From NCBI GenBank assembly GCA_002712005.1, contig PASP01000018.1:1-64000 (forward strand): DNA of 64,000 bases, given 5' to 3'. Source of the DNA: Halobacteriovoraceae bacterium (GTDB taxonomy: Bacteria > Bdellovibrionota > Bacteriovoracia > Bacteriovoracales > Bacteriovoracaceae). The notes under the pieces were generated by a model, which made no database searches, was not told the origin of the DNA, and saw only the letters and a list, made by a program, of their open reading frames with translations. This document shows positions 1 to 64,000 of the stretch, piece after piece. Each line of letters begins with the position of its first letter. Position 1 is the first letter of the stretch. Both the position numbers and the translations under genes were made by a program.

Positions 1-552
1 ATAGTTTTTGATGAGATGGAGAGCTTTGAACATACAAAGCTTAAGCCACTTACTATACCTCTCGCAGTAGAAAAACATACTCGAAAAATACTTGCCTTTG
101 AGGTGGGAAGAATCGCTGCCAAAGGGGGTTCCGCCCGATTGAGTCGTAAAAAGTATGGAAAGAGAATATGCCAAAGAAGAAAGGCTTTAGACTCTCTATT
201 TAGCCAACTTAAGAAAGTTGCTCATCGTCATTGTTGCTTTTCTTCAGATAAGTCTACACACTATCCTGATCCTTTTAGAATTCATTTTAGAGAGGCCAGT
301 CACAAGAGATACAAAGGTCGAGAAGCGACGGTGGTTGGACAAGGAGAGATGAAAAAAGGAGGCTTTGATCCGCTCTTTTGTTTGAACCAAACAGCGGCGA
401 TGATTCGAGATAATATAAAGAGGCTCGCTCGAAGGACTTGGTGCACAACAAAGCGCGTAGATCGACTGTTAGATTTTTTGACCATCTACGCGATTTATCA
501 CAATCAGATAATCGATGGGATTAAAAAGCCAAGGCTCTTTAATCCCCGATAA
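1..552 (+). CDS. IS1-like transposase, 3' part (5' end outside window)
   Basis: The reading frame is open from base 1 (it begins ...FDEMESFEH) and stops at 550-552, so the gene starts before the window; the first internal ATG is at 16. The C-terminal stretch IKRLARRTWCTTK closely resembles the IKRLARKT segment of the IS1 InsB transposase. The early DEME and the later SSDKSTHY could hold the two catalytic aspartates. The IS1 ERNN motif, which carries the catalytic glutamate, is not seen; LNQTAAMIR lies at that place. Family assignment is by motif memory only. The element ends just before the convergent lpd gene, and no clear terminal repeat or target duplication can be identified without the left half. 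Confidence 0.7.
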   Translation: MVFDEMESFEHTKLKPLTIPLAVEKHTRKILAFEVGRIAAKGGSARLSRKKYGKRICQRRKALDSLFSQLKKVAHRHCCFSSDKSTHYPDPFRIHFREASHKRYKGREATVVGQGEMKKGGFDPLFCLNQTAAMIRDNIKRLARRTWCTTKRVDRLLDFLTIYAIYHNQIIDGIKKPRLFNPR

Positions 553-555
553 CTC

Positions 556-579
556 CATTTAAAGGGGTCAGTTTAAATG
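556..579. repeat. Inverted repeat at the transposase/lpd junction
   Basis: CATTTAAA and TTTAAATG are perfect 8-base arms around GGGGTCAG. The right arm contains the lpd stop codon (573-575). It may be a hairpin between two convergent genes or part of the right end of the insertion element. There is no adjacent T-run, so it is not a typical intrinsic terminator. Confidence 0.45.
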
Positions 580-1979
580 TGAATCGCTCTATTTTCGGTA
601 GCAGCGAGACAAGCCTCTTTAAAGGATTCTGTATAAGTGGGATGGGCATGGCAAGTACGAGCGACATCTTCAGCAGAAGCACGGAATTCCATCGCTAATA
701 CAGCTTCAGCAATCATGTCGGCACAACGTGGACCTACCATATGTACACCTAGAATCTCATCGGTTTCCTTATGAGCGAGGACTTTAATGAGACCATCAGA
801 TTCATTGGAGGCCCTTGCTCTACCAGAAGCTTTGAATGGGAAGCTTCCCGTTTTATAAGGAACTTTTCCTTCTTTAAGGGCCTGTTCAGTTGCTCCAACA
901 CTGGCCACTTCTGGCCAAGTATAGACTACACCTGGGACGAGATTATAATTGATATGAGGTTTTTGTCCTGCGAGAAGTTCGGCAACGTAGACACCTTCTT
1001 CTTCCGCTTTATGGGCCAGCATGGCACCAGTGGTAACATCACCTATAGCGTAGATATGTGACTTAGAAGTTTGGAGATGATCGTTGGTAGGAACTCTTCC
1101 TCTTTCATCAAGTTCTACACCAGCATTTTCAAGACCAAGTCCATCTGTATAAGGACGGCGTCCAACTGCAACAAGGCAATATTCTGCTGTAAGAGAAACT
1201 TCTTTTTCATCTTTCTTTGTTTTGGCCGTTACTTTAACTTGCTTGGCCGTAGCCTTTACTTCAGTTACACCATGACCGGTATAAAACTCCATCCCTTCTT
1301 TCTTAAGAACTTTCTGAAGATTTTTTCCCATGTCTTTATCCATCGTCGCTAAAATAGAATCAGCATATTCGACGATTGAAACTTTTGTTCCAAGTCTTTT
1401 AAATACTGAACCTAATTCAACTCCAATAACTCCTCCACCAATAACAATCATAGATTTTGGTAGTTCGGGAAGTTTAAGGGCTTCTGTTGAAGAGATCACT
1501 CTCTTCTTATCAATTTCGATACCGGGTAATGAAGCTGGCTTAGAACCTGTCGCTATAACAACATTCTTTGCTTTAATTGTTTCTTCTTTATCACCAGAGA
1601 TTTTTAAAGTGTGGTCATCTACAAATGAACCAACTCCTGTGAAAACGTCCACTTTATTTTTCTTCATGAGAAAAGATACACCATTACATGTATCACTCAC
1701 TACTTTTTGAACACGTTCACTCATCTTCGGAAAATCAAGGCTTACCTTTCCAGACTTAATTCCATGATCTTCAAATTTATTAACTAACTCGTAATATTTT
1801 TCAGAAGAGTCCAACCACGCTTTTGAAGGAATACATCCAACATTTAAGCATGTTCCTCCAAGAGTACTATATTTTTCTACAAGGGCAGTCTTCATTCCTA
1901 GTTGGGCACAGCGAATAGCACAAACATAACCACCTGGACCTGCACCAATAACTACTACATCATATTCTTTATTGCTCAT
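573..1979 (-). CDS. lpd: Dihydrolipoyl dehydrogenase (E3)
   Basis: FAD-dependent E3 component that reoxidises dihydrolipoamide with NAD+ in 2-oxoacid dehydrogenase complexes. The N-terminal FAD-binding motif VIGAGPGGYVCAIRCAQLG, the redox-active disulfide GGTCLNVGCIPSK (about residues 41-53), the NAD-binding motif VIGGGVIGVELG and the C-terminal catalytic HAHPTYTE are all present. At 468 residues the length is normal. It is the last gene of sucA-sucB-lpd, 29 bases after sucB, with AGGAG before the ATG, so it probably serves the 2-oxoglutarate complex; whether it is shared with another complex cannot be told here. Confidence 0.97.
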   Translation of the reverse strand: MSNKEYDVVVIGAGPGGYVCAIRCAQLGMKTALVEKYSTLGGTCLNVGCIPSKAWLDSSEKYYELVNKFEDHGIKSGKVSLDFPKMSERVQKVVSDTCNGVSFLMKKNKVDVFTGVGSFVDDHTLKISGDKEETIKAKNVVIATGSKPASLPGIEIDKKRVISSTEALKLPELPKSMIVIGGGVIGVELGSVFKRLGTKVSIVEYADSILATMDKDMGKNLQKVLKKEGMEFYTGHGVTEVKATAKQVKVTAKTKKDEKEVSLTAEYCLVAVGRRPYTDGLGLENAGVELDERGRVPTNDHLQTSKSHIYAIGDVTTGAMLAHKAEEEGVYVAELLAGQKPHINYNLVPGVVYTWPEVASVGATEQALKEGKVPYKTGSFPFKASGRARASNESDGLIKVLAHKETDEILGVHMVGPRCADMIAEAVLAMEFRASAEDVARTCHAHPTYTESFKEACLAATENRAIHI

Positions 1980-2008
1980 AATTATCTCCTAATTCCTTAT
2001 CGTACAGA

Positions 2009-3265
2009 TTAAATATCCAGAAGCATTCTTGCAGGATCTTCAATAAGCTCTTTTAAGCGATAAAGGAAAGTCACTGATTCTTTTCCATCAATTACTCTAT
2101 GATCGTAACTCAAGGCCGTGTACATCACAGGGTGTACAACGACTTGTCCATTAATGGCCACAGGACGTTCAACAATATTATGCATTCCTAAAATCGCTGA
2201 TTGGGGAATATTGATAATGGGAGTGGAGAGCATCGATCCAAAAACTCCACCATTTGTAATCGTAAAGGTTCCACCGCTCATGTCATCCATAGAAAGTTTT
2301 CCATCACGACCTTTAAGAGCGAGACGCTTAATTTCTTTTTCAATTTGAGCAAGACTTAGAGATTCAGCATTTCTCACAACAGGAACAACAAGTCCTTTTG
2401 GGGTAGAAACGGCAATACCTACATCAGCATAATCATGATAAACAATTTCTTCACCATCAATTTGGCTATTTACTCCAGGAACTTCTCTAAGAGCAATCGT
2501 ACAGGCCTTAGTAAAGAAGCTCATAAATCCGAGACCAATTTCATGCTTATCTTTGAATTGCTCTTTATACTTCTTACGTAACTCCATTACTGGATGCATA
2601 TCAATTTCATTGAAAGTAGTAAGCATCGCTGTTGAGTTCTTGGCCTCTGTAAGTCTTGAAGCAATTGTTTTTCTTAAACGAGTCATTTTCTCGCGACGAA
2701 CTTCTCTTGTCGCCCCACCGGCAGGAACTTGGGCCTGCATAGGCTGAGAAGATGAAGCACTTTTTTCAGGAGCACTTGCCTGCTTTTGTGCGGAACCGCT
2801 CTTAGCGGCCAATGCATCACCTTTAGTAATGCGACCATCTTTCCCTGTTCCCTGTACAGAGGAAGCATCTACACCTTTCTCATCTAGAATTTTACGAGCA
2901 GCCGGTGATGGATAGTTCTTGTCACCGCCTTGGGAAGAAGCTTGACTCGCCTCTTCAGAGCTTCCCGCATCTGCTGTTGATTCTGCACTATCATCTTCTG
3001 AAGATTTAGCAGAAGTTGAAGCCGAACCTTCACCAGGAGTAAGAGAACCAATAACAGCACCAATCTCAAGGTCTGTTCCCTCATCTACACTTCGGGAAAG
3101 AACACCACTTTCTTCTGCTGGGAGTTCGACAGTGGCTTTATCTGACTCAATCTCACAAAGAATATCGCCTTCTTCTACGAAGTCTCCCTCTTCTTTAAGC
3201 CATGTTGTCAGAGTTACTTCAGTAATCGATTCACCAATTGCGGGAATTTTAATTTCAATACTCAT
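2009..3265 (-). CDS. sucB: 2-oxoglutarate dehydrogenase E2, dihydrolipoyl succinyltransferase
   Basis: E2 core of the 2-oxoglutarate dehydrogenase complex; transfers the succinyl group from lipoamide to CoA. In order: one N-terminal lipoyl domain with the lipoylated lysine in ESDKATVE, a Ser/Ala/Gln-rich flexible linker, a peripheral subunit-binding domain ([14 protein letters not shown]...[10 protein letters not shown]), and the catalytic domain ending in [11 protein letters not shown] with the HRxxDG active-site motif. The 418 residues fit SucB. It lies 37 bases after sucA on the same strand. The gene context favours succinyl- over acetyl-transferase. Confidence 0.96.
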
Positions 3266-3302
3266 GATTTTTCCTTTTTATATTTTCGTAATTTATTATC
3301 TT

Positions 3303-6032
3303 CTATGAAAATGATTTATCTACTAATTCGTCTTGTTCTCTTTGGTGAACCTTAGCAAAACCAGTTGCTGGTGATGCCGAAGATTTTCTAGCAACACAAT
3401 CAAAGTCACTGAAAAGATCACGCCAACGTAGAAGATAGGTCCAAGCTCCCATGTTATAGGGTTCCTCTTGTACCCATACAAATTCAGCTTTAGAGTACTT
3501 CTTTTTAATTTCTTTGATCTTTTCAGATGCTAGAGGATAGAGTTGCTCAAGACGGATAATGGCCACATCTTTACGCTCGTCTTTTTGCTGGCGCTCAAGA
3601 AGGGAGAAGTAAACTTTCCCAGAACAAAAAAGAACCTTCTTTACTTTCTTAGTATCGCAGTATTCATCTTCAATCACTTCTTGAAAACTTCCATCCGTTA
3701 AGTCTTTTACCGAACTTACACATCGAGGATCTCTAAGTAGAGATTTAGGTGTGAAAACAACGAGAGGTTTTCTAAATTCCCAAGTTAATTGTCTTCTAAT
3801 GGCATGGAAGAAGTTTGCAGGTGTCGTAAAGTTAGCGACGACCATATTGTATTCGGCAGCCAGTTGAAGATATCTTTCAGGACGAGCTGATGAGTGCTCG
3901 GGACCCATACCTTCATAACCATGAGGAAGAAGCATAACAAGACCACTCATTCTTCGCCACTTACTCTCTGCAGCTGAAATGAATTGATCAATCATGATCT
4001 GGGCACCATTGGAAAAATCACCAAACTGAGCTTCCCAAACATTTAATGCCCAAGGAGAACCCTGAGAATATCCATATTCAAAACCAAGCACAGCATACTC
4101 AGAAAGAAAGGAGTTGTAGATGGCCATCTTCCCTTGCTCATCTTGAATATGATCAAGACCACAGTAGGACTCATTGGTAAATTCATCAAACACTTTAGCG
4201 TGACGATGGGAGAATGTTCCACGGATCACATCTTGTCCGGTAAAACGAATATTATATTTTTGCTGAAGAAGTGAACCATAGGCTAAAAGCTCAGCAGTTG
4301 CCCAGTCCAGTTGATCTGAATCATAGGCCTTTCTTCTTTGATCGAGAATTTTTTGAGCTTTTCTTAAAGTCTTAAACCCTTCTGGAGTAGAAGTTACGGC
4401 TTCAAGAATTTTTTCTAAGTCTGCCTTTTTAACAGAAGTATCTGGTGATTTGATAAAGTCTTCTGGCTTAGACCAACGAAGATTGAGCCATTCTTTATGA
4501 GGCCCCTTTCTCCTTTGAGGAATCTCTTCTTGCTTAACCATATTGAAGCGATCTGATAACTCCTTTTTAAAGTCATCTTGCATCTCTTTAGCGAGATTTT
4601 TTTCAATAGAGCCCGCTTTGATAAGCTTCTCCATATAGAGTTCACGAGGGTTCTTGTGCTTGGCCACAAGACCATAAAGATGAGGTTGAGTATATTTCGG
4701 CTCATCACCTTCATTGTGCCCATGCTTACGGTAGCAAACCATATCTACCCAAACATCTTTTTTAAATTTCTGTCTGAATTCCGCTGCCATCTCCATTGCA
4801 AAGCAAACTTGCTCAGGCTCGTCTCCATTTACATGAAGAATTAATGTATCAAGCATTTTGGCAACAGATGTTGAATAGTGCGCGGAACGACCATCTTGAA
4901 AATCAGTAGTGAATCCAATCTGATTGTTGATGACAAAGTGAATGGAGCCCCCATTGCGATAGCCATCGAGTTCGGACATTTGTAAACTTTCATAAACAAC
5001 ACCCTGTCCAGCAACAGCGGCATCTCCATGAATAACAATAGGTAGAATTCGTGATTCATCACCTTTGTATTCGATATCAATTTGAGAGCGACAATAACCA
5101 TTAACCACTGGGGCAACAGCTTCAAGGTGAGATGGGTTAGGAAGAATCTTTAAATAAACTTCTTGTCCACCAGCAGCTTCAGAAATATTTGTGAAGCCAA
5201 GGTGGTACTTAACGTCTCCATCCCCTTCTGGTCCAGCGTCTTCAACACTTCCCCCCTCAAATTCTTTAAAGATATATTCATATGTTTTACCAATGGTATT
5301 GGCCAAAACATTTAGACGTCCTCGGTGGGCCATTCCAATTACAAATTCTTTTGCCCCTAGCTCTGCCCCTTTATTAATGAGAGAGTCCAAGGCCGGGATG
5401 GTTGTCTCTCCCCCTTCTAGGGAAAAGCGCTTTTGACCAATGAATTTATTTTGGAGAAAGTTTTCAAAGATTTCGGCCTGATTAAGCTTCTTCAAAATTC
5501 TCTTCTTATACTCAAGAGGATAATTAATTTCTTTGGCCTTACTTTCAAAGTACTCACGACACCATCGACGAATTTCGGTGTTATTAGAGTGCATATACTC
5601 GATACCGATCTTTCCGCAATAGATCGTGTGAAGATGATCCATTATCTGCTTAAGAGTCGCTCCAGCTCCTAGACCTACAAATTCTCCGCAAAGGAAACCA
5701 TTTTGAAGATCCGCTTCGGTCAAATCGTAATCCTCCAAGGAGATATGGGCATGACGATTTCTTCTAGGGCGAATTGGATTTGTATCCGAAAGAAGATGTC
5801 CCCTTGCTCTATAGGACTGAATTAAACGAAAGACATTGAATTCCTTTCTCATTTGTTCATTAGAAATATCGGCTCCAGAAACAGCCCCTCCCATTTGAAA
5901 TTCAAAGCCACGAAAAAAGCTAACCCAGCTTTCATCAAGTTCCTCGGGATTATTTCTATAAGTTTCGTAGAGTGAATCTACATACTGATTGTCTGAGCTA
6001 GACAGATGAGTGAAGTCATCAATTCTTTTCAT
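3303..6032 (-). CDS. sucA: 2-oxoglutarate dehydrogenase E1 component
   Basis: Thiamine-diphosphate enzyme that decarboxylates 2-oxoglutarate and passes the succinyl group to the E2 lipoyl arm. At 909 residues it has the usual E1o length. The N-terminus has the family E2-contact sequence (QYVDSLYETYRNNPEELDES); further landmarks are GMAHRGRLNVL, the HGDAAVAGQGVVYE segment of the ThDP domain, HGHNEGDEP, and the GMGPEHSSARPERYLQ segment of the transketolase-like domain. The start is supported by AAGGAAGAG upstream. First gene of sucA-sucB-lpd; a promoter and a palindrome lie in the 80 bases upstream. Confidence 0.97.
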   Translation of the reverse strand: MKRIDDFTHLSSSDNQYVDSLYETYRNNPEELDESWVSFFRGFEFQMGGAVSGADISNEQMRKEFNVFRLIQSYRARGHLLSDTNPIRPRRNRHAHISLEDYDLTEADLQNGFLCGEFVGLGAGATLKQIMDHLHTIYCGKIGIEYMHSNNTEIRRWCREYFESKAKEINYPLEYKKRILKKLNQAEIFENFLQNKFIGQKRFSLEGGETTIPALDSLINKGAELGAKEFVIGMAHRGRLNVLANTIGKTYEYIFKEFEGGSVEDAGPEGDGDVKYHLGFTNISEAAGGQEVYLKILPNPSHLEAVAPVVNGYCRSQIDIEYKGDESRILPIVIHGDAAVAGQGVVYESLQMSELDGYRNGGSIHFVINNQIGFTTDFQDGRSAHYSTSVAKMLDTLILHVNGDEPEQVCFAMEMAAEFRQKFKKDVWVDMVCYRKHGHNEGDEPKYTQPHLYGLVAKHKNPRELYMEKLIKAGSIEKNLAKEMQDDFKKELSDRFNMVKQEEIPQRRKGPHKEWLNLRWSKPEDFIKSPDTSVKKADLEKILEAVTSTPEGFKTLRKAQKILDQRRKAYDSDQLDWATAELLAYGSLLQQKYNIRFTGQDVIRGTFSHRHAKVFDEFTNESYCGLDHIQDEQGKMAIYNSFLSEYAVLGFEYGYSQGSPWALNVWEAQFGDFSNGAQIMIDQFISAAESKWRRMSGLVMLLPHGYEGMGPEHSSARPERYLQLAAEYNMVVANFTTPANFFHAIRRQLTWEFRKPLVVFTPKSLLRDPRCVSSVKDLTDGSFQEVIEDEYCDTKKVKKVLFCSGKVYFSLLERQQKDERKDVAIIRLEQLYPLASEKIKEIKKKYSKAEFVWVQEEPYNMGAWTYLLRWRDLFSDFDCVARKSSASPATGFAKVHQREQDELVDKSFS

Positions 6033-6047
6033 TTCTCTTCCTTATTT

Positions 6048-6063
6048 TTGTACTAATGTACAA
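6048..6063. promoter_or_regulatory. Operator-like palindrome in the sucA leader
   Basis: TTGTACTAATGTACAA is a perfect palindrome with 6-base arms and a 4-base centre. It lies just downstream of the predicted transcription start of sucA and 15 bases before its ATG, a position that suits a repressor. No protein is assigned to it. Confidence 0.45.
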
Positions 6064-6075
6064 TTTATATCGGAC

Positions 6076-6104
6076 TTTATAATTACCTATCGTCAGTGTA
6101 ACAA
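6076..6104 (-). promoter_or_regulatory. Sigma-70-like promoter of sucA-sucB-lpd
   Basis: On the minus strand TTGTTA (6104-6099) and TATAAA (6081-6076) are separated by exactly 17 bases. The start point would fall near 6069, giving a leader of about 37 bases before sucA. Confidence 0.5.
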
Positions 6105-6402
6105 GGGATTTTACGTTTAAACACCAGAAAAACCGTAAACATTGAACATTATTATTAATAATTTTAACTTTGTTAAAATCATCATAAATGTCTTTTTTTA
6201 GAGATCCTCAAGCTGCCCTCTATCACAGACACACAGCATTAAACCCTTTATTCAAGAGCACCAGCAATAAAATGGACTTCAACTAAATAATATACCCTTA
6301 TATTTTTAGGTGCCTCAAATATTGCCTACTTTTTAAGGCTACTCAACTCTTTCCCCTCCAAGCTTTAACCCACTGAAAACTCGATAATATCCCTTTAAGC
6401 AT

Positions 6403-6429
6403 TTAGATTTATTTAATCTACTCCGATAA
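6403..6429 (+). promoter_or_regulatory. Sigma-28 (FliA)-like promoter of the lipoprotein gene
   Basis: TTAGATTT, 11 bases, TCCGATAA. The known FliA consensus is TAAAGTTT-N11-GCCGATAA: the -10 matches 7 of 8 and the -35 matches 5 of 8, with exact spacing. A CATAAT at 6435-6440 could be an alternative sigma-70 -10. Lies upstream of the putative protease lipoprotein. Confidence 0.45.
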
Positions 6430-6532
6430 GCTGACATAATAGTCCTAAGCATTATTTTGAAGTGAGATCTTGTGGGGGCTAGTTATGAAAATGGTGAATA
6501 AGGTGAAAGAGTTGATAACGGGGTGGCTTCAA

Positions 6533-7429
6533 ATGAAGAAATACAATTTCCTAAATTTAGCGATTCTCATTTCCTATATGAGTTTGTCTTCGTGTGAAGA
6601 TATGAATCAAGCACAATTCCAACATGCCTACACAGATGTCGCCAACGAATCTTCACCAGATGCTCGTCAGGCGATGGATGAACTGACTCGAGGGGGAAGA
6701 ACTCTTCCTTCGGGAAGAGAGTTAACAGAGGCAGTTAGTAACCCAGGAAATTGTGACTCATGTAATGCTCTTAGAAATCCAGTAGTGGCCACAAGTAACC
6801 AACCTAATTACTATCCCACGTCTTTAAAGAATTACCCTATTCCTAGTGCAGGGTGTATTCCTGTAAGTTCAGTTAGCGAAGCGGAGGCCAGTGCCCTTAT
6901 TCGCTCTCAAGGACTCACTACTCAAAATGCAACTTCAAGTGAGAGAAGAACTCTAGGAGCGACGATAAAAAGAGTACAAGAACTTAATGGAGGTCCTCTA
7001 CGCATGGGAATGGGACCAGGTGGAAATTACGCTTTTAATTTCAAAAATTCTAATGGCAGCTGGCAAGGGGGAGACGCCATTCATATTGGTCGTGGTAGTC
7101 ATGACCATGGTAATAGCGTGGCCCAACATGCTCATGAATGGGCCCATCTCATAGGTAATCAAGGGGGCTATGCCATGTTCAAGAGATATATGGGAGGCTC
7201 AGGGGGTTATTCAAGAAGTGACCACTGCCTCGTTAGTGGCTACGCCGATAACGTAACAAGTAGTGGCCGTATCGAAGGAGAACAGTTTGCAGAAGTTTTT
7301 GCAGCCTTTGTCACTCAGCCAAGCCTACTTCTCAATAATACCCAGACACCAGGTAACTGTAGAAAGGTTTACAATTTCTTTAAGGATCACTTCTTTGCAA
7401 GAGGATCAAGAGTGAGATCTTGTCAGTAG
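6533..7429 (+). CDS. Putative HExxH metallopeptidase lipoprotein
   Basis: Family not recognised. From the ATG at 6533 the protein begins with a classic lipoprotein signal peptide, MKKYNFLNLAILISYMSLSSC, with the lipobox cysteine at residue 21 (GGGGTGG lies 6 bases upstream). The frame is open further 5' (ATG 6485, TTG 6470), but those starts bury the signal. The C-terminal half contains AHEWAHLIGN, an HExxH zinc-protease motif, and a later GEQFAEVFAAF whose glutamate could be the third zinc ligand. Five or more cysteines suggest disulfides. Exported and lipid-anchored zinc peptidase is the inferred role; substrate unknown. A sigma-28-like promoter lies upstream. Confidence 0.75.
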   Translation: MKKYNFLNLAILISYMSLSSCEDMNQAQFQHAYTDVANESSPDARQAMDELTRGGRTLPSGRELTEAVSNPGNCDSCNALRNPVVATSNQPNYYPTSLKNYPIPSAGCIPVSSVSEAEASALIRSQGLTTQNATSSERRTLGATIKRVQELNGGPLRMGMGPGGNYAFNFKNSNGSWQGGDAIHIGRGSHDHGNSVAQHAHEWAHLIGNQGGYAMFKRYMGGSGGYSRSDHCLVSGYADNVTSSGRIEGEQFAEVFAAFVTQPSLLLNNTQTPGNCRKVYNFFKDHFFARGSRVRSCQ

Positions 7430-7430
7430 A

Positions 7431-7673
7431 TTATAATTTTAAGGAACTGGTAGCATCAATATCAAAAGGAGAAGGAGCAGAAGGTAGCTTTCTTCTTTTC
7501 TTCTCTTCATCACACTGATCTTTCTTATCACAGAACATGCAGTCTTCGCCCATAACGGCACCCAGACCACCACATGAACCTTTAAGTTTTCTGTTGCTAA
7601 ATATAACTCCAACGGCCATAGCGGCAATGCATATTCCTACAACAATTAGACTCAATAAAAAGATTTCAGTCAT
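7431..7673 (-). CDS. nqrM: Na+-NQR maturation factor NqrM
   Basis: Small membrane protein (80 residues) of the NqrM family, known to be needed for assembly of the Na+-NQR complex, probably by delivering iron to the NqrD/NqrE cluster. There is one N-terminal membrane helix (residues 4-25), then [10 protein letters not shown] and three more cysteines (C34, C45, C48, C54 in all), matching the conserved cysteine set. The start overlaps the stop of apbE by four bases (ATGA), indicating translational coupling. Last gene of the nqr operon. Confidence 0.92.
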
Positions 7674-8716
7674 AACTCATCCTTAAAGGCTTTGGTGAAT
7701 TCATCAGTCTCTTTAGTAACAAACTTTCTATCACTTTGACTATCCTCACCATATACAAAATACGCAGCTATTTTATTCTGTGAAGCGAAAGTATAACCCT
7801 CATCAGGACCCATGGCCATCAGAGCTGTCGCCAAGGCATCGGCCTTCATACAACTTTCATCTACCACAGAGACACTGGCCAAGGTATGCATCACTGGTCT
7901 TCCTGTTTTTGGGTCAATTGTATGAGAAAAGCGTTTACTCTCTGACTCAAAAAAGTTTCTATAATTTCCACTTGTAGCTAAGGCCGTATTCTTAAGTTTT
8001 AAGATTTTCTGATAAGGACCACCATTTACTTCAGGATTTGGGGCTTCAATGGCAATCGCCCAAGGAGAATGATCGGCTTTATGACCGGCCGTTCTCACCT
8101 CTCCTCCGATCTCTACCATAAAATTCTTGATCCCCTTTTTCCTTAGAGCTTCTGCCACAGCATCAACACCATAGCCTTTGGCCAAGGAAGAGAGATCTAA
8201 ATAAACTCCAGGAACTTTCTTCTTAATCTCAAGATTCTTATCATTCATGAGAAGCTTATCGTGACCAACAATCATCAAAGCTTTCTTTACTTTCTCTGGT
8301 TTAGGAATTTTACGATCTCCCTTAGGGCCAAAACCCCAAAGATTCACTAAGGGCCCAATTGTGGGATCGTACTTCCCTTGGGTCTTCTGTGCCAATTCAA
8401 GTGCATATTTTGTAACTTGAAAGAACTCTGGACTAATCTTGAGCCAACCCAATCGATTAAACTCGTTGAAATAAGAAATCTCACTGGATTTTACATAGGT
8501 ACTCATTTGCTGATTAATCGAGACAAGTAGAGCATCGATATCTTCTTTTAAGGCTTCATCATACTCGGCCGAGAAGAATTTCACATTATAATGAGTTCCC
8601 ATGGTTCGACCTTTAAGATGAACCAGTTTTTCTGAACTCTGACAGGAAAAAAACAATAAAGGCCCTAGAAAAACTAGGGCCTTCATAATACTTAAATACG
8701 ATTTAGACATGCGCAT
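7670..8716 (-). CDS. apbE: FAD:protein FMN transferase (ApbE), lipoprotein
   Basis: Transfers FMN from FAD to threonine residues, here most likely in NqrB and NqrC. The family features [13 protein letters not shown] near the start, [36 protein letters not shown] and a late [12 protein letters not shown] are all present. The signal peptide ends in the lipobox FFSC, as in other periplasm-facing ApbE proteins. I choose ATG 8716, where GGAGG (end of nqrF) lies 11 bases upstream; the longer frame to 8740 would overlap nqrF by 17 bases. The first codons include a strong hairpin (separate entry). Followed by nqrM with 4-base overlap. Confidence 0.93.
8647..8683 (-). terminator. Terminator-like hairpin inside the apbE signal-peptide codons
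   Basis: On the minus strand AAGGCCCTAG and CTAGGGCCTT form a perfect 10-bp stem with a TTTTT loop, followed by TATTG and seven Ts. It lies about 30-70 bases inside apbE, between nqrF and the rest of apbE-nqrM. It may lower readthrough to the two accessory genes. Confidence 0.5.
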
Positions 8717-8723
8717 CTTTGGT

Positions 8724-9947
8724 TTAACCTCCAAAGTCATCCAGCATAATATCTTCTCTTTCTACTCCAAGGCTTAAAAGCATATCAATCACACACTTGT
8801 TCATGATAGGAGGTCCACAAAGATAATATTCACAGTCTTCTGGATTTGGATGATCTTTTAGATATTCATCGTGAAGAACATTATGAATGAACCCAGTATA
8901 ACCTTCCCAATTGTCATCAGGAAGAGCATCTGAAAGGGCCACATGCCACTGGAAGTTATCATTTTCAGCCGCAATCGAATCAAAGTCCTCAACATAGAAC
9001 ATTTCTCTCTTAGAACGAGCACCGTACCAGAAAGAAACTTTTCGATCCGTTTTAATTCTTTTGAACTGGTCAAAGATATGAGAACGCATAGGCGCCATAC
9101 CAGCACCACCACCAACAAATACCATTTCCTTGTCAGTGTCACGAGCAAAGAACTCTCCAAATGGACCAGAGATAGTCACTTTATCTCCTGGCTTAAGAGA
9201 GAAAATATAAGATGACATTTTCCCAGGAGCTACATCGGGATTACGTGGAGGAGGAGAAGCAATACGCACATTAAGCATAATGATTCCATATTCCTCAGGA
9301 TAGTTGGCCATAGAGTAAGCTCTAATCGTTTCATCTTCTACATAAGAAGTGAATTGCCAAAGATTAAACTTATCCCAATCTTCTCTATATTCTTCTTCAA
9401 TATCAAAGTCTTTGTAATCAACTTTAATACCGGGAGGTCTTTCAATTTGAATAAAACCACCAGCTCTAAAAGGAACGGCTTCCCCTTCTGGAAGTTGAAG
9501 AACAAATTCTTTAATAAAAGTAGCAACATTGTGGTTAGACTTAACTGTACAATCCCACTTCTTAACCCCAAAAACTTCTTCAGGAACTTCTACTTCCATG
9601 TCTTGTTTAACTGTTACCTGACAAGAAAGACGGACACCTTCACGGGCTTCCCCTTTAGAAATATGGGACATTTCAGTTTGAAGGATCTCTCCCCCACCAT
9701 CGAGAACTTTAACTTTACATTGACCGCATGTTCCCCCACCACCGCAGGCAGAACTGACAAAGAGTTTTTGATCGGCAAGTACGTTAAGTAGTTTTCCACC
9801 AGCTCCAACTTCGACTTCTTTTTCCCCGTTAATATTGATCTTTACAGGTCCAGAAGCAACTAGCTTAGATTTGGCCAGAAGAATAATGAGTACCAAGGCC
9901 AAGATAACCACGGTAAACATTCCAACACCAAGTAAAATTTGACTCAT
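8724..9947 (-). CDS. nqrF: Na+-NQR subunit F (NADH-oxidising flavoprotein)
   Basis: Entry point of electrons in Na+-NQR: oxidises NADH at FAD and passes electrons to a 2Fe-2S centre. One N-terminal membrane helix is followed by a plant-type ferredoxin domain with [12 protein letters not shown] plus a later LSCQV cysteine, the FAD-binding RAYSMANYP, the nucleotide-binding [13 protein letters not shown] and the usual C-terminal DDFGG. The 407 residues match the family. AGGT precedes the ATG. Lies 47 bases after nqrE. Confidence 0.97.
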
Positions 9948-9994
9948 GTTTTATACCTATTTTTAAAGTTTATAATTGTTTAATAAATTCCTTC

Positions 9995-10606
9995 TTAAAG
10001 TTGGATACCAGAAAAACCTAGGAAACCAATGGCCATAAGACCTACGGTTACAAAGGTAATTCCAAGACCACGAAGTCCGGGAGGAACATCTGAGTACTTC
10101 ATTTTCTCACGTATTCCTGCAAGAGCTGCAATGGCCAATGCCCAACCAAATCCTGATCCTACTCCATAAGTAACAGATTCTCCGAAAGAATAATCCCTTT
10201 CAACCATGAATAGTGTTCCCCCAAGAATGGCACAATTCACTGTAATAAGGGGAAGGAAAATCCCAAGAGCATTATAGAGAGAAGGAAAGAAACGATCGAG
10301 AGTCATTTCCAAGATCTGAACCATAGCAGCGATAACACCGATATAGGAAATCAAACCTAAGAAGCTAAGATCGACATTCGGTAGTCCTGCCCAAGCGAGA
10401 GCTCCTTCTCTAAGTAGGTTATTATAGATAAGGTTGTTAACAGGAACCGTAATGGCCTGAACGACAACAACAGCTACACCAAGCCCCAAGGCCGTGTTTA
10501 CTTTCTTAGATACAGCTAAGAAAGTACACATTCCAAGGAAGAAACCTAAAGCAAGGTTTTCAATAAAAACTGCTTTAACAAATAAACTTAAATGATGTTC
10601 TAACAT
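9995..10606 (-). CDS. nqrE: Na+-NQR subunit E
   Basis: Integral membrane subunit (203 residues, about six helices) homologous to NqrD. Cys27 (in LGMCTF) and the cysteine in TVNCAILGG fit the known cysteines that, with the NqrD pair, hold an intramembrane iron-sulfur cluster between the inner and outer faces. Lies 18 bases after nqrD. Confidence 0.97.
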
Positions 10607-10624
10607 ATTCTATTTCCTTAAAAA

Positions 10625-11242
10625 TTATTCGCTTTCAATTTGATCAGTTTTCCAAGAACGAAGTCCCCAAATAAGAAATCCGATAATGAAAAATGCTGAA
10701 GGAGCAAGAAGGGCCATACCATTTGGCATATACCATCCACCTTCGTTGATTGTTTTAAAAACAGTCATCCCAAGAAGTTTACCACTTCCAAAGAGCTCTC
10801 TTACGAAAGCAACGAGAATGAGGATTAAAGAATAACCAATCCCATTACCTACACCGTCGATGAAACTCATGACAGGACCATTTTTCATCGCATAACCTTC
10901 TGCACGTCCCATAACGATACAGTTAGTAATGATCAGACCAACATAAACAGACATGGCCTTAGCAATGTCATAAAAGAAGGCCTTTAGAATTTGGTCGGTC
11001 AAAATAACCATCGAGGCGATAATGACCATCTGACAAATAATTCTAATCGAAGAAGGAATATGATTTCTAATAATAGAAACAAAGAATGAACTGAATGCTG
11101 TAACGAGAGTCACCGCAACAGACATAACGAGAGCCGTTTCTAATTTTGTGGTAACAGCTAGTGCCGAACAGATCCCAAGAATCTGTAGAGCAATAGGGTT
11201 ATTATCAAAAACGGGTGCAAATAGAGTCTTTTTAATACTCAT
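10625..11242 (-). CDS. nqrD: Na+-NQR subunit D
   Basis: Integral membrane subunit (205 residues), paralogous to NqrE. Cys25 (LGICSALAV) and the cysteine in [14 protein letters not shown] are the two expected cluster ligands. The start shares one base with the nqrC stop (TAATG), so translation is probably coupled. Confidence 0.97.
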
Positions 11243-12030
11243 TATAAAACCCCTCCATCTCTAAAGTTAGTTAAGAATTTTCCGTAACCTTCTTTACCAA
11301 CCCAATAATTAATCGTTGATTCAACACCTTTTGAAGTAAGCGTCGCTCCAGAGAGTCCATCGACTTTCTGATCAGCATTAGGAGTTCCTGAGTCAACTGT
11401 TCCTTTAATAACGGTAAACACAGGATTGTAGTCATCTTCTGAAAGAACATGCTTTCCTTTCCATTGAGCTTGCCATTTTGGATTTTCAATTTCTCCACCT
11501 AGACCTGGAGTTTCTCCGTGAGAATACCAACCAATACCTTTTACAGTACGAGTGTCAGGAGCTAGAGCAAGAAAGCCGTACATCGTAGACCAAAGACCTT
11601 TACCATGAATAGGAAGAACTACCTGAGTAACTTTCCCACCATTTTTGATGAAGTAAACTGGTCTAACTTCTGCACGAGTTTTAATCGAAGCAATATCTTC
11701 GGCACTTGGAATAGAAATCGCAGCAGCTGGATCTTTATCTGTTACCCCTAATTGAAAAGATGATGGGTCTTTTTGAGAAACTTTTCCCGTGCTGAGATCG
11801 ATCATCTTTGTTTCAACATTCTTATTATAAGTCTCTTCAATTTCTTTCTTGGAAACAGCACCACTTTTGAGAAGTCCTGTAGAAAGGAGAAGGTTCTTTT
11901 GAACGTCAATTTTCTTATTTTCGTCTTGGATGGGCTTTAACTTAACAGCAGCTGTAGAAACAAGCACTGAACAGGCCACACATAAACCAAGAGCAACACC
12001 TAATGTTTTAGTAGTACTATCGCTAGACAT
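11242..12030 (-). CDS. nqrC: Na+-NQR subunit C (covalent FMN)
   Basis: Membrane-anchored, periplasm-facing subunit carrying covalently bound FMN. One N-terminal helix (residues 9-29); the flavinylation motif SGAT lies in [12 protein letters not shown], with the FMN-linked threonine at residue 230. [11 protein letters not shown] is a typical family segment. The 262 residues match NqrC. Its start overlaps nqrB by eight bases, and the operon supplies ApbE for the modification. Confidence 0.97.
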
Positions 12031-13225
12031 TTCTTACCGCCCTCCTCTTAATGTTGGCGTTAATGACAAAGTAGTCAATCAATGGGGCCATACAGTTAGC
12101 AAATAGAATCGCAAGCATAGTTCCCGCTGGATAGGCAGGGTTTACGACACGAATGAGTCCAACCATAAATCCAATGAGAAGTCCGTAGACCCATTGCCCT
12201 TTAATTGTCGTTGCCGCAGATACAGGGTCTGTGGCCATGAATACCGTACCAAATGCGAAACCACCAACAACGAGGTGCCATAGTGGAGACATGCTAAACA
12301 TTTGATTCGTATCTGATCCGATAAGGAAGAAAATAGAAGTCGTAAAAAGCAGACCGATTACACAAGAGAGCATAATTCTCCAGGAACCAATCCCTGTTAC
12401 ACAAAGGTAACCTGCTCCTAAAAGACAAGCAATTGCCGAAGTCTCTCCCATACTTCCAGGAATCAATCCAAGAAAAGATTGTGTCCAAGTGTAAGCGACA
12501 GAATCCATACCAGCTGCAGTAGCTTGACCAAGAATAGTAGCTCCAGAGTAACCATCTACAGCAGTCCATACAGCATCACCTGAAATCTGTGCCGGATAAG
12601 CAAAGAAGAGGAAGGCACGTGCAGTTAAGGCAGGGTTTAAAAAGTTCTTCCCAGTACCACCAAAGATTTCTTTTCCAACAATCACTCCAAAAATAATTCC
12701 AACGGCAACTTGCCAGAGAGGAATTGTGGGAGGAAGAGTTAAAGGATAAAGAAGACCTGTTACTAGAAAACCTTCATTGATTTCGTGCTTTCTAACCACA
12801 GAAAAGAGAACTTCACAGGCACCACCAGCAGCTTGGGTCACAATGAAAACCGGTAGAAAATAAAGAAGCCCATGAACAAAGTTAGAAATGATATTAGCAG
12901 GATCTGTTGCTAGGCCAATGAGAGCAAGAATGGCTCCCCTCCAACCTTCAACCGAACTCTGCCCCATCTCAGCAAGAACCGTGTTGGCCTGATAACCAGT
13001 GTTATAGCAGGCCATAAGGATACAAGGCATCAGAGCGATGGCCACAGTTCCCATGAGTCTTTTAAGATCAAGAGCGTCTCTTACGTGAACGGAACCTTTC
13101 GCCGTTTCACCAGGACTATAAACAAATGTGTCAATCATCTCATAGATCGGATAGAATTTTTCGAATTTTCCGCCGTCTACAAAGTGTGGATGTTGAGAGT
13201 CGAGAAACTTTCTAAGCGCTTTCAT
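12023..13225 (-). CDS. nqrB: Na+-NQR subunit B (covalent FMN, Na+ channel)
   Basis: Largest membrane subunit (400 residues, about ten helices), with the sodium path, riboflavin and covalent FMN sites. The flavinylation motif [11 protein letters not shown] puts the modified threonine near residue 230. Other conserved segments are [13 protein letters not shown] and [11 protein letters not shown]. The soluble N-terminal part ([14 protein letters not shown]) is typical. Start overlaps the nqrA stop by one base. Confidence 0.97.
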
Positions 13226-14562
13226 TATCCTTCCTTCTCAATAGTCGTTAATGTTTGTCTTAATGATGGTCCAAAGTCATCTTTACCTGGTGAGGCAAAT
13301 GTACAAAGGGCCAAATCTTCCTCATCAAGCTCTAGAGCTCCAAGCTGTTGAGCAAAGTCAACATCTTGAGTTTTAAGGGCCTTTAAAAGTTGAGTGGGAA
13401 GAATATCCAATGGCATTACAGCTTCGAAAACACCAACGGGTACGATAGCTCTATGAGATCCATAGGTATTTGTGTGAAAATTAAAAACTTTATTTTTGAA
13501 TTTTCCGGCATAAGTATTTTTGATAGAAAATTTATCGTAACCTGGACCCATCCAACCAGCGAACTCTCTATCATTATTTTCTTCGATAACAGAGATTTGG
13601 TTATGAAAACGACCAAGATAAGTGAAAGCACCTTCAACCTTACGTCCGTTTAAGATACTTCCAGAAATAATACGATTTGATCCTTCAGCTAATTCACCTT
13701 CTAGAATCGTTCCTAATGAAGCACCCAAACGAGTTCTCAAAAGCCTAGGATTCTTAACTCTAGGTCCCGCTAAGGAAACAATTCTTTCAAGAAAGATCTG
13801 TCCTGTCTTAATCAAACGACCAAGAGCCACAACATCCTGAGTTCCGATATGCCATACCTGCTTAGCGAAACTTACAGGGTCAAGATGGTGAATATGGGTT
13901 CCCACAAGTCCTGCAGGGTGAGGACCAGTGAATTCTTCATGATGGATATTGTCTCCAGAAACCTCTGGAAACTTAGCTCCCTTGGCCTTGATCACGTAGA
14001 GCTTAGGGGCCATTTTGGCGAGAGCTTCTACACCAATTTTATAGTCTTCCTCATACTCAGCAACAACAACTTCTGGATCACCTGCTAGAGGATTTGTATC
14101 CATATTGTTAATGAAAATACTAGAAGGAGAACTACCGATAGCTGGAGCTTTAGAAAAAGGTCTTGTTCTTAGAGCTGGCCAAAGTCCTGCTTCAACCATA
14201 AGAGCAGCAACTTCTTCAGAGCTATATTCAGAAACTTCTTTCTCTTTATAGTTCTCTAATGTTTTCTGCTCTTCTCCCTCAACAGAGATAACCACTGTTT
14301 GAAGAACTCTTCTGTCTCCACGATTGATTTCTTTAACTGTTCCTGCAGCAGGAGAAGTGTAAAGAACACCGGGAACTTTCTTACATTCGAAAATGGGATC
14401 TCCAACTTTAACCTTATCGCCAACTTTCACATGCATAGTAGGCTTCATCCCTACATAATCAGAACCCGTAAGAGCAACTTCAGTCACTGGACGAGCATTG
14501 TTAATTTTCTGCGATGGAACACCTGCGATAGGTAAATCGAGACCTTTTTTAATCTTGATCAT
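13225..14562 (-). CDS. nqrA: Na+-NQR subunit A
   Basis: Cytoplasmic subunit of Na+-NQR (445 residues). The N-terminal [12 protein letters not shown], the early [22 protein letters not shown] and [11 protein letters not shown] are family signatures. First gene of nqrABCDEF-apbE-nqrM, all on the minus strand within 7.1 kb and mostly overlapping or closely spaced. AGG lies ten bases before the ATG. Na+-NQR is common in marine bacteria and would supply a sodium gradient for transport and possibly motility. Confidence 0.97.
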
Positions 14563-14818
14563 AGTGTAAACCTGGTACCGTTAATAATGGGTAAATATAA
14601 AATAAAACTACGTTTTAATTACTTTTTAAACTTTCACTCCATATCCACTGAGAATTCCTTCTCCATGGGGACATGAAACCTTGAAAGAGGTCGTTAAAAT
14701 TTCTGCTATATTTGTATTTATAGTGGTTTATAACAGAATCTCTTCGATGTGTAACTACTTTGATAAAAACTTTTTTTCTAAATAAAAAAACAAATGCTAC
14801 ACAGAATTCAACAAGCTC
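14563..14818. other. Intergenic region upstream of nqrA
   Basis: A 256-base spacer of about 70% AT that must carry the nqr promoter on the minus strand. Several TATA-like blocks are visible (for example TATAAA near 14728-14733), but no -35/-10 pair is good enough to assign. A short A/T-rich run after the YchJ-like gene might end its transcript, but no stable stem is seen. Confidence 0.4.
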
Positions 14819-15322
14819 TTAACGTCCACAACATTTCTTGAACTTCTTACCTGACCCACATGGACAAGGATCATTTCTCCCAACCTTGGGACCTTGACGT
14901 CTAACCGTGTCATTTATAAGAGCACCATCAGTAAACCACCACTTCCCTTCTTTCTTATCAAAGCTAGAACGTTCATGGTGCATATTGCCTTTATTGCCTA
15001 CTGTATAACGCGCAACAAATTCAACAATACCTTTATCGTCATCCTCTTTTCCCTCTTGGACATCAATAATATTTAATCCTTCCCAAATAGATTGAGTTGA
15101 CCATGCAGTAATTTCATCGAGATTAACTTCATCACGAGTAGAGGGATTATGTGTTTCGTAAATATACTCAGGCTCGTGAACGACGAAAGCACTATATCGA
15201 GAGCGCATAAGTTTTTCTGCTGTAGGAGCTTCTTTATCTCCAGAAATATAAGGATTACAACAATTCTTAAAAAGCTCTTGGGTTCCACAAGGACAAGCTT
15301 CTTCAAGCCATTCTTCTCTCAT
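14819..15322 (-). CDS. YchJ-like protein with two SEC-C-type motifs
   Basis: Function of the family is uncertain; SEC-C motifs bind zinc. From ATG 15322 (GGAG eight bases upstream) the protein has an N-terminal [13 protein letters not shown] motif, a central YchJ core ([23 protein letters not shown]) and a C-terminal [16 protein letters not shown] motif, the arrangement of the UPF0225/YchJ family. An 18-residue extension to 15376 is possible but unlikely because the SD favours 15322. About 167 residues. Confidence 0.88.
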
Positions 15323-15420
15323 CTCTACTCCATGAATGTAATTGAAAATAAGTATGGATTTACCATACCCCCTCACACCTTAAGTGAAAACTGAAACTTC
15401 ATGCAAAATTCTTAAGTCGA

Positions 15421-16104
15421 TTAAAGTCTTCGGTAGAGATAATCCGTGAAATGAGTAGTCTCCTCATTGAAGTGGAACTTACTCTCCAATACTCTTGAAC
15501 CAATGATGGTAAAGTGTGGCCTTAACAACTCTAAATAATCCCTCTTGGTTCTATGGATAGCGTATCGATCTTTAAATTCAAGATCACTTACTTGCCTTTG
15601 CAGTTCATAGTCAGTGGGAACACTGAGATAGAGATATTTCATTTGTTTACTCATCATAGGAATGACTTTCTTCAACTCTTTATCCGTTAAATATTGAAAG
15701 ACAGATGTACACAATCCGAGGTCGTACCATTTTGACTTTTTGTGAATTGATTCGCTCCACGTAACAAGATCCCACTTCTTCAAAGTGAGCTTGGTTGAAT
15801 CGCAAGGAGAAATTTTTCTTTCCTTCACTCTATCAAATGCATAGGTTGAGGGCTCAATTCCCATGGCCCTATAGGGCATAAATTCTTTTAATACTTCTTC
15901 AAAGAGATGACCAAGGCCAAAGCCAAGATCTATCACAGAGCTGATATCGACATAGTCTACCGCGAAGAAGGCCGAAATATATTTTGCATGTTGCCCGGCA
16001 TTTACAATCCCGTCCATTTCCTCAGGTTCATTATAGTTTTCTTCCCAATATTGAGATGAAAATCCTATCGCTCCTGACTCTTTCTTTGTTTTCTTAGTGG
16101 ACAT
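15421..16104 (-). CDS. Class I SAM-dependent methyltransferase
   Basis: A 227-residue protein with the SAM-binding motif VIDLGFGLGHLFEEVL near residue 60 and the acidic motif II in MGIEPSTY; later DLGLCTSVFQYLTD fits motif IV. Substrate unknown. It lies 37 bases after the MATE gene and may be cotranscribed with it. Residues 1-30 (lysine-rich start, then FSSQYWEENYNEPEEMDGIVNAGQH) resemble bacterial small-molecule methyltransferases. Confidence 0.8.
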   Translation of the reverse strand: MSTKKTKKESGAIGFSSQYWEENYNEPEEMDGIVNAGQHAKYISAFFAVDYVDISSVIDLGFGLGHLFEEVLKEFMPYRAMGIEPSTYAFDRVKERKISPCDSTKLTLKKWDLVTWSESIHKKSKWYDLGLCTSVFQYLTDKELKKVIPMMSKQMKYLYLSVPTDYELQRQVSDLEFKDRYAIHRTKRDYLELLRPHFTIIGSRVLESKFHFNEETTHFTDYLYRRL

Positions 16105-16141
16105 TTTTTAGCCTTTTCAAAATGACTTTGTATTTCTTTCT

Positions 16142-17449
16142 CTACACCTTAGAAAAAACTTTCTTTCTCACATAATAATAACCTGATAATCCGCGATAAG
16201 CATTTAAGGTAATCATACCGGCCCATATCCAAATAAGATCAGGATAGAGAAAAGAAACTAAGGAAAGGGGAATATAAGTGAGCAATGCTCCAATAAACAT
16301 ATGTTTTCTTAAAAATGAAAAGCCATTTAAACCAAAAATCAGTCCATCAAATACAAAAGCGACAGCAGAAAAGACTTGAGAAATAACAATGGGCCATTTA
16401 AGTAAATAGAGCTGCTCAAGTACGGTTTGGTCTTCGACAAAGAGCTGAACAACTTTATGCCAGAAAATCCCATAGAAAAAGAAAAAGGCGATCCCAACAA
16501 AGAGACCTAACTTGAGTAATTCGCGAAACGCAACTGATGTACGTTTGAAATGACCAGCAAAGAAGAATCGTGCCCCTAAAATATTTCCAGTGATAGCAAG
16601 ACCATCCAAAAAGAAAGAGGCCAAGAGCCAAACTTGCAATAGAACTTGATGGGCCCCTAGAGCGTCAACGCCCAAGCGAGAGGCAAATCTTGTGGAGGAA
16701 AAGAAGCACAGAGTAAGAATGAAGCTTCTTCCAAACATATCAAAGGAAGACTTACCAAACTTGAGCCACTGACCTTTTAAAACCTTGCTCTTTAGAAATC
16801 CTTGGCGCAGTTTTTCGTCCTGAAAGAGAAAGTAAAGTCCCAAAAGACTGGTGGCCACATGAGCAGCAATTGTACCATAGGCCGCCCCTTTCAATCCTAG
16901 GTTCATAGGATAGAGAAAGAGCCAAGAAAGGAGAATATTACATACAGTGCTCGCAATCATAAGCCATAGCACTAGCTTCAACCTTCCAAACCCTCTAAGA
17001 ATACTTAATAAGGTAATGGAAAGAACAGTGAAGACATGAAAACCTACTCGGGGTGAAAAGTATTCATCAAAGAGAACTCTTAACTTAGGAATTCCCCCAC
17101 TTATTTCAAACCATAAGTCCTGAGGGAGCCAAAGTACTAATGAACAACTTAAACCCACAAGAAGCGCTAAGCTTAAAGAGATCTTTATACGAGATCGCAG
17201 CAGCTCTAAATTCTTACCTGCTTCATGATCTGCAATGGCCTGGGTGCTAGTATGAACAAGGAAATTGAACATCCAAGTTATCGCATTGAAAACAGCGACC
17301 GCTAAGGCCAAAGCAGCTAAGGACTCCCGATCTAAGTGTCCAACTAATGCCGTATCTACGACTGAGGCCAGGGGCTCAAAAACAGATGCAACAATAGAGG
17401 GAACAGAGAACCACCAGAGGTCTCGAGAACGTAGTCCTTTTAATTTCAT
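16142..17449 (-). CDS. MATE-family efflux transporter
   Basis: Twelve-helix inner-membrane exporter of the multidrug and toxin extrusion family (435 residues), driven by Na+ or H+. The N-terminal segment FSVPSIVASVFEPLASVVDTALVGHL is diagnostic of the DinF-like branch. Next to Na+-NQR a sodium-driven mechanism is possible but not shown. Eighteen bases separate it from the SirB-like gene upstream. Confidence 0.92.
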   Translation of the reverse strand: MKLKGLRSRDLWWFSVPSIVASVFEPLASVVDTALVGHLDRESLAALALAVAVFNAITWMFNFLVHTSTQAIADHEAGKNLELLRSRIKISLSLALLVGLSCSLVLWLPQDLWFEISGGIPKLRVLFDEYFSPRVGFHVFTVLSITLLSILRGFGRLKLVLWLMIASTVCNILLSWLFLYPMNLGLKGAAYGTIAAHVATSLLGLYFLFQDEKLRQGFLKSKVLKGQWLKFGKSSFDMFGRSFILTLCFFSSTRFASRLGVDALGAHQVLLQVWLLASFFLDGLAITGNILGARFFFAGHFKRTSVAFRELLKLGLFVGIAFFFFYGIFWHKVVQLFVEDQTVLEQLYLLKWPIVISQVFSAVAFVFDGLIFGLNGFSFLRKHMFIGALLTYIPLSLVSFLYPDLIWIWAGMITLNAYRGLSGYYYVRKKVFSKV

Positions 17450-17467
17450 TTAAACCTAATAGCTAGT

Positions 17468-17836
17468 TTAGAAGGGCTTATTTACGGCCAAGTATACCGC
17501 CATAACACCTAAAATAAGAAAACCATAGAAAACGGCTACTCTTCCCTTTTTAAGGCGCTTAGCAAGAATGGGAGCTCCAATGGTAAGAATCGCCCAAATC
17601 GTTACCTTGGCGTGAAGAAATCCTGGCCAAGATTCAGTGTGGCGAATCCCTAGTGCTGTAAGAATCAGCCCCATTCCCCCTACTAGAATAAAGAGTGAAG
17701 CTATTCCTGTAATAATTTTGTTAAGCTTGCTATCTTTCTCAGAGAGCATCGCTCCCCCAAAGCCAGCAAAAAAGAATATAATTGCGGAAATATGTAGTAC
17801 TCGATAAAAATATTCTGAAAAAAATGAATCACCCAT
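17468..17836 (-). CDS. SirB-like small membrane protein
   Basis: A 122-residue protein with four predicted membrane helices (about residues 11-28, 40-61, 74-92, 101-118) and a histidine in the first helix. Size and topology resemble the SirB family, whose role is unclear, and related heme-free membrane proteins. First gene of a probable operon with the MATE exporter. Confidence 0.55.
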   Translation of the reverse strand: MGDSFFSEYFYRVLHISAIIFFFAGFGGAMLSEKDSKLNKIITGIASLFILVGGMGLILTALGIRHTESWPGFLHAKVTIWAILTIGAPILAKRLKKGRVAVFYGFLILGVMAVYLAVNKPF

Positions 17837-17944
17837 AATCTAGCTCTCCTCTAAAATTTTATATCTATAAACTGACAGAAATATGCAAGTTTTTCCAGTT
17901 TTATCTACTTAGATTTTTATAGATGCATAGAGTACAATCTTGGT

Positions 17945-18679
17945 ATGGATATAAAAAGAAAGCCCCGAGGGGATAAAATATATCGCGGCGCATACTCTTA
18001 CTTCAAAGGAGATAAACTCTATGCGGAAGAAGAGTTTGAAGTCTACAAAGACCGAAAAGAACTAGGTATGAGCTTCTTTGCAACTCTCCATGCCAGGGTT
18101 GCAACAGGGGAACTTCTCAATATTTACTTAGATTATAGCCTTACTAAAGACTACACTCCTCAGAAACTTCTTATTGAAAAAGATATCGGTCAAGAAAGTG
18201 TGACGGAGATCTTTGATTTCAATCCTCGTAAAAATGGTGTTGATTATATCTTTATTAATAAGGCCGGACAGGAACATTTTCAAATTACAGTACCTCCAAA
18301 GTTTGGAATTACCACTCCAACAACGAGTACTTCCATGCTCTTTCTTAAATATAAAAAAGAAGATACGACTGCAAAGAATCACTACCAAGTACTGAGTTCA
18401 TCCAATCAATGGGTTTTTGAAAAAGAGCCCTACATGCAAAATATAGTGGCAGAAAGAGCAGCACTATCTGCAGAGAACTTTAGTATTGATGGGCAATCTG
18501 TAGCGGCTACCCCCTATCGTATATGGGATGCTTCTGACATAGAAGATATTAATGATGCTGCTCATGTTAATCATGTCTCTGTCCAGCTCTCAAAGTACGC
18601 ATCCATCCCCTACCAAGTAAAGTCTCAAGATGGAACCCGTATCCAAATCAAGTATCTTAATGACTTAGATAAAGATTAA
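17945..18679 (+). CDS. Conserved-looking protein of unknown function
   Basis: No family recognised. The 244-residue protein has no signal peptide or membrane helix and looks like a mostly beta soluble protein (alternating strands such as ELLNIYLDYSLTKDY and DYIFINKAGQEHFQITV). No clear Shine-Dalgarno precedes the ATG; instead TACAAT lies at 17933-17938, seven bases before it, so a leaderless transcript is possible. Convergent with the DinG gene. Confidence 0.75.
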   Translation: MDIKRKPRGDKIYRGAYSYFKGDKLYAEEEFEVYKDRKELGMSFFATLHARVATGELLNIYLDYSLTKDYTPQKLLIEKDIGQESVTEIFDFNPRKNGVDYIFINKAGQEHFQITVPPKFGITTPTTSTSMLFLKYKKEDTTAKNHYQVLSSSNQWVFEKEPYMQNIVAERAALSAENFSIDGQSVAATPYRIWDASDIEDINDAAHVNHVSVQLSKYASIPYQVKSQDGTRIQIKYLNDLDKD

Positions 18680-18717
18680 TGAATTAAAAAGCGCTTATTG
18701 GATGAGGCTTAATGAGC

Positions 18718-21696
18718 CTACACACTCGCCCCATCCCCCTGAGTTTTTGGTTCAGCTTGGGAATCCGACTCTGTTGGATTCACGAAGGGATTATCTTCCC
18801 TTTCATTGATGAATTCTCTCACCCCAGCGACGGCCTCATCAATCCCCACTCGAGAAATTCGATAGGGCTCCATGAGCTTATTGAACTTCTCCATGGTTTT
18901 CCCTTTCCAGCGACGAATACGTGAATCCACTATAATCACCCCGCCATGATCCGACTCGGTTCTAAGAAGACGGCCTAACTTTTGATGAAGGGAGCGAGTT
19001 CGATGAGAGAGATAGTAATCAGTAAATTCATTTCCAATATTAGACTCGTAGAAATGTCTTCTATCATTGATGACTTGATCCATTCTCAGGTCGGGAACTT
19101 TATCTATAAAAACAAATTGAAGAGCATCACCAGGAATATCGATTCCTTCACCAAAGCTCTCCATTCCGAGAAGAATTCCATTTCCATTTTCTTTGAATTC
19201 TTCAACCACATTTGAGCCCATTCCCTGAACAAAAACAGGAATCTCCCCTTCAAATTCTTTAAGAAGTATTTCTCTAGCTGTTTCAAAACGTTTCTTAGCC
19301 GAAAAGAGAAGAAGGGTTCTTCCTCCAATATCTCGAATGAGAGGTTTGATCTTTTTTAAAATATTTTCAACAAAGTTATTTTCATAGAATCCTACAGTAT
19401 CATCGCATAGATATACCTTTGTATTATTGCGATAATCATAGGGCGCAGGGAGAAATAATCCATGCCTAAATCTTCTCTCAGGTTCAAGATATCCATATCC
19501 TGTCACCCACTCAACACCTCTAAAGCCTTGATCTCCAGAAGCATTACCTAAGGTAGCTGAAGTATAGAAAATACTGCGGCTAGTTTGAAGCAAGTGATTA
19601 TAAGTCGTTTCACCAATATTGATTGGCCCACTATAAATACAGTATCCTTCATGTTCATGAAAACGAAGGCTATGACTAAAGCCCGCTTTATGCTTGGTGG
19701 CCGTATTCAAGGCCAAGACAAGATCTTCAAGTTGTCCCATAAAAGTTTCAAAACGAGTCAAGGCCACAATTTGTTGGTCCCCTTCTACATTCTTCGTTTC
19801 AAATAAGGAGGCATAAGGAAGAATCGCTTCAACATAATTAGTTAAAATAAACTTTAAGCTATCGAGATGATTGAATAGACCAATACCTAGTGGATCTTGT
19901 CCTTGCTCAGAGCTCACCATAGGAAGTTCATTCCAAAAGTACTCTGTGTAACGAGGATGTTTCTTAAAGTACTTTTCAAAAAGCTCAGGCAAAGGTCCTA
20001 AATGATCAGTCATCATTTGGTGAGTTTCTAATGTAAGAGAGCGTAGTCGTGTAATCGTCTCTGTTGAATCACCAGGATTATCTTCTTTTGCGGCCAAGAG
20101 ATAGAATAAGGAACCAATCCCTTGCATATGATTTAGGGCACGCGCTAAGGACTCTAGTGAATCTTGAGTTGCCTCTAAACTAAAGGCCCTCGTTGTTTCT
20201 TCTTCAATTTTATGAGCTTCATCTACAATTATATATTCAGGTCTGGGAAAGGCCCTCGGCCAAGAATACATGAGGGCGTGATTGCCTATTATAATATCTG
20301 CGTCTTTGGCCTCTCTTAGACCACGGATATAGGTACACTCACTTTTAAAAGGACAACGATTTCCAGTACAAGAGCGAAAGTCTACCGCAGAATGCGACTC
20401 CCTCTCTCTAAAAGCTTTAAACTTACGTTTAAAGGCAAAGGGCAACGACTCGCGAAGTACCCAATTTTCGCTATCTTGACGAGAGTTATGAAAGAAGACC
20501 AATTCGAAATACATATCCGTGAAATTTTCTTCGAAGTCTCGAGAAGAGAACATAAGATCTTCTTCATCAATACCTTGTCTAAAGAGAAGCTCACATAAGT
20601 GGTTACTCGAACCTACTAATCTTTTAATTTTGAGCTGACTCTCGTCTAGACCTAAGAGTTCTCTTAAGATCGGAACATCTTTAGTCATCGCCTGATGCTG
20701 TAAGGTTTTCGTTCCTGTGGCCACCAAGACTTGTCTTTGCTCTTCCAAAGCAAAGAGAGCCGATGGAATGAGGTATCCCATCGTTTTTCCTGTACCAGTC
20801 GGCGCTTGAACAAGAGCATGAACACCGTTTTTAAAGCTCTGTCCTACTCTCAGAGACATTTCCTCTTGAGACTTGCGATAGCGATAACGGGGCATACGTT
20901 CTTTAATTTTATCTTCTGAGCGAAAAATATGTTTGATATTTTCCCCACTAAACTCAAAGGAAAAATCCCTCTCTTGGGGCGGTTCAAATTTTTCGACCTG
21001 GGCCATTTCAAATTCAACAGCACGAGCTACCGCTTCAGCTAAATCAAAATCGATTTGAGAAGCGAGCTCTTCAAGCTCATCATCATAGAGATTGAAGAAA
21101 TGTTGGTACCAGTAATTTTTTAAATTATATTTCGCAAAGAGATTATTCATAACCCCTTTGAGTTCTCGATCCTCTCTCACCATTCGCACTGCAATCAAAA
21201 GCACCTTAAGGAGATCGACACTGTCTTCATAGCCTCGGTGGACTTCCCCCTCAGCTAAGCCCCAATCGACAATAAAATTTTCTAATTTGAGGGAACTTCT
21301 TCTCGGAAAGAGCAGAGCGAGAAAAGGCATGCTATCTAAATACTTTTCCCTTTCAGTGCCATCATCGATACGATCAAAATGCTCTGCGAGAAAGCTTTTC
21401 TCAAACTCTGCATTATGGGCAAGGAGATGGTGACCAAAGAGATCCATAATCTCAGGCTCAACCTCATCCCACATAGGCGCACTACGGAGCATTTTTTCAC
21501 TAATCCCCGTGAGCTTTTGGATAAAGAAGCTTGGTACTTGTTCTGAGCGAACTAAGGAGCGATAGGTACGAACTAATTGGGTTCCTTCAAATTGAAGAAA
21601 TCCCACATCAATAATATCATCATATAAAGGATCAATACCCGTCGTCTCAATATCGATGACGGCCCATTTTTTTAAATTGTGCTCAATATCACTCAT
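18718..21696 (-). CDS. dinG: DinG-family helicase with N-terminal DnaQ-like exonuclease
   Basis: A 992-residue fusion: an N-terminal DEDDh exonuclease (DIETTG at 15-20, HNAEFEK near 94-100) and a superfamily 2 XPD-like helicase. Walker A QAPTGTGKT is at about 298-305, the Fe-S cluster cysteines at about 368, 443, 448 and 454, and the DEAH box at 492-495. The exonuclease-DinG layout is known from Firmicutes; E. coli DinG lacks the exonuclease. Probable role: unwinding of damaged or stalled DNA/R-loops. Convergent with the upstream gene, divergent from the DUF420 gene. Confidence 0.93.
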   Translation of the reverse strand: MSDIEHNLKKWAVIDIETTGIDPLYDDIIDVGFLQFEGTQLVRTYRSLVRSEQVPSFFIQKLTGISEKMLRSAPMWDEVEPEIMDLFGHHLLAHNAEFEKSFLAEHFDRIDDGTEREKYLDSMPFLALLFPRRSSLKLENFIVDWGLAEGEVHRGYEDSVDLLKVLLIAVRMVREDRELKGVMNNLFAKYNLKNYWYQHFFNLYDDELEELASQIDFDLAEAVARAVEFEMAQVEKFEPPQERDFSFEFSGENIKHIFRSEDKIKERMPRYRYRKSQEEMSLRVGQSFKNGVHALVQAPTGTGKTMGYLIPSALFALEEQRQVLVATGTKTLQHQAMTKDVPILRELLGLDESQLKIKRLVGSSNHLCELLFRQGIDEEDLMFSSRDFEENFTDMYFELVFFHNSRQDSENWVLRESLPFAFKRKFKAFRERESHSAVDFRSCTGNRCPFKSECTYIRGLREAKDADIIIGNHALMYSWPRAFPRPEYIIVDEAHKIEEETTRAFSLEATQDSLESLARALNHMQGIGSLFYLLAAKEDNPGDSTETITRLRSLTLETHQMMTDHLGPLPELFEKYFKKHPRYTEYFWNELPMVSSEQGQDPLGIGLFNHLDSLKFILTNYVEAILPYASLFETKNVEGDQQIVALTRFETFMGQLEDLVLALNTATKHKAGFSHSLRFHEHEGYCIYSGPINIGETTYNHLLQTSRSIFYTSATLGNASGDQGFRGVEWVTGYGYLEPERRFRHGLFLPAPYDYRNNTKVYLCDDTVGFYENNFVENILKKIKPLIRDIGGRTLLLFSAKKRFETAREILLKEFEGEIPVFVQGMGSNVVEEFKENGNGILLGMESFGEGIDIPGDALQFVFIDKVPDLRMDQVINDRRHFYESNIGNEFTDYYLSHRTRSLHQKLGRLLRTESDHGGVIIVDSRIRRWKGKTMEKFNKLMEPYRISRVGIDEAVAGVREFINEREDNPFVNPTESDSQAEPKTQGDGASV

Positions 21697-21775
21697 ACCT
21701 TATCCTCAAGCAGTAAATGTATAAAGAAAAGAAGCTGTGGGCCATCATTATTTAGACGATTCCCCCTTTAAACAA

Positions 21776-21804
21776 TTGTCTATGGCCATAATTTCGCCTA
21801 TAAA
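21776..21804 (+). promoter_or_regulatory. Sigma-70-like promoter of the DUF420-bolA-grxD operon
   Basis: TTGTCT and TATAAA are separated by 17 bases, placing the start near 21811 and leaving a leader of about 43 bases before the DUF420 gene at 21854, which has AAGGGA upstream. Confidence 0.55.
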
Positions 21805-21853
21805 ATATGATTCGGATCTACAAATTTTGCACCAGGTTATTTAAGGGACGGCC

Positions 21854-22255
21854 ATGACCAACCAGACGACGGCGATTATTTTCCAAATCCAATCGTTTCT
21901 TATTCTCAGTTTAATCCTCATAGGGGTCTACTTTCGCAAACACAGAAAGACTCACATAAAATTTATGCTCACTGCAATTATTTGGGATATCTTATTGATT
22001 TTACAAATTGAACTCAATAGAAGTGCTATTGCCAAAGCATCGAAAGCGGTCAGCAATACAATGATTCTCAATATTCATGTCAGCCTTGCCGTACTGACCG
22101 TTTTATTTTACTTTGCCATGCTTTATACTGGTAAGAAATTTATTGGTGGGGACTCCAGCATTCGTCCCCTTCATAGAAAGTTGGGTTGGACGACAGTGGC
22201 CTTGAGGATTTTAACTTTTGCCACGAGCTTCTTTGCTGTCAGTGCACCCGCATAA
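21854..22255 (+). CDS. DUF420 family membrane protein
   Basis: A 133-residue membrane protein with four helices and the pattern of the DUF420/YozB family: histidines in HKTHIKFML, NIHVSLAVL and RPLHRKLGW. Family members are often linked with cytochrome oxidase assembly, but the function is not established. First of three close plus-strand genes (DUF420, bolA, grxD); 15 bases before bolA. Confidence 0.78.
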   Translation: MTNQTTAIIFQIQSFLILSLILIGVYFRKHRKTHIKFMLTAIIWDILLILQIELNRSAIAKASKAVSNTMILNIHVSLAVLTVLFYFAMLYTGKKFIGGDSSIRPLHRKLGWTTVALRILTFATSFFAVSAPA

Positions 22256-22270
22256 ATAAAAGGTAAGATT

Positions 22271-22531
22271 ATGGTGGAATTCACAACCGTTGAAAATTTA
22301 ATTAAATCTCATTTAGATGACGCTATCGTAAAAATTCACGATCTTACAGGTACAGCTGATCATCTTTCCATTCTTATCATCAGCGATGCTTTTCAAGGTA
22401 AGATTCTTATTGATCAGCATCAGATGATTATGGATATTCTTAAAGAGAAACTTGGTACGAATGAAATTCATGCCGTGCAATTAAAAACCCTAACGAAGGA
22501 TAAGGCCCGGGCCAAAGGCCTACTGTCCTAA
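22271..22531 (+). CDS. BolA/IbaG family protein
   Basis: An 86-residue BolA-fold protein with FQGKILIDQHQMIMDIL and EIHAVQLKTLT, in which the conserved histidine region binds an Fe-S cluster together with a CGFS glutaredoxin. The partner glutaredoxin gene follows 24 bases downstream, so a BolA-Grx4 complex for Fe-S or iron signalling is likely. AAGGT precedes the ATG. Confidence 0.9.
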   Translation: MVEFTTVENLIKSHLDDAIVKIHDLTGTADHLSILIISDAFQGKILIDQHQMIMDILKEKLGTNEIHAVQLKTLTKDKARAKGLLS

Positions 22532-22555
22532 CCTTCTCTGAATTAAGGAGTATAT

Positions 22556-22951
22556 ATGAGCAATGATAATAACCCATTCAATATTCTTGGTAGTGAAAAA
22601 GTTCCAGTTGCAGGTGGAACAGCTGTAAATGAAAAAGATACTTCCCTTCCTCTCGAAGAAAGAATTAAAGGACTCTTGAGCTCATCAGATGTTTTTCTTT
22701 TTATGAAAGGAACTCCTGATATGCCTATGTGTGGATTTAGCGCCAATGTTATTAGCATCCTAAATGCTATGAATGCTAAATACCAAACATTCAATATCCT
22801 AGAAGATATGGATATTCGCCAAGGTCTAAAAGAATATAGCAACTGGCCAACTTACCCTCAGCTCTATGTAAAAGGGAAGCTCATTGGTGGAAATGATATC
22901 ATCATGGAAATGTATGAAGATGGTGAACTTGGAGCTGTTTTAAATAGCTAA
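22556..22951 (+). CDS. grxD: Monothiol glutaredoxin (CGFS type)
   Basis: A 131-residue glutaredoxin whose active site is MCGFSANV and whose glutathione-binding parts are WPTYPQLYVKGKLIGGNDI. It has a 30-residue N-terminal extension compared with E. coli Grx4. CGFS glutaredoxins carry or deliver 2Fe-2S clusters and form heterodimers with BolA proteins. Last gene of the three-gene operon; followed by a strong terminator. Confidence 0.95.
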   Translation: MSNDNNPFNILGSEKVPVAGGTAVNEKDTSLPLEERIKGLLSSSDVFLFMKGTPDMPMCGFSANVISILNAMNAKYQTFNILEDMDIRQGLKEYSNWPTYPQLYVKGKLIGGNDIIMEMYEDGELGAVLNS

Positions 22952-22992
22952 GAAATCATAAGAAATAAAAAAGAAATTTCTATTTTTAATTA

Positions 22993-23017
22993 GGGGATCA
23001 CAGTGATCCCCTTTTTT
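22993..23017 (+). terminator. Intrinsic terminator after grxD
   Basis: GGGGATCA / TGATCCCC stem (8 bp) with a 3-base loop, followed by six Ts. An A-rich stretch on the left side also makes it usable by the convergent minus-strand gene that ends at 23016. Confidence 0.88.
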
Positions 23018-24158
23018 ATTGAATTGAGATTTCACCCGATAGCATGGGTACACCGACGCCAGATAGTATACGAACTTTAATATCCTTGCTGACAGTATAG
23101 TGCTCGTCACCATCATAGCTTTCGCAATTAATATGGAGCCAGCCACTAGCACTGACTTCAAAGAGACCAGGGCGTGTTAACTCCCCTCTAGAGTCCCAAT
23201 GGAGATTTTCAATCTGTGCACTATGAAAGGCATCAACCCCGCAACTTAATCTAAAAACTTCTTTATTTCTCCAATTTTGAACAGAGAGGATCTGATCATT
23301 CACTCGCAAATAAAGCTCTGAAATAGAGTTCTTATGACTATAGTTTTGAACTGTCAGTTCAATGAGTTTATCCCATTTACGATTATAGTTCTTGCCTTCT
23401 CCTCCAGGAATCACCACCTGGATATTATTTGTATTAAAGGTTGTGGCCGAGAGAACTTTATTTCCCAATTCATCTAAATAAGTATGATCTGCAACCCCTA
23501 TTTGATGGCCTAACTCATGAACGAAAAGTGCAATCCAATATCTATGATTAGTATCTACCATTTCATAGGCACGTCCCACATTAATAAAAATAGGATACTC
23601 AATACCAAATCCTGTTTTAGCTACGCGAGGAGCATGATCGACTTGAGGATCAAAGAAAAAGTCTGAATACTCTTGTCCGCTGGCAAATACTAATTTTCCT
23701 TCTTTTTGCATTTCAACCAGAGCTTCTTTGATTCCTCTTAAAATGAGTCTCTCTTTTGCATCAAAGAAAATTAGACTCTGCTCAAGAGATGATTCAATGA
23801 GATGAGGAAGCTGATAGTAGAAATAATAGGCGAAGTGCTCTAGACTTCCTCCACCATTACCTACGACATCTCCACCAATAACTTTTTCAATTCCTTGATC
23901 AATAATAAATTGATCAAATTTTTCATTTCTTTCTCTTAGCTCTTGTTCATCTAAAATAATCTCTTCATTTCTTAGACTCTCTTGAATATCTGAGTAATCA
24001 ATCGTTGGAGTGAAAAGCTCATCAAAACGTCTAATTTCAAAACGACTTGTTTCCGTGTTTTTGAAATCACTAAAGGAAGACTGAGCGAAGCTAGTAGATT
24101 CAACCATCATGAGAGCCATCAGCAATAAAACAAAAGAAAAAGGCTTACACTTCATCAT
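23016..24158 (-). CDS. Secreted metzincin-like zinc protease, putative
   Basis: A 380-residue exported protein with a signal peptide (about residues 1-25, ending SFAQS). The central motif HELGHQIGVADH is the HExxHxxGxxDH metzincin-like zinc site. The C-terminal 130 residues look like an accessory beta-domain with two cysteines (LSCGVDAF, HINCESYD). Family not named. It starts inside the last four bases of the TIGR02147-type regulator gene and probably forms an operon with it. Confidence 0.8.
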   Translation of the reverse strand: MMKCKPFSFVLLLMALMMVESTSFAQSSFSDFKNTETSRFEIRRFDELFTPTIDYSDIQESLRNEEIILDEQELRERNEKFDQFIIDQGIEKVIGGDVVGNGGGSLEHFAYYFYYQLPHLIESSLEQSLIFFDAKERLILRGIKEALVEMQKEGKLVFASGQEYSDFFFDPQVDHAPRVAKTGFGIEYPIFINVGRAYEMVDTNHRYWIALFVHELGHQIGVADHTYLDELGNKVLSATTFNTNNIQVVIPGGEGKNYNRKWDKLIELTVQNYSHKNSISELYLRVNDQILSVQNWRNKEVFRLSCGVDAFHSAQIENLHWDSRGELTRPGLFEVSASGWLHINCESYDGDEHYTVSKDIKVRILSGVGVPMLSGEISIQ

Positions 24159-25111
24159 TGCTCAACCTCCTGAGTATGTTCGAATAGTTGTATATTCATT
24201 TGATATACTGAATTACTAGATTCCTCTTTTGAATACTTCGCATTAAATTCTGAAACAAATTCTGCAATGTCATCAAAAGCATTCTTGAGATCTTCTTCCT
24301 TATTTAAATTTAGAATCAAAGCTTGAAACATACGATTATCAACACTTTGTTCTTGAAGGGCATCGAGCGCTTGATGAATCATTCCGATATGATGATTCTT
24401 GATAGCAGCAGAAGGGATTTGATCACCTGTGTGAATCTTTTGATTAGCATCCCTTAATTTCCCATCAACTTCTTCAATAAGTCCCACTGTCTTTAAACGA
24501 TCAAGACCTTCTTTAATTTGACCTTTTGTTACTTTTTTTCTTAAAGCCCTATGGATCCAATCAATATCATTAATAAAGTTCTTACAACTCACTAATCTTT
24601 TGAGAACGTAACAATACCAATCACTGACAAGAGAGAAATGGTTGATATCTATTTTTTGATATTTCTTTTTCTTAGCAATTTTGTGGGCTGACTTTAAAGC
24701 AGCGGTGAAATCCTTTCCTTTCGCCTTGAGCTTTTCAATTTCGACTAAAAGTTCAAAATACTTCGTTTCAGATGAAGTGAGCTTAAAATCCTCCGCTAAA
24801 CGAAGAACCATTCTTGTGGGGGGAATACGCTGTTTATTTAAAACCATGGTTAAAGAGCTTGGGGAACGATACCCTAAACGCTTTGACCAATTCGTTAGAT
24901 TATAAGGACCATGAGTATACTTACCAAAGAGATTCACATAGGAGTTAAGAAACTCACTATAGTCATCAAATTCAAAAATACTAATCTCTTTAACCACCTT
25001 TAAATGGGAAGTAGGATTAAGGGCCAACTTATTCTTGGCCAATGTCTTGGTTAAATATTGGTCTTTCTCTAGGGTCATAAAGAAAGAATACTCTAATTTG
25101 CCACTTTCCAT
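24155..25111 (-). CDS. TIGR02147/DUF4423 family regulator
   Basis: A 318-residue cytoplasmic protein. Residues 45-110 (FDDYSEFLNSYV...YRSPSSLTMVLNKQ...RLAEDFKLTSSETKYFELLVE) form the helix-turn-helix of the TIGR02147 family, which is expanded in Bdellovibrio-like bacteria and Fibrobacter. These proteins are thought to be regulators; evidence is limited. The 4-base overlap with the secreted protease gene suggests coupled expression. AAAGG precedes the start; a second ATG 11 codons in lacks an SD. Confidence 0.85.
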   Translation of the reverse strand: MESGKLEYSFFMTLEKDQYLTKTLAKNKLALNPTSHLKVVKEISIFEFDDYSEFLNSYVNLFGKYTHGPYNLTNWSKRLGYRSPSSLTMVLNKQRIPPTRMVLRLAEDFKLTSSETKYFELLVEIEKLKAKGKDFTAALKSAHKIAKKKKYQKIDINHFSLVSDWYCYVLKRLVSCKNFINDIDWIHRALRKKVTKGQIKEGLDRLKTVGLIEEVDGKLRDANQKIHTGDQIPSAAIKNHHIGMIHQALDALQEQSVDNRMFQALILNLNKEEDLKNAFDDIAEFVSEFNAKYSKEESSNSVYQMNIQLFEHTQEVEQ

Positions 25112-25196
25112 GGCCTTTGCAGTCTTTTTTACAAGACCTGTTAGAAAACGAACACCTCTCTAACTACCTGATATTTAATGAATCTTCCCGAAACAA

Positions 25197-25213
25197 GGCC
25201 AGATGCGCTGGCC
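25197..25213. repeat. Small hairpin upstream of the EgtD-like gene
   Basis: GGCCAG and CTGGCC flank ATGCG. It lies in the divergent region between the TIGR02147 gene and the EgtD-like gene, about 84 bases before the latter. It lacks a T-run and could be a leader hairpin or operator. Confidence 0.35.
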
Positions 25214-25296
25214 GTATAAGACAATAACTCTAGGAGAATAATTGAGATTATGTTTTTATGAAAGGGATTAAAATAAAGTCGCTTAAGGAGAGAGTA

Positions 25297-26295
25297 ATGG
25301 CCACTAAGAAAATCCAAGTCATATCCCATGATGAAGTTGATCATCCAACCCACGAACTGGCCCTCTCTGTTTTAGAAGGATTATCTAACCGTCCTAAGAG
25401 TCTACCCTCACGGCTCTTTTATGATGATGTAGGAAGTGATCTCTTTCGCCAAATCATGAAGCTCGATGAATACTACCCTACCCGCTGTGAAGCTGAGATT
25501 CTTGAAAAGCAAGGTTCAAAAATTCTTTCTCACTTAAAAGAGACTAACTTTAATTTAGTCGAACTTGGATGTGGTGATGGGGCCAAAACAATTTTACTTC
25601 TAAAGAATATTTTAGAGCAGAACAAATCTCTTAAATATGTTCCCCTTGATATTTCAAAAGCAGCCGTAGAATCACTACTTGAAAATCTCGAAGCGGAATT
25701 TAATGAACTGCCTTTCGATGTTCAAGGACTGGTAGCTGAATACTTCCAAGGCCTTACTTGGCTAACAGAAAATGTAGCCCAAAGAAATCTTGTTCTCTTT
25801 TTGGGTTCAAATATTGGAAATTTCAATCGACCAATGGCCTTGAGATTCCTTCGTCACCTATGGCATTCCCTTAATGATGGTGATCTTGTGCTCATTGGCT
25901 TTGATCTAAAAAAAGATCTTGATGTTCTCTACGATGCCTACAATGACAAAAAAGGGATTACCAAAAAATTCAACTTTAATGTTCTCGATCGAATCAACCA
26001 AACCCTAGGTGGTAATTTCGACTGCTCAAAATTTCAACATCAAGGCCTCTATAATATCCAGTCGGGAGCGATGGAAAGTTATCTGATCAGCCAAGAAGAA
26101 CAAATTGTTCATATTAAAGAGTTAGGAAAAGATTTTAAATTCGCACCTTGGGAGCCCATCCATATGGAATACTCTTATAAGTATCTCGATCAAGATATTC
26201 AATTTCTAAGTCGAAGTACAGGGTTTGAAATCTTGGAAAACTTCACCGATGAAAAGGGCTACTTTGTCGACTCCTTGTGGAAAGTGAAAAAATAG
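25297..26295 (+). CDS. EgtD-like histidine-specific methyltransferase
   Basis: The EgtD family trimethylates the alpha-amino group of histidine to make hercynine, the ergothioneine precursor. The 332-residue protein has SRLFYDDVGSDLFRQIM...EYYPTRCEAEIL, the SAM motif VELGCGDGAKT and FLGSNIGNF, as in EgtD. AAGGAG lies six bases before ATG 25297, so I prefer this start to 25258. No egtB/C gene is near, so hercynine or another product may be made. Followed by a hairpin. Confidence 0.85.
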   Translation: MATKKIQVISHDEVDHPTHELALSVLEGLSNRPKSLPSRLFYDDVGSDLFRQIMKLDEYYPTRCEAEILEKQGSKILSHLKETNFNLVELGCGDGAKTILLLKNILEQNKSLKYVPLDISKAAVESLLENLEAEFNELPFDVQGLVAEYFQGLTWLTENVAQRNLVLFLGSNIGNFNRPMALRFLRHLWHSLNDGDLVLIGFDLKKDLDVLYDAYNDKKGITKKFNFNVLDRINQTLGGNFDCSKFQHQGLYNIQSGAMESYLISQEEQIVHIKELGKDFKFAPWEPIHMEYSYKYLDQDIQFLSRSTGFEILENFTDEKGYFVDSLWKVKK

Positions 26296-26328
26296 GTGTC
26301 TTCTTTTTATTTTATTAAAGAAGCACCT
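26294..26328. terminator. Bidirectional hairpin between convergent genes
   Basis: AGGTG-T-CTTCTTT and AAAGAAG-CACCT form a 12-bp stem with one bulge around a T/A-rich loop. It overlaps the stop codons of the convergent EgtD-like and oxidoreductase genes. The T-tract is short, so the terminator role is likely but not certain. Confidence 0.55.
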
Positions 26329-27329
26329 TAAACTTCTTCAGAACAATCCAAATACATCGTACAAAGCTCTTTCATTGCCTTATGAGAGTGATTAAAAGCG
26401 AGATTAATACTACCGCCTCCGCGACCTGCGGATAAGTCTCCGAGAAGGAAAATCCCCTCTCTTTTTTCTGATTCAAAAAAGTCTGTTACATCGGGACCTT
26501 CTTTTGTCATCTTTATGCCAATCGTCTCTAAGAAGTTCTTAGGAGTTGTTCCCCCTAGAGCGTAGACGATAGCATCAAAGACCTGGGGACCTGCCTCTTT
26601 AAAATTAACCTTTACCCCTTCTCCTTCTTTTTCCAGGGAAGAAATATCAGTATTCATAAGAAGCGTGCACTTTCCTTGATCGTTTAATTTATGAATGGTT
26701 TTATAATTAATATCATTCATACGAACGAATTTCTCTCTACGATAACTCAATGATACAGAATTCCCTCTTTGAACAAGGTACTGAGCATATTCACTGGCCG
26801 AGTCTCCCCCGCCAACTACGAGAATCTTCTTATTATTTAATTCATCGCCACTAATATCGTAGAATATATTCTTATTCACTTCTGATGGTATCTTGTAACT
26901 CGGCTTATTAGGTCGTCCCATCACTCCAATGGCCAAGGCCACTGTTTTGGTTACAAAGCATTCTCCCGATGAACACACGACATATTGACCGTTGGCCAAT
27001 TTTTGAATTTCATCAGCATTGTGCTTGTAGCGAACATCGAGTTTGTATTTTTGAATGGTTTCACCCAAATAATTGAGAGTCTCATCCTTCGAAGAATCCA
27101 TGATACACAGATTTCCCACACAAGAGACATCATTACCTTTATAGTTGGCGGTCACCAGTTTTTCATCAGGGTAGAATTTCCGAATAGACCAAGAATGATT
27201 ATCCGACTTCTCTAAAATAATGATTTTATGAGGAGCAACTCCACTTTCCACGGCCTCTGCTGCTAGAGAAATTCCCGCTGGACCTGCACCAATAATAATA
27301 ATTTCATATAAACTTTGTTCACTATACAT
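26328..27329 (-). CDS. NAD(P)/FAD oxidoreductase of the thioredoxin-reductase type
   Basis: A 333-residue two-dinucleotide-binding flavoprotein: FAD motif IIIGAGPAGISLAAEA at residues 11-26 and NAD(P) motif VVGGGDSASEYAQYL in the middle; near the end LLGDLSAGRGGGSINLA contacts FAD. It lacks the CxxC of true thioredoxin reductase, like YpdA-type bacillithiol disulfide reductases and ferredoxin-NADP reductases. Substrate unknown. Confidence 0.82.
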   Translation of the reverse strand: MYSEQSLYEIIIIGAGPAGISLAAEAVESGVAPHKIIILEKSDNHSWSIRKFYPDEKLVTANYKGNDVSCVGNLCIMDSSKDETLNYLGETIQKYKLDVRYKHNADEIQKLANGQYVVCSSGECFVTKTVALAIGVMGRPNKPSYKIPSEVNKNIFYDISGDELNNKKILVVGGGDSASEYAQYLVQRGNSVSLSYRREKFVRMNDINYKTIHKLNDQGKCTLLMNTDISSLEKEGEGVKVNFKEAGPQVFDAIVYALGGTTPKNFLETIGIKMTKEGPDVTDFFESEKREGIFLLGDLSAGRGGGSINLAFNHSHKAMKELCTMYLDCSEEV

Positions 27330-27396
27330 GAGAGTAAGTATAGATTATTTCGAAGAGAAATGGGTTAAACAATACTTAGACTTTGGTATTTCCGAA

Positions 27397-28140
27397 TCAA
27401 GTTGTAATCTTCTCCCTCTCTTCGTAGATACAAGAACGAAGAAAAATCTTATCTCTAGGCGAGAGCTCTTCAAACTCAATCCCCATACTGATCACTTGCC
27501 CTTCTGGCATTCTGGCAGCAACTTTAAAGTCAAAACATAGAGGATGACCTTCATAATCTTTGAAGAGAATTTTCCCCCCTTTGAAATCATGAGTAAGGCA
27601 ATGCTCAATACGTGCTCCGCCACTACTTATATTTACCATTTTACAACGGATAGGCTCGAGAGCATTTTCAATATAAATATAGGCGACCTGATTACATTCC
27701 ATCCTTCCGCGTGCATCGAAGAAGCGTCTAAAGTAGCGACTTAAGAAGAATCTTTGAAAATAAGGATATAATAAATAACAAAGAAGAACCGTATTTATAA
27801 TCTCAAAAGCAATCGCAGTGCCATGGGGTCTCTCTGTGAAATATGGCCACGAAAAAGGAGTATAGGAAAGTAAGAGATAAACCCTAAAGAGGCTCAACAA
27901 GAAGTAGTATATATAAGAAATAGTAGAGAAGCTGAGAAGGAAAACTCCGGCCAAGGGAGAGAGCACCCAAAACATAAAGAAGCGGGAGAAGCTGTGTCCA
28001 TTTTCAACTATATTATTCCAAACCGTATCCCATGGCAGACCAGAATGAAGTTTAAACATCACAACCTTCATCACTGGCTCGCTAATAAGAAGAAAAGAAA
28101 TGAGATAAATCGTTCTGGTTAGGATCTTATACTCTTTCAT
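27397..28140 (-). CDS. Membrane protein with C-terminal PilZ domain
   Basis: Residues 1-135 contain about four predicted membrane helices; residues 140-240 are a PilZ domain with NISSGGARIE matching the (D/N)xSxxG c-di-GMP motif. The RxxxR half may be RRFFDAR just before it. A membrane-anchored cyclic-di-GMP receptor is likely; the output is unknown. The gene stands alone on the minus strand, followed by a long gap and a K+ channel gene. Confidence 0.82.
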   Translation of the reverse strand: MKEYKILTRTIYLISFLLISEPVMKVVMFKLHSGLPWDTVWNNIVENGHSFSRFFMFWVLSPLAGVFLLSFSTISYIYYFLLSLFRVYLLLSYTPFSWPYFTERPHGTAIAFEIINTVLLCYLLYPYFQRFFLSRYFRRFFDARGRMECNQVAYIYIENALEPIRCKMVNISSGGARIEHCLTHDFKGGKILFKDYEGHPLCFDFKVAARMPEGQVISMGIEFEELSPRDKIFLRSCIYEEREKITT

Positions 28141-28247
28141 TAAATAGTCCTTGGGCTCAATTTCTTGGAGTTCTCTTCTATTCTATGGAGAAGTGAAGCA
28201 AGGTCTATAAATTGTAATTTCAATAACTTGTTATTTTGAAAAGGGAG

Positions 28248-28269
28248 AAAAATTGCCCAATAAATTGGG
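28248..28269 (-). terminator. Terminator after the K+ channel gene
   Basis: CCCAA and TTGGG with a 4-base loop, then AATTTTT on the minus strand, directly after the channel stop codon. Short stem, but position and T-run fit. Confidence 0.55.
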
Positions 28270-28276
28270 TACTGAA

Positions 28277-29320
28277 CTAGCTACCGGAAACAAGGGCAAG
28301 AAGCTTCTCTTCCTGCTTCTGATCTGCCATATACAAGAGTATATCATTTTCTTTAAGAGTAAAATCAGGGCCTGGGGTATAGAGATATTCTATCTCCCCT
28401 TGCTCTTCATTTTTGCGACCAATTCCTAAAATATTTACCCCACATTGATCAAAGAGCTGTGCTTTACCAAGAGAAACCCCATTGATTGGAGAACTCTTGG
28501 GAAGTTTAATCTCTTCTACCCGTATGGTTTTCTTTTCAGAGCTTAGAACCATTTCAACAAAGTTAGTAAGATTGGGTCTTAGGATTTCAGAGGCCATTTG
28601 CACTCCCCCAATATAATTGGGAGAAACCACTTTAGAAGCCCCGGCCTTTTCAAGTTTTTTTATCATGGCCAATTCAACCGCCCTAGCGACAATAGTAAGA
28701 TCAGCATGAAGCATTTTTGCAGAGACTGTGAGAAAGAGATTGTCCTTATCATTAGAGAGAGTGGCCACGAGTCCACGAGCTTTAGAAATTCCGGCCTCTT
28801 CTAAAATATGGTCCAAAGTGGCATCGCCAGTAATGACTGCAAGATGAGGAAATGACTCTCTTAATTCATCTCTCTTTTCTTCGGATAATTCAATTACAAC
28901 GCAGTTTACACCTGAGGCCATCATTTCGTTAATGACGTGATAACCTGTTTCCCCTGCTCCACAAATAATAAAGTGATTTTCCATCTTTCTTATCCTTCTT
29001 CGAAGCCTTTCTCTAGAGAAAGCATCCTTTAAATTTCCTTCTACAATATAGGCCGTAAATAAAGAGGTGGAATAGAGAACAACTCCCATCCCGGTGATCA
29101 TCATAAAGAGAGTATATAAGATTGCGGCGGGATTCTTTTCGACTCCTAAGATATCACTATAGCCTACCGTGGTTAGGGTAATCCCAGTCATATAGAGAAG
29201 CCTCAAGAAAGACTCTTCAGGAAAGAAAATCTTAAAGCCTAGAGTGCCCAGTAATAAGGCACTCGTAATTAAAATGACGGGTATTCTTAGCCCCTTCCAG
29301 GGACGAAAGAGATCAAACAT
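28277..29320 (-). CDS. Potassium channel with RCK (TrkA-N) domain
   Basis: A 347-residue channel of the Kch/MthK type: two membrane helices around the filter TVGYSD (residues 51-56), then a cytoplasmic RCK domain with the Rossmann motif FIICGAGETGYHV and a TrkA-C-like end. NAD or nucleotide binding may gate it. Last gene of a probable operon (441-residue secreted protein, yebC, methyltransferase, channel), six bases after the methyltransferase. Confidence 0.9.
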   Translation of the reverse strand: MFDLFRPWKGLRIPVILITSALLLGTLGFKIFFPEESFLRLLYMTGITLTTVGYSDILGVEKNPAAILYTLFMMITGMGVVLYSTSLFTAYIVEGNLKDAFSRERLRRRIRKMENHFIICGAGETGYHVINEMMASGVNCVVIELSEEKRDELRESFPHLAVITGDATLDHILEEAGISKARGLVATLSNDKDNLFLTVSAKMLHADLTIVARAVELAMIKKLEKAGASKVVSPNYIGGVQMASEILRPNLTNFVEMVLSSEKKTIRVEEIKLPKSSPINGVSLGKAQLFDQCGVNILGIGRKNEEQGEIEYLYTPGPDFTLKENDILLYMADQKQEEKLLALVSGS

Positions 29321-29326
29321 TTTTAA

Positions 29327-30292
29327 TCAATCATCCTTTTTAGCAAAGAGACAAAACTCTTTACTGTGGCTTGGAAGAAGTCCAAAGCGCATCTCGCTAT
29401 AGCCAGCATCCTTGATTTCATTCTCAATTTTCTCAAGATCAGAAAAACTAAAATGATCATCCATACGGATATGAAAGAATAGACCCAAGCAATCATCAAG
29501 TTTAGAAATTAATTTTGATAGAAAGGGCACAACATCACCCCAAGACAAATCCAGATCGGATACAACCCAATCAATAGGAGGAAGACCTTTTAAGTGTTTT
29601 ACGTTGATTTCATCAGCAGGTTGCTTTAAGTGTAAAAAGCCTTCTTTAAAAGTATCTCTTAACTCATTATCGACATCATTTATGTCGACACCAATAACAC
29701 GATAACCATGCTCTAGGAGATAATAAGCTGCTCCTCCCGGGGCACAACCTATATCAAGAAAAACTTCTTCATGCCCTACATGGGGTCGAAAATGTTTAAA
29801 AGCTTCCCCCATTTTTTGGTAGCCATGCTTCATTTTTATATCCGGACATGGAATGGGAGAGCTACCTTTATAAGGAGCGAAATCTCCTCTGACCTGAAGT
29901 CTAAGTCCAAGAGAGAATTGCTGATCATTATAATGAATAATATCAAGAACAAGGCCTCGGACCTTGCGATCTCCCATTTTCCCTTCTTCTTCAACAAGGT
30001 CCCAGAAGTGAGTCGAAACGATATCATAATCAAGGCGAGCTTTTTCTACGGCCTCTTCAAGGCCCGCTTCATCACCTGCATAGAGCAGCTTCCCCGCTCC
30101 AATTTTTAAGATAAGAGGAAGATCATGAATTTCCTCGAAGTCTCTAGTCCGATCTGTTTCATAACAAAGAAAGTTATGATGGCCGAAGTTAAATTTCCAC
30201 GAGGGATAGCGAGCTTGAATCTCCTCTTTCAATAAAGAGTTACAGTGTTGAAGAGTGATAAAATAGAGAGATTGATCTGATAACTTATCCAT
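29327..30292 (-). CDS. RlmM/FtsJ-like RNA 2'-O-methyltransferase, putative
   Basis: A 321-residue protein with a C-terminal FtsJ-like domain: FLDIGCAPGGAAYYLL (SAM motif), VIGVDIND, and DWVVSDLDLSW, compatible with the K-D-K-E set of rRNA 2'-O-methyltransferases such as RlmM (23S C2498). The N-terminal 140 residues may be the RNA-binding part. It is two bases after yebC. The RNA target is inferred only. Confidence 0.75.
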   Translation of the reverse strand: MDKLSDQSLYFITLQHCNSLLKEEIQARYPSWKFNFGHHNFLCYETDRTRDFEEIHDLPLILKIGAGKLLYAGDEAGLEEAVEKARLDYDIVSTHFWDLVEEEGKMGDRKVRGLVLDIIHYNDQQFSLGLRLQVRGDFAPYKGSSPIPCPDIKMKHGYQKMGEAFKHFRPHVGHEEVFLDIGCAPGGAAYYLLEHGYRVIGVDINDVDNELRDTFKEGFLHLKQPADEINVKHLKGLPPIDWVVSDLDLSWGDVVPFLSKLISKLDDCLGLFFHIRMDDHFSFSDLEKIENEIKDAGYSEMRFGLLPSHSKEFCLFAKKDD

Positions 30293-30294
30293 GA

Positions 30295-31032
30295 CTAATC
30301 TGCCATAAACTCTTCATTAAATTCAACATTGTGATAAACCTTTTGAACATCGTCATCATCTTCTAGGGCATCGATGAGCTTAGAGAATGTTTCAAATGTA
30401 TCTTTTGAAATTTCTTTCATGGTCAAAGGAATTCTTTGAAGCCCAGCTTCTTTAGGCTCAAGATCCATGTCTTGAAGCTTTTTTTGAAGAGTTCCGAAGT
30501 CTTCCATCTCTGTTGTGACAGTAATTATTCCCTCTTCAAACTCAACATCTTCTGCTCCACCATCAATCATTTCCATGGTGAATTCATCTTCCTCTAACTC
30601 TCCTTGTTCGAGAGTAAAAATTCCTTTTCTATTAAATACAAATTCGAGGCAACCATCTTTTCCAAGATTGCCCCCAAACTTTCTAAAGTAAGAACGAACA
30701 TTTCCCACCGTTCGAGTATTATTATCTGTCGCACATTCAACAAATACAGCAACCCCATCTGGGCCATATCCTTCAAAAGTAGTTTCGGTATATTCAGTAC
30801 CATCGGCACCAGAAGCTTTTTTGATGGCCCTTTCGATATTATCTTTGGGCATATTTTGGCCGCGGGCATTTTGTAGGGCCAAGCGTAGACGAGGATTGGT
30901 TTCCGCATCTGGACCACCATTTTTAACAGCAACGGTGATTTCTTTAATCAACTTGGTAAAAATTTTTCCTCTTTTCGCGTCTTGGGCCCCTTTACGGTGA
31001 CGAATATTGGCCCATTTCGAGTGACCGGCCAT
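30295..31032 (-). CDS. YebC/TACO1 family protein
   Basis: The 245-residue protein has the family hallmark AGHSKWANIRHRKGAQDAKR at its start, NMPKDNIERAIKKA and the acidic C-terminus. YebC proteins act as translation factors at polyproline stretches and were earlier described as regulators (PmpR). Spacing of 24 bases from the upstream secreted-protein gene and two from the methyltransferase indicates an operon. Confidence 0.95.
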   Translation of the reverse strand: MAGHSKWANIRHRKGAQDAKRGKIFTKLIKEITVAVKNGGPDAETNPRLRLALQNARGQNMPKDNIERAIKKASGADGTEYTETTFEGYGPDGVAVFVECATDNNTRTVGNVRSYFRKFGGNLGKDGCLEFVFNRKGIFTLEQGELEEDEFTMEMIDGGAEDVEFEEGIITVTTEMEDFGTLQKKLQDMDLEPKEAGLQRIPLTMKEISKDTFETFSKLIDALEDDDDVQKVYHNVEFNEEFMAD

Positions 31033-31056
31033 GTAGCTTATACTCCTGTGAATGAA

Positions 31057-32382
31057 TTAATATTTAAACTTTCGAGATTGTACTATAGTCAGTCCTATTA
31101 GAAAAACGACAACCGCTAAACTCATAATTAACTCTGCATAGCGAATTAAACCATATAGGACATAACCGATGACTTTGATCACGTTTTGTAACCAAGGTTT
31201 ATCTAAAATATAGGGCGTGATTTGAGGAGCACTTCGGTAATACCAATCAATAAATTGCTGTCCCCACCATGACTGGCTTAAAACTTCATCTCTCCACTTT
31301 TGAAAGAAAGTGACCACATAGTGTTCACCACCAAATCCTGCCGTAAAGAAGAAGCATGACTGCTTCTCTAAGAGGGCCTGAATCTCTTCTGGTGTGCCAG
31401 ATACCTGCTCTGTACTATAAGAACAAAAACCATACTTATCACATTGAAATAAACGGATCGAATAGCAAGTTCCATTGGTCAATTCATTAATTCTAACTAT
31501 TCCATCTATAGTTCTATTTTCGAGATCTCTCAAAGAACTGGAATCAATCCCCAAGGAGAGAAGCGTCTGATTAGTTGCACTATCGGTACAGGTTGAACTA
31601 TCCGTTCTAACAAACCAAGAATCAAAGTCATTATCCATCTCAAAGCCATCTACAGTGGCCACAAGTTGAGAGTCACCTTTAGTCAATTCATTGAGACGAG
31701 GTATTGTCGTGTAAACGCGATTACTCATACGAAGACGATAAATAACTCCAGAATAGTCTTCTTTATTTACCGCTGTTCCGTTAGAAACATTTCCATCTTC
31801 TAAGAAGAAAAAGAGTGAGATCTCTTCATCATCTGATGGGTTATCAGAGAATTCAAATTTAGAGCAATCAAAAAGATCCGTGTCGTAATCACAAATATCT
31901 TTAAGATCAACCGCTATGGTTCTCGCTCCATCTCCATAGGAGGGATAATCAATACTGCCGATAACCTCAAAAGAGGTTGGAGAACTTTCTGTGCTAATTC
32001 CCACGTTTAAGTAAGTATCACTTCCTAGAACATCTAAATATAAATTGAACTCTAAGTAGTTCTCCCCATCGGGACTGGTTCCACTTGTGATCTGAGGAAG
32101 ATTGGTGCGTTCTTTATAATAGCTGAAATCTCTATTATCTATAGAGCTCGTCTTTCCCGCTAATGGGAGATAAACCGTATGAGTTCGATTGGTTGTGGTA
32201 GATGTGGAGCGCTCTTGAAAGAGACCAAATGAATATGAGCCTGTTCCCGTTTTTAAACGAACAACGATATTGTCTTCATCTTCATTATTGTCATAGACCA
32301 CCTGAGCAAAAGTCCTGTGCTGAAAAAGGAGACTGGACGTTAGGAGGGCAAATAAAAATAGGGGTCTGAACATTTTCTTCAT
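31057..32382 (-). CDS. Exported protein with C-terminal membrane anchor, unknown family
   Basis: Not recognised. A 441-residue protein with a signal peptide (residues 1-26, ending FAQV), a long acidic extracytoplasmic part rich in beta-prone segments, six or more cysteines (for example DLFDCSKF, CTDSATNQ, LFQCDKYGFCSY), and a single C-terminal membrane helix followed by the basic tail QSRKFKY. The helix-plus-basic-tail layout resembles C-terminal sorting or anchor signals. First gene of the yebC operon; divergent from the aminotransferase. Confidence 0.75.
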   Translation of the reverse strand: MKKMFRPLFLFALLTSSLLFQHRTFAQVVYDNNEDEDNIVVRLKTGTGSYSFGLFQERSTSTTTNRTHTVYLPLAGKTSSIDNRDFSYYKERTNLPQITSGTSPDGENYLEFNLYLDVLGSDTYLNVGISTESSPTSFEVIGSIDYPSYGDGARTIAVDLKDICDYDTDLFDCSKFEFSDNPSDDEEISLFFFLEDGNVSNGTAVNKEDYSGVIYRLRMSNRVYTTIPRLNELTKGDSQLVATVDGFEMDNDFDSWFVRTDSSTCTDSATNQTLLSLGIDSSSLRDLENRTIDGIVRINELTNGTCYSIRLFQCDKYGFCSYSTEQVSGTPEEIQALLEKQSCFFFTAGFGGEHYVVTFFQKWRDEVLSQSWWGQQFIDWYYRSAPQITPYILDKPWLQNVIKVIGYVLYGLIRYAELIMSLAVVVFLIGLTIVQSRKFKY

Positions 32383-32498
32383 AGCTTAAAGTATCCGATA
32401 TCTTAGAGATTGCTGTCAAACTAGCCTAAAAGAAAAATGTGGGCCCAATGTGGAGCATTCTGATAAATTAGAGTCTCAATTAAGATTAAGGACAACTC

Positions 32499-33419
32499 AT
32501 GCCTCAACTCAGCCTCGGTAATCAAAATAGTCTCGTCAGCATCAACGGAAACCTCACTCCCCCTGAAGAGGCCATGGTTTCTATTTTTGACAGAGGCTTT
32601 CTCTATGGGGATTCCGTGTATGAAGTGACTTTGACCTATGAAGGCATCCCCTTCTTACTCGATGAACACCTAGAGCGCCTATGGCATTCCGCTGCGGGAA
32701 TTGCCATGACTCCCACTTGGAGCAAGGATGAGATTAAGAAATTCATCTCTGAGGGATTAGAGGCTTTCTCCAAACTTTCAGACGCAAAGCGACAATACAT
32801 TCGAGTTATCATTACCCGCGGAGGTGGGGAAATCGGACTTGATCCCTCCCTAAGTAATGGACAAAATTTATTTATCATCTTTAGACCTTTGCCTGAACCC
32901 ATCAAAGAATATTACGAAAAAGGAGTAGATCTCGTGGTAACTGAGGTGATCAGAACTCCTAAGAAGGCCATGGACCCCAATGTAAAGTCTGGAAATTATT
33001 TGAATAATGTCATGGCAATCAAGCAAGCTCGAGAAAAGGGAGCCTATGATGCGGTCATGCTCAATGACAAGGGTTTTGTGACCGAATCCACGACGGCCAA
33101 TATTTGGATTGTCTTAGGTGAGACCATTATCACTCCCCCCATTGAAGCCGGACTTCTTGGTGGGCTAACCCGTAGGACATTACTGCAAATTGGAATGGAT
33201 AAAGGTCTAAAAATTAAAGAACAAAACTTTAGTCCTGAGACTCTCACAAGTGCGAGCGAAGTATTTATCACTTCAAGCACTCGAGAGGTCCTCCCCGTTA
33301 CCCGAATTAATGGAGAACTTATTGGTAGCGGCTCTCCCGGCCCGATAACGAAGAAACTTCACCAACTCTATAAAGAGTTTAGGGACCAATACATAAAAAC
33401 TGCTCAATCCAAGCTCTAA
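32499..33419 (+). CDS. Class IV PLP aminotransferase (IlvE / D-amino acid type)
   Basis: A 306-residue fold-type IV PLP enzyme with DRGFLYGDSVYEV and LDEHLERLWHSA. The catalytic lysine is probably in NVKSGNYLNNV, and ESTTANIWIV and AGLLGGLTRRTLLQI are cofactor-binding parts. It could be a branched-chain, D-alanine or aminodeoxychorismate enzyme; motifs alone do not decide. Monocistronic, divergent from the secreted-protein operon. Confidence 0.88.
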   Translation: MPQLSLGNQNSLVSINGNLTPPEEAMVSIFDRGFLYGDSVYEVTLTYEGIPFLLDEHLERLWHSAAGIAMTPTWSKDEIKKFISEGLEAFSKLSDAKRQYIRVIITRGGGEIGLDPSLSNGQNLFIIFRPLPEPIKEYYEKGVDLVVTEVIRTPKKAMDPNVKSGNYLNNVMAIKQAREKGAYDAVMLNDKGFVTESTTANIWIVLGETIITPPIEAGLLGGLTRRTLLQIGMDKGLKIKEQNFSPETLTSASEVFITSSTREVLPVTRINGELIGSGSPGPITKKLHQLYKEFRDQYIKTAQSKL

Positions 33420-33432
33420 GGCCATAATTCCA

Positions 33433-33461
33433 TTGACTTAGACGGATAAATTGATTAAAAC
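33433..33461 (+). promoter_or_regulatory. Sigma-70-like promoter of rpsD
   Basis: TTGACT (33433-33438) and TAAAAC (33456-33461) with 17 bases between. The predicted start is near 33468, giving a leader of about 97 bases. Confidence 0.6.
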
Positions 33462-33486
33462 TGCCCCTCACGCATTCATCAGAAAA

Positions 33487-33556
33487 ATGAGACCACAGCT
33501 TCAATATGTGATGTGTGAGATTGAGCCATACGCTGTGGGCTCGAAGCTATAAGGAG
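33487..33556 (+). promoter_or_regulatory. Structured rpsD leader with competing stems
   Basis: GAGACCACAGC (33489-33499) can pair with GCTGTGGGCTC (33532-33542) with one mismatch. Alternatively AGCTTC (33497-33502) pairs with GAAGCT (33543-33548) around an inner GAGCC/GGCTC stem (33523-33527 / 33538-33542); the two folds exclude each other. A 21-codon ORF (33487-33552) ends exactly in the Shine-Dalgarno TAAGGAG, but has no SD of its own. S4 is known to repress its own synthesis through a leader in other bacteria, so this may be such an element. Confidence 0.5.
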
Positions 33557-33564
33557 AATCTGAT

Positions 33565-34197
33565 ATGGCAAAGGCAACTACTGGCGTTTCACGCTTTAAA
33601 ATCCAAAGAGCTCTAGGGCTAGAACTTCCAGGTCTTGGAAAAGCTGGTGCTCTTGATCGTCGTCCTTACGGACCAGGTGTTCACGGTAACAAAAGAAAGA
33701 AAATTTCTGACTATGCCGTTCGTCTTAAAGAAAAACAAAAACTACTTTACCACTACGGTCTTCGTGAAAAGCAACTTGTTAAGTATGTGAAGCAAGCGAA
33801 GAGAAATACGGCCGGTAAACCTTGGATGGAAGTGATGATCTCAACTCTTGAGACTCGTCTTAACAACGTTGTTTTCCGTCTTAACTGGGCCCCTTCAATC
33901 CCTGCATCATCTCAGATGGTTGCTCACGGACAAGTAAAAGTTAACGGTAAAGTTGTTGATAAAGCTTCTTTCATCGTAAAAGTTGGAGATGTTGTTGAAC
34001 TAACTGCTAAAGGTTACAAGAACCAAAACTACAAGCAGTCTCAAGAAACTCCAAGACTTCCATCAGTTCCTGCATGTTACAAAATTGAAGGTACTGAAGA
34101 GAAGAAAGCTGAAATGATTGCTGCTCCAATGCCAGAAGATGTACCTTTTGAGTACGATGGACAGCTCGTTGTAGAGCACTATTGGAAAGTTAAATAA
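33565..34197 (+). CDS. rpsD: 30S ribosomal protein S4
   Basis: Primary 16S rRNA-binding protein that nucleates the small subunit. The 210-residue sequence has the N-terminal RRPYGPGVHG, RLKEKQKLLYHYGLREKQL, the S4 domain SQMVAHGQVKVNGKVVDKAS and the C-terminal end VEHYWKVK. The codon usage is biased to preferred codons as for ribosomal genes. AAGGAG is nine bases from the ATG. Here rpsD is alone, not in the alpha operon, as in Bacillus. Confidence 0.98.
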   Translation: MAKATTGVSRFKIQRALGLELPGLGKAGALDRRPYGPGVHGNKRKKISDYAVRLKEKQKLLYHYGLREKQLVKYVKQAKRNTAGKPWMEVMISTLETRLNNVVFRLNWAPSIPASSQMVAHGQVKVNGKVVDKASFIVKVGDVVELTAKGYKNQNYKQSQETPRLPSVPACYKIEGTEEKKAEMIAAPMPEDVPFEYDGQLVVEHYWKVK

Positions 34198-34230
34198 TCT
34201 CTTCTCAATAAGAAAAGAAATAATAAAGAA

Positions 34231-34258
34231 GCCCCGATTTTATCGGGGCTTTTTTTTT
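34231..34258 (+). terminator. Intrinsic terminator after rpsD
   Basis: GCCCCGAT / ATCGGGGC stem (8 bp) with TTT loop and nine Ts. The T-run touches the stop codon of the convergent small gene, but the A-run on the left side is weak, so it serves mainly rpsD. Confidence 0.92.
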
Positions 34259-34460
34259 ACTTCTTTGAAGGATATTTATCAAAACTCTCGCCACTCGTTT
34301 CTCCACCTTCACCAGCATGCTGCTCGACTCTTTCTTGATCGCGATTATTAAACTTTCTTTCATCAATATCTAAATCTTCTTCTCTAAAGTGACTATTCAT
34401 CGATGATTGATTTGATTTCTTTTCATTTAATCCATCTTTATTCTTATACTTTATACTCAT
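34257..34460 (-). CDS. Small hydrophilic protein, unknown
   Basis: A 67-residue, highly charged protein without hydrophobic segments or cysteines (rich in Glu, Asn, Ser, Lys); probably disordered. GGAGG stands at a good distance before the ATG, which supports real translation. No family recognised. Convergent with rpsD. Confidence 0.65.
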   Translation of the reverse strand: MSIKYKNKDGLNEKKSNQSSMNSHFREEDLDIDERKFNNRDQERVEQHAGEGGETSGESFDKYPSKK

Positions 34461-34469
34461 AGGTCCTCC

Positions 34470-34583
34470 ATGAAAGGGTTAATACATGTAGATCATTATA
34501 AGAAGGATAAGAAGGAGAATCTTCTTGCAGACCTTGAGGAAATGTTAAGAAAATTACAATTAATTGAAACGGAGTTGGAATAA
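34470..34583 (+). CDS. Doubtful 37-residue ORF
   Basis: Starts MKGLIHVDHYKKD and continues as a charged amphipathic helix rich in Leu, Glu and Lys. It has no Shine-Dalgarno of its own; the bases before its ATG are the complement of the SD of the neighbouring minus-strand gene. Kept only because the composition is protein-like. Confidence 0.2.
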   Translation: MKGLIHVDHYKKDKKENLLADLEEMLRKLQLIETELE

Positions 34584-34613
34584 AAAAGGGCCTTGGTTTT
34601 TAAGGCCAAGACC
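34582..34613 (-). terminator. Intrinsic terminator on the minus strand
   Basis: On the minus strand GGTCTTGG pairs with CCAAGGCC (8 bp including one G-U), loop CCTTAAAAA, then CTTTTTT. It lies 167 bases beyond the stop of the NadD-like gene and upstream of the small hydrophilic gene. It is either the end of the NadD-like transcript or an attenuator. Confidence 0.65.
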
Positions 34614-34638
34614 CCCCACAACAACAGGAACACTTCAT
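34600..34638 (-). CDS. Possible 12-residue cysteine-rich mini-ORF
   Basis: Reads MKCSCCCGGSWP and stops inside the loop of the terminator at 34582-34613. A leader peptide that overlaps a terminator would fit attenuation by cysteine supply, but no Shine-Dalgarno is seen, and the gene downstream encodes no cysteine. Very tentative. Confidence 0.15.
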   Translation of the reverse strand: MKCSCCCGGSWP

Positions 34639-34779
34639 TACAACAGGATTAATCCCTTGCGATGAGCTGCTGTGAAATTAGAATGCAGCCCATACTCTGA
34701 CAAGCTTAGATTCTGTAATCTATAATTTTTACATACTTATCAATCCTACCTTTTGCCGCTTCTCAGAAGAAACGGTTCT

Positions 34780-35508
34780 CTAGGTAAGATTTGATTTCGA
34801 TCGGATAGCAGAGGAAGAAAGATGTTCGTACCTATGCGATGCTAGAAAATGAGTTTCTATACCATATTGATCGTTGAGAAATTTATTCTGCTTTTTCAAA
34901 TCCTCTTTCTTGCCTTCTCTTGGACAGACATAGAGTTCATCAATTGAATTCAATAACTCATGGGCCATCTTCCATTTATGAACAGAAAGATAGGTATCAT
35001 CTCCCATCAAAAGCCTCTTTCTTTGCAAAGGAAGTTTGGGGAGCCAGGAAACAGTGGGATTAGCTCGCTTAGCTGCAAGAAAACCGGTATAGATAAAGAG
35101 ATTAAGATCTTTATTTTTTTGAGTGAAAAGGTACAACTCTTTAAATTCGCCCCAAAGGTCAGTATCCCTCTTCTCTTTCCATGGATTAAAGTCTGGAATA
35201 AGGAGAATCGCTCTTTCTCCCGAGCCTAGTACACAAGCCTCGTGGCCCTTGTGCCATGGAGAAAAGGAGCCAGGAAAGAGAAGAAGTTCCGAGTATAGCT
35301 CTGCGGGGGGATTGAGGAAGGATAAGTGAGAAGGAAGCTTCTCTTCTTTATAGACATTAGCAGAGTTAGAAGAATGAGAGAAAATAGAGCAACGGCTCGC
35401 AAGATCAGTTAATAACTCACGCTGCTCTTGCAGGCTTAGGCATTCATGATCTTTCATCATGGCGTTAAAAAATTCTTCGTCTTCTAAATTCCTATTCATA
35501 GAACTCAA
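34780..35508 (-). CDS. NadD-like nucleotidyltransferase
   Basis: A 242-residue protein with the nucleotidyltransferase motif FPGSFSPWHKGHEACV (an HxGH motif, HKGH) and LSSSAIRSK at the end, matching the ISSTxIR motif of NadD/CoaD-type adenylyltransferases. The N-terminal 75 residues (acidic, with LSLQEQRELLTDLASRC) are extra compared with NadD. Whether it makes NAD or another nucleotide conjugate is not decided. Alone on its strand. Confidence 0.75.
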   Translation of the reverse strand: MSSMNRNLEDEEFFNAMMKDHECLSLQEQRELLTDLASRCSIFSHSSNSANVYKEEKLPSHLSFLNPPAELYSELLLFPGSFSPWHKGHEACVLGSGERAILLIPDFNPWKEKRDTDLWGEFKELYLFTQKNKDLNLFIYTGFLAAKRANPTVSWLPKLPLQRKRLLMGDDTYLSVHKWKMAHELLNSIDELYVCPREGKKEDLKKQNKFLNDQYGIETHFLASHRYEHLSSSAIRSKSNLT

Positions 35509-35565
35509 CTATAACAAACGCCTATATCGATGTATAATTGATTATAGGAAAAGATATTCGAAAGA

Positions 35566-35922
35566 ATGGATAAAAGAGAGCTCCCGATGAACTTTGAATT
35601 TGAAATTGAAGACCTTCACTTTGCTATTGAATTAGAAAAGTCTAAAGACCACAGGCCTGACTATAAACATTCAGACTGGACTCAAGAAGATATTGATCTT
35701 TGGCGTGAGGGTGAGCTTACTTACTTTCAAATGTTTATCACTTCTACTCATCCCAATGGCCAAAGCCTTACTCACTATGTTCCGGCCATCCTTCTTCCGA
35801 TTGACCAAGAAGAAGAGTTACAAGAAAGAATTGAAGTCTTTCTCAATGGGCCAACAGGACTAGATAAGATACTGGCGCATTGGGACGCAGAAGAAGCGGA
35901 TAAACCGGAATGGGCTGAGTAA
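35566..35922 (+). CDS. Small acidic protein of unknown function
   Basis: A 118-residue acidic cytoplasmic protein with no recognised family. It has two tryptophans in SDWTQEDIDLWREGE and no signal or membrane segment. ATG 35566 has GAAAG just upstream, ATG 35587 has GAGAG; the start is uncertain by seven codons. Followed by a hairpin at 35939-35959. Confidence 0.7.
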   Translation: MDKRELPMNFEFEIEDLHFAIELEKSKDHRPDYKHSDWTQEDIDLWREGELTYFQMFITSTHPNGQSLTHYVPAILLPIDQEEELQERIEVFLNGPTGLDKILAHWDAEEADKPEWAE

Positions 35923-35938
35923 TTTTAAACACTTAAAA

Positions 35939-35959
35939 GATGTCTTAAATTCAGACATC
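35939..35959. terminator. Hairpin after the small acidic gene
   Basis: GATGTCT and AGACATC form a perfect 7-bp stem around a 7-base loop, 17 bases after the stop at 35922. No T-run follows on the plus strand, so it may be a processing or protective stem rather than an intrinsic terminator. Confidence 0.4.
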
Positions 35960-36017
35960 CCCTGTAAAAAGCACTTCAACTCAACAAATCACTCCTAATC
36001 TATGGCATATTTTTATC

Positions 36018-37580
36018 ATGTCAGTTAGAAAAATATTATTAGCCATTACCCTATCGATAGCCCCATTAAGCCTCCAGCTCGGATCTGTATCTGCAGAATC
36101 CTTTGAGCTGGCCCGCGTAAATGAACATATTCTCAAAATTAGAGAAAGGGCAAATTCTATAACCTCAAGTAAGTCTGAGAATGAGTTAGTCACCATGCTT
36201 GAAGCACTAAGAAGTAGTGAAAGCTATGCTCAATCCTTAACTGAATACCTTATAAAAGACTACGAGGATGGTGGAGTTGATGCCTATACGCTGAACCTTG
36301 TTCACGAATTTCTAAAATATCAAATTACTCTGCACGATAAGATTTTAGATCTTCCAAGTGTAGGAGAGGCAAAAATTCTAAAGGCCTTACAGCTTTTAAC
36401 CATGAAGAAAATTGATGATCTCTTCTTTTCCAATAAAGGGCTAAGGGCCATTTACAAAGATCAATTAAGTGCAAGCTCATTAAATCTTCAGCGATGGCCT
36501 ATTCTTAAAATGAGACTTATGAATAAAGATTATATCTCATCTCTTTATTCCAGTATGAAAACGAGCTTCTACCCTATTGATAATTATATTGTGAATAGCC
36601 CGGAAGAAAATAAACTTAAACTCTATACTTCTTTTCAGGCTTCAAGTCTCTATCAAGACTTTCATAAAGATAAGAATTGGAAGGATACTCTCCTATCCGA
36701 TCAGTTTTGGACGGACTTCTCGGATAATACTTCTTCTGCCCTCGGTTCTGTAGCAACAGGAGCATCTGCAGCTTTTGGTGCAGTAGCCGGTAATATTGCC
36801 TGGAGAGAAGGTTATCTCAAAGAAGATAAAACATTACTTCAATACTTAGAAAAAACAGTAAAGCCCTTTGACCTTTTAATGGAGAAGAAAGCTTATAAGT
36901 TTACAGACCTAACCATCCCAGGACACTGGGGGCACATCGGTGTCTACTTAGGAACAAAGGAACAATTGAAGGCCATGGGTCTATGGGAATCTAAATTTAT
37001 TGAACCTTTTAGAGAGAATATTGAAAGAGGTAAATCCATTTTTCAAGTAAGAAGAACAGGACTTGTTTTTGATTCCCTAGAGGACTTTCTCAACTTAGAT
37101 GAAATGGCCATTTTGAGAGTACAAGGACAATCCGAAAAGTCTAAAAAAGAGTTGGAACTTGTTTTTGAATATCTTTCCGATCAATTAGAAAAGTCATATG
37201 ACTTCTCATTCGATGCTATGACAGGCGAAACGATTACCTGTACCGAAATTGTTGCTTTTTCTTACGGCCCAATAAAATGGCCAATGGACTATCTTTTGGG
37301 ACGCTACACTATCTCTCCCAATAATATGGCGGAGCTAGCTCTCTACACGGACTCCCCCTTAAAGACGATCTCCTATATAACGGGCGATAAAGAAGGGACC
37401 CATTATCACGGAGAAAAAGAATTTGCTAAAACTCTTGGTTACTATAAATTTGGCGATATCTATAAGAATAAACAGGTGCAATGTAAGCGTGAAATCTATC
37501 GCCATAGAAGGACTTCCATACGCTTTCACTACTCTTGTGAAGATTCTTATTCCGAAAAACGTTATTCATCATCAAGATAA
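36018..37580 (+). CDS. Exported permuted NlpC/P60 (YiiX-like) protein
   Basis: A 520-residue protein with a signal peptide (residues 1-27, cleaved near SVSAES), a helical N-terminal region of about 280 residues, and a C-terminal domain of the permuted NlpC/P60 type: the histidine in GHWGHIGVYLG comes before the cysteine in ETITCTEIVAFSYG, the reverse of classical P60 enzymes, as in YiiX/YebB. These act on amide or thioester bonds, probably of peptides or lipids. Substrate unknown. Confidence 0.8.
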   Translation: MSVRKILLAITLSIAPLSLQLGSVSAESFELARVNEHILKIRERANSITSSKSENELVTMLEALRSSESYAQSLTEYLIKDYEDGGVDAYTLNLVHEFLKYQITLHDKILDLPSVGEAKILKALQLLTMKKIDDLFFSNKGLRAIYKDQLSASSLNLQRWPILKMRLMNKDYISSLYSSMKTSFYPIDNYIVNSPEENKLKLYTSFQASSLYQDFHKDKNWKDTLLSDQFWTDFSDNTSSALGSVATGASAAFGAVAGNIAWREGYLKEDKTLLQYLEKTVKPFDLLMEKKAYKFTDLTIPGHWGHIGVYLGTKEQLKAMGLWESKFIEPFRENIERGKSIFQVRRTGLVFDSLEDFLNLDEMAILRVQGQSEKSKKELELVFEYLSDQLEKSYDFSFDAMTGETITCTEIVAFSYGPIKWPMDYLLGRYTISPNNMAELALYTDSPLKTISYITGDKEGTHYHGEKEFAKTLGYYKFGDIYKNKQVQCKREIYRHRRTSIRFHYSCEDSYSEKRYSSSR

Positions 37581-37584
37581 GATT

Positions 37585-38385
37585 TTAGGTAAAGGGAATA
37601 AAGTTTTCTTCTACCCGGTCATGGGCCATGAGCACGAGATTTTCTAAGTCATTCTCGTAATCTCTTGGCCTAACAATTTCAGAAATTGTAAGGGAAGCTC
37701 TTGTGATTGAAATCGTAAATAACGTCCATAAGTGATCGACAAAGGTCATATCACCATACCAACATATATAATCCCTATTTTCCTTAGTGACCTTTTCTCC
37801 ATTCAAATGAGTATAGTTAACTGTCATCGGAAGGATGGGTATATTAGAATCCATAGCTGCACGAAACAAAGGTCTTTTGAAGCGTATAACGCCTTCTCCA
37901 TTAGTAGAGGTGGCTTCAGGAAATACAACGACATTGAGCCCTTCTTTAAGCGCTTGAGTTATTTCAGCTACTTCACCACCAAGATTTCTCTTATTTCTAC
38001 GTTCTACAAAAACACATCCCGCAAGTTTGCAAAGATGCCCTAGAAAAGGTGTATCTCTCATTTCAACTGAAGTAACAAAGCAGGCAGGGTGCTGAGAACA
38101 CATTACTAAAATATCCATGTAACTCAAATGATTAGAAACAATGAAGAAGTTGTGATCAACAAGCTTTAATTTATCTATCCTATAGTTTTCAGAAACTTGA
38201 AATCCGAGAAGTTTTATACCAACCTTACAGTAGAAAGAAACAATTCGACACAGTAAGTGACGGGCCTTCATAGGATTGAAGATATAATAGGGATAGAAGA
38301 TCCCTGCACTACAGAAATAAGTTAAAATAATTATAAGAAAAAAAAAGGCCCTCAAAAGGGCCTGAGTATATTTTAAAAGTTTCAT
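37585..38385 (-). CDS. olsA: OlsA-like lyso-ornithine lipid / 1-acylglycerol-3-P acyltransferase
   Basis: A 266-residue PlsC-type acyltransferase with an N-terminal membrane helix, the catalytic SNHLSYMDI (HxxxxD) and VVFPEATSTNGEGV (the FPEG block). Alone this could be PlsC, but its start overlaps the stop of an OlsB-like gene by one base (TAATG), which argues for OlsA, the enzyme that acylates the 3-hydroxy group of lyso-ornithine lipid. A terminator-like hairpin lies in its first codons. Confidence 0.75.
   Translation of the reverse strand: MKLLKYTQALLRAFFFLIIILTYFCSAGIFYPYYIFNPMKARHLLCRIVSFYCKVGIKLLGFQVSENYRIDKLKLVDHNFFIVSNHLSYMDILVMCSQHPACFVTSVEMRDTPFLGHLCKLAGCVFVERRNKRNLGGEVAEITQALKEGLNVVVFPEATSTNGEGVIRFKRPLFRAAMDSNIPILPMTVNYTHLNGEKVTKENRDYICWYGDMTFVDHLWTLFTISITRASLTISEIVRPRDYENDLENLVLMAHDRVEENFIPFT
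38339..38363 (-). terminator. Terminator-like hairpin inside the first codons of olsA
   Basis: On the minus strand AGGCCCT TTTG AGGGCCT is followed by seven to eight Ts. It codes for the segment ALLRAFFF of OlsA, about 20-45 bases after its ATG. It could reduce olsA relative to olsB. Confidence 0.5.
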
Positions 38386-39236
38386 TAATTTTTAAAATAT
38401 CTACGTTTATAACCTGATGTCAATTCCTCACAATTTAAAATAGTCAGAAAATCAACACACTTAAATTCTCTATCTAAAGCAGGATGACCGTATACCTTTG
38501 AGCCAGCACTAAAGTAACTTCTCAAAAGAGGAGGTACTAATGTTTTAACATCAGAAGGCTCTAATTTTGCTGCTTCCACCTTCTCTAGATTCATATTAAA
38601 CTTACCAATGGGTCTAATTTTAAAAAGATCAGTAGCGTTTTCATCCTCATTAAAGTAATTCAAAATAGATTTTGCTTCACATGCTCCTTGGATCTTAATG
38701 GAACTACATCCAAAGAGATATTTTGAACCCGTTAATTTTATATACTCCGCAATCCCTCTCCATAGAAGATCAATTACGGCACCATTTCTATGACCATGAT
38801 GAATACAAGCACGACCCAGTTCTAGTTTATGCCCGGGAGTATCCAAGAATTCATCAAGATTGAACTCCGTTTGAGAATAAAAAGAATCACTATAAAGAGA
38901 AGAGATCACCCTATAAGTCCCGACAATACGATTATCCTCTTTAGAACGGATAATAAGGTGATCACAAATAGAGTCAAATTCATCGAGGTCATAACCATCA
39001 TCTTCAATCTTCGCAGCTCCAACATCTTCAAGAAAAATTTGATGACGTAGTTCAAAGACCTCTAATAGATCTTTAACAGAAGAAGCAGTCTCTAGGCTAT
39101 AACTCTTTGTTTCAATATTAATTTCATAAGTAGGTACATAGGCCATAAAACGAGGAGAAAATTTAATATCCCATCCTCTAGGAAGTTTAAATAGTGATTT
39201 GAAAGGATTTGAAAGCGTGCCTAGTCGTGTTGTCAT
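38385..39236 (-). CDS. olsB: OlsB-like ornithine N-acyltransferase
   Basis: OlsB transfers a 3-hydroxyacyl group from acyl carrier protein to the alpha-amine of ornithine, the first step of ornithine lipid synthesis. The protein shows the GNAT-like hemolysin/OlsB family: LFELRHQIFLED-type LEVFELRHQIFLED, IVGTYRVISS, and ELGRACIHHGHRNG. ATG 39236 has AAAGGAG nine bases upstream and is preferred to 39263. Operon with olsA. Confidence 0.8.
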   Translation of the reverse strand: MTTRLGTLSNPFKSLFKLPRGWDIKFSPRFMAYVPTYEINIETKSYSLETASSVKDLLEVFELRHQIFLEDVGAAKIEDDGYDLDEFDSICDHLIIRSKEDNRIVGTYRVISSLYSDSFYSQTEFNLDEFLDTPGHKLELGRACIHHGHRNGAVIDLLWRGIAEYIKLTGSKYLFGCSSIKIQGACEAKSILNYFNEDENATDLFKIRPIGKFNMNLEKVEAAKLEPSDVKTLVPPLLRSYFSAGSKVYGHPALDREFKCVDFLTILNCEELTSGYKRRYFKN

Positions 39237-39505
39237 GGTTGTCTCCTTTAGCTGTCCAATCATCCTTGATTGAGACTTAAAGTTGTGTGAGAGAATACTT
39301 AGGAGTATTCTTTTCTAGGGCTATTGTACCCGGCCTTTACGTTAGTGGCCCTATTTCCATGATCATTTTTCTATTAAGATTTTGTTAGTTCAATTAAAGA
39401 ACTCTTAAGAATATCAGTATTTCTACTCCATTGTGACAAGAAAGGTTAAGCGGGATACTTTTATCTAGATTCAAACCCAAAATTCCTATTTAATAAGGCC
39501 ATGAC

Positions 39506-40672
39506 ATGAGAAACCAGGGAAAGGTTATGAATCATGATAAAAGTAGGCTCTATCCCATAGAAGAACTCTATCATCAAGGTGATCATTTCTTTGATGAACT
39601 TCTTATGGCCTGTGAAAAAGCTCAAGAACAAATTCTCATTGAAGCCTATACCTTTGAGACGGACGAACTGGGCATGCGACTTCTTAAAGTTCTCAACAGA
39701 AAAGCTTCCGAGGGAGTGGAGGTAAAAATTTTAATCGACGCCATAGGAAGCTTTAAATTTAAAAGAAAAATCCTAAAGAAGTATAGCGATCTAGAACTGC
39801 GTTTTTACAATCCTCTTCCCTTGCAAAGTCTTGGCAGCCGTAAATCTTTTAAATCAACTTTAAATCAAATTTTTATAGGACTATTTTGCATCAATAATCG
39901 TAACCATAGAAAACTCTATCTCATAGATCAAAGCATTGCTTTCATAGGTTCTATCAATATCACCTCACACCATTCTTATCGAATTAGAGGAGAGAGATCC
40001 TGGCGAGATTCTGGACTAAAAATAATCGATCACAATTGCCATCTACTTCTAGATTCATTTCAACATAACTGGAATCATCATCTGAGACCCATCCATAAGT
40101 ATCAATCTAAAACATGGTATAAGAAAATACGAAGAAGTCGTTATAGAATGAATCATTGTAGAAAAGCACGTTTTCGTTTTCATCAAGATTTGATTCAAAA
40201 GATTTATCAAGCAAAGAGAAGAATTTGGATTACCAATCCTTATTTTGTTCCTACAGAAGAATTCTGTAAGGCCTTGAAAGATGCTTCTCAAAGAGATGTC
40301 GACATCAAGATTCTTATTCCCCGAAAAAGTGACATGAAGCTCTTTCCTTTGATTAATTCTTTGACCGGAAGAAAACTTGTTGAAAATAAAATTAAGGTTT
40401 TTGAGTATTTACCTAGAATTCTCCATTCTAAAATCATGATCATTGACGACTGGTGTAGCCTTGGAAGTTCAAATTTAAATTCACGCTCCTTTAAACATGA
40501 CCTCGAACTCGATATTATATTAGAGGACTCAATTAATATTGGCCGTCTAACTCGTCAATTTTTAGATGACCTCACCCAGTCTGTGCAACTTGAAAAACAT
40601 GATATAATGTCCCTCTATGGGAAGCACTTTTTCAAAGGTAATTTTCTCAGACTGATTAAATATTGGCTCTAA
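39506..40672 (+). CDS. Phospholipase D family cardiolipin synthase (ClsB-like)
   Basis: A 388-residue protein with two HKD motifs, NHRKLYLIDQ and LHSKIMIIDD, each followed by the family GSxN (FIGSINIT, LGSSNLN). These form the PLD active site that makes cardiolipin from phosphatidylglycerol. No N-terminal membrane helices, as in E. coli ClsB. ATG 39506 has AAGG upstream and ATG 39527 has AGGGAAAGG; either may be used. In E. coli clsB (ybhO) also neighbours an EEP gene (ybhP), as here. Confidence 0.88.
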   Translation: MRNQGKVMNHDKSRLYPIEELYHQGDHFFDELLMACEKAQEQILIEAYTFETDELGMRLLKVLNRKASEGVEVKILIDAIGSFKFKRKILKKYSDLELRFYNPLPLQSLGSRKSFKSTLNQIFIGLFCINNRNHRKLYLIDQSIAFIGSINITSHHSYRIRGERSWRDSGLKIIDHNCHLLLDSFQHNWNHHLRPIHKYQSKTWYKKIRRSRYRMNHCRKARFRFHQDLIQKIYQAKRRIWITNPYFVPTEEFCKALKDASQRDVDIKILIPRKSDMKLFPLINSLTGRKLVENKIKVFEYLPRILHSKIMIIDDWCSLGSSNLNSRSFKHDLELDIILEDSINIGRLTRQFLDDLTQSVQLEKHDIMSLYGKHFFKGNFLRLIKYWL

Positions 40673-40703
40673 TAGGCTTTCGTTAGCTTTAAAGTGAAGA
40701 ATA

Positions 40704-41465
40704 ATGTCCAGGCACTCTTTAAAAATTTTAAGCTATAATATACATAAAGGCTTCAGTGCAAGTGGGATACGCTTTACTCTAAAAGAGATTAAGCATTTTC
40801 TTCATCAAATGGACCCTGATGTTATTTTCTTACAAGAAGCCGTAGGCAAACACACAGGTAAGAAAATTGTCATTCCAGACTTCCAAACAAATAACCAAGT
40901 AGACTTTCTAGCGAAAGAACTCTACCCCTATAAGATTTACGGCGCCAACAAGAAACATAAGAATGGCCATCACGGCAATGCCATACTTTCCAAGTACCCT
41001 ATCGAGCTCATTGAAAATCACAATATTAGTCAAAACCGGTTTGAGAGTAGAGGGCTACTTCATGTCACCCTAAAGTGGCCTCCTCATCATGAAGCTATTC
41101 ATGAGCCCATTCATCTTTTTAACACCCATCTTAATTTATTAGAAAGAGACCGCCAGAAGCAACTTCACTGGATTGCTGAGCATATTCAAAGAGAACTTCA
41201 TCAAAATCATGCCGTTATTTTGGCCGGAGATTTTAACGACTGGAGAAAGAAGGCCGTAGGACATATTGAGGAGAATATACTTCTTAAAGAAGTCTTTACT
41301 CAAACCCAGAGATACCCCAACTCTTTTCCTAGCTTCTTGCCTGGTCTGTCCCTCGATAGAATTTTCTATAAGAATCTTAAGTTGATTGAAGCTGCCCAAA
41401 TCAATGATAAGAAATATAGAAACCTTAGCGACCACCTTCCTTTGTTAGCGCATTTTAAACTTTAG
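40704..41465 (+). CDS. Endonuclease/exonuclease/phosphatase (EEP) family protein, YbhP-like
   Basis: A 253-residue EEP-fold hydrolase with LKILSYNIHKGF, IFLQEAVG (metal-binding E), FNTHLNLLERDRQ, GDFNDW and the C-terminal LSDHLPLLA (catalytic DH). It needs Mg2+; substrates in the family range from nucleic acids to phospholipid headgroups. Placement 31 bases after a ClsB-like gene suggests a lipid-related job. Confidence 0.85.
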   Translation: MSRHSLKILSYNIHKGFSASGIRFTLKEIKHFLHQMDPDVIFLQEAVGKHTGKKIVIPDFQTNNQVDFLAKELYPYKIYGANKKHKNGHHGNAILSKYPIELIENHNISQNRFESRGLLHVTLKWPPHHEAIHEPIHLFNTHLNLLERDRQKQLHWIAEHIQRELHQNHAVILAGDFNDWRKKAVGHIEENILLKEVFTQTQRYPNSFPSFLPGLSLDRIFYKNLKLIEAAQINDKKYRNLSDHLPLLAHFKL

Positions 41466-41488
41466 GCCTAGAGGTCAAAGGAAATCCA

Positions 41489-42451
41489 TTGAAAGACTTA
41501 CACGAATTAAAACTTATCCGAGAATTAACTCATTTTAGAGATGATCTTATTCAATGCCATGAACTTGATCGTGTCTATGTGGAGGGAAATTCATATCCTA
41601 TTATCGCTTTCAGTATTGGCAATCAATCCGATTCCGTTCCTACCTTAGGGCTATTTGGCGGAGTCCATGGTTTAGAGAGAGTGGGAAGTCATGTCGTCAT
41701 TACTTACCTAACTTCTCTTTTCAAACAACTGAGCTGGGATCAAGAATTAAGAGAGACCTTTAAACACTGTAAAATCGTCTCCATTCCCCTAATCAATCCT
41801 GGTGGAATGTCCCTTCATAAGCGTTCGAATCCCAATGGAGTTGACCTTATGAGAAATGCTCCCACAGAAAGTAATAGCGAAAATCCGACCTTTCTTGTTT
41901 CGGGACATCGTCTTTCCGCGCGTCTTCCTTGGTATAGAGGTGAAGAAGGCAGGCCCATGGAAATAGAATCTCAGGCACTCGTTAATTTCTGTAAGGATCA
42001 ATTCTTTAACTCACCCGCTACTATCACTATGGACTTTCACTCAGGTTTTGGAATGAAAGATCGGCTCTGGTTTCCCTACGCAAGAACGAGTGCCCCTTTT
42101 CCCAATATCAAACAAGTCCAAAACCTTGTAGATATCCTAGATGAAACGATTCCCCATCATATTTATCAAATCGAACCTCAATTTGATAGCTATACGATAT
42201 CGGGGGATTTATGGGACTATATCTATGATCTCCATCGAGAAGAAAATAAGGAAAATAACTCTATCCTTATTCCCTGGACTTTAGAAATGGGCTCATGGAT
42301 TTGGGTGAAGAAGAACCCGCTACAAATATTCACCGCTGGTGGTTTTTTTAATCCAATAAAGTCTCATCGCTATGATCGAACGATGAGACGTCACATGCTT
42401 TTAATCGACTTTCTTTTTCGCGCATCAAGGAATTATCAATCATGGAAGTAA
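41489..42451 (+). CDS. M14-type zinc carboxypeptidase / deacylase
   Basis: A 320-residue protein with the HxxE zinc motif (GGVHGLERVG, H60 and E63) and a later zinc histidine in TMDFHSGFG, as in M14 carboxypeptidases and succinylglutamate desuccinylase/aspartoacylase. It starts with TTG, supported by AAAGGAAA upstream. No signal peptide, so it acts inside the cell. Overlaps the next gene by ten bases. Substrate unknown. Confidence 0.82.
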   Translation: MKDLHELKLIRELTHFRDDLIQCHELDRVYVEGNSYPIIAFSIGNQSDSVPTLGLFGGVHGLERVGSHVVITYLTSLFKQLSWDQELRETFKHCKIVSIPLINPGGMSLHKRSNPNGVDLMRNAPTESNSENPTFLVSGHRLSARLPWYRGEEGRPMEIESQALVNFCKDQFFNSPATITMDFHSGFGMKDRLWFPYARTSAPFPNIKQVQNLVDILDETIPHHIYQIEPQFDSYTISGDLWDYIYDLHREENKENNSILIPWTLEMGSWIWVKKNPLQIFTAGGFFNPIKSHRYDRTMRRHMLLIDFLFRASRNYQSWK

Positions 42452-43206
42452 TGCCTACTCACTGGATATTCTTAAGAGGACTTGCAAGAGAAACTCGACA
42501 TTGGGGTGACTTCCCTCAACTTTTTCAAGAGGCCTTTCCCCATACAAAGAACTATGTACTCGAACTCCCGGGTGTGGGAAAAAAATATAACGAGAGTGCC
42601 CCTTTACAGCTAGAGTCCTATGTTGACCAGCTAAGAACCCAGTGGCTTGAACTCAAAAAAGATACTTCTGAGCGCTGGGGAATTCTATCAATATCCATGG
42701 GCTCCATGCTCGCTATGACTTGGGCAACACGCTATCCTCATGACTTCCAAGAGGGAGTTCTTATAAACTCCTCTGCCGGAAACCTATCCTCTCTCAAAGA
42801 GAGATTTAGTCCTCAGGCCATGAAAATGGTGAGTAAATTATTTTTTAAAGAAGACTACTGGGAGCGAGAAAGAGAAATTCTCAATCTTACGACCCATAAA
42901 ATACTAGTCACCGATAAACTTATTAGTGAGTATGCTGAATACTCTAGACAATATCCTATTAAGAGAAAGAATTTTATGGCACAAATATACGCCGCCTCAA
43001 AATTCAAAGTACCTTTGAAACTACCTTTTGATCCCATTATTCTCAATGGGCGCCACGATGCTTTGGCCTCTCCAAAGTGTTCTGACATTCTTGGGAAACA
43101 TTTTAATGTACCCGTCTACAGAGATGAACTAAGTGGTCACGACTTGCCCCTTGATCATCCGAAGTGGATCATAGAGGTCCTCTCTCAAAAGTTTAAAAGG
43201 AAATAG
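42442..43206 (+). CDS. Alpha/beta hydrolase
   Basis: A 254-residue alpha/beta hydrolase-fold protein. The nucleophile elbow is LSISMGSM with Ser85 and the family GxSxG changed to SxSMG; NGRHDALASPK provides the acid and LSGHDLPLDHP the histidine. The ten-base overlap with the M14 gene suggests that both act on the same compound or pathway. Confidence 0.8.
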   Translation: MEVMPTHWIFLRGLARETRHWGDFPQLFQEAFPHTKNYVLELPGVGKKYNESAPLQLESYVDQLRTQWLELKKDTSERWGILSISMGSMLAMTWATRYPHDFQEGVLINSSAGNLSSLKERFSPQAMKMVSKLFFKEDYWEREREILNLTTHKILVTDKLISEYAEYSRQYPIKRKNFMAQIYAASKFKVPLKLPFDPIILNGRHDALASPKCSDILGKHFNVPVYRDELSGHDLPLDHPKWIIEVLSQKFKRK

Positions 43207-43219
43207 ATTAAGTATTAGA

Positions 43220-44251
43220 TTAAGATGCTTTATTCTTCTTATTGCCCTGAAATAGTCCATCTGAGCCAAATTTCTTTTGGGCATAGTTCTTTTGAGCATT
43301 CTTTAGGGCCTTCTCTTCTTCAACTAAGACTTCTTGAAGTTTGGCCACCTGATCATCGATACGTAGAGAATTATACTTTTTGAGTTTTCTTTGCAGTTCT
43401 TGCCATTCTTCAATGAGCCCACCACGACCTCTAAAAATTTCAAGATCCGTATTGAGCTCTTCAATAATACTCAGATTCTTGCCTTTCTCTTTTTGAGACT
43501 CTTGTATTTGATTTTGGAAAGTTGTGATCTGCTGATTAAGTTTATTGATCTCATTTTGAAGTTTCGCAATAAAGTGCTTCACTCCCTCAATCTCATCACT
43601 CACCTTCTTATTTACCATTTCCACGGAAGAAATAGTCTTTAAAATATCATTTTCAGAGCGATAATTTTTCATTTTAAAATAATTATCAAACTCTTCAATT
43701 TCTATTTTCTTTTGATCAATCTCACCAAGAAGTAACTTCCTCTCTTCTTTGATCTTTGCAAAGTCCTGAATTCTCTTTTTTATAGAATTAATTTTTTCTT
43801 TATTAGAACGGAGACCCTTTAGAGAATATTGAGCATCCGTTCTTTCTTCTACTGTAATCGGTTCAAACTTATCGTGAACAATAATATTTGAATCTGATGT
43901 CGCCATACTTAATGATCCCGTAAAAGAAGGAAGATCAAGAAAGTCCATATTTCCTTCTTCTGAATTGAAAAAGAAGCAATGCTCACCTACTTGTATAATA
44001 TCTTTTACTTGGAGCGGGTATTTCACTTTGGGATCTAACTTAGCCCCATTCAGATAAGTGCCATTGAAAGAATTAAAATCTTCAATTTGAACACCTTCGA
44101 GGCTTACCGTGATTGTAATATGGTGACTTGAAATTTCTTTATCGTTAATACGAATATCACATGCATTTGATCGCCCTAAAGAAATACTCTTCTTAAAGAA
44201 GATCTTCTTTTGTTTTTGCTTATCAAATATGAATATTTCTTTACCAGTCAA
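43220..44251 (-). CDS. FHA domain protein with coiled coil
   Basis: Residues 20-90 form an FHA phosphothreonine-binding domain (SLGRSNACDIRIND, ISSHHITI, NSFNGTYLNGA). Residues about 145-310 are predicted coiled coil, rich in Glu, Lys and Ile. The C-terminus is basic. The start is TTG with AAGGAG six bases upstream. A sigma-28-like promoter lies 30 bases upstream, so the gene can be expressed apart from the TPR gene. It may read phosphorylation signals; no kinase is encoded nearby. Confidence 0.88.
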   Translation of the reverse strand: MTGKEIFIFDKQKQKKIFFKKSISLGRSNACDIRINDKEISSHHITITVSLEGVQIEDFNSFNGTYLNGAKLDPKVKYPLQVKDIIQVGEHCFFFNSEEGNMDFLDLPSFTGSLSMATSDSNIIVHDKFEPITVEERTDAQYSLKGLRSNKEKINSIKKRIQDFAKIKEERKLLLGEIDQKKIEIEEFDNYFKMKNYRSENDILKTISSVEMVNKKVSDEIEGVKHFIAKLQNEINKLNQQITTFQNQIQESQKEKGKNLSIIEELNTDLEIFRGRGGLIEEWQELQRKLKKYNSLRIDDQVAKLQEVLVEEEKALKNAQKNYAQKKFGSDGLFQGNKKNKAS

Positions 44252-44278
44252 AGATACTCCTTAATCACTACCTTTAAC

Positions 44279-44305
44279 TTATCGGAAAAACGAAAGAAGA
44301 ATTTA
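44279..44305 (-). promoter_or_regulatory. Sigma-28 (FliA)-like promoter of the FHA gene
   Basis: On the minus strand TAAATTCT, 11 bases, TCCGATAA, against the FliA consensus TAAAGTTT-N11-GCCGATAA: 6 of 8 and 7 of 8 with exact spacing. The start would fall near 44272, 20 bases before the TTG start codon. Confidence 0.6.
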
Positions 44306-44306
44306 A

Positions 44307-45923
44307 TTAAAAGGAATATCTGACTTCAGCACCCATATATAATTTGGAAAATGAGTAATTTGCGTCATCTTTTGACATATTTCTCATAAAATCACCAAAA
44401 ACTCCCACTCTCCAATGCTGCTTTATTCTTTTCAGCATTTTAGCTCCGAAGGAGAAGGTCTTTTCCACTCCTCTCGTTTCACTCTGCGCTTTTGTGTCCA
44501 AAAGATTGAGAGAAATATTTAAATTGAGATCCATATTCCATACAAGTCGAGGAATCAAATAGTCTGCTCTAAGAAAGAGCGAGTCTGTGGCATAGAACTC
44601 TTCATTAGGGCGATAGAGATCGGCTTGCATCATCCCAATAATGACGTGGCCATTACTTCTAATATACATCTGATCTAAGTAAAGAGAGCGAGTGGAACCT
44701 GAAATAAGCTCTGAGAAACTCTTTAACTCTCGCAGTTTGATTTTTATAGTCGTTTCCCCTTGAGGAATGAAGCGGTAACGAAGACCTAAAATATAGGTTT
44801 CTGTAGCTCCAAAGAAGTCTTTCTTACCTACAGCATTCTTATCTCTGGCCGTATACGTATATTCATATTCATATAAGAGTGATGAGATTTTCTTATTCCA
44901 ATTAAACTCATAAGCTCCTCTCAATGCAGGAGCAATAGTATATCCATCATTTTGAAATACTGCAGGGTTATTATCATTTAAGTAATTTTCATTTCTTACC
45001 CGAATTTCTGGAGAAAAAACAAATCTTCGAAATCCTAAAAATCTCTTCGAGAGAAAGAGCTCTGAATTCATGATAAGTGAAGAGTCACCCGTGTTTTCAT
45101 TTGTCTGTGTTGGAGAATCTGACTCTTGATTAACATTGGAATCGAAAGCTATATCTTGAGTAAAGGTTAAGGTCGTATTTTTACGACTTAGCATTTTACC
45201 ATTCATAAGAAGTAAGGGATGCATTCCATGCTTTAAAAGGATTTCATCATACTTTGCTCTCACCTCTTCTGATAAAGTAGAGTCATCATCTAATTCGATA
45301 GATCTTCTTAATAATGGAGAAACATAATCTTCAATATAGTTTTGAACATAGAGCTTATCTTTAATATTTTCATAGATAAGCTCACCAAGCTTAAAGTAGG
45401 CCAACTGTTTCATATCTACCGTTGAGCGATCATCTTTAATAATTTTAAGATAATTCTTTTTAACAGATTCTTTATCTTCTAAAAGTTCTGAAATGTAGGC
45501 AATATAATATAGAGAAACATCTGTTTTATACCCTTTATCATAAGTTATTTGGAAGGCCTTTTTGGCCAAACGTAATTCATTAATCGCGTAGAGGGACTGG
45601 GCATATTCATAAAAGAGATCCACATTCCTATAACCTTGAGATATTGAGCGTTTAAAGAAAACAACAGCTTCATCATGGCGTTGTAAACTCTTTAGACAAA
45701 GACCAATTAGGTAATTTCTCTCGGCCTCGATACGATTATCTTTAGCTATACTCAAAAGCTCATCAATGGCCTGCTGATACTCACCTACTTTATAAAGCTG
45801 ATAGAAACGAGTGAAGTGTTTAGAATTTAATTTGATATGAGATTGAGAAGATTTTGCTAACCAAGGTCCTGAAAAACTGGAGAAGAATGAAAAGAGAGCG
45901 AAAATCAAGAAACGACTTCTCAT
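44307..45923 (-). CDS. TPR protein with C-terminal outer-membrane beta-barrel, putative
   Basis: A 538-residue exported protein: signal peptide (about residues 1-24), TPR-like helical repeats (residues 30-220; for example YLIGLCLKSLQRHDEAVVFFKRSI), then about 250 residues of alternating strands with aromatic residues that end in YMGAEVRYSF, a typical barrel end with terminal Phe. Probably an outer-membrane protein with periplasmic TPRs. Lies between FecR and FHA genes. No named family. Confidence 0.78.
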   Translation of the reverse strand: MRSRFLIFALFSFFSSFSGPWLAKSSQSHIKLNSKHFTRFYQLYKVGEYQQAIDELLSIAKDNRIEAERNYLIGLCLKSLQRHDEAVVFFKRSISQGYRNVDLFYEYAQSLYAINELRLAKKAFQITYDKGYKTDVSLYYIAYISELLEDKESVKKNYLKIIKDDRSTVDMKQLAYFKLGELIYENIKDKLYVQNYIEDYVSPLLRRSIELDDDSTLSEEVRAKYDEILLKHGMHPLLLMNGKMLSRKNTTLTFTQDIAFDSNVNQESDSPTQTNENTGDSSLIMNSELFLSKRFLGFRRFVFSPEIRVRNENYLNDNNPAVFQNDGYTIAPALRGAYEFNWNKKISSLLYEYEYTYTARDKNAVGKKDFFGATETYILGLRYRFIPQGETTIKIKLRELKSFSELISGSTRSLYLDQMYIRSNGHVIIGMMQADLYRPNEEFYATDSLFLRADYLIPRLVWNMDLNLNISLNLLDTKAQSETRGVEKTFSFGAKMLKRIKQHWRVGVFGDFMRNMSKDDANYSFSKLYMGAEVRYSF

Positions 45924-46036
45924 GTATTTAAATCCTTAAAATCTTTTAACTTTTGACCTTCTCATCATATCAAAAATTAAAAATTCCAAGGGGTTTAGGC
46001 AATTTATATACCTTCTTACCTATTACCTGAGCTAAT

Positions 46037-47455
46037 CTATCGCCTAACGTTTATTCTGACCTTCCGTCTTTGAATCTCTCTAGTTCTCTTATCTAAAATA
46101 TCAGTATTGTCATTATAGCGAATAACGGTTTCTTTCTTATAATCATTAAAATCAATTGCAGTCCCTATATCCTTAGTGGTTTGGTTTTCGTAAGAAAGAT
46201 CACGAGTGGGAGCATTATTATGAAATCCATTTTGATTGATATTCTTTACGATATTTGCCTTAGGATTTCCTCCTACACTTGCAGGTGCGCGCGTCCCTCC
46301 AGACTTCACGAGCTGACCATTATCTGAAAGCTTCGTTCCTTCAGGGGGTAGATAATCTCCGGAAACGGGGTCAATCGTTCCCACTTCTGGCCCTGGCACA
46401 TAAACACCGGTAGTAGCATCAAAGGCATTTCCCTTTTCAGGTGGAATATAGAGGGCCGTTTCAGCATCTATATAACCACCAGCAGGAGGTGCATAAGCTC
46501 CAGTCGTTGTATCAACCATTCCCTCTGGGGGAATATCCGTTTGAACATCTTCAAAATAGGAATTATCAAGACTATCCCTTTGAAGATCACTCTTGTTAAT
46601 TCCAAGCTTTTTCTCAGCAACATTTTGAATGATATTTTCTTTCTTTGTCGCTACTTTCTTTGCGTTGAGACCAGGTGGCACAGTTGAGCGTACAACCTTC
46701 TTCTTATCTTTTTTCTTGGAATCTTTCTTTCCTTGAGAAACTTCATCTTTTCCTCTTAGCACTTCCAATTGAGCAGGAGAAATTTTCACAGGTAGAGTGA
46801 CTCTATTTTGACCAGGCATGGAGCCTGAGAACTGCCCCCTTCTCACCATCACAGCTTCATCACTATTAAGTCGCGACTCAAGAGAGTTTTGATCAAGATA
46901 CTTTACGCTATCTTGAATTTTGGCCATGGCCACAGCTCCTTCAAAAGTTAAAAGAGAAGTGACCGTATTCTTTGGATTATAAATCACTTGAAAATCAGTT
47001 CCTCTAACTCCCATAGCGGCTGTCTTCGTTTTAATGAAGAGCTTTGAAGTATCTGAGCGATTGATATTCATGCGGTCTTTTGTAACCTTTGATCTAATTT
47101 GACCTTTTAAGAGATCAATCATGCCCGCTTTTTCTTTGGTGAAAGATTTGATTTCAATAGTTGAATTTGGAGAAACCATCATTTGAGACTTATCAAAGAA
47201 GAGAAGCTTTAAGAAGGCACCACTATCACAAGTTACTTTGGCTCCCTCATGAACATTATCCCCTCTTTTTAATACTCTTTTTAAAGTCTTTCCTTCTTGA
47301 TTCACAAAAGATTCAAAGACCTTTCCCTTGAGGATAATCGCTTTGGCCACCTCTTTAGCGGCATGAGTTGCCTGACTTAGACCAAAACTAATGAATCCTA
47401 TCATTAAGAAGGTAAGCCATTTTTGAGAAATATTTCTTAGATAATCGTTACTCAT
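46037..47455 (-). CDS. FecR-domain exported protein
   Basis: From ATG 47455 (AGGATA upstream) the protein has a signal peptide (cleaved near THAAKEV), a FecR domain (GKVFESF...RVLKRGDNVHEGAKVTC...GVRGTDFQV) and a C-terminal region with five short proline-glycine repeats. The domain occurs in FecR sigma regulators but also in structural surface proteins; no FecI/FecA gene is near, so a structural role is more likely. Heads the FecR-TPR barrel-FHA set. The frame is open to 47482, but a sigma-28 -10 lies just above that. Confidence 0.82.
   Translation of the reverse strand: MSNDYLRNISQKWLTFLMIGFISFGLSQATHAAKEVAKAIILKGKVFESFVNQEGKTLKRVLKRGDNVHEGAKVTCDSGAFLKLLFFDKSQMMVSPNSTIEIKSFTKEKAGMIDLLKGQIRSKVTKDRMNINRSDTSKLFIKTKTAAMGVRGTDFQVIYNPKNTVTSLLTFEGAVAMAKIQDSVKYLDQNSLESRLNSDEAVMVRRGQFSGSMPGQNRVTLPVKISPAQLEVLRGKDEVSQGKKDSKKKDKKKVVRSTVPPGLNAKKVATKKENIIQNVAEKKLGINKSDLQRDSLDNSYFEDVQTDIPPEGMVDTTTGAYAPPAGGYIDAETALYIPPEKGNAFDATTGVYVPGPEVGTIDPVSGDYLPPEGTKLSDNGQLVKSGGTRAPASVGGNPKANIVKNINQNGFHNNAPTRDLSYENQTTKDIGTAIDFNDYKKETVIRYNDNTDILDKRTREIQRRKVRINVRR
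46307..46531 (-). repeat. Five degenerate 14-16-residue repeats in the FecR protein
   Basis: Five units follow the pattern PP-x-G-x-(hydrophobic)-D-xx-TG-x-Y-(hydrophobic): PPEGMVDTTTGAYA, PPAGGYIDAETALYI, PPEKGNAFDATTGVYV, PGPEVGTIDPVSGDYL and PPEGTKLSDNGQLV. They lie after the FecR domain and a lysine-rich linker. Confidence 0.8.
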
Positions 47456-47485
47456 AAGTATCCTAAGCCGTTGTCTTCTCATACC

Positions 47486-47493
47486 TTATCGGC
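47486..47493 (-). promoter_or_regulatory. Sigma-28 -10 octamer upstream of the FecR gene
   Basis: GCCGATAA on the minus strand, 8 of 8 to the FliA -10 consensus, about 30 bases before ATG 47455. The -35 position reads TTATATAA and matches poorly (3 of 8), so activity is uncertain. Confidence 0.35.
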
Positions 47494-47586
47494 AGTTTTA
47501 CGCCTTATATAAATTCATTTTAATGGGCCCGCGCACCTAACGAAAATATCATCTAAATATCAACAGTTAGCGGGGCCAAATTTGAG

Positions 47587-47601
47587 AAATGTGTCACATT
47601 T
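47587..47601. promoter_or_regulatory. Palindrome in the FecR / response-regulator divergent region
   Basis: AAATGTGTCACATTT is a perfect 15-base palindrome with 7-base arms. It lies between the two divergent genes, about 65 bases upstream of the response-regulator promoter. It could bind a regulator. Confidence 0.4.
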
Positions 47602-47666
47602 TTGGGGCAAAATAGGTCAATTTAAATGAAATCTGTAGCGATAGAGTGAAGCTAAGTTAGTTTTTC

Positions 47667-47694
47667 TTGAAAAAGATTAAATGGGATTTAAAAT
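47667..47694 (+). promoter_or_regulatory. Sigma-70-like promoter of the response-regulator gene
   Basis: TTGAAA (5 of 6) and TAAAAT (5 of 6) with 16 bases between; start near 47701, leader about 23 bases with AAGGTGAG before the ATG. Confidence 0.6.
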
Positions 47695-47723
47695 AAGATG
47701 AATCAATTAATAAGGTGAGATGA

Positions 47724-48113
47724 ATGAAGCAGATACTAATTGTTGACGACGAATCCGATGTGGGAGAAACCATTCAAGGAATTATTGAAAGCTATAGTGA
47801 AAACGATGGAGACTACCAATCTAAATTTGTCACTTCTGCAAAACAAGCCCAGGATCTTCTCAAGACAGAAAAGTTTGATCTTGTTATAACTGATTTACTT
47901 ATGCCAGAGACCAATGGCATTGAGTTAACGGACTTTATTCATCGCAACCATCCTCATATTAAAATTCTTGCTTGTTCCGGTGGTGGCCAATCAGGTCCTC
48001 TTGTAGCAGGAATGGCGCTAGATCAGGCTTTGGAAGAAGGCGCTGACAATGCAATACTCAAGCCTTTTAGTCCAGAAGAGTTAATGACTAAAATTGCTAA
48101 CCTCCTAAAATAA
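47724..48113 (+). CDS. Single-domain response regulator
   Basis: A 129-residue receiver domain alone, CheY-like. Acidic pocket D8 and D9, phospho-acceptor D57 (VITDLLMPE), S85 in ILACSGGG and K113 in ILKPFSP are all in place. No output domain; the signal must be passed by protein contact. Its histidine kinase is not in the window. Divergent from the FecR operon. Confidence 0.93.
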   Translation: MKQILIVDDESDVGETIQGIIESYSENDGDYQSKFVTSAKQAQDLLKTEKFDLVITDLLMPETNGIELTDFIHRNHPHIKILACSGGGQSGPLVAGMALDQALEEGADNAILKPFSPEELMTKIANLLK

Positions 48114-48169
48114 CTCCTTAAACCAAGGCCAGACACCATCTTTGCCTTATTTATTTAGATCTTTCCTTT

Positions 48170-48178
48170 TGCTATAAT
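48170..48178 (+). promoter_or_regulatory. Extended -10 promoter of the CBS-domain gene
   Basis: TGCTATAAT combines a perfect -10 with the TGn extension, 20 bases before the ATG at 48198, giving a leader of about 13 bases with AAGGAG. No good -35 is present, as expected for this promoter type. Confidence 0.55.
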
Positions 48179-48197
48179 TCGCATAAGGAGTATTTGC

Positions 48198-48842
48198 ATG
48201 GGTCTATTAATTGCAAAGAACGGTAAAATTAGAGATCTAAGCCTTCCCAATCAGGGAAAGGTAAGAAACTCTACCAAAAATATCAATGCTCTTCACAATG
48301 AAGCAAATGTAATAGAAGACAATCGCCAAGAAACTCCCTTTGAAGATGTCCTCAAAAAACAAAAAGAAAAGAACCATCTTCCCCAAAAATTAAGTTCGGG
48401 AATTAAAAGCTATCAGAAACAGAAAACGGATCACGATCACCATCATTCTTCTTGGAAACACCTAACCGCTAAAGACATAGGGTCCAAACCCGTTATTTCG
48501 ATTGGACCCACGGCGACTGTACAAGAGGCCTTATCATTAATGAATAAGTATCAAATTCATCACTTGGTTATTCTTGATCAGGATAAAGGACTTAAGGGGA
48601 TTGTTTCTGATCGTGCCCTTCTAAATAAGCGCTCGAGTGATCCCGTTCTTAATCATGCCGAACTAGAGGTCATCATTACAAAAGAAAGTACAGATATAAA
48701 AATATTGGCCACTTTAATGCTAGAGAAGGACATCTCTGCCCTTCCCTTCATCGATCAAAATGATAAAGTTTCTGGAATCATTACTAAGACTGACATCCTA
48801 GACTACTTAGTCCATGCCCTTCCTTTTCAAACCTATGTTTAA
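48198..48842 (+). CDS. CBS-domain protein
   Basis: A 214-residue protein with a charged N-terminal region of about 90 residues (including a His-rich DHDHHHSSW) and two CBS domains at about 93-210 (IGPTATVQEALSLMNKYQIHH..., TLMLEKDISALPFIDQNDK). A CBS pair usually binds adenine nucleotides. Partner unknown. Its stop overlaps the convergent fliA gene by four bases. Confidence 0.88.
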   Translation: MGLLIAKNGKIRDLSLPNQGKVRNSTKNINALHNEANVIEDNRQETPFEDVLKKQKEKNHLPQKLSSGIKSYQKQKTDHDHHHSSWKHLTAKDIGSKPVISIGPTATVQEALSLMNKYQIHHLVILDQDKGLKGIVSDRALLNKRSSDPVLNHAELEVIITKESTDIKILATLMLEKDISALPFIDQNDKVSGIITKTDILDYLVHALPFQTYV

Positions 48843-49603
48843 GCTGCATCGACTGATGACTTATCTACTCTCTTGCGAAGGCGAGCAACAGAGGATTGAT
48901 GAAGTTGACTTACACGACTCTCCGTCACCTCTAAGCTTTGACTAATTTCACGCATTGTTTTTTCTTCGAAGTAATACATACTTAAAACTTTACCTTCATT
49001 TTCAGGCAAGGAATCAATTTTATCTCGAATATGCTCTCTTATATTATTCTTAGCTGCTGTTTCAAAAGGATCAATATTTGGACTTTCATCTGTAAGCGCA
49101 TTTTGTAGCCCTGGTACTTGATTTTGTGAATTATCCCCAGGGATAAGACTAAAGGTTTGAACAGGCTGGATTCTTTGCATCAATTTGAAAAAGTCCCCTT
49201 TTTCCATATTCATCGCCTTACAGACTTCTTGATCAGTAGCATCTCGACCTAACGAAATCTTAAGCTCATTACTCACTCTTTCAACAGACTTAATTTTGTC
49301 TCGAGTAGCTCGACTTGCCCAATCGAGGGCCCTTAATTCATCTAGAATTTGACCTCTTATTCTATACTCAGCATAAGTCTTAAATTTCACTTCTTGGGAG
49401 GGGTCATATTTCTCAATAGCATCAATAAGACCAATCATCCCACAACTAATAAGATCATCTAATTCGTAATTTGAGGGAAGCTTCATGTAAATCTTCTTAG
49501 CAATAATCTTAACTACATTTACATAAGATAGAACGATTTTCTCTTTATCCTTTCGACTCAACTTACCCGGCGCAAACTCAAGAACTTTAGCATCTGAACT
49601 CAT
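48839..49603 (-). CDS. fliA: FliA-type sigma-28 RNA polymerase sigma factor
   Basis: A 254-residue sigma-70 family protein of the FliA/SigD class: region 2 (ELDDLISCGMIGLIDAIEKYDP, EVKFKTYAEYRIRGQILDELRALDWASRATR), region 3, and region 4 (FEEKTMREISQSLEVTESRVSQLHQSSVARLRKRV). ATG 49603 has GAGGAG seven bases upstream and is preferred over 49639. In motile bacteria it drives late flagellar and chemotaxis genes. No flagellar gene is close by. Confidence 0.93.
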   Translation of the reverse strand: MSSDAKVLEFAPGKLSRKDKEKIVLSYVNVVKIIAKKIYMKLPSNYELDDLISCGMIGLIDAIEKYDPSQEVKFKTYAEYRIRGQILDELRALDWASRATRDKIKSVERVSNELKISLGRDATDQEVCKAMNMEKGDFFKLMQRIQPVQTFSLIPGDNSQNQVPGLQNALTDESPNIDPFETAAKNNIREHIRDKIDSLPENEGKVLSMYYFEEKTMREISQSLEVTESRVSQLHQSSVARLRKRVDKSSVDAA

Positions 49604-49974
49604 GAACATTCTCCTCAATCGTAGACTTCGTTTTCCCATGGCCTAAAAAGCTTATGGAAAATCAGTATCTTTTACTCTTACTGCCCATTATAAATTGCAA
49701 ACCAAAATTGCCCGAGAATTTTTATCCACTTTACCCATTTTCAGTATCTTGTCATAAGTTGCTTTTCTATTCTCTAGTCCTTAAGGGGCAAATGCCAAAA
49801 CATGTGGGCAAATTTCTGACTCATCATGAATAGAATTGGCCCATTCTCAAACGGATTTTAGTTTCTAAAGTCAAGAAAACTTAACGAGATTTGAGACTAA
49901 AAATCCGATTAATCACTAAGATTTATAGATTACCTTACCGACATAGTAAGAAGTTAAGTCAATAACAGAAATTT
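49604..49974. other. Divergent intergenic region, fliA / ankyrin protein
   Basis: A 371-base gap. On the minus strand TATAAT (49691-49686) is a likely -10 for fliA, with no good -35; GCAATTT occurs twice just upstream. GGGCAAAT is repeated near 49788 and 49807. A long inverted repeat is described separately. No small gene seen. Confidence 0.5.
49852..49907. repeat. Long inverted repeat upstream of the ankyrin gene
   Basis: CGGATTTTAGT (49852-49862) and ACTAAAAATCCG (49896-49907) are complementary apart from one extra base, with a further GTTTC/GAGAC near-match inside and a nested AAGT/ACTT. It lies 68 bases before ATG 49975 and could be a leader stem or part of a minus-strand transcript end. 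Confidence 0.5.
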
Positions 49975-51519
49975 ATGAAAGAAGTTACAAGTATTCTCCT
50001 ATTTACTCTAGATCCTAGTCTTCCACAAAAAATTAGTGAAAGAACAGGAATAGATCCATCAAAAATAAGTTTGTGTCGAGAGCTCAAATCCGCATTTGAT
50101 CTCTTAGCTGAAAGAAATTTTGATGCTCTTATCTTTGAGAGCTATAACCAAAGAGATGGGCAGTACATAGGTCTTAATGAAACCGACTTGGACTTACTTC
50201 TTTACTATGCCCATAGCGAAGACTCGATAAATCGCTTCATGAAGTTTGTCCCAATAGACCCTATTCATTCAAGCGAGTCTGGGCCACAAAATAAATCTTT
50301 CGCCGAAGAGCTCTATCCTAAACTCTACGAGCGCTACCTCCTCCTATTACCGGGTATAGCCTTAAATCAATTAGTCTATAATTCGCTCTTTTTGAGTGAA
50401 GAAAAGAAAATCCTCTTTGATCTTATCAATACCCTTGATTCCGCTTGTGACCAAATCGATGGAGAACAAGAAAATCACTTCTCCTCAGATTCTAACTCTT
50501 CAGAGGATTTAACCACAGTAAAAGGTCAGTATCCCACAAATGATGAAAATATAAGAATCAGTGGTCAAAAAGAAGAAATCAAAGATTCGGCTCATTGGAT
50601 TCAAGACCCTGACGGCTCCTCAAAGCAGCATCAAAAAGACGAAGTGCAAATCGTTAGTGGCCTTTCTGAAGATCTCCAAAGTCATGATGATATCTATGTT
50701 ATAGAAGGTGCCGCAAAAGAAAGTGAGGAGCACTTTAAAATAGCAGGAAATTCAGAAGAGAGTGAAGAACTCTATAAAATAAAGGGAAGCTCTGAAGACG
50801 AAAGTCTCTCTGAGAAAAATCAAAAGACAATCCTAAAAGGAAATGGAGAAAAGATCACAGAAGGGATCATGAAAGTGAAATCTCTAGGAAATACAAATGA
50901 CTCTCACGCTTTTGAATTTAACGGGATAAAGAGCTTAAACTCCAAATCAAAACCTACAACACCAGTATTAGATGAGAGCTGGGAAGAATCCGGTGACATC
51001 AATCACAGAAACGCTCAAGGCCAAACTCCTGTCATGCTCTATAGCTACAAGGGTGATAAAGATAAAGTGATGGAACTTATTGATAAAGGAGCGGATACAT
51101 CTTTGAAATGTAAAAGGGGCTTTACACTCTTACATTACGCTTGCTCTCATAAGAATAATTTATCTCTAGTTGAATATCTTGTTCAAGTTGATAAATTAAA
51201 AGTCACTGCTCGAAACTCTGATGGATTTGACTCTCTCGCCATGGCGATTCAAAGTGATTCCTCAGAAATTGTAAAATGGCTCATTTCTCAAGGGGCAAGA
51301 ACCAACTCAAAAATTAAAGGCCTTCCCCTTCTCCACTATGCAGCTCAACATAATAGTTTTAAAAGCTTTCTCGTTCTTCTTTCGACCGGTGTAGAATTGA
51401 AAACAAGAAGTAGAGAGGGACTTACAGCAGAACAATTTTGTAAAAGAAAGAGGAAACTGCCCTTTGTAAAAGCTCTTAAAGCATATGAGAAGCTTAACCA
51501 TATTAAAAAAGCTGCTTAA
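49975..51519 (+). CDS. Protein with short repeat linker and C-terminal ankyrin repeats
   Basis: A 514-residue cytoplasmic protein. Residues 1-95 look like a degenerate receiver-type fold (ILLFTLDPSLPQKI...FDALIFESYN) without a certain phospho site. Residues 181-305 hold about eight copies of a short (V/I)x(I/V)xG..E(E/D) repeat in an acidic region. Residues 335-490 are four to five ankyrin repeats (for example NAQGQTPVMLYSYKGDKDKV, RGFTLLHYACSHKN, LPLLHYAAQHN). Function probably protein binding. No clear Shine-Dalgarno. Confidence 0.8.
   Translation: MKEVTSILLFTLDPSLPQKISERTGIDPSKISLCRELKSAFDLLAERNFDALIFESYNQRDGQYIGLNETDLDLLLYYAHSEDSINRFMKFVPIDPIHSSESGPQNKSFAEELYPKLYERYLLLLPGIALNQLVYNSLFLSEEKKILFDLINTLDSACDQIDGEQENHFSSDSNSSEDLTTVKGQYPTNDENIRISGQKEEIKDSAHWIQDPDGSSKQHQKDEVQIVSGLSEDLQSHDDIYVIEGAAKESEEHFKIAGNSEESEELYKIKGSSEDESLSEKNQKTILKGNGEKITEGIMKVKSLGNTNDSHAFEFNGIKSLNSKSKPTTPVLDESWEESGDINHRNAQGQTPVMLYSYKGDKDKVMELIDKGADTSLKCKRGFTLLHYACSHKNNLSLVEYLVQVDKLKVTARNSDGFDSLAMAIQSDSSEIVKWLISQGARTNSKIKGLPLLHYAAQHNSFKSFLVLLSTGVELKTRSREGLTAEQFCKRKRKLPFVKALKAYEKLNHIKKAA
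50515..50889 (+). repeat. Short (V/I)x(I/V)xG repeats in the ankyrin protein
   Basis: Units include IRISGQKEE, VQIVSGLSED, YVIEGAAKES, FKIAGNSEES, YKIKGSSEDE and TILKGNGEK, spaced 13-17 residues apart (about residues 181-305). The DNA is too diverged to be a recent duplication. Confidence 0.65.
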
Positions 51520-51598
51520 GCCACTCGCCTTTTCTAGGCCGTCTAGGTATTTCAACTCCACTAATTCCTGACTTTTCCTTTTTTCATTCTCTAATCCT

Positions 51599-51627
51599 TT
51601 AACACTTCCCATTTATTCAGTTAATAT
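51599..51627 (+). promoter_or_regulatory. Sigma-70-like promoter of gloA
   Basis: TTAACA (5 of 6) and TAATAT (4 of 6) with 17 bases between, 28 bases before the gloA ATG. The SD is GAGGAG. Confidence 0.5.
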
Positions 51628-51654
51628 AGGAGGGCACGAGATTGAGGAGTTATT

Positions 51655-52074
51655 ATGAAATTTTTGCACACAATGTTTAGAGTTAAAGATCTTGAAAAGT
51701 CTCTAGACTTTTATATTAATAAACTTGGTTTGGTTGAAACAAGAAGACTTGAAGTCCCAGAGGGAAAGTTTACCCTTATCTATTTGGCCACTGAAGAAGG
51801 AGCTCCTGAAGTGGAACTCACTTATAATTGGGATTCTGAAGAAGATTATTCTCAAGGACGCTTCTTTGGTCATATTGCATTCGAAGTAGAAAATATTTAT
51901 GAAAAATGTTCTTCACTTGAAAAGTCTGGCATAACCATTAACCGTCCTCCTAGAGATGGATATATGGCCTTTATAAAGTCTCCTGATGGCCACTCTATTG
52001 AGCTCCTTCAAAAAGGAAAAGCTTTAGAGCCTCATTCTGACTGGAAAGATAGAGAAAGTATTGGTTCTTGGTAA
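51655..52074 (+). CDS. gloA: Lactoylglutathione lyase (glyoxalase I)
   Basis: A 139-residue vicinal oxygen chelate enzyme that turns the methylglyoxal-glutathione adduct into lactoylglutathione. The four metal ligands are visible: H5 (FLHTM), E54 (EVELTYN), H73 (FGHIAFEV) and E116 (HSIELLQ). [24 protein letters not shown] is typical of GloA. Two plus-strand genes follow within 1.7 kb. Confidence 0.93.
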
Positions 52075-52094
52075 TATTCATATAAGGTACTTCC

Positions 52095-53174
52095 ATGAGT
52101 AAAACGGATCATTTAACCCCATCACCCAATAAGAAAGACTATTCAGCTATAAAGTTCCAAGTCTCTGAAGCCTTGGGTGAATGGATGAATTGTCTATTTC
52201 TCAAATGGGATAACTCGGGAAATTGCCACTATGAATTTATTCATCATGCAAATGGAGATGGAGCCTCATCTTATACAAAAATGTTAGAAAAAGAGGGTTC
52301 TACTGTTCCTACAGTACCTACTCAAAAAAAGAATCTAAAAGCTTCTTTTATTCGTAAATTCTTTCTCTTAAGAAAATTCTTAAAGAAAACCAAAGCTGTT
52401 TCGATACACTGGTCACGCCCTCGAAAAGATACAACAGGAATTCCCTCTTCCTTTTTCACATTGAGACTTTCTGTTCATCAGACCGAACTCATAAATCGAC
52501 TATGTAAAGAAAAGAAAATGGGTCTTAACTCCCTCCTCCTTTGGGGTCTTGATCAAGCAACATCGTCTTTACTTCTCACAGAGAACTCTGAGCGAAAATG
52601 GGTTTGTCCCATCAATATGAGAGTTTATCAAAATCAACGCTATGGAAACCATTCCGCTTCTATAATTGTTAATGCAGTAGATCCAGCTGATCGTATTCGC
52701 CCCCAATTCTTTCAAGATGAGATAAGATCATTTCTCAAGTCAGGTCTTCACTGGGGAAGTCAGATTTATTCAAATATGGCCCGCTATATCGGTTTCAAGG
52801 GAACTCTTTTTATGGCCAAAAGAATTAAAGAATTGGGTACTGGTGTCTTCTCTAATATGGGTGAATGGCCTGGAGCAGATGTTCTTCTCTCTGAAAAATC
52901 TGAACAAATTACCCATCGTATTTTTGTCACTCCCTCCACACAAGTACTTCCTGTAGCCGCAGGGGCTCTTACCTGGAAAGGGGCCCTAACTCTTTCTTTA
53001 CAATTGCATCCTTCCCTTCAACGCACAGATAGAGAGGTAAAAGAGCTCTTTCAACTTTGGTGGGAAAATATTCAAAAACCATTAGGTACTCCAATTGAAT
53101 CTCCTATTGAAATAGAAAAGGCCAAATGGGAGAGCTTTGCAGAGGCTCCTCGTCACCTAATCATTGACACTTAA
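52095..53174 (+). CDS. HHxxxDG acyltransferase-like (condensation superfamily) protein
   Basis: A 359-residue protein. HHANGDG at residues 50-56 is an exact HHxxxDG motif of CoA-dependent acyltransferases: condensation domains, wax ester synthases, BAHD enzymes. Later VCPINMRVYQNQRYGNHSAS resembles the structural motif that includes NxR in this superfamily. No adenylation or carrier domain is near, so a free-standing acyl transfer to a small molecule or lipid is likely. Starts 20 bases after gloA. Confidence 0.7.
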   Translation: MSKTDHLTPSPNKKDYSAIKFQVSEALGEWMNCLFLKWDNSGNCHYEFIHHANGDGASSYTKMLEKEGSTVPTVPTQKKNLKASFIRKFFLLRKFLKKTKAVSIHWSRPRKDTTGIPSSFFTLRLSVHQTELINRLCKEKKMGLNSLLLWGLDQATSSLLLTENSERKWVCPINMRVYQNQRYGNHSASIIVNAVDPADRIRPQFFQDEIRSFLKSGLHWGSQIYSNMARYIGFKGTLFMAKRIKELGTGVFSNMGEWPGADVLLSEKSEQITHRIFVTPSTQVLPVAAGALTWKGALTLSLQLHPSLQRTDREVKELFQLWWENIQKPLGTPIESPIEIEKAKWESFAEAPRHLIIDT

Positions 53175-53283
53175 CTCGCCGCACACACTCCACTTTTATA
53201 CATTCCCTTTATTTTAGGGTAAGTTGATTACAGTCTGAGAAATAGACTCAGCGTAGAAGACCAAGAAATCATAAGAGATAATT

Positions 53284-54156
53284 ATGAATAATATATCAAC
53301 AAATAAACTCCCTAACCTTCAAACGATAGAAAAAATAGAAGTGCATTCTTCGCAAGAATTCTTTAATCAATATGCATTACCAGGAAAGCCTGTTGTATTG
53401 AAAAATTTTGCTAGTGACTGGAACGCCCTAAAGAAATGGACCCCAGAATATTTCATTTCGAAGTATGGGAATAATGATGTTCAAGTATATGATGGTAATT
53501 TTTCTCGTCCAGGAAAGTCTTATATGAGTAAGGCCAAGATGATGAAATTTGACGATTACTTAAATTCAATTCTCTACAAGGGAAAAGATTTAAGAATGTT
53601 CTTATATAATATCATCTCCAAAGCTCCAGAACTAAGAGAAGATGTGAAGTTGCCACCTCTTATGAAAGGCTTCTCCAAGAAGTTTCTCTTTATGTTCTTT
53701 GGCCCTAAAGACGCCGTCACCCAAATCCATTACGATATAGATATGAGTCACGTCTTTCATACTGCTATTGTAGGAAAGAAGCGATTTATTCTCTTTGATC
53801 AAACAGAAAGTAAAAATCTTTATCGACATCCTTTTACAATTAGAAGCTACGTTGATGTTGATAATCCTGACTTTGAAAAATTCCCTGCCCTTAAAAAAGT
53901 TCAAGGTTATGAAGTCATTTTAGAGCCTGGGGAAACCTTATTTATTCCAAGTGGTTTTTGGCATCATGTTGTCTATGAAGAAGCCGGCTATGCTATCTCT
54001 TTACGCTGCCCTCACCATCACCTTCATAAGAGAATTGAAGGAATATTCAATATTCTCTTTATGCAAATGGTGGATCGTTTCGTTAACAAACTCGCTCCTC
54101 TCAAATGGTTTAAATGGAAAGAAAAGAAGGCCTTTCAATTGGCCAAGGATCTTTAG
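53284..54156 (+). CDS. JmjC/cupin-8 Fe(II)/2-oxoglutarate oxygenase-like protein
   Basis: A 290-residue protein of the cupin-8 (FIH/JMJD-like) family. The iron triad HxD...H is at H149, D151 (TQIHYDIDMS) and H227 (SGFWHHVVY), and PGETLFIPSG is the cupin turn. Such enzymes hydroxylate protein or RNA modification sites. A 2-oxoglutarate binding lysine/arginine cannot be fixed from sequence. Next to an AstE-like gene four bases downstream. Confidence 0.85.
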   Translation: MNNISTNKLPNLQTIEKIEVHSSQEFFNQYALPGKPVVLKNFASDWNALKKWTPEYFISKYGNNDVQVYDGNFSRPGKSYMSKAKMMKFDDYLNSILYKGKDLRMFLYNIISKAPELREDVKLPPLMKGFSKKFLFMFFGPKDAVTQIHYDIDMSHVFHTAIVGKKRFILFDQTESKNLYRHPFTIRSYVDVDNPDFEKFPALKKVQGYEVILEPGETLFIPSGFWHHVVYEEAGYAISLRCPHHHLHKRIEGIFNILFMQMVDRFVNKLAPLKWFKWKEKKAFQLAKDL

Positions 54157-54160
54157 TTTT

Positions 54161-55168
54161 ATGGATGATCTCATCTCTTTTATAGAAACAATCAATAAAG
54201 AAAAGTGGAAAAGTGAAGAAGTCTCTCTAGAGACGGGCAAGCTTCTCTATAAGAATACGCCTGGATTCATTGAATATATTCCCCATCACTCTGATAGCGC
54301 TTTGATAATGGCCATTAGTGTTGGAATCCATGGAAATGAAACAGCTCCTATAGAGATTGTTTGGGATATTATTCAAAAGATTAAGTCACAAAGGATTCTA
54401 CCTAAGATTCGTATCCTCTTTATTTTTGGCCACCCTCAGGCCATGTTGGCCGGTAAGAGATTTCTTGGTTTTAATTTAAATCGTCTCTTTAGTGGAAATC
54501 ACAAAAACTTTAAAGAATATCTCGAGTCAGAAAGGGCCCAAGAAATTGAAGAGGGTCTAACTCGATTCTTTAGTGAAGCCAATGAGTCTTCATCGAGATG
54601 GCATCTCGATCTTCACACGGCGATCCGTGGCTCTCATCATCAACGTTTCGCTGTAAGACCCTATTATGGAAGAGACTTGGATGTTGATCAAACTGAATTA
54701 CAAATATGTGCAGCTATGGGTGTAGAGGCGATACTTAAAACGATTTCCCCGGCGACTACATTTGCTGGTTTTTCCGCTACTCATCTGAAGGCCAAATCAT
54801 TCACTGTAGAATTAGGCAGTGTCGCTCCATTTGGAAAGAATGACCTCTCTTGCTTTGCGATGGCCAAAAATACGATTATTCACATTTTAAAGACGGGCCT
54901 CATCCATGAACTTCCACAAGAGACAAAGCCTTTAGTATATGATGTCAAAAAAGAGTTAATCAACGATCATGATGATTATGAATTCTATATTGCTGATGAT
55001 TATCTGAACTTTACCCCCCTTACTCAAGGCCAAGCTATCGAAAAAAATAAAGAGGGCATTTTAGAGGCCAAGAAGAATCAAAGTATTGTCTTTCCTAATC
55101 CCCATGTTCCTCAAGGACAAAGAACCGGCTTACTAGTTCAACCTCAAGGGCACATTCCTGATTGTTGA
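54161..55168 (+). CDS. Succinylglutamate desuccinylase / aspartoacylase family (AstE-like)
   Basis: From ATG 54161 the 335-residue protein has the zinc motif GIHGNETAP (H57, E60) and HLDLHTAIRG with the third zinc histidine, matching AstE. AstE removes succinate from N-succinylglutamate in arginine catabolism; the other ast genes are not seen, so another N-acyl amino acid may be the substrate. AAGGA lies 13 bases upstream. The frame is also open further 5' to 53951, but that would overlap the JmjC gene. The 3' end overlaps the next gene, on the opposite strand, by 25 bases. Confidence 0.82.
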   Translation: MDDLISFIETINKEKWKSEEVSLETGKLLYKNTPGFIEYIPHHSDSALIMAISVGIHGNETAPIEIVWDIIQKIKSQRILPKIRILFIFGHPQAMLAGKRFLGFNLNRLFSGNHKNFKEYLESERAQEIEEGLTRFFSEANESSSRWHLDLHTAIRGSHHQRFAVRPYYGRDLDVDQTELQICAAMGVEAILKTISPATTFAGFSATHLKAKSFTVELGSVAPFGKNDLSCFAMAKNTIIHILKTGLIHELPQETKPLVYDVKKELINDHDDYEFYIADDYLNFTPLTQGQAIEKNKEGILEAKKNQSIVFPNPHVPQGQRTGLLVQPQGHIPDC

Positions 55169-56790
55169 AAAATAAGATTATCAAACTCGCAACGAACTCT
55201 ATCTTGGACAGAGAAAGTTCTTAAAATATTAAGATGAGCGTAACGTCCATCTTCTCTACCCATATCTTGAGGACTTAAATGAAAGTTCTCATCGGCACCA
55301 TTTACTTCAGAAGAAGTTAATCGAAGAGATCCAAAGCTGCCATAGTCACTATCTTGATAGAAGTTAATATGCCGAGTAGTGGTTTCTCTTCGATCAGCGA
55401 GGAGATTCCAACCTGTGGCCTTATTAATAGCAAAAGAAACGGGACGAGAAATAGGATCAATAGTCACAAGTAGATCGAGCTGAGCTTCTTGTTTCTTTCT
55501 TAATCCTAAGAAGCCCGAGCGTGAAATTTGTTTTTGAAAACTTAGAGCAGCGGCTCCCCCATTACTGAAGCCCATGGCCACTTTCTTAGGTGGATTGATG
55601 TGGGGAATAACCCCAGTTATAGCTTCCAGCCATTTGTTCATATCTTCATGGCAATGAGCTGCTGCACGCGAACCATGACTGGACTTCTGTTCTGTTCCGT
55701 CATAATAGAGAAATTGAACATCTTCACCTGTGTAATCACCACCAATGGTATTCTCATAAAAGCGTAGACCATTGGCATTCTTATATCCCATGACTAAGTC
55801 ACCAGGCTCTCTTCCGTTTACATTGGCCGCCTGAGAAAATGCTTTGGCCCTTTCCGCATTAAAATCACCATAGCCGTCAAAGAAATAGACAAAGGATGAT
55901 GGTATTTTCAAATTGGGAAACATGTCGATGTAAGCAGGATTTAATAGAGGGTAACCTCCCTTTCCATCTTCACCACATAAAGCTTTCGCTGCTGATTTTT
56001 TCCATTCTAATCCCGCTGGACAACGATCATATGTTTTTTGAGTTGGGCGACCTTGATGATCATCAACATCCATTGTCCAATCATTTTCTTCGAATTCAAG
56101 TGCGGTTTCTTCGTACTCAACGTACTCGGCACAGAAATCCACCCAAGCTCCTCTTTGCTCTTCATTGAGTTGATTCCATCTTATCTGTGTTGCTTGATTC
56201 ATCTGAAGAAGTTCATCACTAAAAGGATAGAGGCATTGCATTTGTCCCCCTTCTTTTGTGGTAACATCAACTCGAATGAATTCTTCTCCAATATTACGAG
56301 GAAGATCAATTTTCATTTGTTCCCCAGAACGTAAAGTCATATTCAAAGAGTAGTCACTTAATTCTCTTTTAATCTGGTTAGGATAAAAATCTTTCCCCCT
56401 CCATAGTCCGTCTGGTCCTTTTAAATTTCTCCAAAAACGAGTTCGGGCCGATCGATTTTCATTATAAAAATAAGTAGCAGCAGGGATGATTAGACTAGGG
56501 TGACAATAGTTCATGGGTGTGTGGTTTAAACTTTCGCCCTGAAGATCTTCATAAACTGGATAACTCGAAGTTTCGGGATAAGATTCTGTACATCTATTTT
56601 CTTCCCACTCACCTTGTCCATGAGTCACCGATTCAAAGACCTCATTATAGGCCTTGAATAATTCTTCTCCTTCACTTTCAGTTATAGCATCTCTATCCAT
56701 TTCTTCTTCAAGTGAATAATTATCTTCTTGGGCAAAGGCACCAACACTTAAGAATGAGAAAATGATCAATAATAAAGAAGTCTTAAACAT
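55144..56790 (-). CDS. Secreted alpha/beta hydrolase-like protein
   Basis: A 548-residue exported protein with a signal peptide (about residues 1-20, ending GAFAQ). The C-terminal half has a lipase/esterase nucleophile elbow MGFSNGGAAA, with a possible acid in VTIDPISRPV and histidine in RYAHLNI, and several cysteines that may form disulfides. The N-terminal 250 residues are unknown. Probably acts outside the cytoplasm on an ester; family not named. Convergent with the AstE-like gene, sharing 25 bases. Confidence 0.72.
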   Translation of the reverse strand: MFKTSLLLIIFSFLSVGAFAQEDNYSLEEEMDRDAITESEGEELFKAYNEVFESVTHGQGEWEENRCTESYPETSSYPVYEDLQGESLNHTPMNYCHPSLIIPAATYFYNENRSARTRFWRNLKGPDGLWRGKDFYPNQIKRELSDYSLNMTLRSGEQMKIDLPRNIGEEFIRVDVTTKEGGQMQCLYPFSDELLQMNQATQIRWNQLNEEQRGAWVDFCAEYVEYEETALEFEENDWTMDVDDHQGRPTQKTYDRCPAGLEWKKSAAKALCGEDGKGGYPLLNPAYIDMFPNLKIPSSFVYFFDGYGDFNAERAKAFSQAANVNGREPGDLVMGYKNANGLRFYENTIGGDYTGEDVQFLYYDGTEQKSSHGSRAAAHCHEDMNKWLEAITGVIPHINPPKKVAMGFSNGGAAALSFQKQISRSGFLGLRKKQEAQLDLLVTIDPISRPVSFAINKATGWNLLADRRETTTRHINFYQDSDYGSFGSLRLTSSEVNGADENFHLSPQDMGREDGRYAHLNILRTFSVQDRVRCEFDNLIFQQSGMCP

Positions 56791-56853
56791 ATATTCTTTT
56801 CGGACTGAATATCCAAAAACTTTATAAATTCACTCAGAGAATAAGTAGATCAC

Positions 56854-57939
56854 TTAGTAAGATAAGTCTGTGTAATTTGAATACTTTAAGCTGGTTGAAT
56901 CAAAGAATTCTTCTAGTTTTTCATGATACTGGGCTTCCGTTGAGCACTTTACTAATTTCTTGCAAAGCGAGTGACCAAAATTGAGCCACATATGGGAAAC
57001 TCTTAAATAGAACTTTATCTTTTTATTAGCGAAGGTTTCATCAAAGAAGAAAAAGCAATAAGTAACAAACTTCTTAAGTGCTCGCCCATATTCAATGGCC
57101 TCCTCATGGGGATTACTTGGAGCCTTTTCACCTTCTCTTCCCAGAGGAGCACTCATCCCCAATCGTTCACCTAATTGCCACATCATCCAAGGCCTGGCCG
57201 TCAGAGCTCTTCCAATCATTACTCCATCACAGCCTGTTTCCTCTAACATTCTTAATGCATCTTCAAATACTTGAATATCACCATTTCCAATGATGGGAAT
57301 ATCTGATCTCTCCTTTAATCTTTTGATTTGGCTCCAATCCGCATGTCCCTTTCTTTTTTGGCTCGCCATTCGTGGATGTAAACATAAGAGATCTGCTCCA
57401 GCTTCCATAAGTCCATCTGTAAAACGATCAAAGAAGAGTTCTTGTTCGATCTGGCTATCTAAGAAATCTAAGCCCGCTCTTAGTTTAACGGTAATAGGAA
57501 GGTCACTGCAACTCTTGGTATCTCGTACAATTTTCCAAGCGTATTCAGGCTCCCCCATCAGAGCAACACCATAATTGTGCCTTAAGGCCTTTGATACGGG
57601 ACAGCCCATATTAATATCGACACCAGCAATATTAATATCCTTAAGCTTTTCTAAGCTTGGCCCAATATATTTTAAATCATTTCCTAGAATTTGAGGGACG
57701 AGGTATTGGTCTCTTTCCGTTCTCTTTGTTTCAGGTGTTTCTCCGACTACTTGAGCAGGTAACCTACGTGAATTAAGCATTTCAGTGGGCCAATAAGTGA
57801 TGGCCTCTAATGGCATGTAATCTTGAATGAGGCTACGAAGAGCTACATGACTCAGCCCAACCATAGGCGCTAGAGTGAATGGAAAATTGATCTCAGGCCA
57901 AAGCTTAGCTGCTCCGACCTGATTAAAAGAAGTGGTCAT
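56854..57939 (-). CDS. tRNA-dihydrouridine synthase
   Basis: A 361-residue FMN enzyme that reduces uridines in tRNA D-loops. APMVGLSHVALRSLI, DINMGCPVSKAL with the catalytic cysteine, ITVKLRAGLD, and the phosphate-binding PIIGNGDIQ...GCDGVMIGRA are family motifs. Which of DusA, B or C it corresponds to is not decided; the context (a single Dus with a long C-terminal helical part) does not help. It begins one base after the cyclophilin stop. Confidence 0.92.
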   Translation of the reverse strand: MTTSFNQVGAAKLWPEINFPFTLAPMVGLSHVALRSLIQDYMPLEAITYWPTEMLNSRRLPAQVVGETPETKRTERDQYLVPQILGNDLKYIGPSLEKLKDINIAGVDINMGCPVSKALRHNYGVALMGEPEYAWKIVRDTKSCSDLPITVKLRAGLDFLDSQIEQELFFDRFTDGLMEAGADLLCLHPRMASQKRKGHADWSQIKRLKERSDIPIIGNGDIQVFEDALRMLEETGCDGVMIGRALTARPWMMWQLGERLGMSAPLGREGEKAPSNPHEEAIEYGRALKKFVTYCFFFFDETFANKKIKFYLRVSHMWLNFGHSLCKKLVKCSTEAQYHEKLEEFFDSTSLKYSNYTDLSY

Positions 57940-58506
57940 TTATTTTTTTAAATAGGCCTTCGTAATCACAATATTTTCAGCAGGTAAATCACCAAAGGGA
58001 CCGTTACGACGAGTTTGTACTTTTTTAATTTTATTAACGACACTCATCCCTTTTTGTACCTGACCAAAGACAGCGTATCCCCAACCTCTTGGAGTAGGTG
58101 CAACATGGTTTAGGCTGCTATTATCTGCAACATTTATGAAAAACTGAGCTGTAGCAGAATGGGGATCATTCGTTCTGGCCATAGCGATAGTTCCCGTGGT
58201 GTTTTGGATACCATTATCGGCTTCGTTCTTTATAGCTTCACGGGTATCTTTCTTTTGGAGATCAACGGTATATCCTCCACCTTGAATCATAAAACCATCA
58301 ATCACTCTATGGAAAATCGTTTGATTGTAGAATCCGTCCTTAACATAGGTTAAGAAATTTTCAACGGTTTTAGGTGCTTTATCTTGATAGAGCTTAATTT
58401 CAATATTTCCTTGATTTGTTTCCAAGACGACTACAGGCTGGTTAGCCGCGAAAAGAGAACTCGTAAGAAGTAGGAGTAAGAGAGAAATTAGTTTTTTAGA
58501 AAACAT
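57940..58506 (-). CDS. Exported cyclophilin-type peptidyl-prolyl isomerase
   Basis: A 188-residue protein: signal peptide (residues 1-20) and cyclophilin domain with [35 protein letters not shown] and [13 protein letters not shown]. The catalytic Arg in FHRVI and the QFFINV motif are intact. It likely assists folding of exported proteins in the periplasm, like PpiA. Transcribed with the Dus gene. Confidence 0.94.
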
Positions 58507-58605
58507 AGTAGGTCCTTTTTAGACTGAAAGCATTTAAGGCTAGATTATATAGTCTTAAGACTTTAAATATCAAGTAGGACTAACTTAAAGGGAGTTCATA
58601 AAAAA

Positions 58606-58638
58606 AGGCCCCTATTGTGAATCTCTCAATAGGGGCCT
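58606..58638 (-). terminator. Intrinsic terminator after yceI
   Basis: AGGCCCCTATTG and CAATAGGGGCCT form a perfect 12-bp stem with a 9-base loop, followed on the minus strand by seven Ts. It lies 18 bases past the YceI stop codon. Confidence 0.93.
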
Positions 58639-58655
58639 TTCTTATAATTCAATAA

Positions 58656-59213
58656 TTATTTTGTTACGAGTTTTAACTCAAGCGCAATTTCATCAGCAAT
58701 GGCCTTATCTCCTAGATTATCAAAGAAACTTCCAGAACCATATTTGATTCCCCATTTCGTACGATTAATCTTTAGATCTCCAGTAAATGTGTTTCCTTTC
58801 TTTGTTAGCGTAACATCAACAGGATTTGTCTTATCTAAGATCTTCATATCGCCTTTCACTTGATACTTATCTTTTCCTGTAGCTTTAACTGAAGTCGCTG
58901 TGAAAGTTGCAGTTGGGTACTTACCTACTTTGAAGAAGTCATCGTTCTTAAGATGCCCTTCAAGTTTGTCCTTCCATTCACCTTCTAGGTCTGTTGTGTT
59001 GATTGTATTCATATCAACGACAACCTTACCGCCTGTGAGCTTTCCCTCTTTCATTTCAAGGTTTCCACTTTTAAATTTTACATTTCCTAAGTGCTTGCTA
59101 TCGACAACAGCTTTCTTTCCAACCCATGAAATCATAGATTTAGAAAGATCAAGCTCTGCGGCTTGAAGTGAAAGAGTGGCAACAGCTAAAAGTCCTAAGA
59201 TCATTTTTTTCAT
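58656..59213 (-). CDS. YceI family periplasmic protein
   Basis: A 185-residue exported protein with a signal peptide (residues 1-18, ending LQAAE) and the YceI lipocalin-like barrel: DLSKSMISWVGKK, NLEMKEGKLTGGKVVVDMNTI, KSDDFF-type LKNDDFFKVGKYPTATF, and NRTKWGIKYGSGSFF. YceI proteins bind polyisoprenoids. GGAGG stands well placed before the ATG. Monocistronic with a strong terminator. Confidence 0.94.
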   Translation of the reverse strand: MKKMILGLLAVATLSLQAAELDLSKSMISWVGKKAVVDSKHLGNVKFKSGNLEMKEGKLTGGKVVVDMNTINTTDLEGEWKDKLEGHLKNDDFFKVGKYPTATFTATSVKATGKDKYQVKGDMKILDKTNPVDVTLTKKGNTFTGDLKINRTKWGIKYGSGSFFDNLGDKAIADEIALELKLVTK

Positions 59214-59234
59214 TTTTCCTCCAAATATAAATCT

Positions 59235-59249
59235 TTTAGTGAGACTAAA
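59235..59249. promoter_or_regulatory. Palindrome upstream of yceI
   Basis: TTTAGTGAGACTAAA has perfect 6-base arms, 22 bases before the yceI ATG. It could be a 5'-leader hairpin or an operator. Confidence 0.35.
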
Positions 59250-59621
59250 TTCTTTTTAAAGATATACAAAATTTATGAGATTTGAATCTTTTATGGAATT
59301 ATGATGGCCTCAAAGAGTATTAATAGAAAGTATTATTTATTGCATTTCTCTATAAAAAAAAATAATCATTCTGAGAAAAACTGATTTAAGAGCCCCTTAA
59401 GTTACTGAAAACACATGTTCAAATTATCTTGTTTTAAATACAAGGAGATGATTTAAAAAATTAATCCTTCTTTTTGTATAGCTTTTTTCAATTTAACGAA
59501 GTTATCTTCATTCTCTTTTATTCTCTTTTGAGAACTCCCATTTCTATAAACATTTTTCTTCCGTTTTATGATCCCAATGAGTCAGAGGAAATTCACCTCT
59601 CCAAGAAAGCTTTGCTGCCTT

Positions 59622-59647
59622 TAATATTTTTTTTTACTAACCGATAA
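59622..59647 (+). promoter_or_regulatory. Sigma-28-like promoter of the 52-residue gene
   Basis: TAATATTT, 10 bases, ACCGATAA, against the FliA consensus TAAAGTTT-N11-GCCGATAA: 6 of 8 and 7 of 8, spacing one base short. Start near 59655, 25 bases before the ATG. Confidence 0.45.
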
Positions 59648-59679
59648 TATAAGTAAGCAATATAAAGAAGGTTGGGAAA

Positions 59680-59838
59680 ATGGGTTTTAATGTAGCTATA
59701 AAATTTGAAGAGTATACCGCAGAGTTTTCATTTGATTCTGCTGAAGAGAGAGAAGAGTTTATCCAGGTGACTCGTGAAATGCATCCAGAAATGGAAATCA
59801 TTTGTACAGAGTCTAAGAAAACTGCTGCTTCTGCTTAA
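59680..59838 (+). CDS. Small 52-residue protein, unknown
   Basis: Begins MGFNVAIKFEEYTAEF; acidic, with beta-alpha-beta character and a lysine-alanine tail. AAGAAGG lies nine bases before the ATG, and a sigma-28-like promoter is present. No family recognised, but the SD and promoter argue for a real gene. Upstream of the leucyl aminopeptidase. Confidence 0.65.
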   Translation: MGFNVAIKFEEYTAEFSFDSAEEREEFIQVTREMHPEMEIICTESKKTAASA

Positions 59839-59907
59839 TCTAGAGCTTTAAAAGCTAGATTAAATCGATATAATAAGGCCATCGGAAATCTTAATAGAAG
59901 GATGGTT

Positions 59908-61449
59908 ATGGCCAAGGCAAAAAAAAACACTCAATCAGAAGTGCTCAACTTATCACTTCCCCTTTACCTCAAAGATCTAAAAGAAATAAAGTCTGTTAAA
60001 AAGTTAAAAATTGGTCCAGCAAAAGGTTCTTTAATCATTTGTTCTCCCAAATCTGTAACGGCCTTAAAAAAAGAACTCAAGCCACAACTGCATCCTTATC
60101 AACTCAAAAAAATTGAAAATAAAGCGGGTACTTCTCTTATCCTAGAAGGAAAATCTGGACCTATTGGAATTGTCATTCCTGCAGTAGAGGATCTCGAAAA
60201 TATTGACCATGAAGGACTTATTGATGAGAGTCCTTACGCTTCGACAAGAAATCTAGTAGGAGCCCTTTATCTGAAACTCGAAGCTTATCAACTTGAGTCC
60301 CTTCATATTCACGCTCAAGATCTCGATTATGATGAATTTCTTGGCGGCTTACTGGGAATAGAAATGGCCTACTATAGCTTTAAGAAAGGTCCACAGCCCA
60401 TGAAGCTAACAGCAAGCTATCTTGGTCACCTCCCCCAAGAGGCTTTAAAGGATGTTCTCGATAATGCACGGGCTATTGGACATTCCGTTAATCTCGCTCG
60501 CTACTTAGTAGATGTTCCCCCTTCAGAAAAAAGACCCGAAGATTATGCTCATGCCGTTGAAAAACTCTTATCAAAAAAATATGGAATGACTGTAGATATT
60601 TGGGACCAAAAGAAACTCGAAAAAGAAAATATGAATTGTATCCTTGCCGTAGGAAGAGGTTCTGCCCAAGAGCCTAGGCTAGTTCATCTTAAGTACCGCC
60701 CAAAGTTAACGAAGGCTCAACAACTCGACTCTAAGGGTCCAGTGGCCCTAGTGGGAAAAGGAATTACTTTTGATACCGGAGGTCTGAACTTAAAACCAGG
60801 TCAGGCCATGCGTTTAATGAAAAAAGATATGGGTGGGTCGGCAGCCCTTGTCGGACTTGCATACTGGCTAACTGCAACTAAGAGCTCTACTCCATGTGAT
60901 ATTTATTTAAGTATGGCCGAAAACTCAGTAGGCTCTGACTCTTTTAGACCTAGTGATATTCTTACTGCAAGAAATGGCAAGACAATTGAGATTGATAACA
61001 CAGATGCAGAAGGAAGATTAGTCATGGCCGATGCCCTCTGCTTGGCCACTGAAAGTAAACCTCAATGTGTGATAGATGTAGCAACCCTTACGGGAGCAAT
61101 TAAAGTTGGATTGGGAACAGATATTGGTGGACTCTTTACCAATAATGACGATCTTGCCTTTATCATGCAAAGCTGCTCTCAAGTATCAGGTGATCTTGTG
61201 TGGAGGATGCCCCTTATGCCATCTGGAAGAACCGTTTTAAATGGACCTTTCTCGGATATGGTGAACTCAGCATCAGGATTTGGTGGAGCGATTAGTGCCG
61301 CGATGTTTTTAAAAGAATTTATCAATGATACCCCATGGGCGCATCTTGATATTTATGGCTGGAATAATGGTAGTCAGGGAGCTTATAGAACGTCAGGTGG
61401 TTCAGGCCAAGCCGTTCAGCTTCTGGCTCAATTCATTTCTCAGCTTTAA
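59908..61449 (+). CDS. pepA: Leucyl aminopeptidase (M17)
   Basis: A 513-residue M17 aminopeptidase that releases N-terminal residues from peptides. The zinc and catalytic motifs are intact: VGKGITFDTGGLNLKPG, KKDMGGSAAL, MAENSVGSDSFRP and NTDAEGRLVMADAL. ATG 59908 has AGAAGG six bases upstream; ATG 59902 lies right at the SD and is unlikely. The N-terminal 170 residues are the variable domain. It ends in a strong terminator. Confidence 0.94.
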   Translation: MAKAKKNTQSEVLNLSLPLYLKDLKEIKSVKKLKIGPAKGSLIICSPKSVTALKKELKPQLHPYQLKKIENKAGTSLILEGKSGPIGIVIPAVEDLENIDHEGLIDESPYASTRNLVGALYLKLEAYQLESLHIHAQDLDYDEFLGGLLGIEMAYYSFKKGPQPMKLTASYLGHLPQEALKDVLDNARAIGHSVNLARYLVDVPPSEKRPEDYAHAVEKLLSKKYGMTVDIWDQKKLEKENMNCILAVGRGSAQEPRLVHLKYRPKLTKAQQLDSKGPVALVGKGITFDTGGLNLKPGQAMRLMKKDMGGSAALVGLAYWLTATKSSTPCDIYLSMAENSVGSDSFRPSDILTARNGKTIEIDNTDAEGRLVMADALCLATESKPQCVIDVATLTGAIKVGLGTDIGGLFTNNDDLAFIMQSCSQVSGDLVWRMPLMPSGRTVLNGPFSDMVNSASGFGGAISAAMFLKEFINDTPWAHLDIYGWNNGSQGAYRTSGGSGQAVQLLAQFISQL

Positions 61450-61474
61450 TCTGCTTATCATTATATAAAGAAAT

Positions 61475-61500
61475 AAGGCCGAAAATTTCGGCCTTTTTTT
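61475..61500 (+). terminator. Bidirectional terminator after pepA
   Basis: AAGGCCGA / TCGGCCTT stem of 8 bp with a 5-base loop and seven or more Ts. The T-run touches the stop codon of the convergent gene, for which AAATAA on the other side is a weaker tail. Confidence 0.9.
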
Positions 61501-61945
61501 ATTTGCAGATAGAGTCTGATTGGCGCTCATAAGATGGAGTACATTGAGTAATCCACTCTCCTGCTAAGTAATGGGCATATCCATACCACCATATAACTTT
61601 ATCCTTATCCGTTAAACTTACTTGATCGGGATAAACTTCCGGAGACTCTCCATTTATTGAATAACACCAGCCATAGGCCATCATTTCTTGATCGCTGATA
61701 ATTTCTAATGCATCCATACCTGTAGCAGTTCCAAGAATAGAATTCATTCCCCTCTCTGATCCTATATACTCAATTTCATAGTAATCAAAGAAACGTACAC
61801 TAAAACTCCCCACATTATCATTTGATTCCGCATGAAGGGTATCAACAAAAACGGGCTCTCTATCACATGGTCCAATAATTTCAATCTCTGCACCGAGAGC
61901 TAGGGAACACTTTATAAGTAGGAGTAATACTAAAAATCTTTTCAT
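61499..61945 (-). CDS. Exported DUF4430-like protein
   Basis: A 148-residue exported protein with signal peptide (residues 1-18, ending LALGA). The core MMAYGWCYSINGESPEVYP...DKDKVIWWYGYAHY resembles the DUF4430 fold related to the C-terminal part of transcobalamin. Four cysteines could make two disulfides. Its start overlaps the Crp/Fnr gene by four bases, so the two are coupled; the regulator may answer the same signal. Confidence 0.7.
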   Translation of the reverse strand: MKRFLVLLLLIKCSLALGAEIEIIGPCDREPVFVDTLHAESNDNVGSFSVRFFDYYEIEYIGSERGMNSILGTATGMDALEIISDQEMMAYGWCYSINGESPEVYPDQVSLTDKDKVIWWYGYAHYLAGEWITQCTPSYERQSDSICK

Positions 61946-62538
61946 AGGGTTGCCTCTTCTTTTTCAATTTTTTTGATAATACGATTCAATGCCGATGCAG
62001 TAATTCCCAAATAGCTGGCCAGATGATATTGAGGAACGCGAGAAATAACTTCGGGTTCATATTCACATACTTCCAAATATCGTTCACGTGCATCTTTTAA
62101 AAGAAATGCAGACTCTCTTTGAATTTTCTGTAGATAGTTTTTCTCTGCAACTTTTCTAACGAGTCTCTCCCAACATATATGACGAGAGAAGAAACTTTCA
62201 AATTCTTCCCATTTAATAACGAGCAAATCACATTCTTCCATGGCCTGGATAGAATAGGTCGACGGCTTCTTTCTCAATAATGAGGGATAGCCACCCATTA
62301 GCTCATTTTCAAATACAAATGAGTGATTAAATTCATGCTCATCCTTATCCACATAGAATTGCCGACAATAACCCGTTATAAGAAAACCAATTTCTGTGGC
62401 CACTTGACCCGATTCTAAAAAGAACTCCCCCTTACTTATTTTTCTTTCTTCTAAGCGCGGAAGGAGATCGTCCCACTGATCTTTAGGAATTTCAGCCCAG
62501 TCCTGAATCGTTTTTAGCAGGAGCTCATTTTTAATCAT
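61942..62538 (-). CDS. Crp/Fnr family transcriptional regulator
   Basis: A 198-residue regulator with a cyclic-nucleotide-binding-type domain (KGEFFLESGQVATEIGFLITGYCR...FENELMGGYPSLLRKKPSTYSIQAMEECDLLVI) and a short C-terminal helix-turn-helix (YHLASYLGITASALNRIIKKI). No Fe-S cysteine pattern, so not FNR. The cAMP-contact residues are not clearly conserved. Divergent from the TetR gene. Confidence 0.88.
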   Translation of the reverse strand: MIKNELLLKTIQDWAEIPKDQWDDLLPRLEERKISKGEFFLESGQVATEIGFLITGYCRQFYVDKDEHEFNHSFVFENELMGGYPSLLRKKPSTYSIQAMEECDLLVIKWEEFESFFSRHICWERLVRKVAEKNYLQKIQRESAFLLKDARERYLEVCEYEPEVISRVPQYHLASYLGITASALNRIIKKIEKEEATL

Positions 62539-62743
62539 TATATCTACCGTTACTCAACAAAATTAATTAACAACACTATCTATTTAAAATTTGGCCCACT
62601 TTACGCAATACAGAGGTCCTAGTCAAAAAAAACTGTATTTTTCAGCACGGTCGTTCCTCTATTATTTCCCTTTGGCAAGTCATTTTTTTTGAAAATTATT
62701 TTAAGAGGAGACAAACTGCAGAAATAGAGATAAATATGAGCCC

Positions 62744-63358
62744 ATGTCAAAAGGTAAAGAAACTAGAGAAACTATATTAAGGGCTGCATTGGACTTTGCC
62801 TCCAAGCTTGGATTTGAATCTTTAAGTATTGGGGAATTAGCAAAGCGTGTGGGAATGAGTAAATCCGGACTCTTTGGACACTTTAATTCTAAAGAAAAGC
62901 TCCAAATGATGGTCATCGACTATGCCGCCGATAACTTCACTGAGCATGTTTTCATACCGGCCATTTCTAAGGAAAGAGGAATACCTCGAATTCTGGCCAT
63001 TGTAGAAACATGGCATCGCTGGTCAAGTCGATACTTTACTGGTGGTTGCCCTCTTGTAGCCGCAGCTTTTGAATATGACGATCGTCCTGGTGCAGTTAGA
63101 GATCACTTAACAGAACACCAAAAAACCATGCTTAACTCATTTGAGAAAGCTGCTCAAATAGCTGTTGATGAAGGTCAATTTGACAAAGATCTCGACTGCA
63201 ATGCTTTCGCCTTTGAATTCCTCTCTCTTATGCTGGGCTATCATCTCTATTCGAGACTTCTCCAAGATGATGATGCTAAATTCAGACATTTAGAAGCAGT
63301 TGATTCACTCATTGAAAGATCTAAGGCCAAAGACTACAAAGAGACTTCTCATCAATAG
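62744..63358 (+). CDS. TetR family transcriptional regulator
   Basis: A 204-residue repressor: N-terminal TetR HTH (RETILRAALDFASKLGFESLSIGELAKRVGMSKSGLFGHFNSKEKL) and a ligand-binding domain with RYFTGGCPLVAAAFEYDDRPGAVRDHL, as in YcdC-like TetR proteins. The SD is weak. The stop codon overlaps the GTG start of the next methyltransferase gene (TAGTG), so the two are coupled. Confidence 0.9.
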   Translation: MSKGKETRETILRAALDFASKLGFESLSIGELAKRVGMSKSGLFGHFNSKEKLQMMVIDYAADNFTEHVFIPAISKERGIPRILAIVETWHRWSSRYFTGGCPLVAAAFEYDDRPGAVRDHLTEHQKTMLNSFEKAAQIAVDEGQFDKDLDCNAFAFEFLSLMLGYHLYSRLLQDDDAKFRHLEAVDSLIERSKAKDYKETSHQ

Positions 63359-64000
63359 TGTTTACGTTTCTTAGAGATTCGATCCAAAAACATTTCCTTA
63401 AAGCTGACATTCAAGCCAGCGCTTTTGATTCTTTTTATCAACAGCTACTCGAAAGTAGCTACCCTCAACACTCAAAAGAAGTTCAAGGTCATTCACTGCC
63501 TTGCTATAACCTTCTAAGTCCTAATGAGTCCAAGCAATTAGCCAATTATCTTCAAGGTCTTGATGGACCCTTATTAGACTATGGTTGTGGACTAAGTTTT
63601 ATAAGTCCTTTCTTAGAAAAAACAGTTACTCTCCATGGGCTCGATTTTTCTCAGTTTGCTATAAAGTATAATAGAGAGAACTTTCCCAATCATAATTTTA
63701 AAGCCTACCATTTAAATCTCTTGCCTCAACTTAAACCATACAAATCTATATTGATCACCGATTCACTCTATCACTTCGATCATCCGCTCAAACCTATCTC
63801 AAAGATAATTTCGTCAGGATCTGAATCTCTCTATTGGTGCCATAACTTTAAAGATAAGAATCTTTCTTTAATTGAAGATATCAAATTAAATAAAGAATCT
63901 TATTTCCCTTCCCATACAACTGAATTAACGGATTTTACCCAAGACTTCTCTACTTTAGTCACTCAATGGTTAGATATTCTAAACAGTCAGCATGTCCAAG
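63358..64000 (+). CDS. SAM-dependent methyltransferase, 3' end outside window
   Basis: The GTG at 63358 overlaps the TetR stop by one base. The reading frame stays open to the end of the window (214 codons). The motif LLDYGCGLSFISPFL followed by LHGLDFSQFAIKYN is a class I SAM-binding site, and ILITDSLYHFDHP fits motif IV. Substrate unknown; it may be a target of the TetR regulator. Confidence 0.75.
   Translation, partial: MFTFLRDSIQKHFLKADIQASAFDSFYQQLLESSYPQHSKEVQGHSLPCYNLLSPNESKQLANYLQGLDGPLLDYGCGLSFISPFLEKTVTLHGLDFSQFAIKYNRENFPNHNFKAYHLNLLPQLKPYKSILITDSLYHFDHPLKPISKIISSGSESLYWCHNFKDKNLSLIEDIKLNKESYFPSHTTELTDFTQDFSTLVTQWLDILNSQHVQ

Follow-up and report, generated by a model that had tools for sequence, protein, structure and literature searches.

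A FecR and TPR-barrel gene pair of Bacteriovoracales as a candidate split counterpart of the outer-membrane sensor NsrA

What might an exported FecR protein, an outer-membrane barrel with TPRs and a coiled-coil FHA protein do together when they are encoded in a row beside a lone receiver, a CBS protein and fliA? These genes lie in a 64,000-nucleotide stretch of a Halobacteriovoraceae bacterium genome (assembly GCA_002712005.1, contig PASP01000018.1, positions 1 to 64,000; here called the window). An earlier note, made from the letters alone, had proposed them as a candidate undescribed envelope system, possibly one for signal sensing and timed with motility. The six open reading frames and the domain calls of the note hold: the FecR, TPR-barrel and FHA genes are consecutive on the minus strand, the receiver and CBS genes diverge from them on the plus strand, and fliA lies beyond. 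None of the proteins tested from 41.5 to 51.5 kb was a FecI, a FecA/TonB receptor or a kinase, as the note had also said, and no Rfam elements were found. The features, as positions in the window, are these:

43220-44251, minus strand: FHA coiled-coil protein (Pfam FHA, 2.5e-17)
44307-45923, minus strand: protein of 538 residues with TPRs and a 14-strand outer-membrane β-barrel (AF2 pLDDT 91.8)
46037-47482, minus strand: exported FecR-domain protein of 481 residues (Pfam FecR, 7.2e-13; AF2 model; aligned orthologues)
46334-46522, minus strand: four repeats of the FecR protein, residues 321-383 (sequence; model pLDDT >90 in the repeats)
47486-47512, minus strand: candidate sigma-28 (FliA) promoter of the FecR-barrel-FHA operon (exact −10 GCCGATAA, weak −35 TTATA)
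47724-48113, plus strand: single-domain receiver (Pfam Response_reg, 4.6e-21)
48198-48842, plus strand: CBS-pair protein (Pfam, two CBS domains, 3e-24)
48839-49639, minus strand: FliA (sigma-28), outside the operon (TIGR02479, 232.7 bits against a cut-off of 189.6)

The barrel was found in 112 of the 129 genomes of the order. Of 87 distinct barrel genes (those with a readable neighbour, identical sequences removed), 84 have FecR directly upstream on the same strand; a broken FecR, a barrel in two pieces and the edge of a contig account for the other three. These loci were read from whole genomes (40) and from named contigs (67, nearly all titled Bacteriovoracia or close kin), which partly overlap. 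Other families of the phylum kept the pair in eight of nine loci; the ninth (L214), close to the end of its contig, has no recognised FecR. Sampling across the phylum showed a barrel that is common in the window's family and rare outside it. FecR and barrel are two adjacent genes in the window and in every related locus that we read. In contrast, FHA and the receiver are linked to the pair in g1 and g17 and CBS in g1 only. The conserved synteny of six genes that the earlier note proposed to look for in Bacteriovoracaceae gave way to a smaller unit, a nearly family-wide two-gene module of FecR and TPR-barrel. The six genes as one system were rejected, the rest being linked at genus level and rearranged.

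The FecR protein has a signal peptide, a FecR domain, four repeats of about 15 residues (consensus G-x-D-xx-T-G-x-Y-x-P-P) and a conserved C-terminal strand, in agreement with its description in the note as exported and carrying its own repeats. Its true start is probably 47455 (472 residues) rather than 47482, because an AGGA-type ribosome-binding site precedes the former and the promoter-like −10 abuts the ATG of the latter. In the AF2 model (pLDDT 78), the FecR domain matches the PupR CSSD and a Parabacteroides anti-sigma factor (structures 6ovk and 4m0h). These matches would suit Fec-type cell-surface signalling with an unlinked sigma factor, and both FecA/FecR/FecI and PupB/PupR place a FecR/CSSD-like periplasmic domain beside an outer-membrane barrel. 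Those systems, however, have a TonB-dependent receptor, an anti-sigma part and an ECF sigma factor. Here the FecR protein is exported whole, with no cytoplasmic anti-sigma part, the barrel has 14 strands and no TonB-receptor Pfam domain, and no ECF sigma gene lies near FecR, FliA being the sole sigma gene nearby. A Fec-type role is thus highly improbable.

The TPRs of the barrel protein fall below Pfam cut-offs and are plain in the AF2 model, which was built on 50 aligned relatives. The TPR arm consists of helices between residues 38 and 231, and the 14 strands span residues 250-537. Among solved structures, the pores CymA (Z 22.5) and OmpG (Z 20.7), each of 14 strands, come closest in fold. 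A ligand site marked by conservation of the extracellular loops was considered and rejected, the loops being no more conserved than the strands or the TPRs.

The third gene of the locus differs between copies of the pair. A CHASE2-cyclase gene lies directly downstream of the barrel in 29 distinct loci, with gaps of 8-28 bp, and FHA is the third gene in 6 distinct loci and also in L046, where an opposite-strand ORF separates it from the barrel. Many copies have neither. Examples of the last kind are L123 (4277-7204), L071, L072, L116, L124, L125 and L130; in such loci, a large lipoprotein often adjoins FecR and barrel, and genes for a histidine kinase and a response regulator lie downstream in convergent orientation. 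Of the 129 genomes of the order, 128 encode CHASE2 proteins. The window's own genome carries a CHASE2-type paralogue of the locus on another contig (L041), in the order DUF3943, small barrel, FecR, TPR-barrel, CHASE2, cyclase. In a tree of barrels, the FHA-linked copies form one clade (99% SH-aLRT), joined by L046 and L048 (100%), and share their half of the tree with CHASE2-linked copies, apart from most copies with neither gene. FHA occupies the position that the cyclase holds in sister copies; since the root of the tree is not known, we do not claim that the window copy lost a cyclase.

Two features of the paralogous locus stand by themselves. Its CHASE2-cyclase gene has an in-frame TAG (L041:7070-7072, G000:C3:310069-310071) where relatives have glutamate; this reflects a recent nonsense mutation or else an error in the assembly. 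Convergent with the locus, a split gene of two ORFs (L041:921-6248) encodes a large tail-fibre-like surface protein that ends in a Peptidase_S74 chaperone, and in L054 another S74-type protein follows the FecR-barrel pair.

Could the barrel be an export pore instead, of the Slam/T11SS type or the TPR-barrel polysaccharide type, with FecR as its periplasmic plug, adaptor or cargo and FHA unrelated? TPRs joined to a barrel are the architecture of the exporters BcsC and PelB, which are among the top Foldseek matches by whole-chain layout, and the FecR protein weakly resembles adhesin retention modules (structure 5ix9, profile NF033682). Moreover, large lipoproteins lie no more than two genes away in 17 of 48 copies with neither cyclase nor FHA, where about 13% would be expected from background. 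They adjoin only 1 of the 29 CHASE2-cyclase loci and 0 of the 6 FHA loci, however, and the tight linkage of those 29 loci is to a cyclase, not to cargo. The 14 strands place the barrel nearest to CymA and OmpG, with which it shares a monomeric pore fold, and the window differs from BcsC, PelB and these pores in its invariable FecR partner and in having no polysaccharide synthase genes in the neighbourhood. PF04575 (Slam, SlipAM) had no match in the protein at E 1 or in 57 genomes of the order, where control searches were equally silent. We consider an export pore unlikely for the locus as a whole, and recognise that an export role also fits the several copies beside large lipoproteins, which count against a sensor.

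The linkage of FecR, TPR-barrel and CHASE2 cyclase has counterparts beyond the phylum. On plasmids of alphaproteobacteria, CHASE2 cyclases adjoin FecR genes in Paracoccus, Shinella, Ruegeria, Ensifer and Methylocystis. In Paracoccus, a TPR-barrel-like gene, FecR and the cyclase lie 9 and 12 bp apart, and the order in Shinella is identical; Ruegeria has FecR and cyclase, Ensifer a divergent arrangement, and the Azospirillum CHASE2 cyclase locus no annotated FecR. In Methylocystis and on pSymB of Sinorhizobium meliloti, one protein of about 1,200 residues holds FecR, TPRs and a barrel-like C-terminal region, the pSymB domains being read from a FecR profile match and from 39% identity with the Methylocystis protein across 98% of the length. 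The next ORF on pSymB is a CHASE2 cyclase that overlaps the stop of the FecR-TPR-barrel ORF. This polypeptide is very probably NsrA, an identification based on its length of about 1,200 residues and the position of its barrel, which fit NsrA with its barrel reported at 600-1200 (PMC7529298). NsrA is required for the perception of a protein signal via the CHASE2 cyclases CyaK and CyaD1/D2 (PMC7529298, PMC13001267); ribosomal protein uL2 in its free form, that of E. coli included, is a signal to which NsrA responds (PMC7529298).

S. meliloti NsrA has the FecR domain, TPRs and outer-membrane barrel in the same order as the window pair, and its CHASE2 cyclase is adjacent on pSymB as it is in the L041-type paralogues of Bacteriovoracales. 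NsrA is one polypeptide, whereas the window has two genes and its locus lacks the cyclase. The FecR domains are homologous: our FecR profile (alignment A4) matched the pSymB protein with 91% probability (E 1e-6). The barrels are not detectably so, as hhalign gave 4.5% against NsrA, over the TPR part only, and less than 5%, again a weak TPR signal, against the Paracoccus TPR-barrel; therefore the barrels may be analogous. That the same parts are fused in one lineage and split in another argues that they function together. In Campylobacterota, a gene cluster encodes a CHASE2 adenylate cyclase, a phosphodiesterase, a FecR protein and a TPR protein (PMC9239204). It resembles the Bacteriovoracales loci in FecR, TPR protein and CHASE2 cyclase, but differs in the phosphodiesterase and has no FHA version described. 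The claim that no system of this composition had been described is hence too broad, given this cluster and the experiments on NsrA with its cyclases in Sinorhizobium (PMC7529298, PMC13001267). For the FHA variant of the FecR-TPR-barrel module, we found no description, and the papers searched included none on FecR with FHA and TPR or on FecR in Bacteriovorax.

From the conserved pair, the CHASE2 linkage and the NsrA architecture, signal sensing at the envelope, one of the roles offered in the note, emerges as the best reading. We give a probability of about 50% to a specific form of it, in which the window encodes a split, NsrA-like FecR-barrel sensor of the outer membrane with a cytoplasmic FHA protein in the place of the cyclase, driven by FliA in the attack phase. 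FecR and TPR-barrel would be one sensory unit, the two-gene counterpart of NsrA. The 14-strand barrel would face the outside, with its TPR arm and the exported FecR in the periplasm, and we infer that FecR contacts the barrel, which could pass ligand binding or the state of the pore on to FecR. The commoner loci would have an inner-membrane CHASE2 adenylate/guanylate cyclase as the next partner. The window's clade lacks the cyclase gene at the locus and encodes the cytoplasmic FHA coiled-coil protein in its place, so that the output would probably be a protein switch that depends on phosphothreonine rather than a cyclic nucleotide. The step from the periplasm to the cytoplasmic FHA protein is hypothetical and the weakest of the mechanism. 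FHA linkage is confined to two genera, and no inner-membrane protein is encoded in the window's operon; both weigh against this reading. As a guess, the signal could be carried across the inner membrane by a PspC-type membrane protein with two hydrophobic stretches, which in g1 relatives and g17 is encoded directly or nearly upstream of FecR, with RHH beside the receiver. PspC and RHH lie between FecR and the receiver in L142, L083 and L046 and are absent from the corresponding interval of the window (47483-47723); in the window's genome they are together on contig C9 (G000:C9:263792-264573).

The FHA domain (residues 24-89) is followed by a coiled coil. G26, R27, S41, H44, N63 and N68, the canonical phosphothreonine-binding residues, are invariant in seven sequences, and no hydrophobic or membrane segment was seen by hydropathy, which argues for a cytoplasmic protein. 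Three Ser/Thr kinase genes of the window's genome exceed the Pfam cut-off and could supply its phosphothreonine ligand.

Is FHA a partner of the pair or a mere neighbour? Full-length relatives of the FHA coiled-coil protein stand without this FecR-barrel pair in g13, g15, g19 and g35, and in g19, the third genus of the clade, the pair persists without linked FHA. The order in g13 (L148) is RHH <-> PspC, four genes, two more genes, FHA and dtd; FHA-dtd is also present in g15. PspC/FHA blocks without the pair suggest that an older block probably received it, leaving FHA as partner or neighbour. On the latter reading, FHA would be left over from a PspC/RHH ... FHA-dtd block and the FecR-barrel pair would signal elsewhere, and the barrel-FHA gaps (55-119 bp), which exceed the barrel-cyclase gaps, suit it. 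Yet FHA runs in the direction of the pair in g17 and in every g1 locus where it is present, and no terminator-like sites were found within the window's operon. The four genes after PspC in g13 include another TPR protein whose C-terminal half is barrel-like, with no detectable homology to our barrel, and five genomes of g15 have another FecR gene in divergent orientation to FHA; TPR-barrel and FecR are thus recurring kinds of partner at or near FHA. We regard a purely positional FHA as rather unlikely and retain FHA as the probable output of the sensor.

The attack-phase part of this sensor reading comes from the promoter. In Bdellovibrio, the attack-phase consensus TTAAG-N16-CCGATA has been attributed to FliA (PMC3627812). 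The window's FecR gene is preceded by the exact −10 box with a weak −35, and three same-genus relatives and L048 show the full spacing of the Bdellovibrio consensus, TTAAA-N16-CCGATA or CCGACA. Five of eight FecR promoters of the clade, which are not independent, scored in the top 5% against 1,435 background genes; only 1 of 29 CHASE2-type FecR promoters did so for this motif. The 27-base pattern with at most one mismatch occurred at 108 sites in the genome vs. 52 for a reversed control, so that about half of such sites are due to chance and FliA control is best called plausible. The suggested timing with motility thus gains from the motif in the clade and loses from its absence in two of the eight promoters and from the weak −35 of the window. 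If the promoter acts as its sequence suggests, FliA would probably turn on the operon when the cell swims in attack phase. The divergent promoter region also holds a perfect 15-bp palindrome, AAATGTG-T-CACATTT (47587-47601), exact only here in the window and not found in the intergenic regions of relatives.

It is conceivable, and we think it doubtful, that a FecR-barrel receptor made in the attack phase under FliA has switched partners and reports prey contact or lysis products to FHA and not to a cyclase; if so, a single sensor scaffold would serve two sorts of output within one cell. For the way in which Bacteriovorax-type predators recognise prey, the module offers a candidate sensor of two genes, nearly family-wide and probably exposed at the surface, that has an analogue studied by experiment in NsrA, and the window's genome would hold two paralogous output arms, cyclase and FHA, one of them tied by its promoter to the attack programme. 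The comparison also suggests that the FecR/TPR/CHASE2 clusters of Campylobacterota and rhizobial NsrA represent one receptor architecture, fused or split. Beyond fliA and divergent from it, the window encodes an ankyrin-repeat protein with an acidic, repeat-rich middle (49975-51519), which is kept in L142 and L161.
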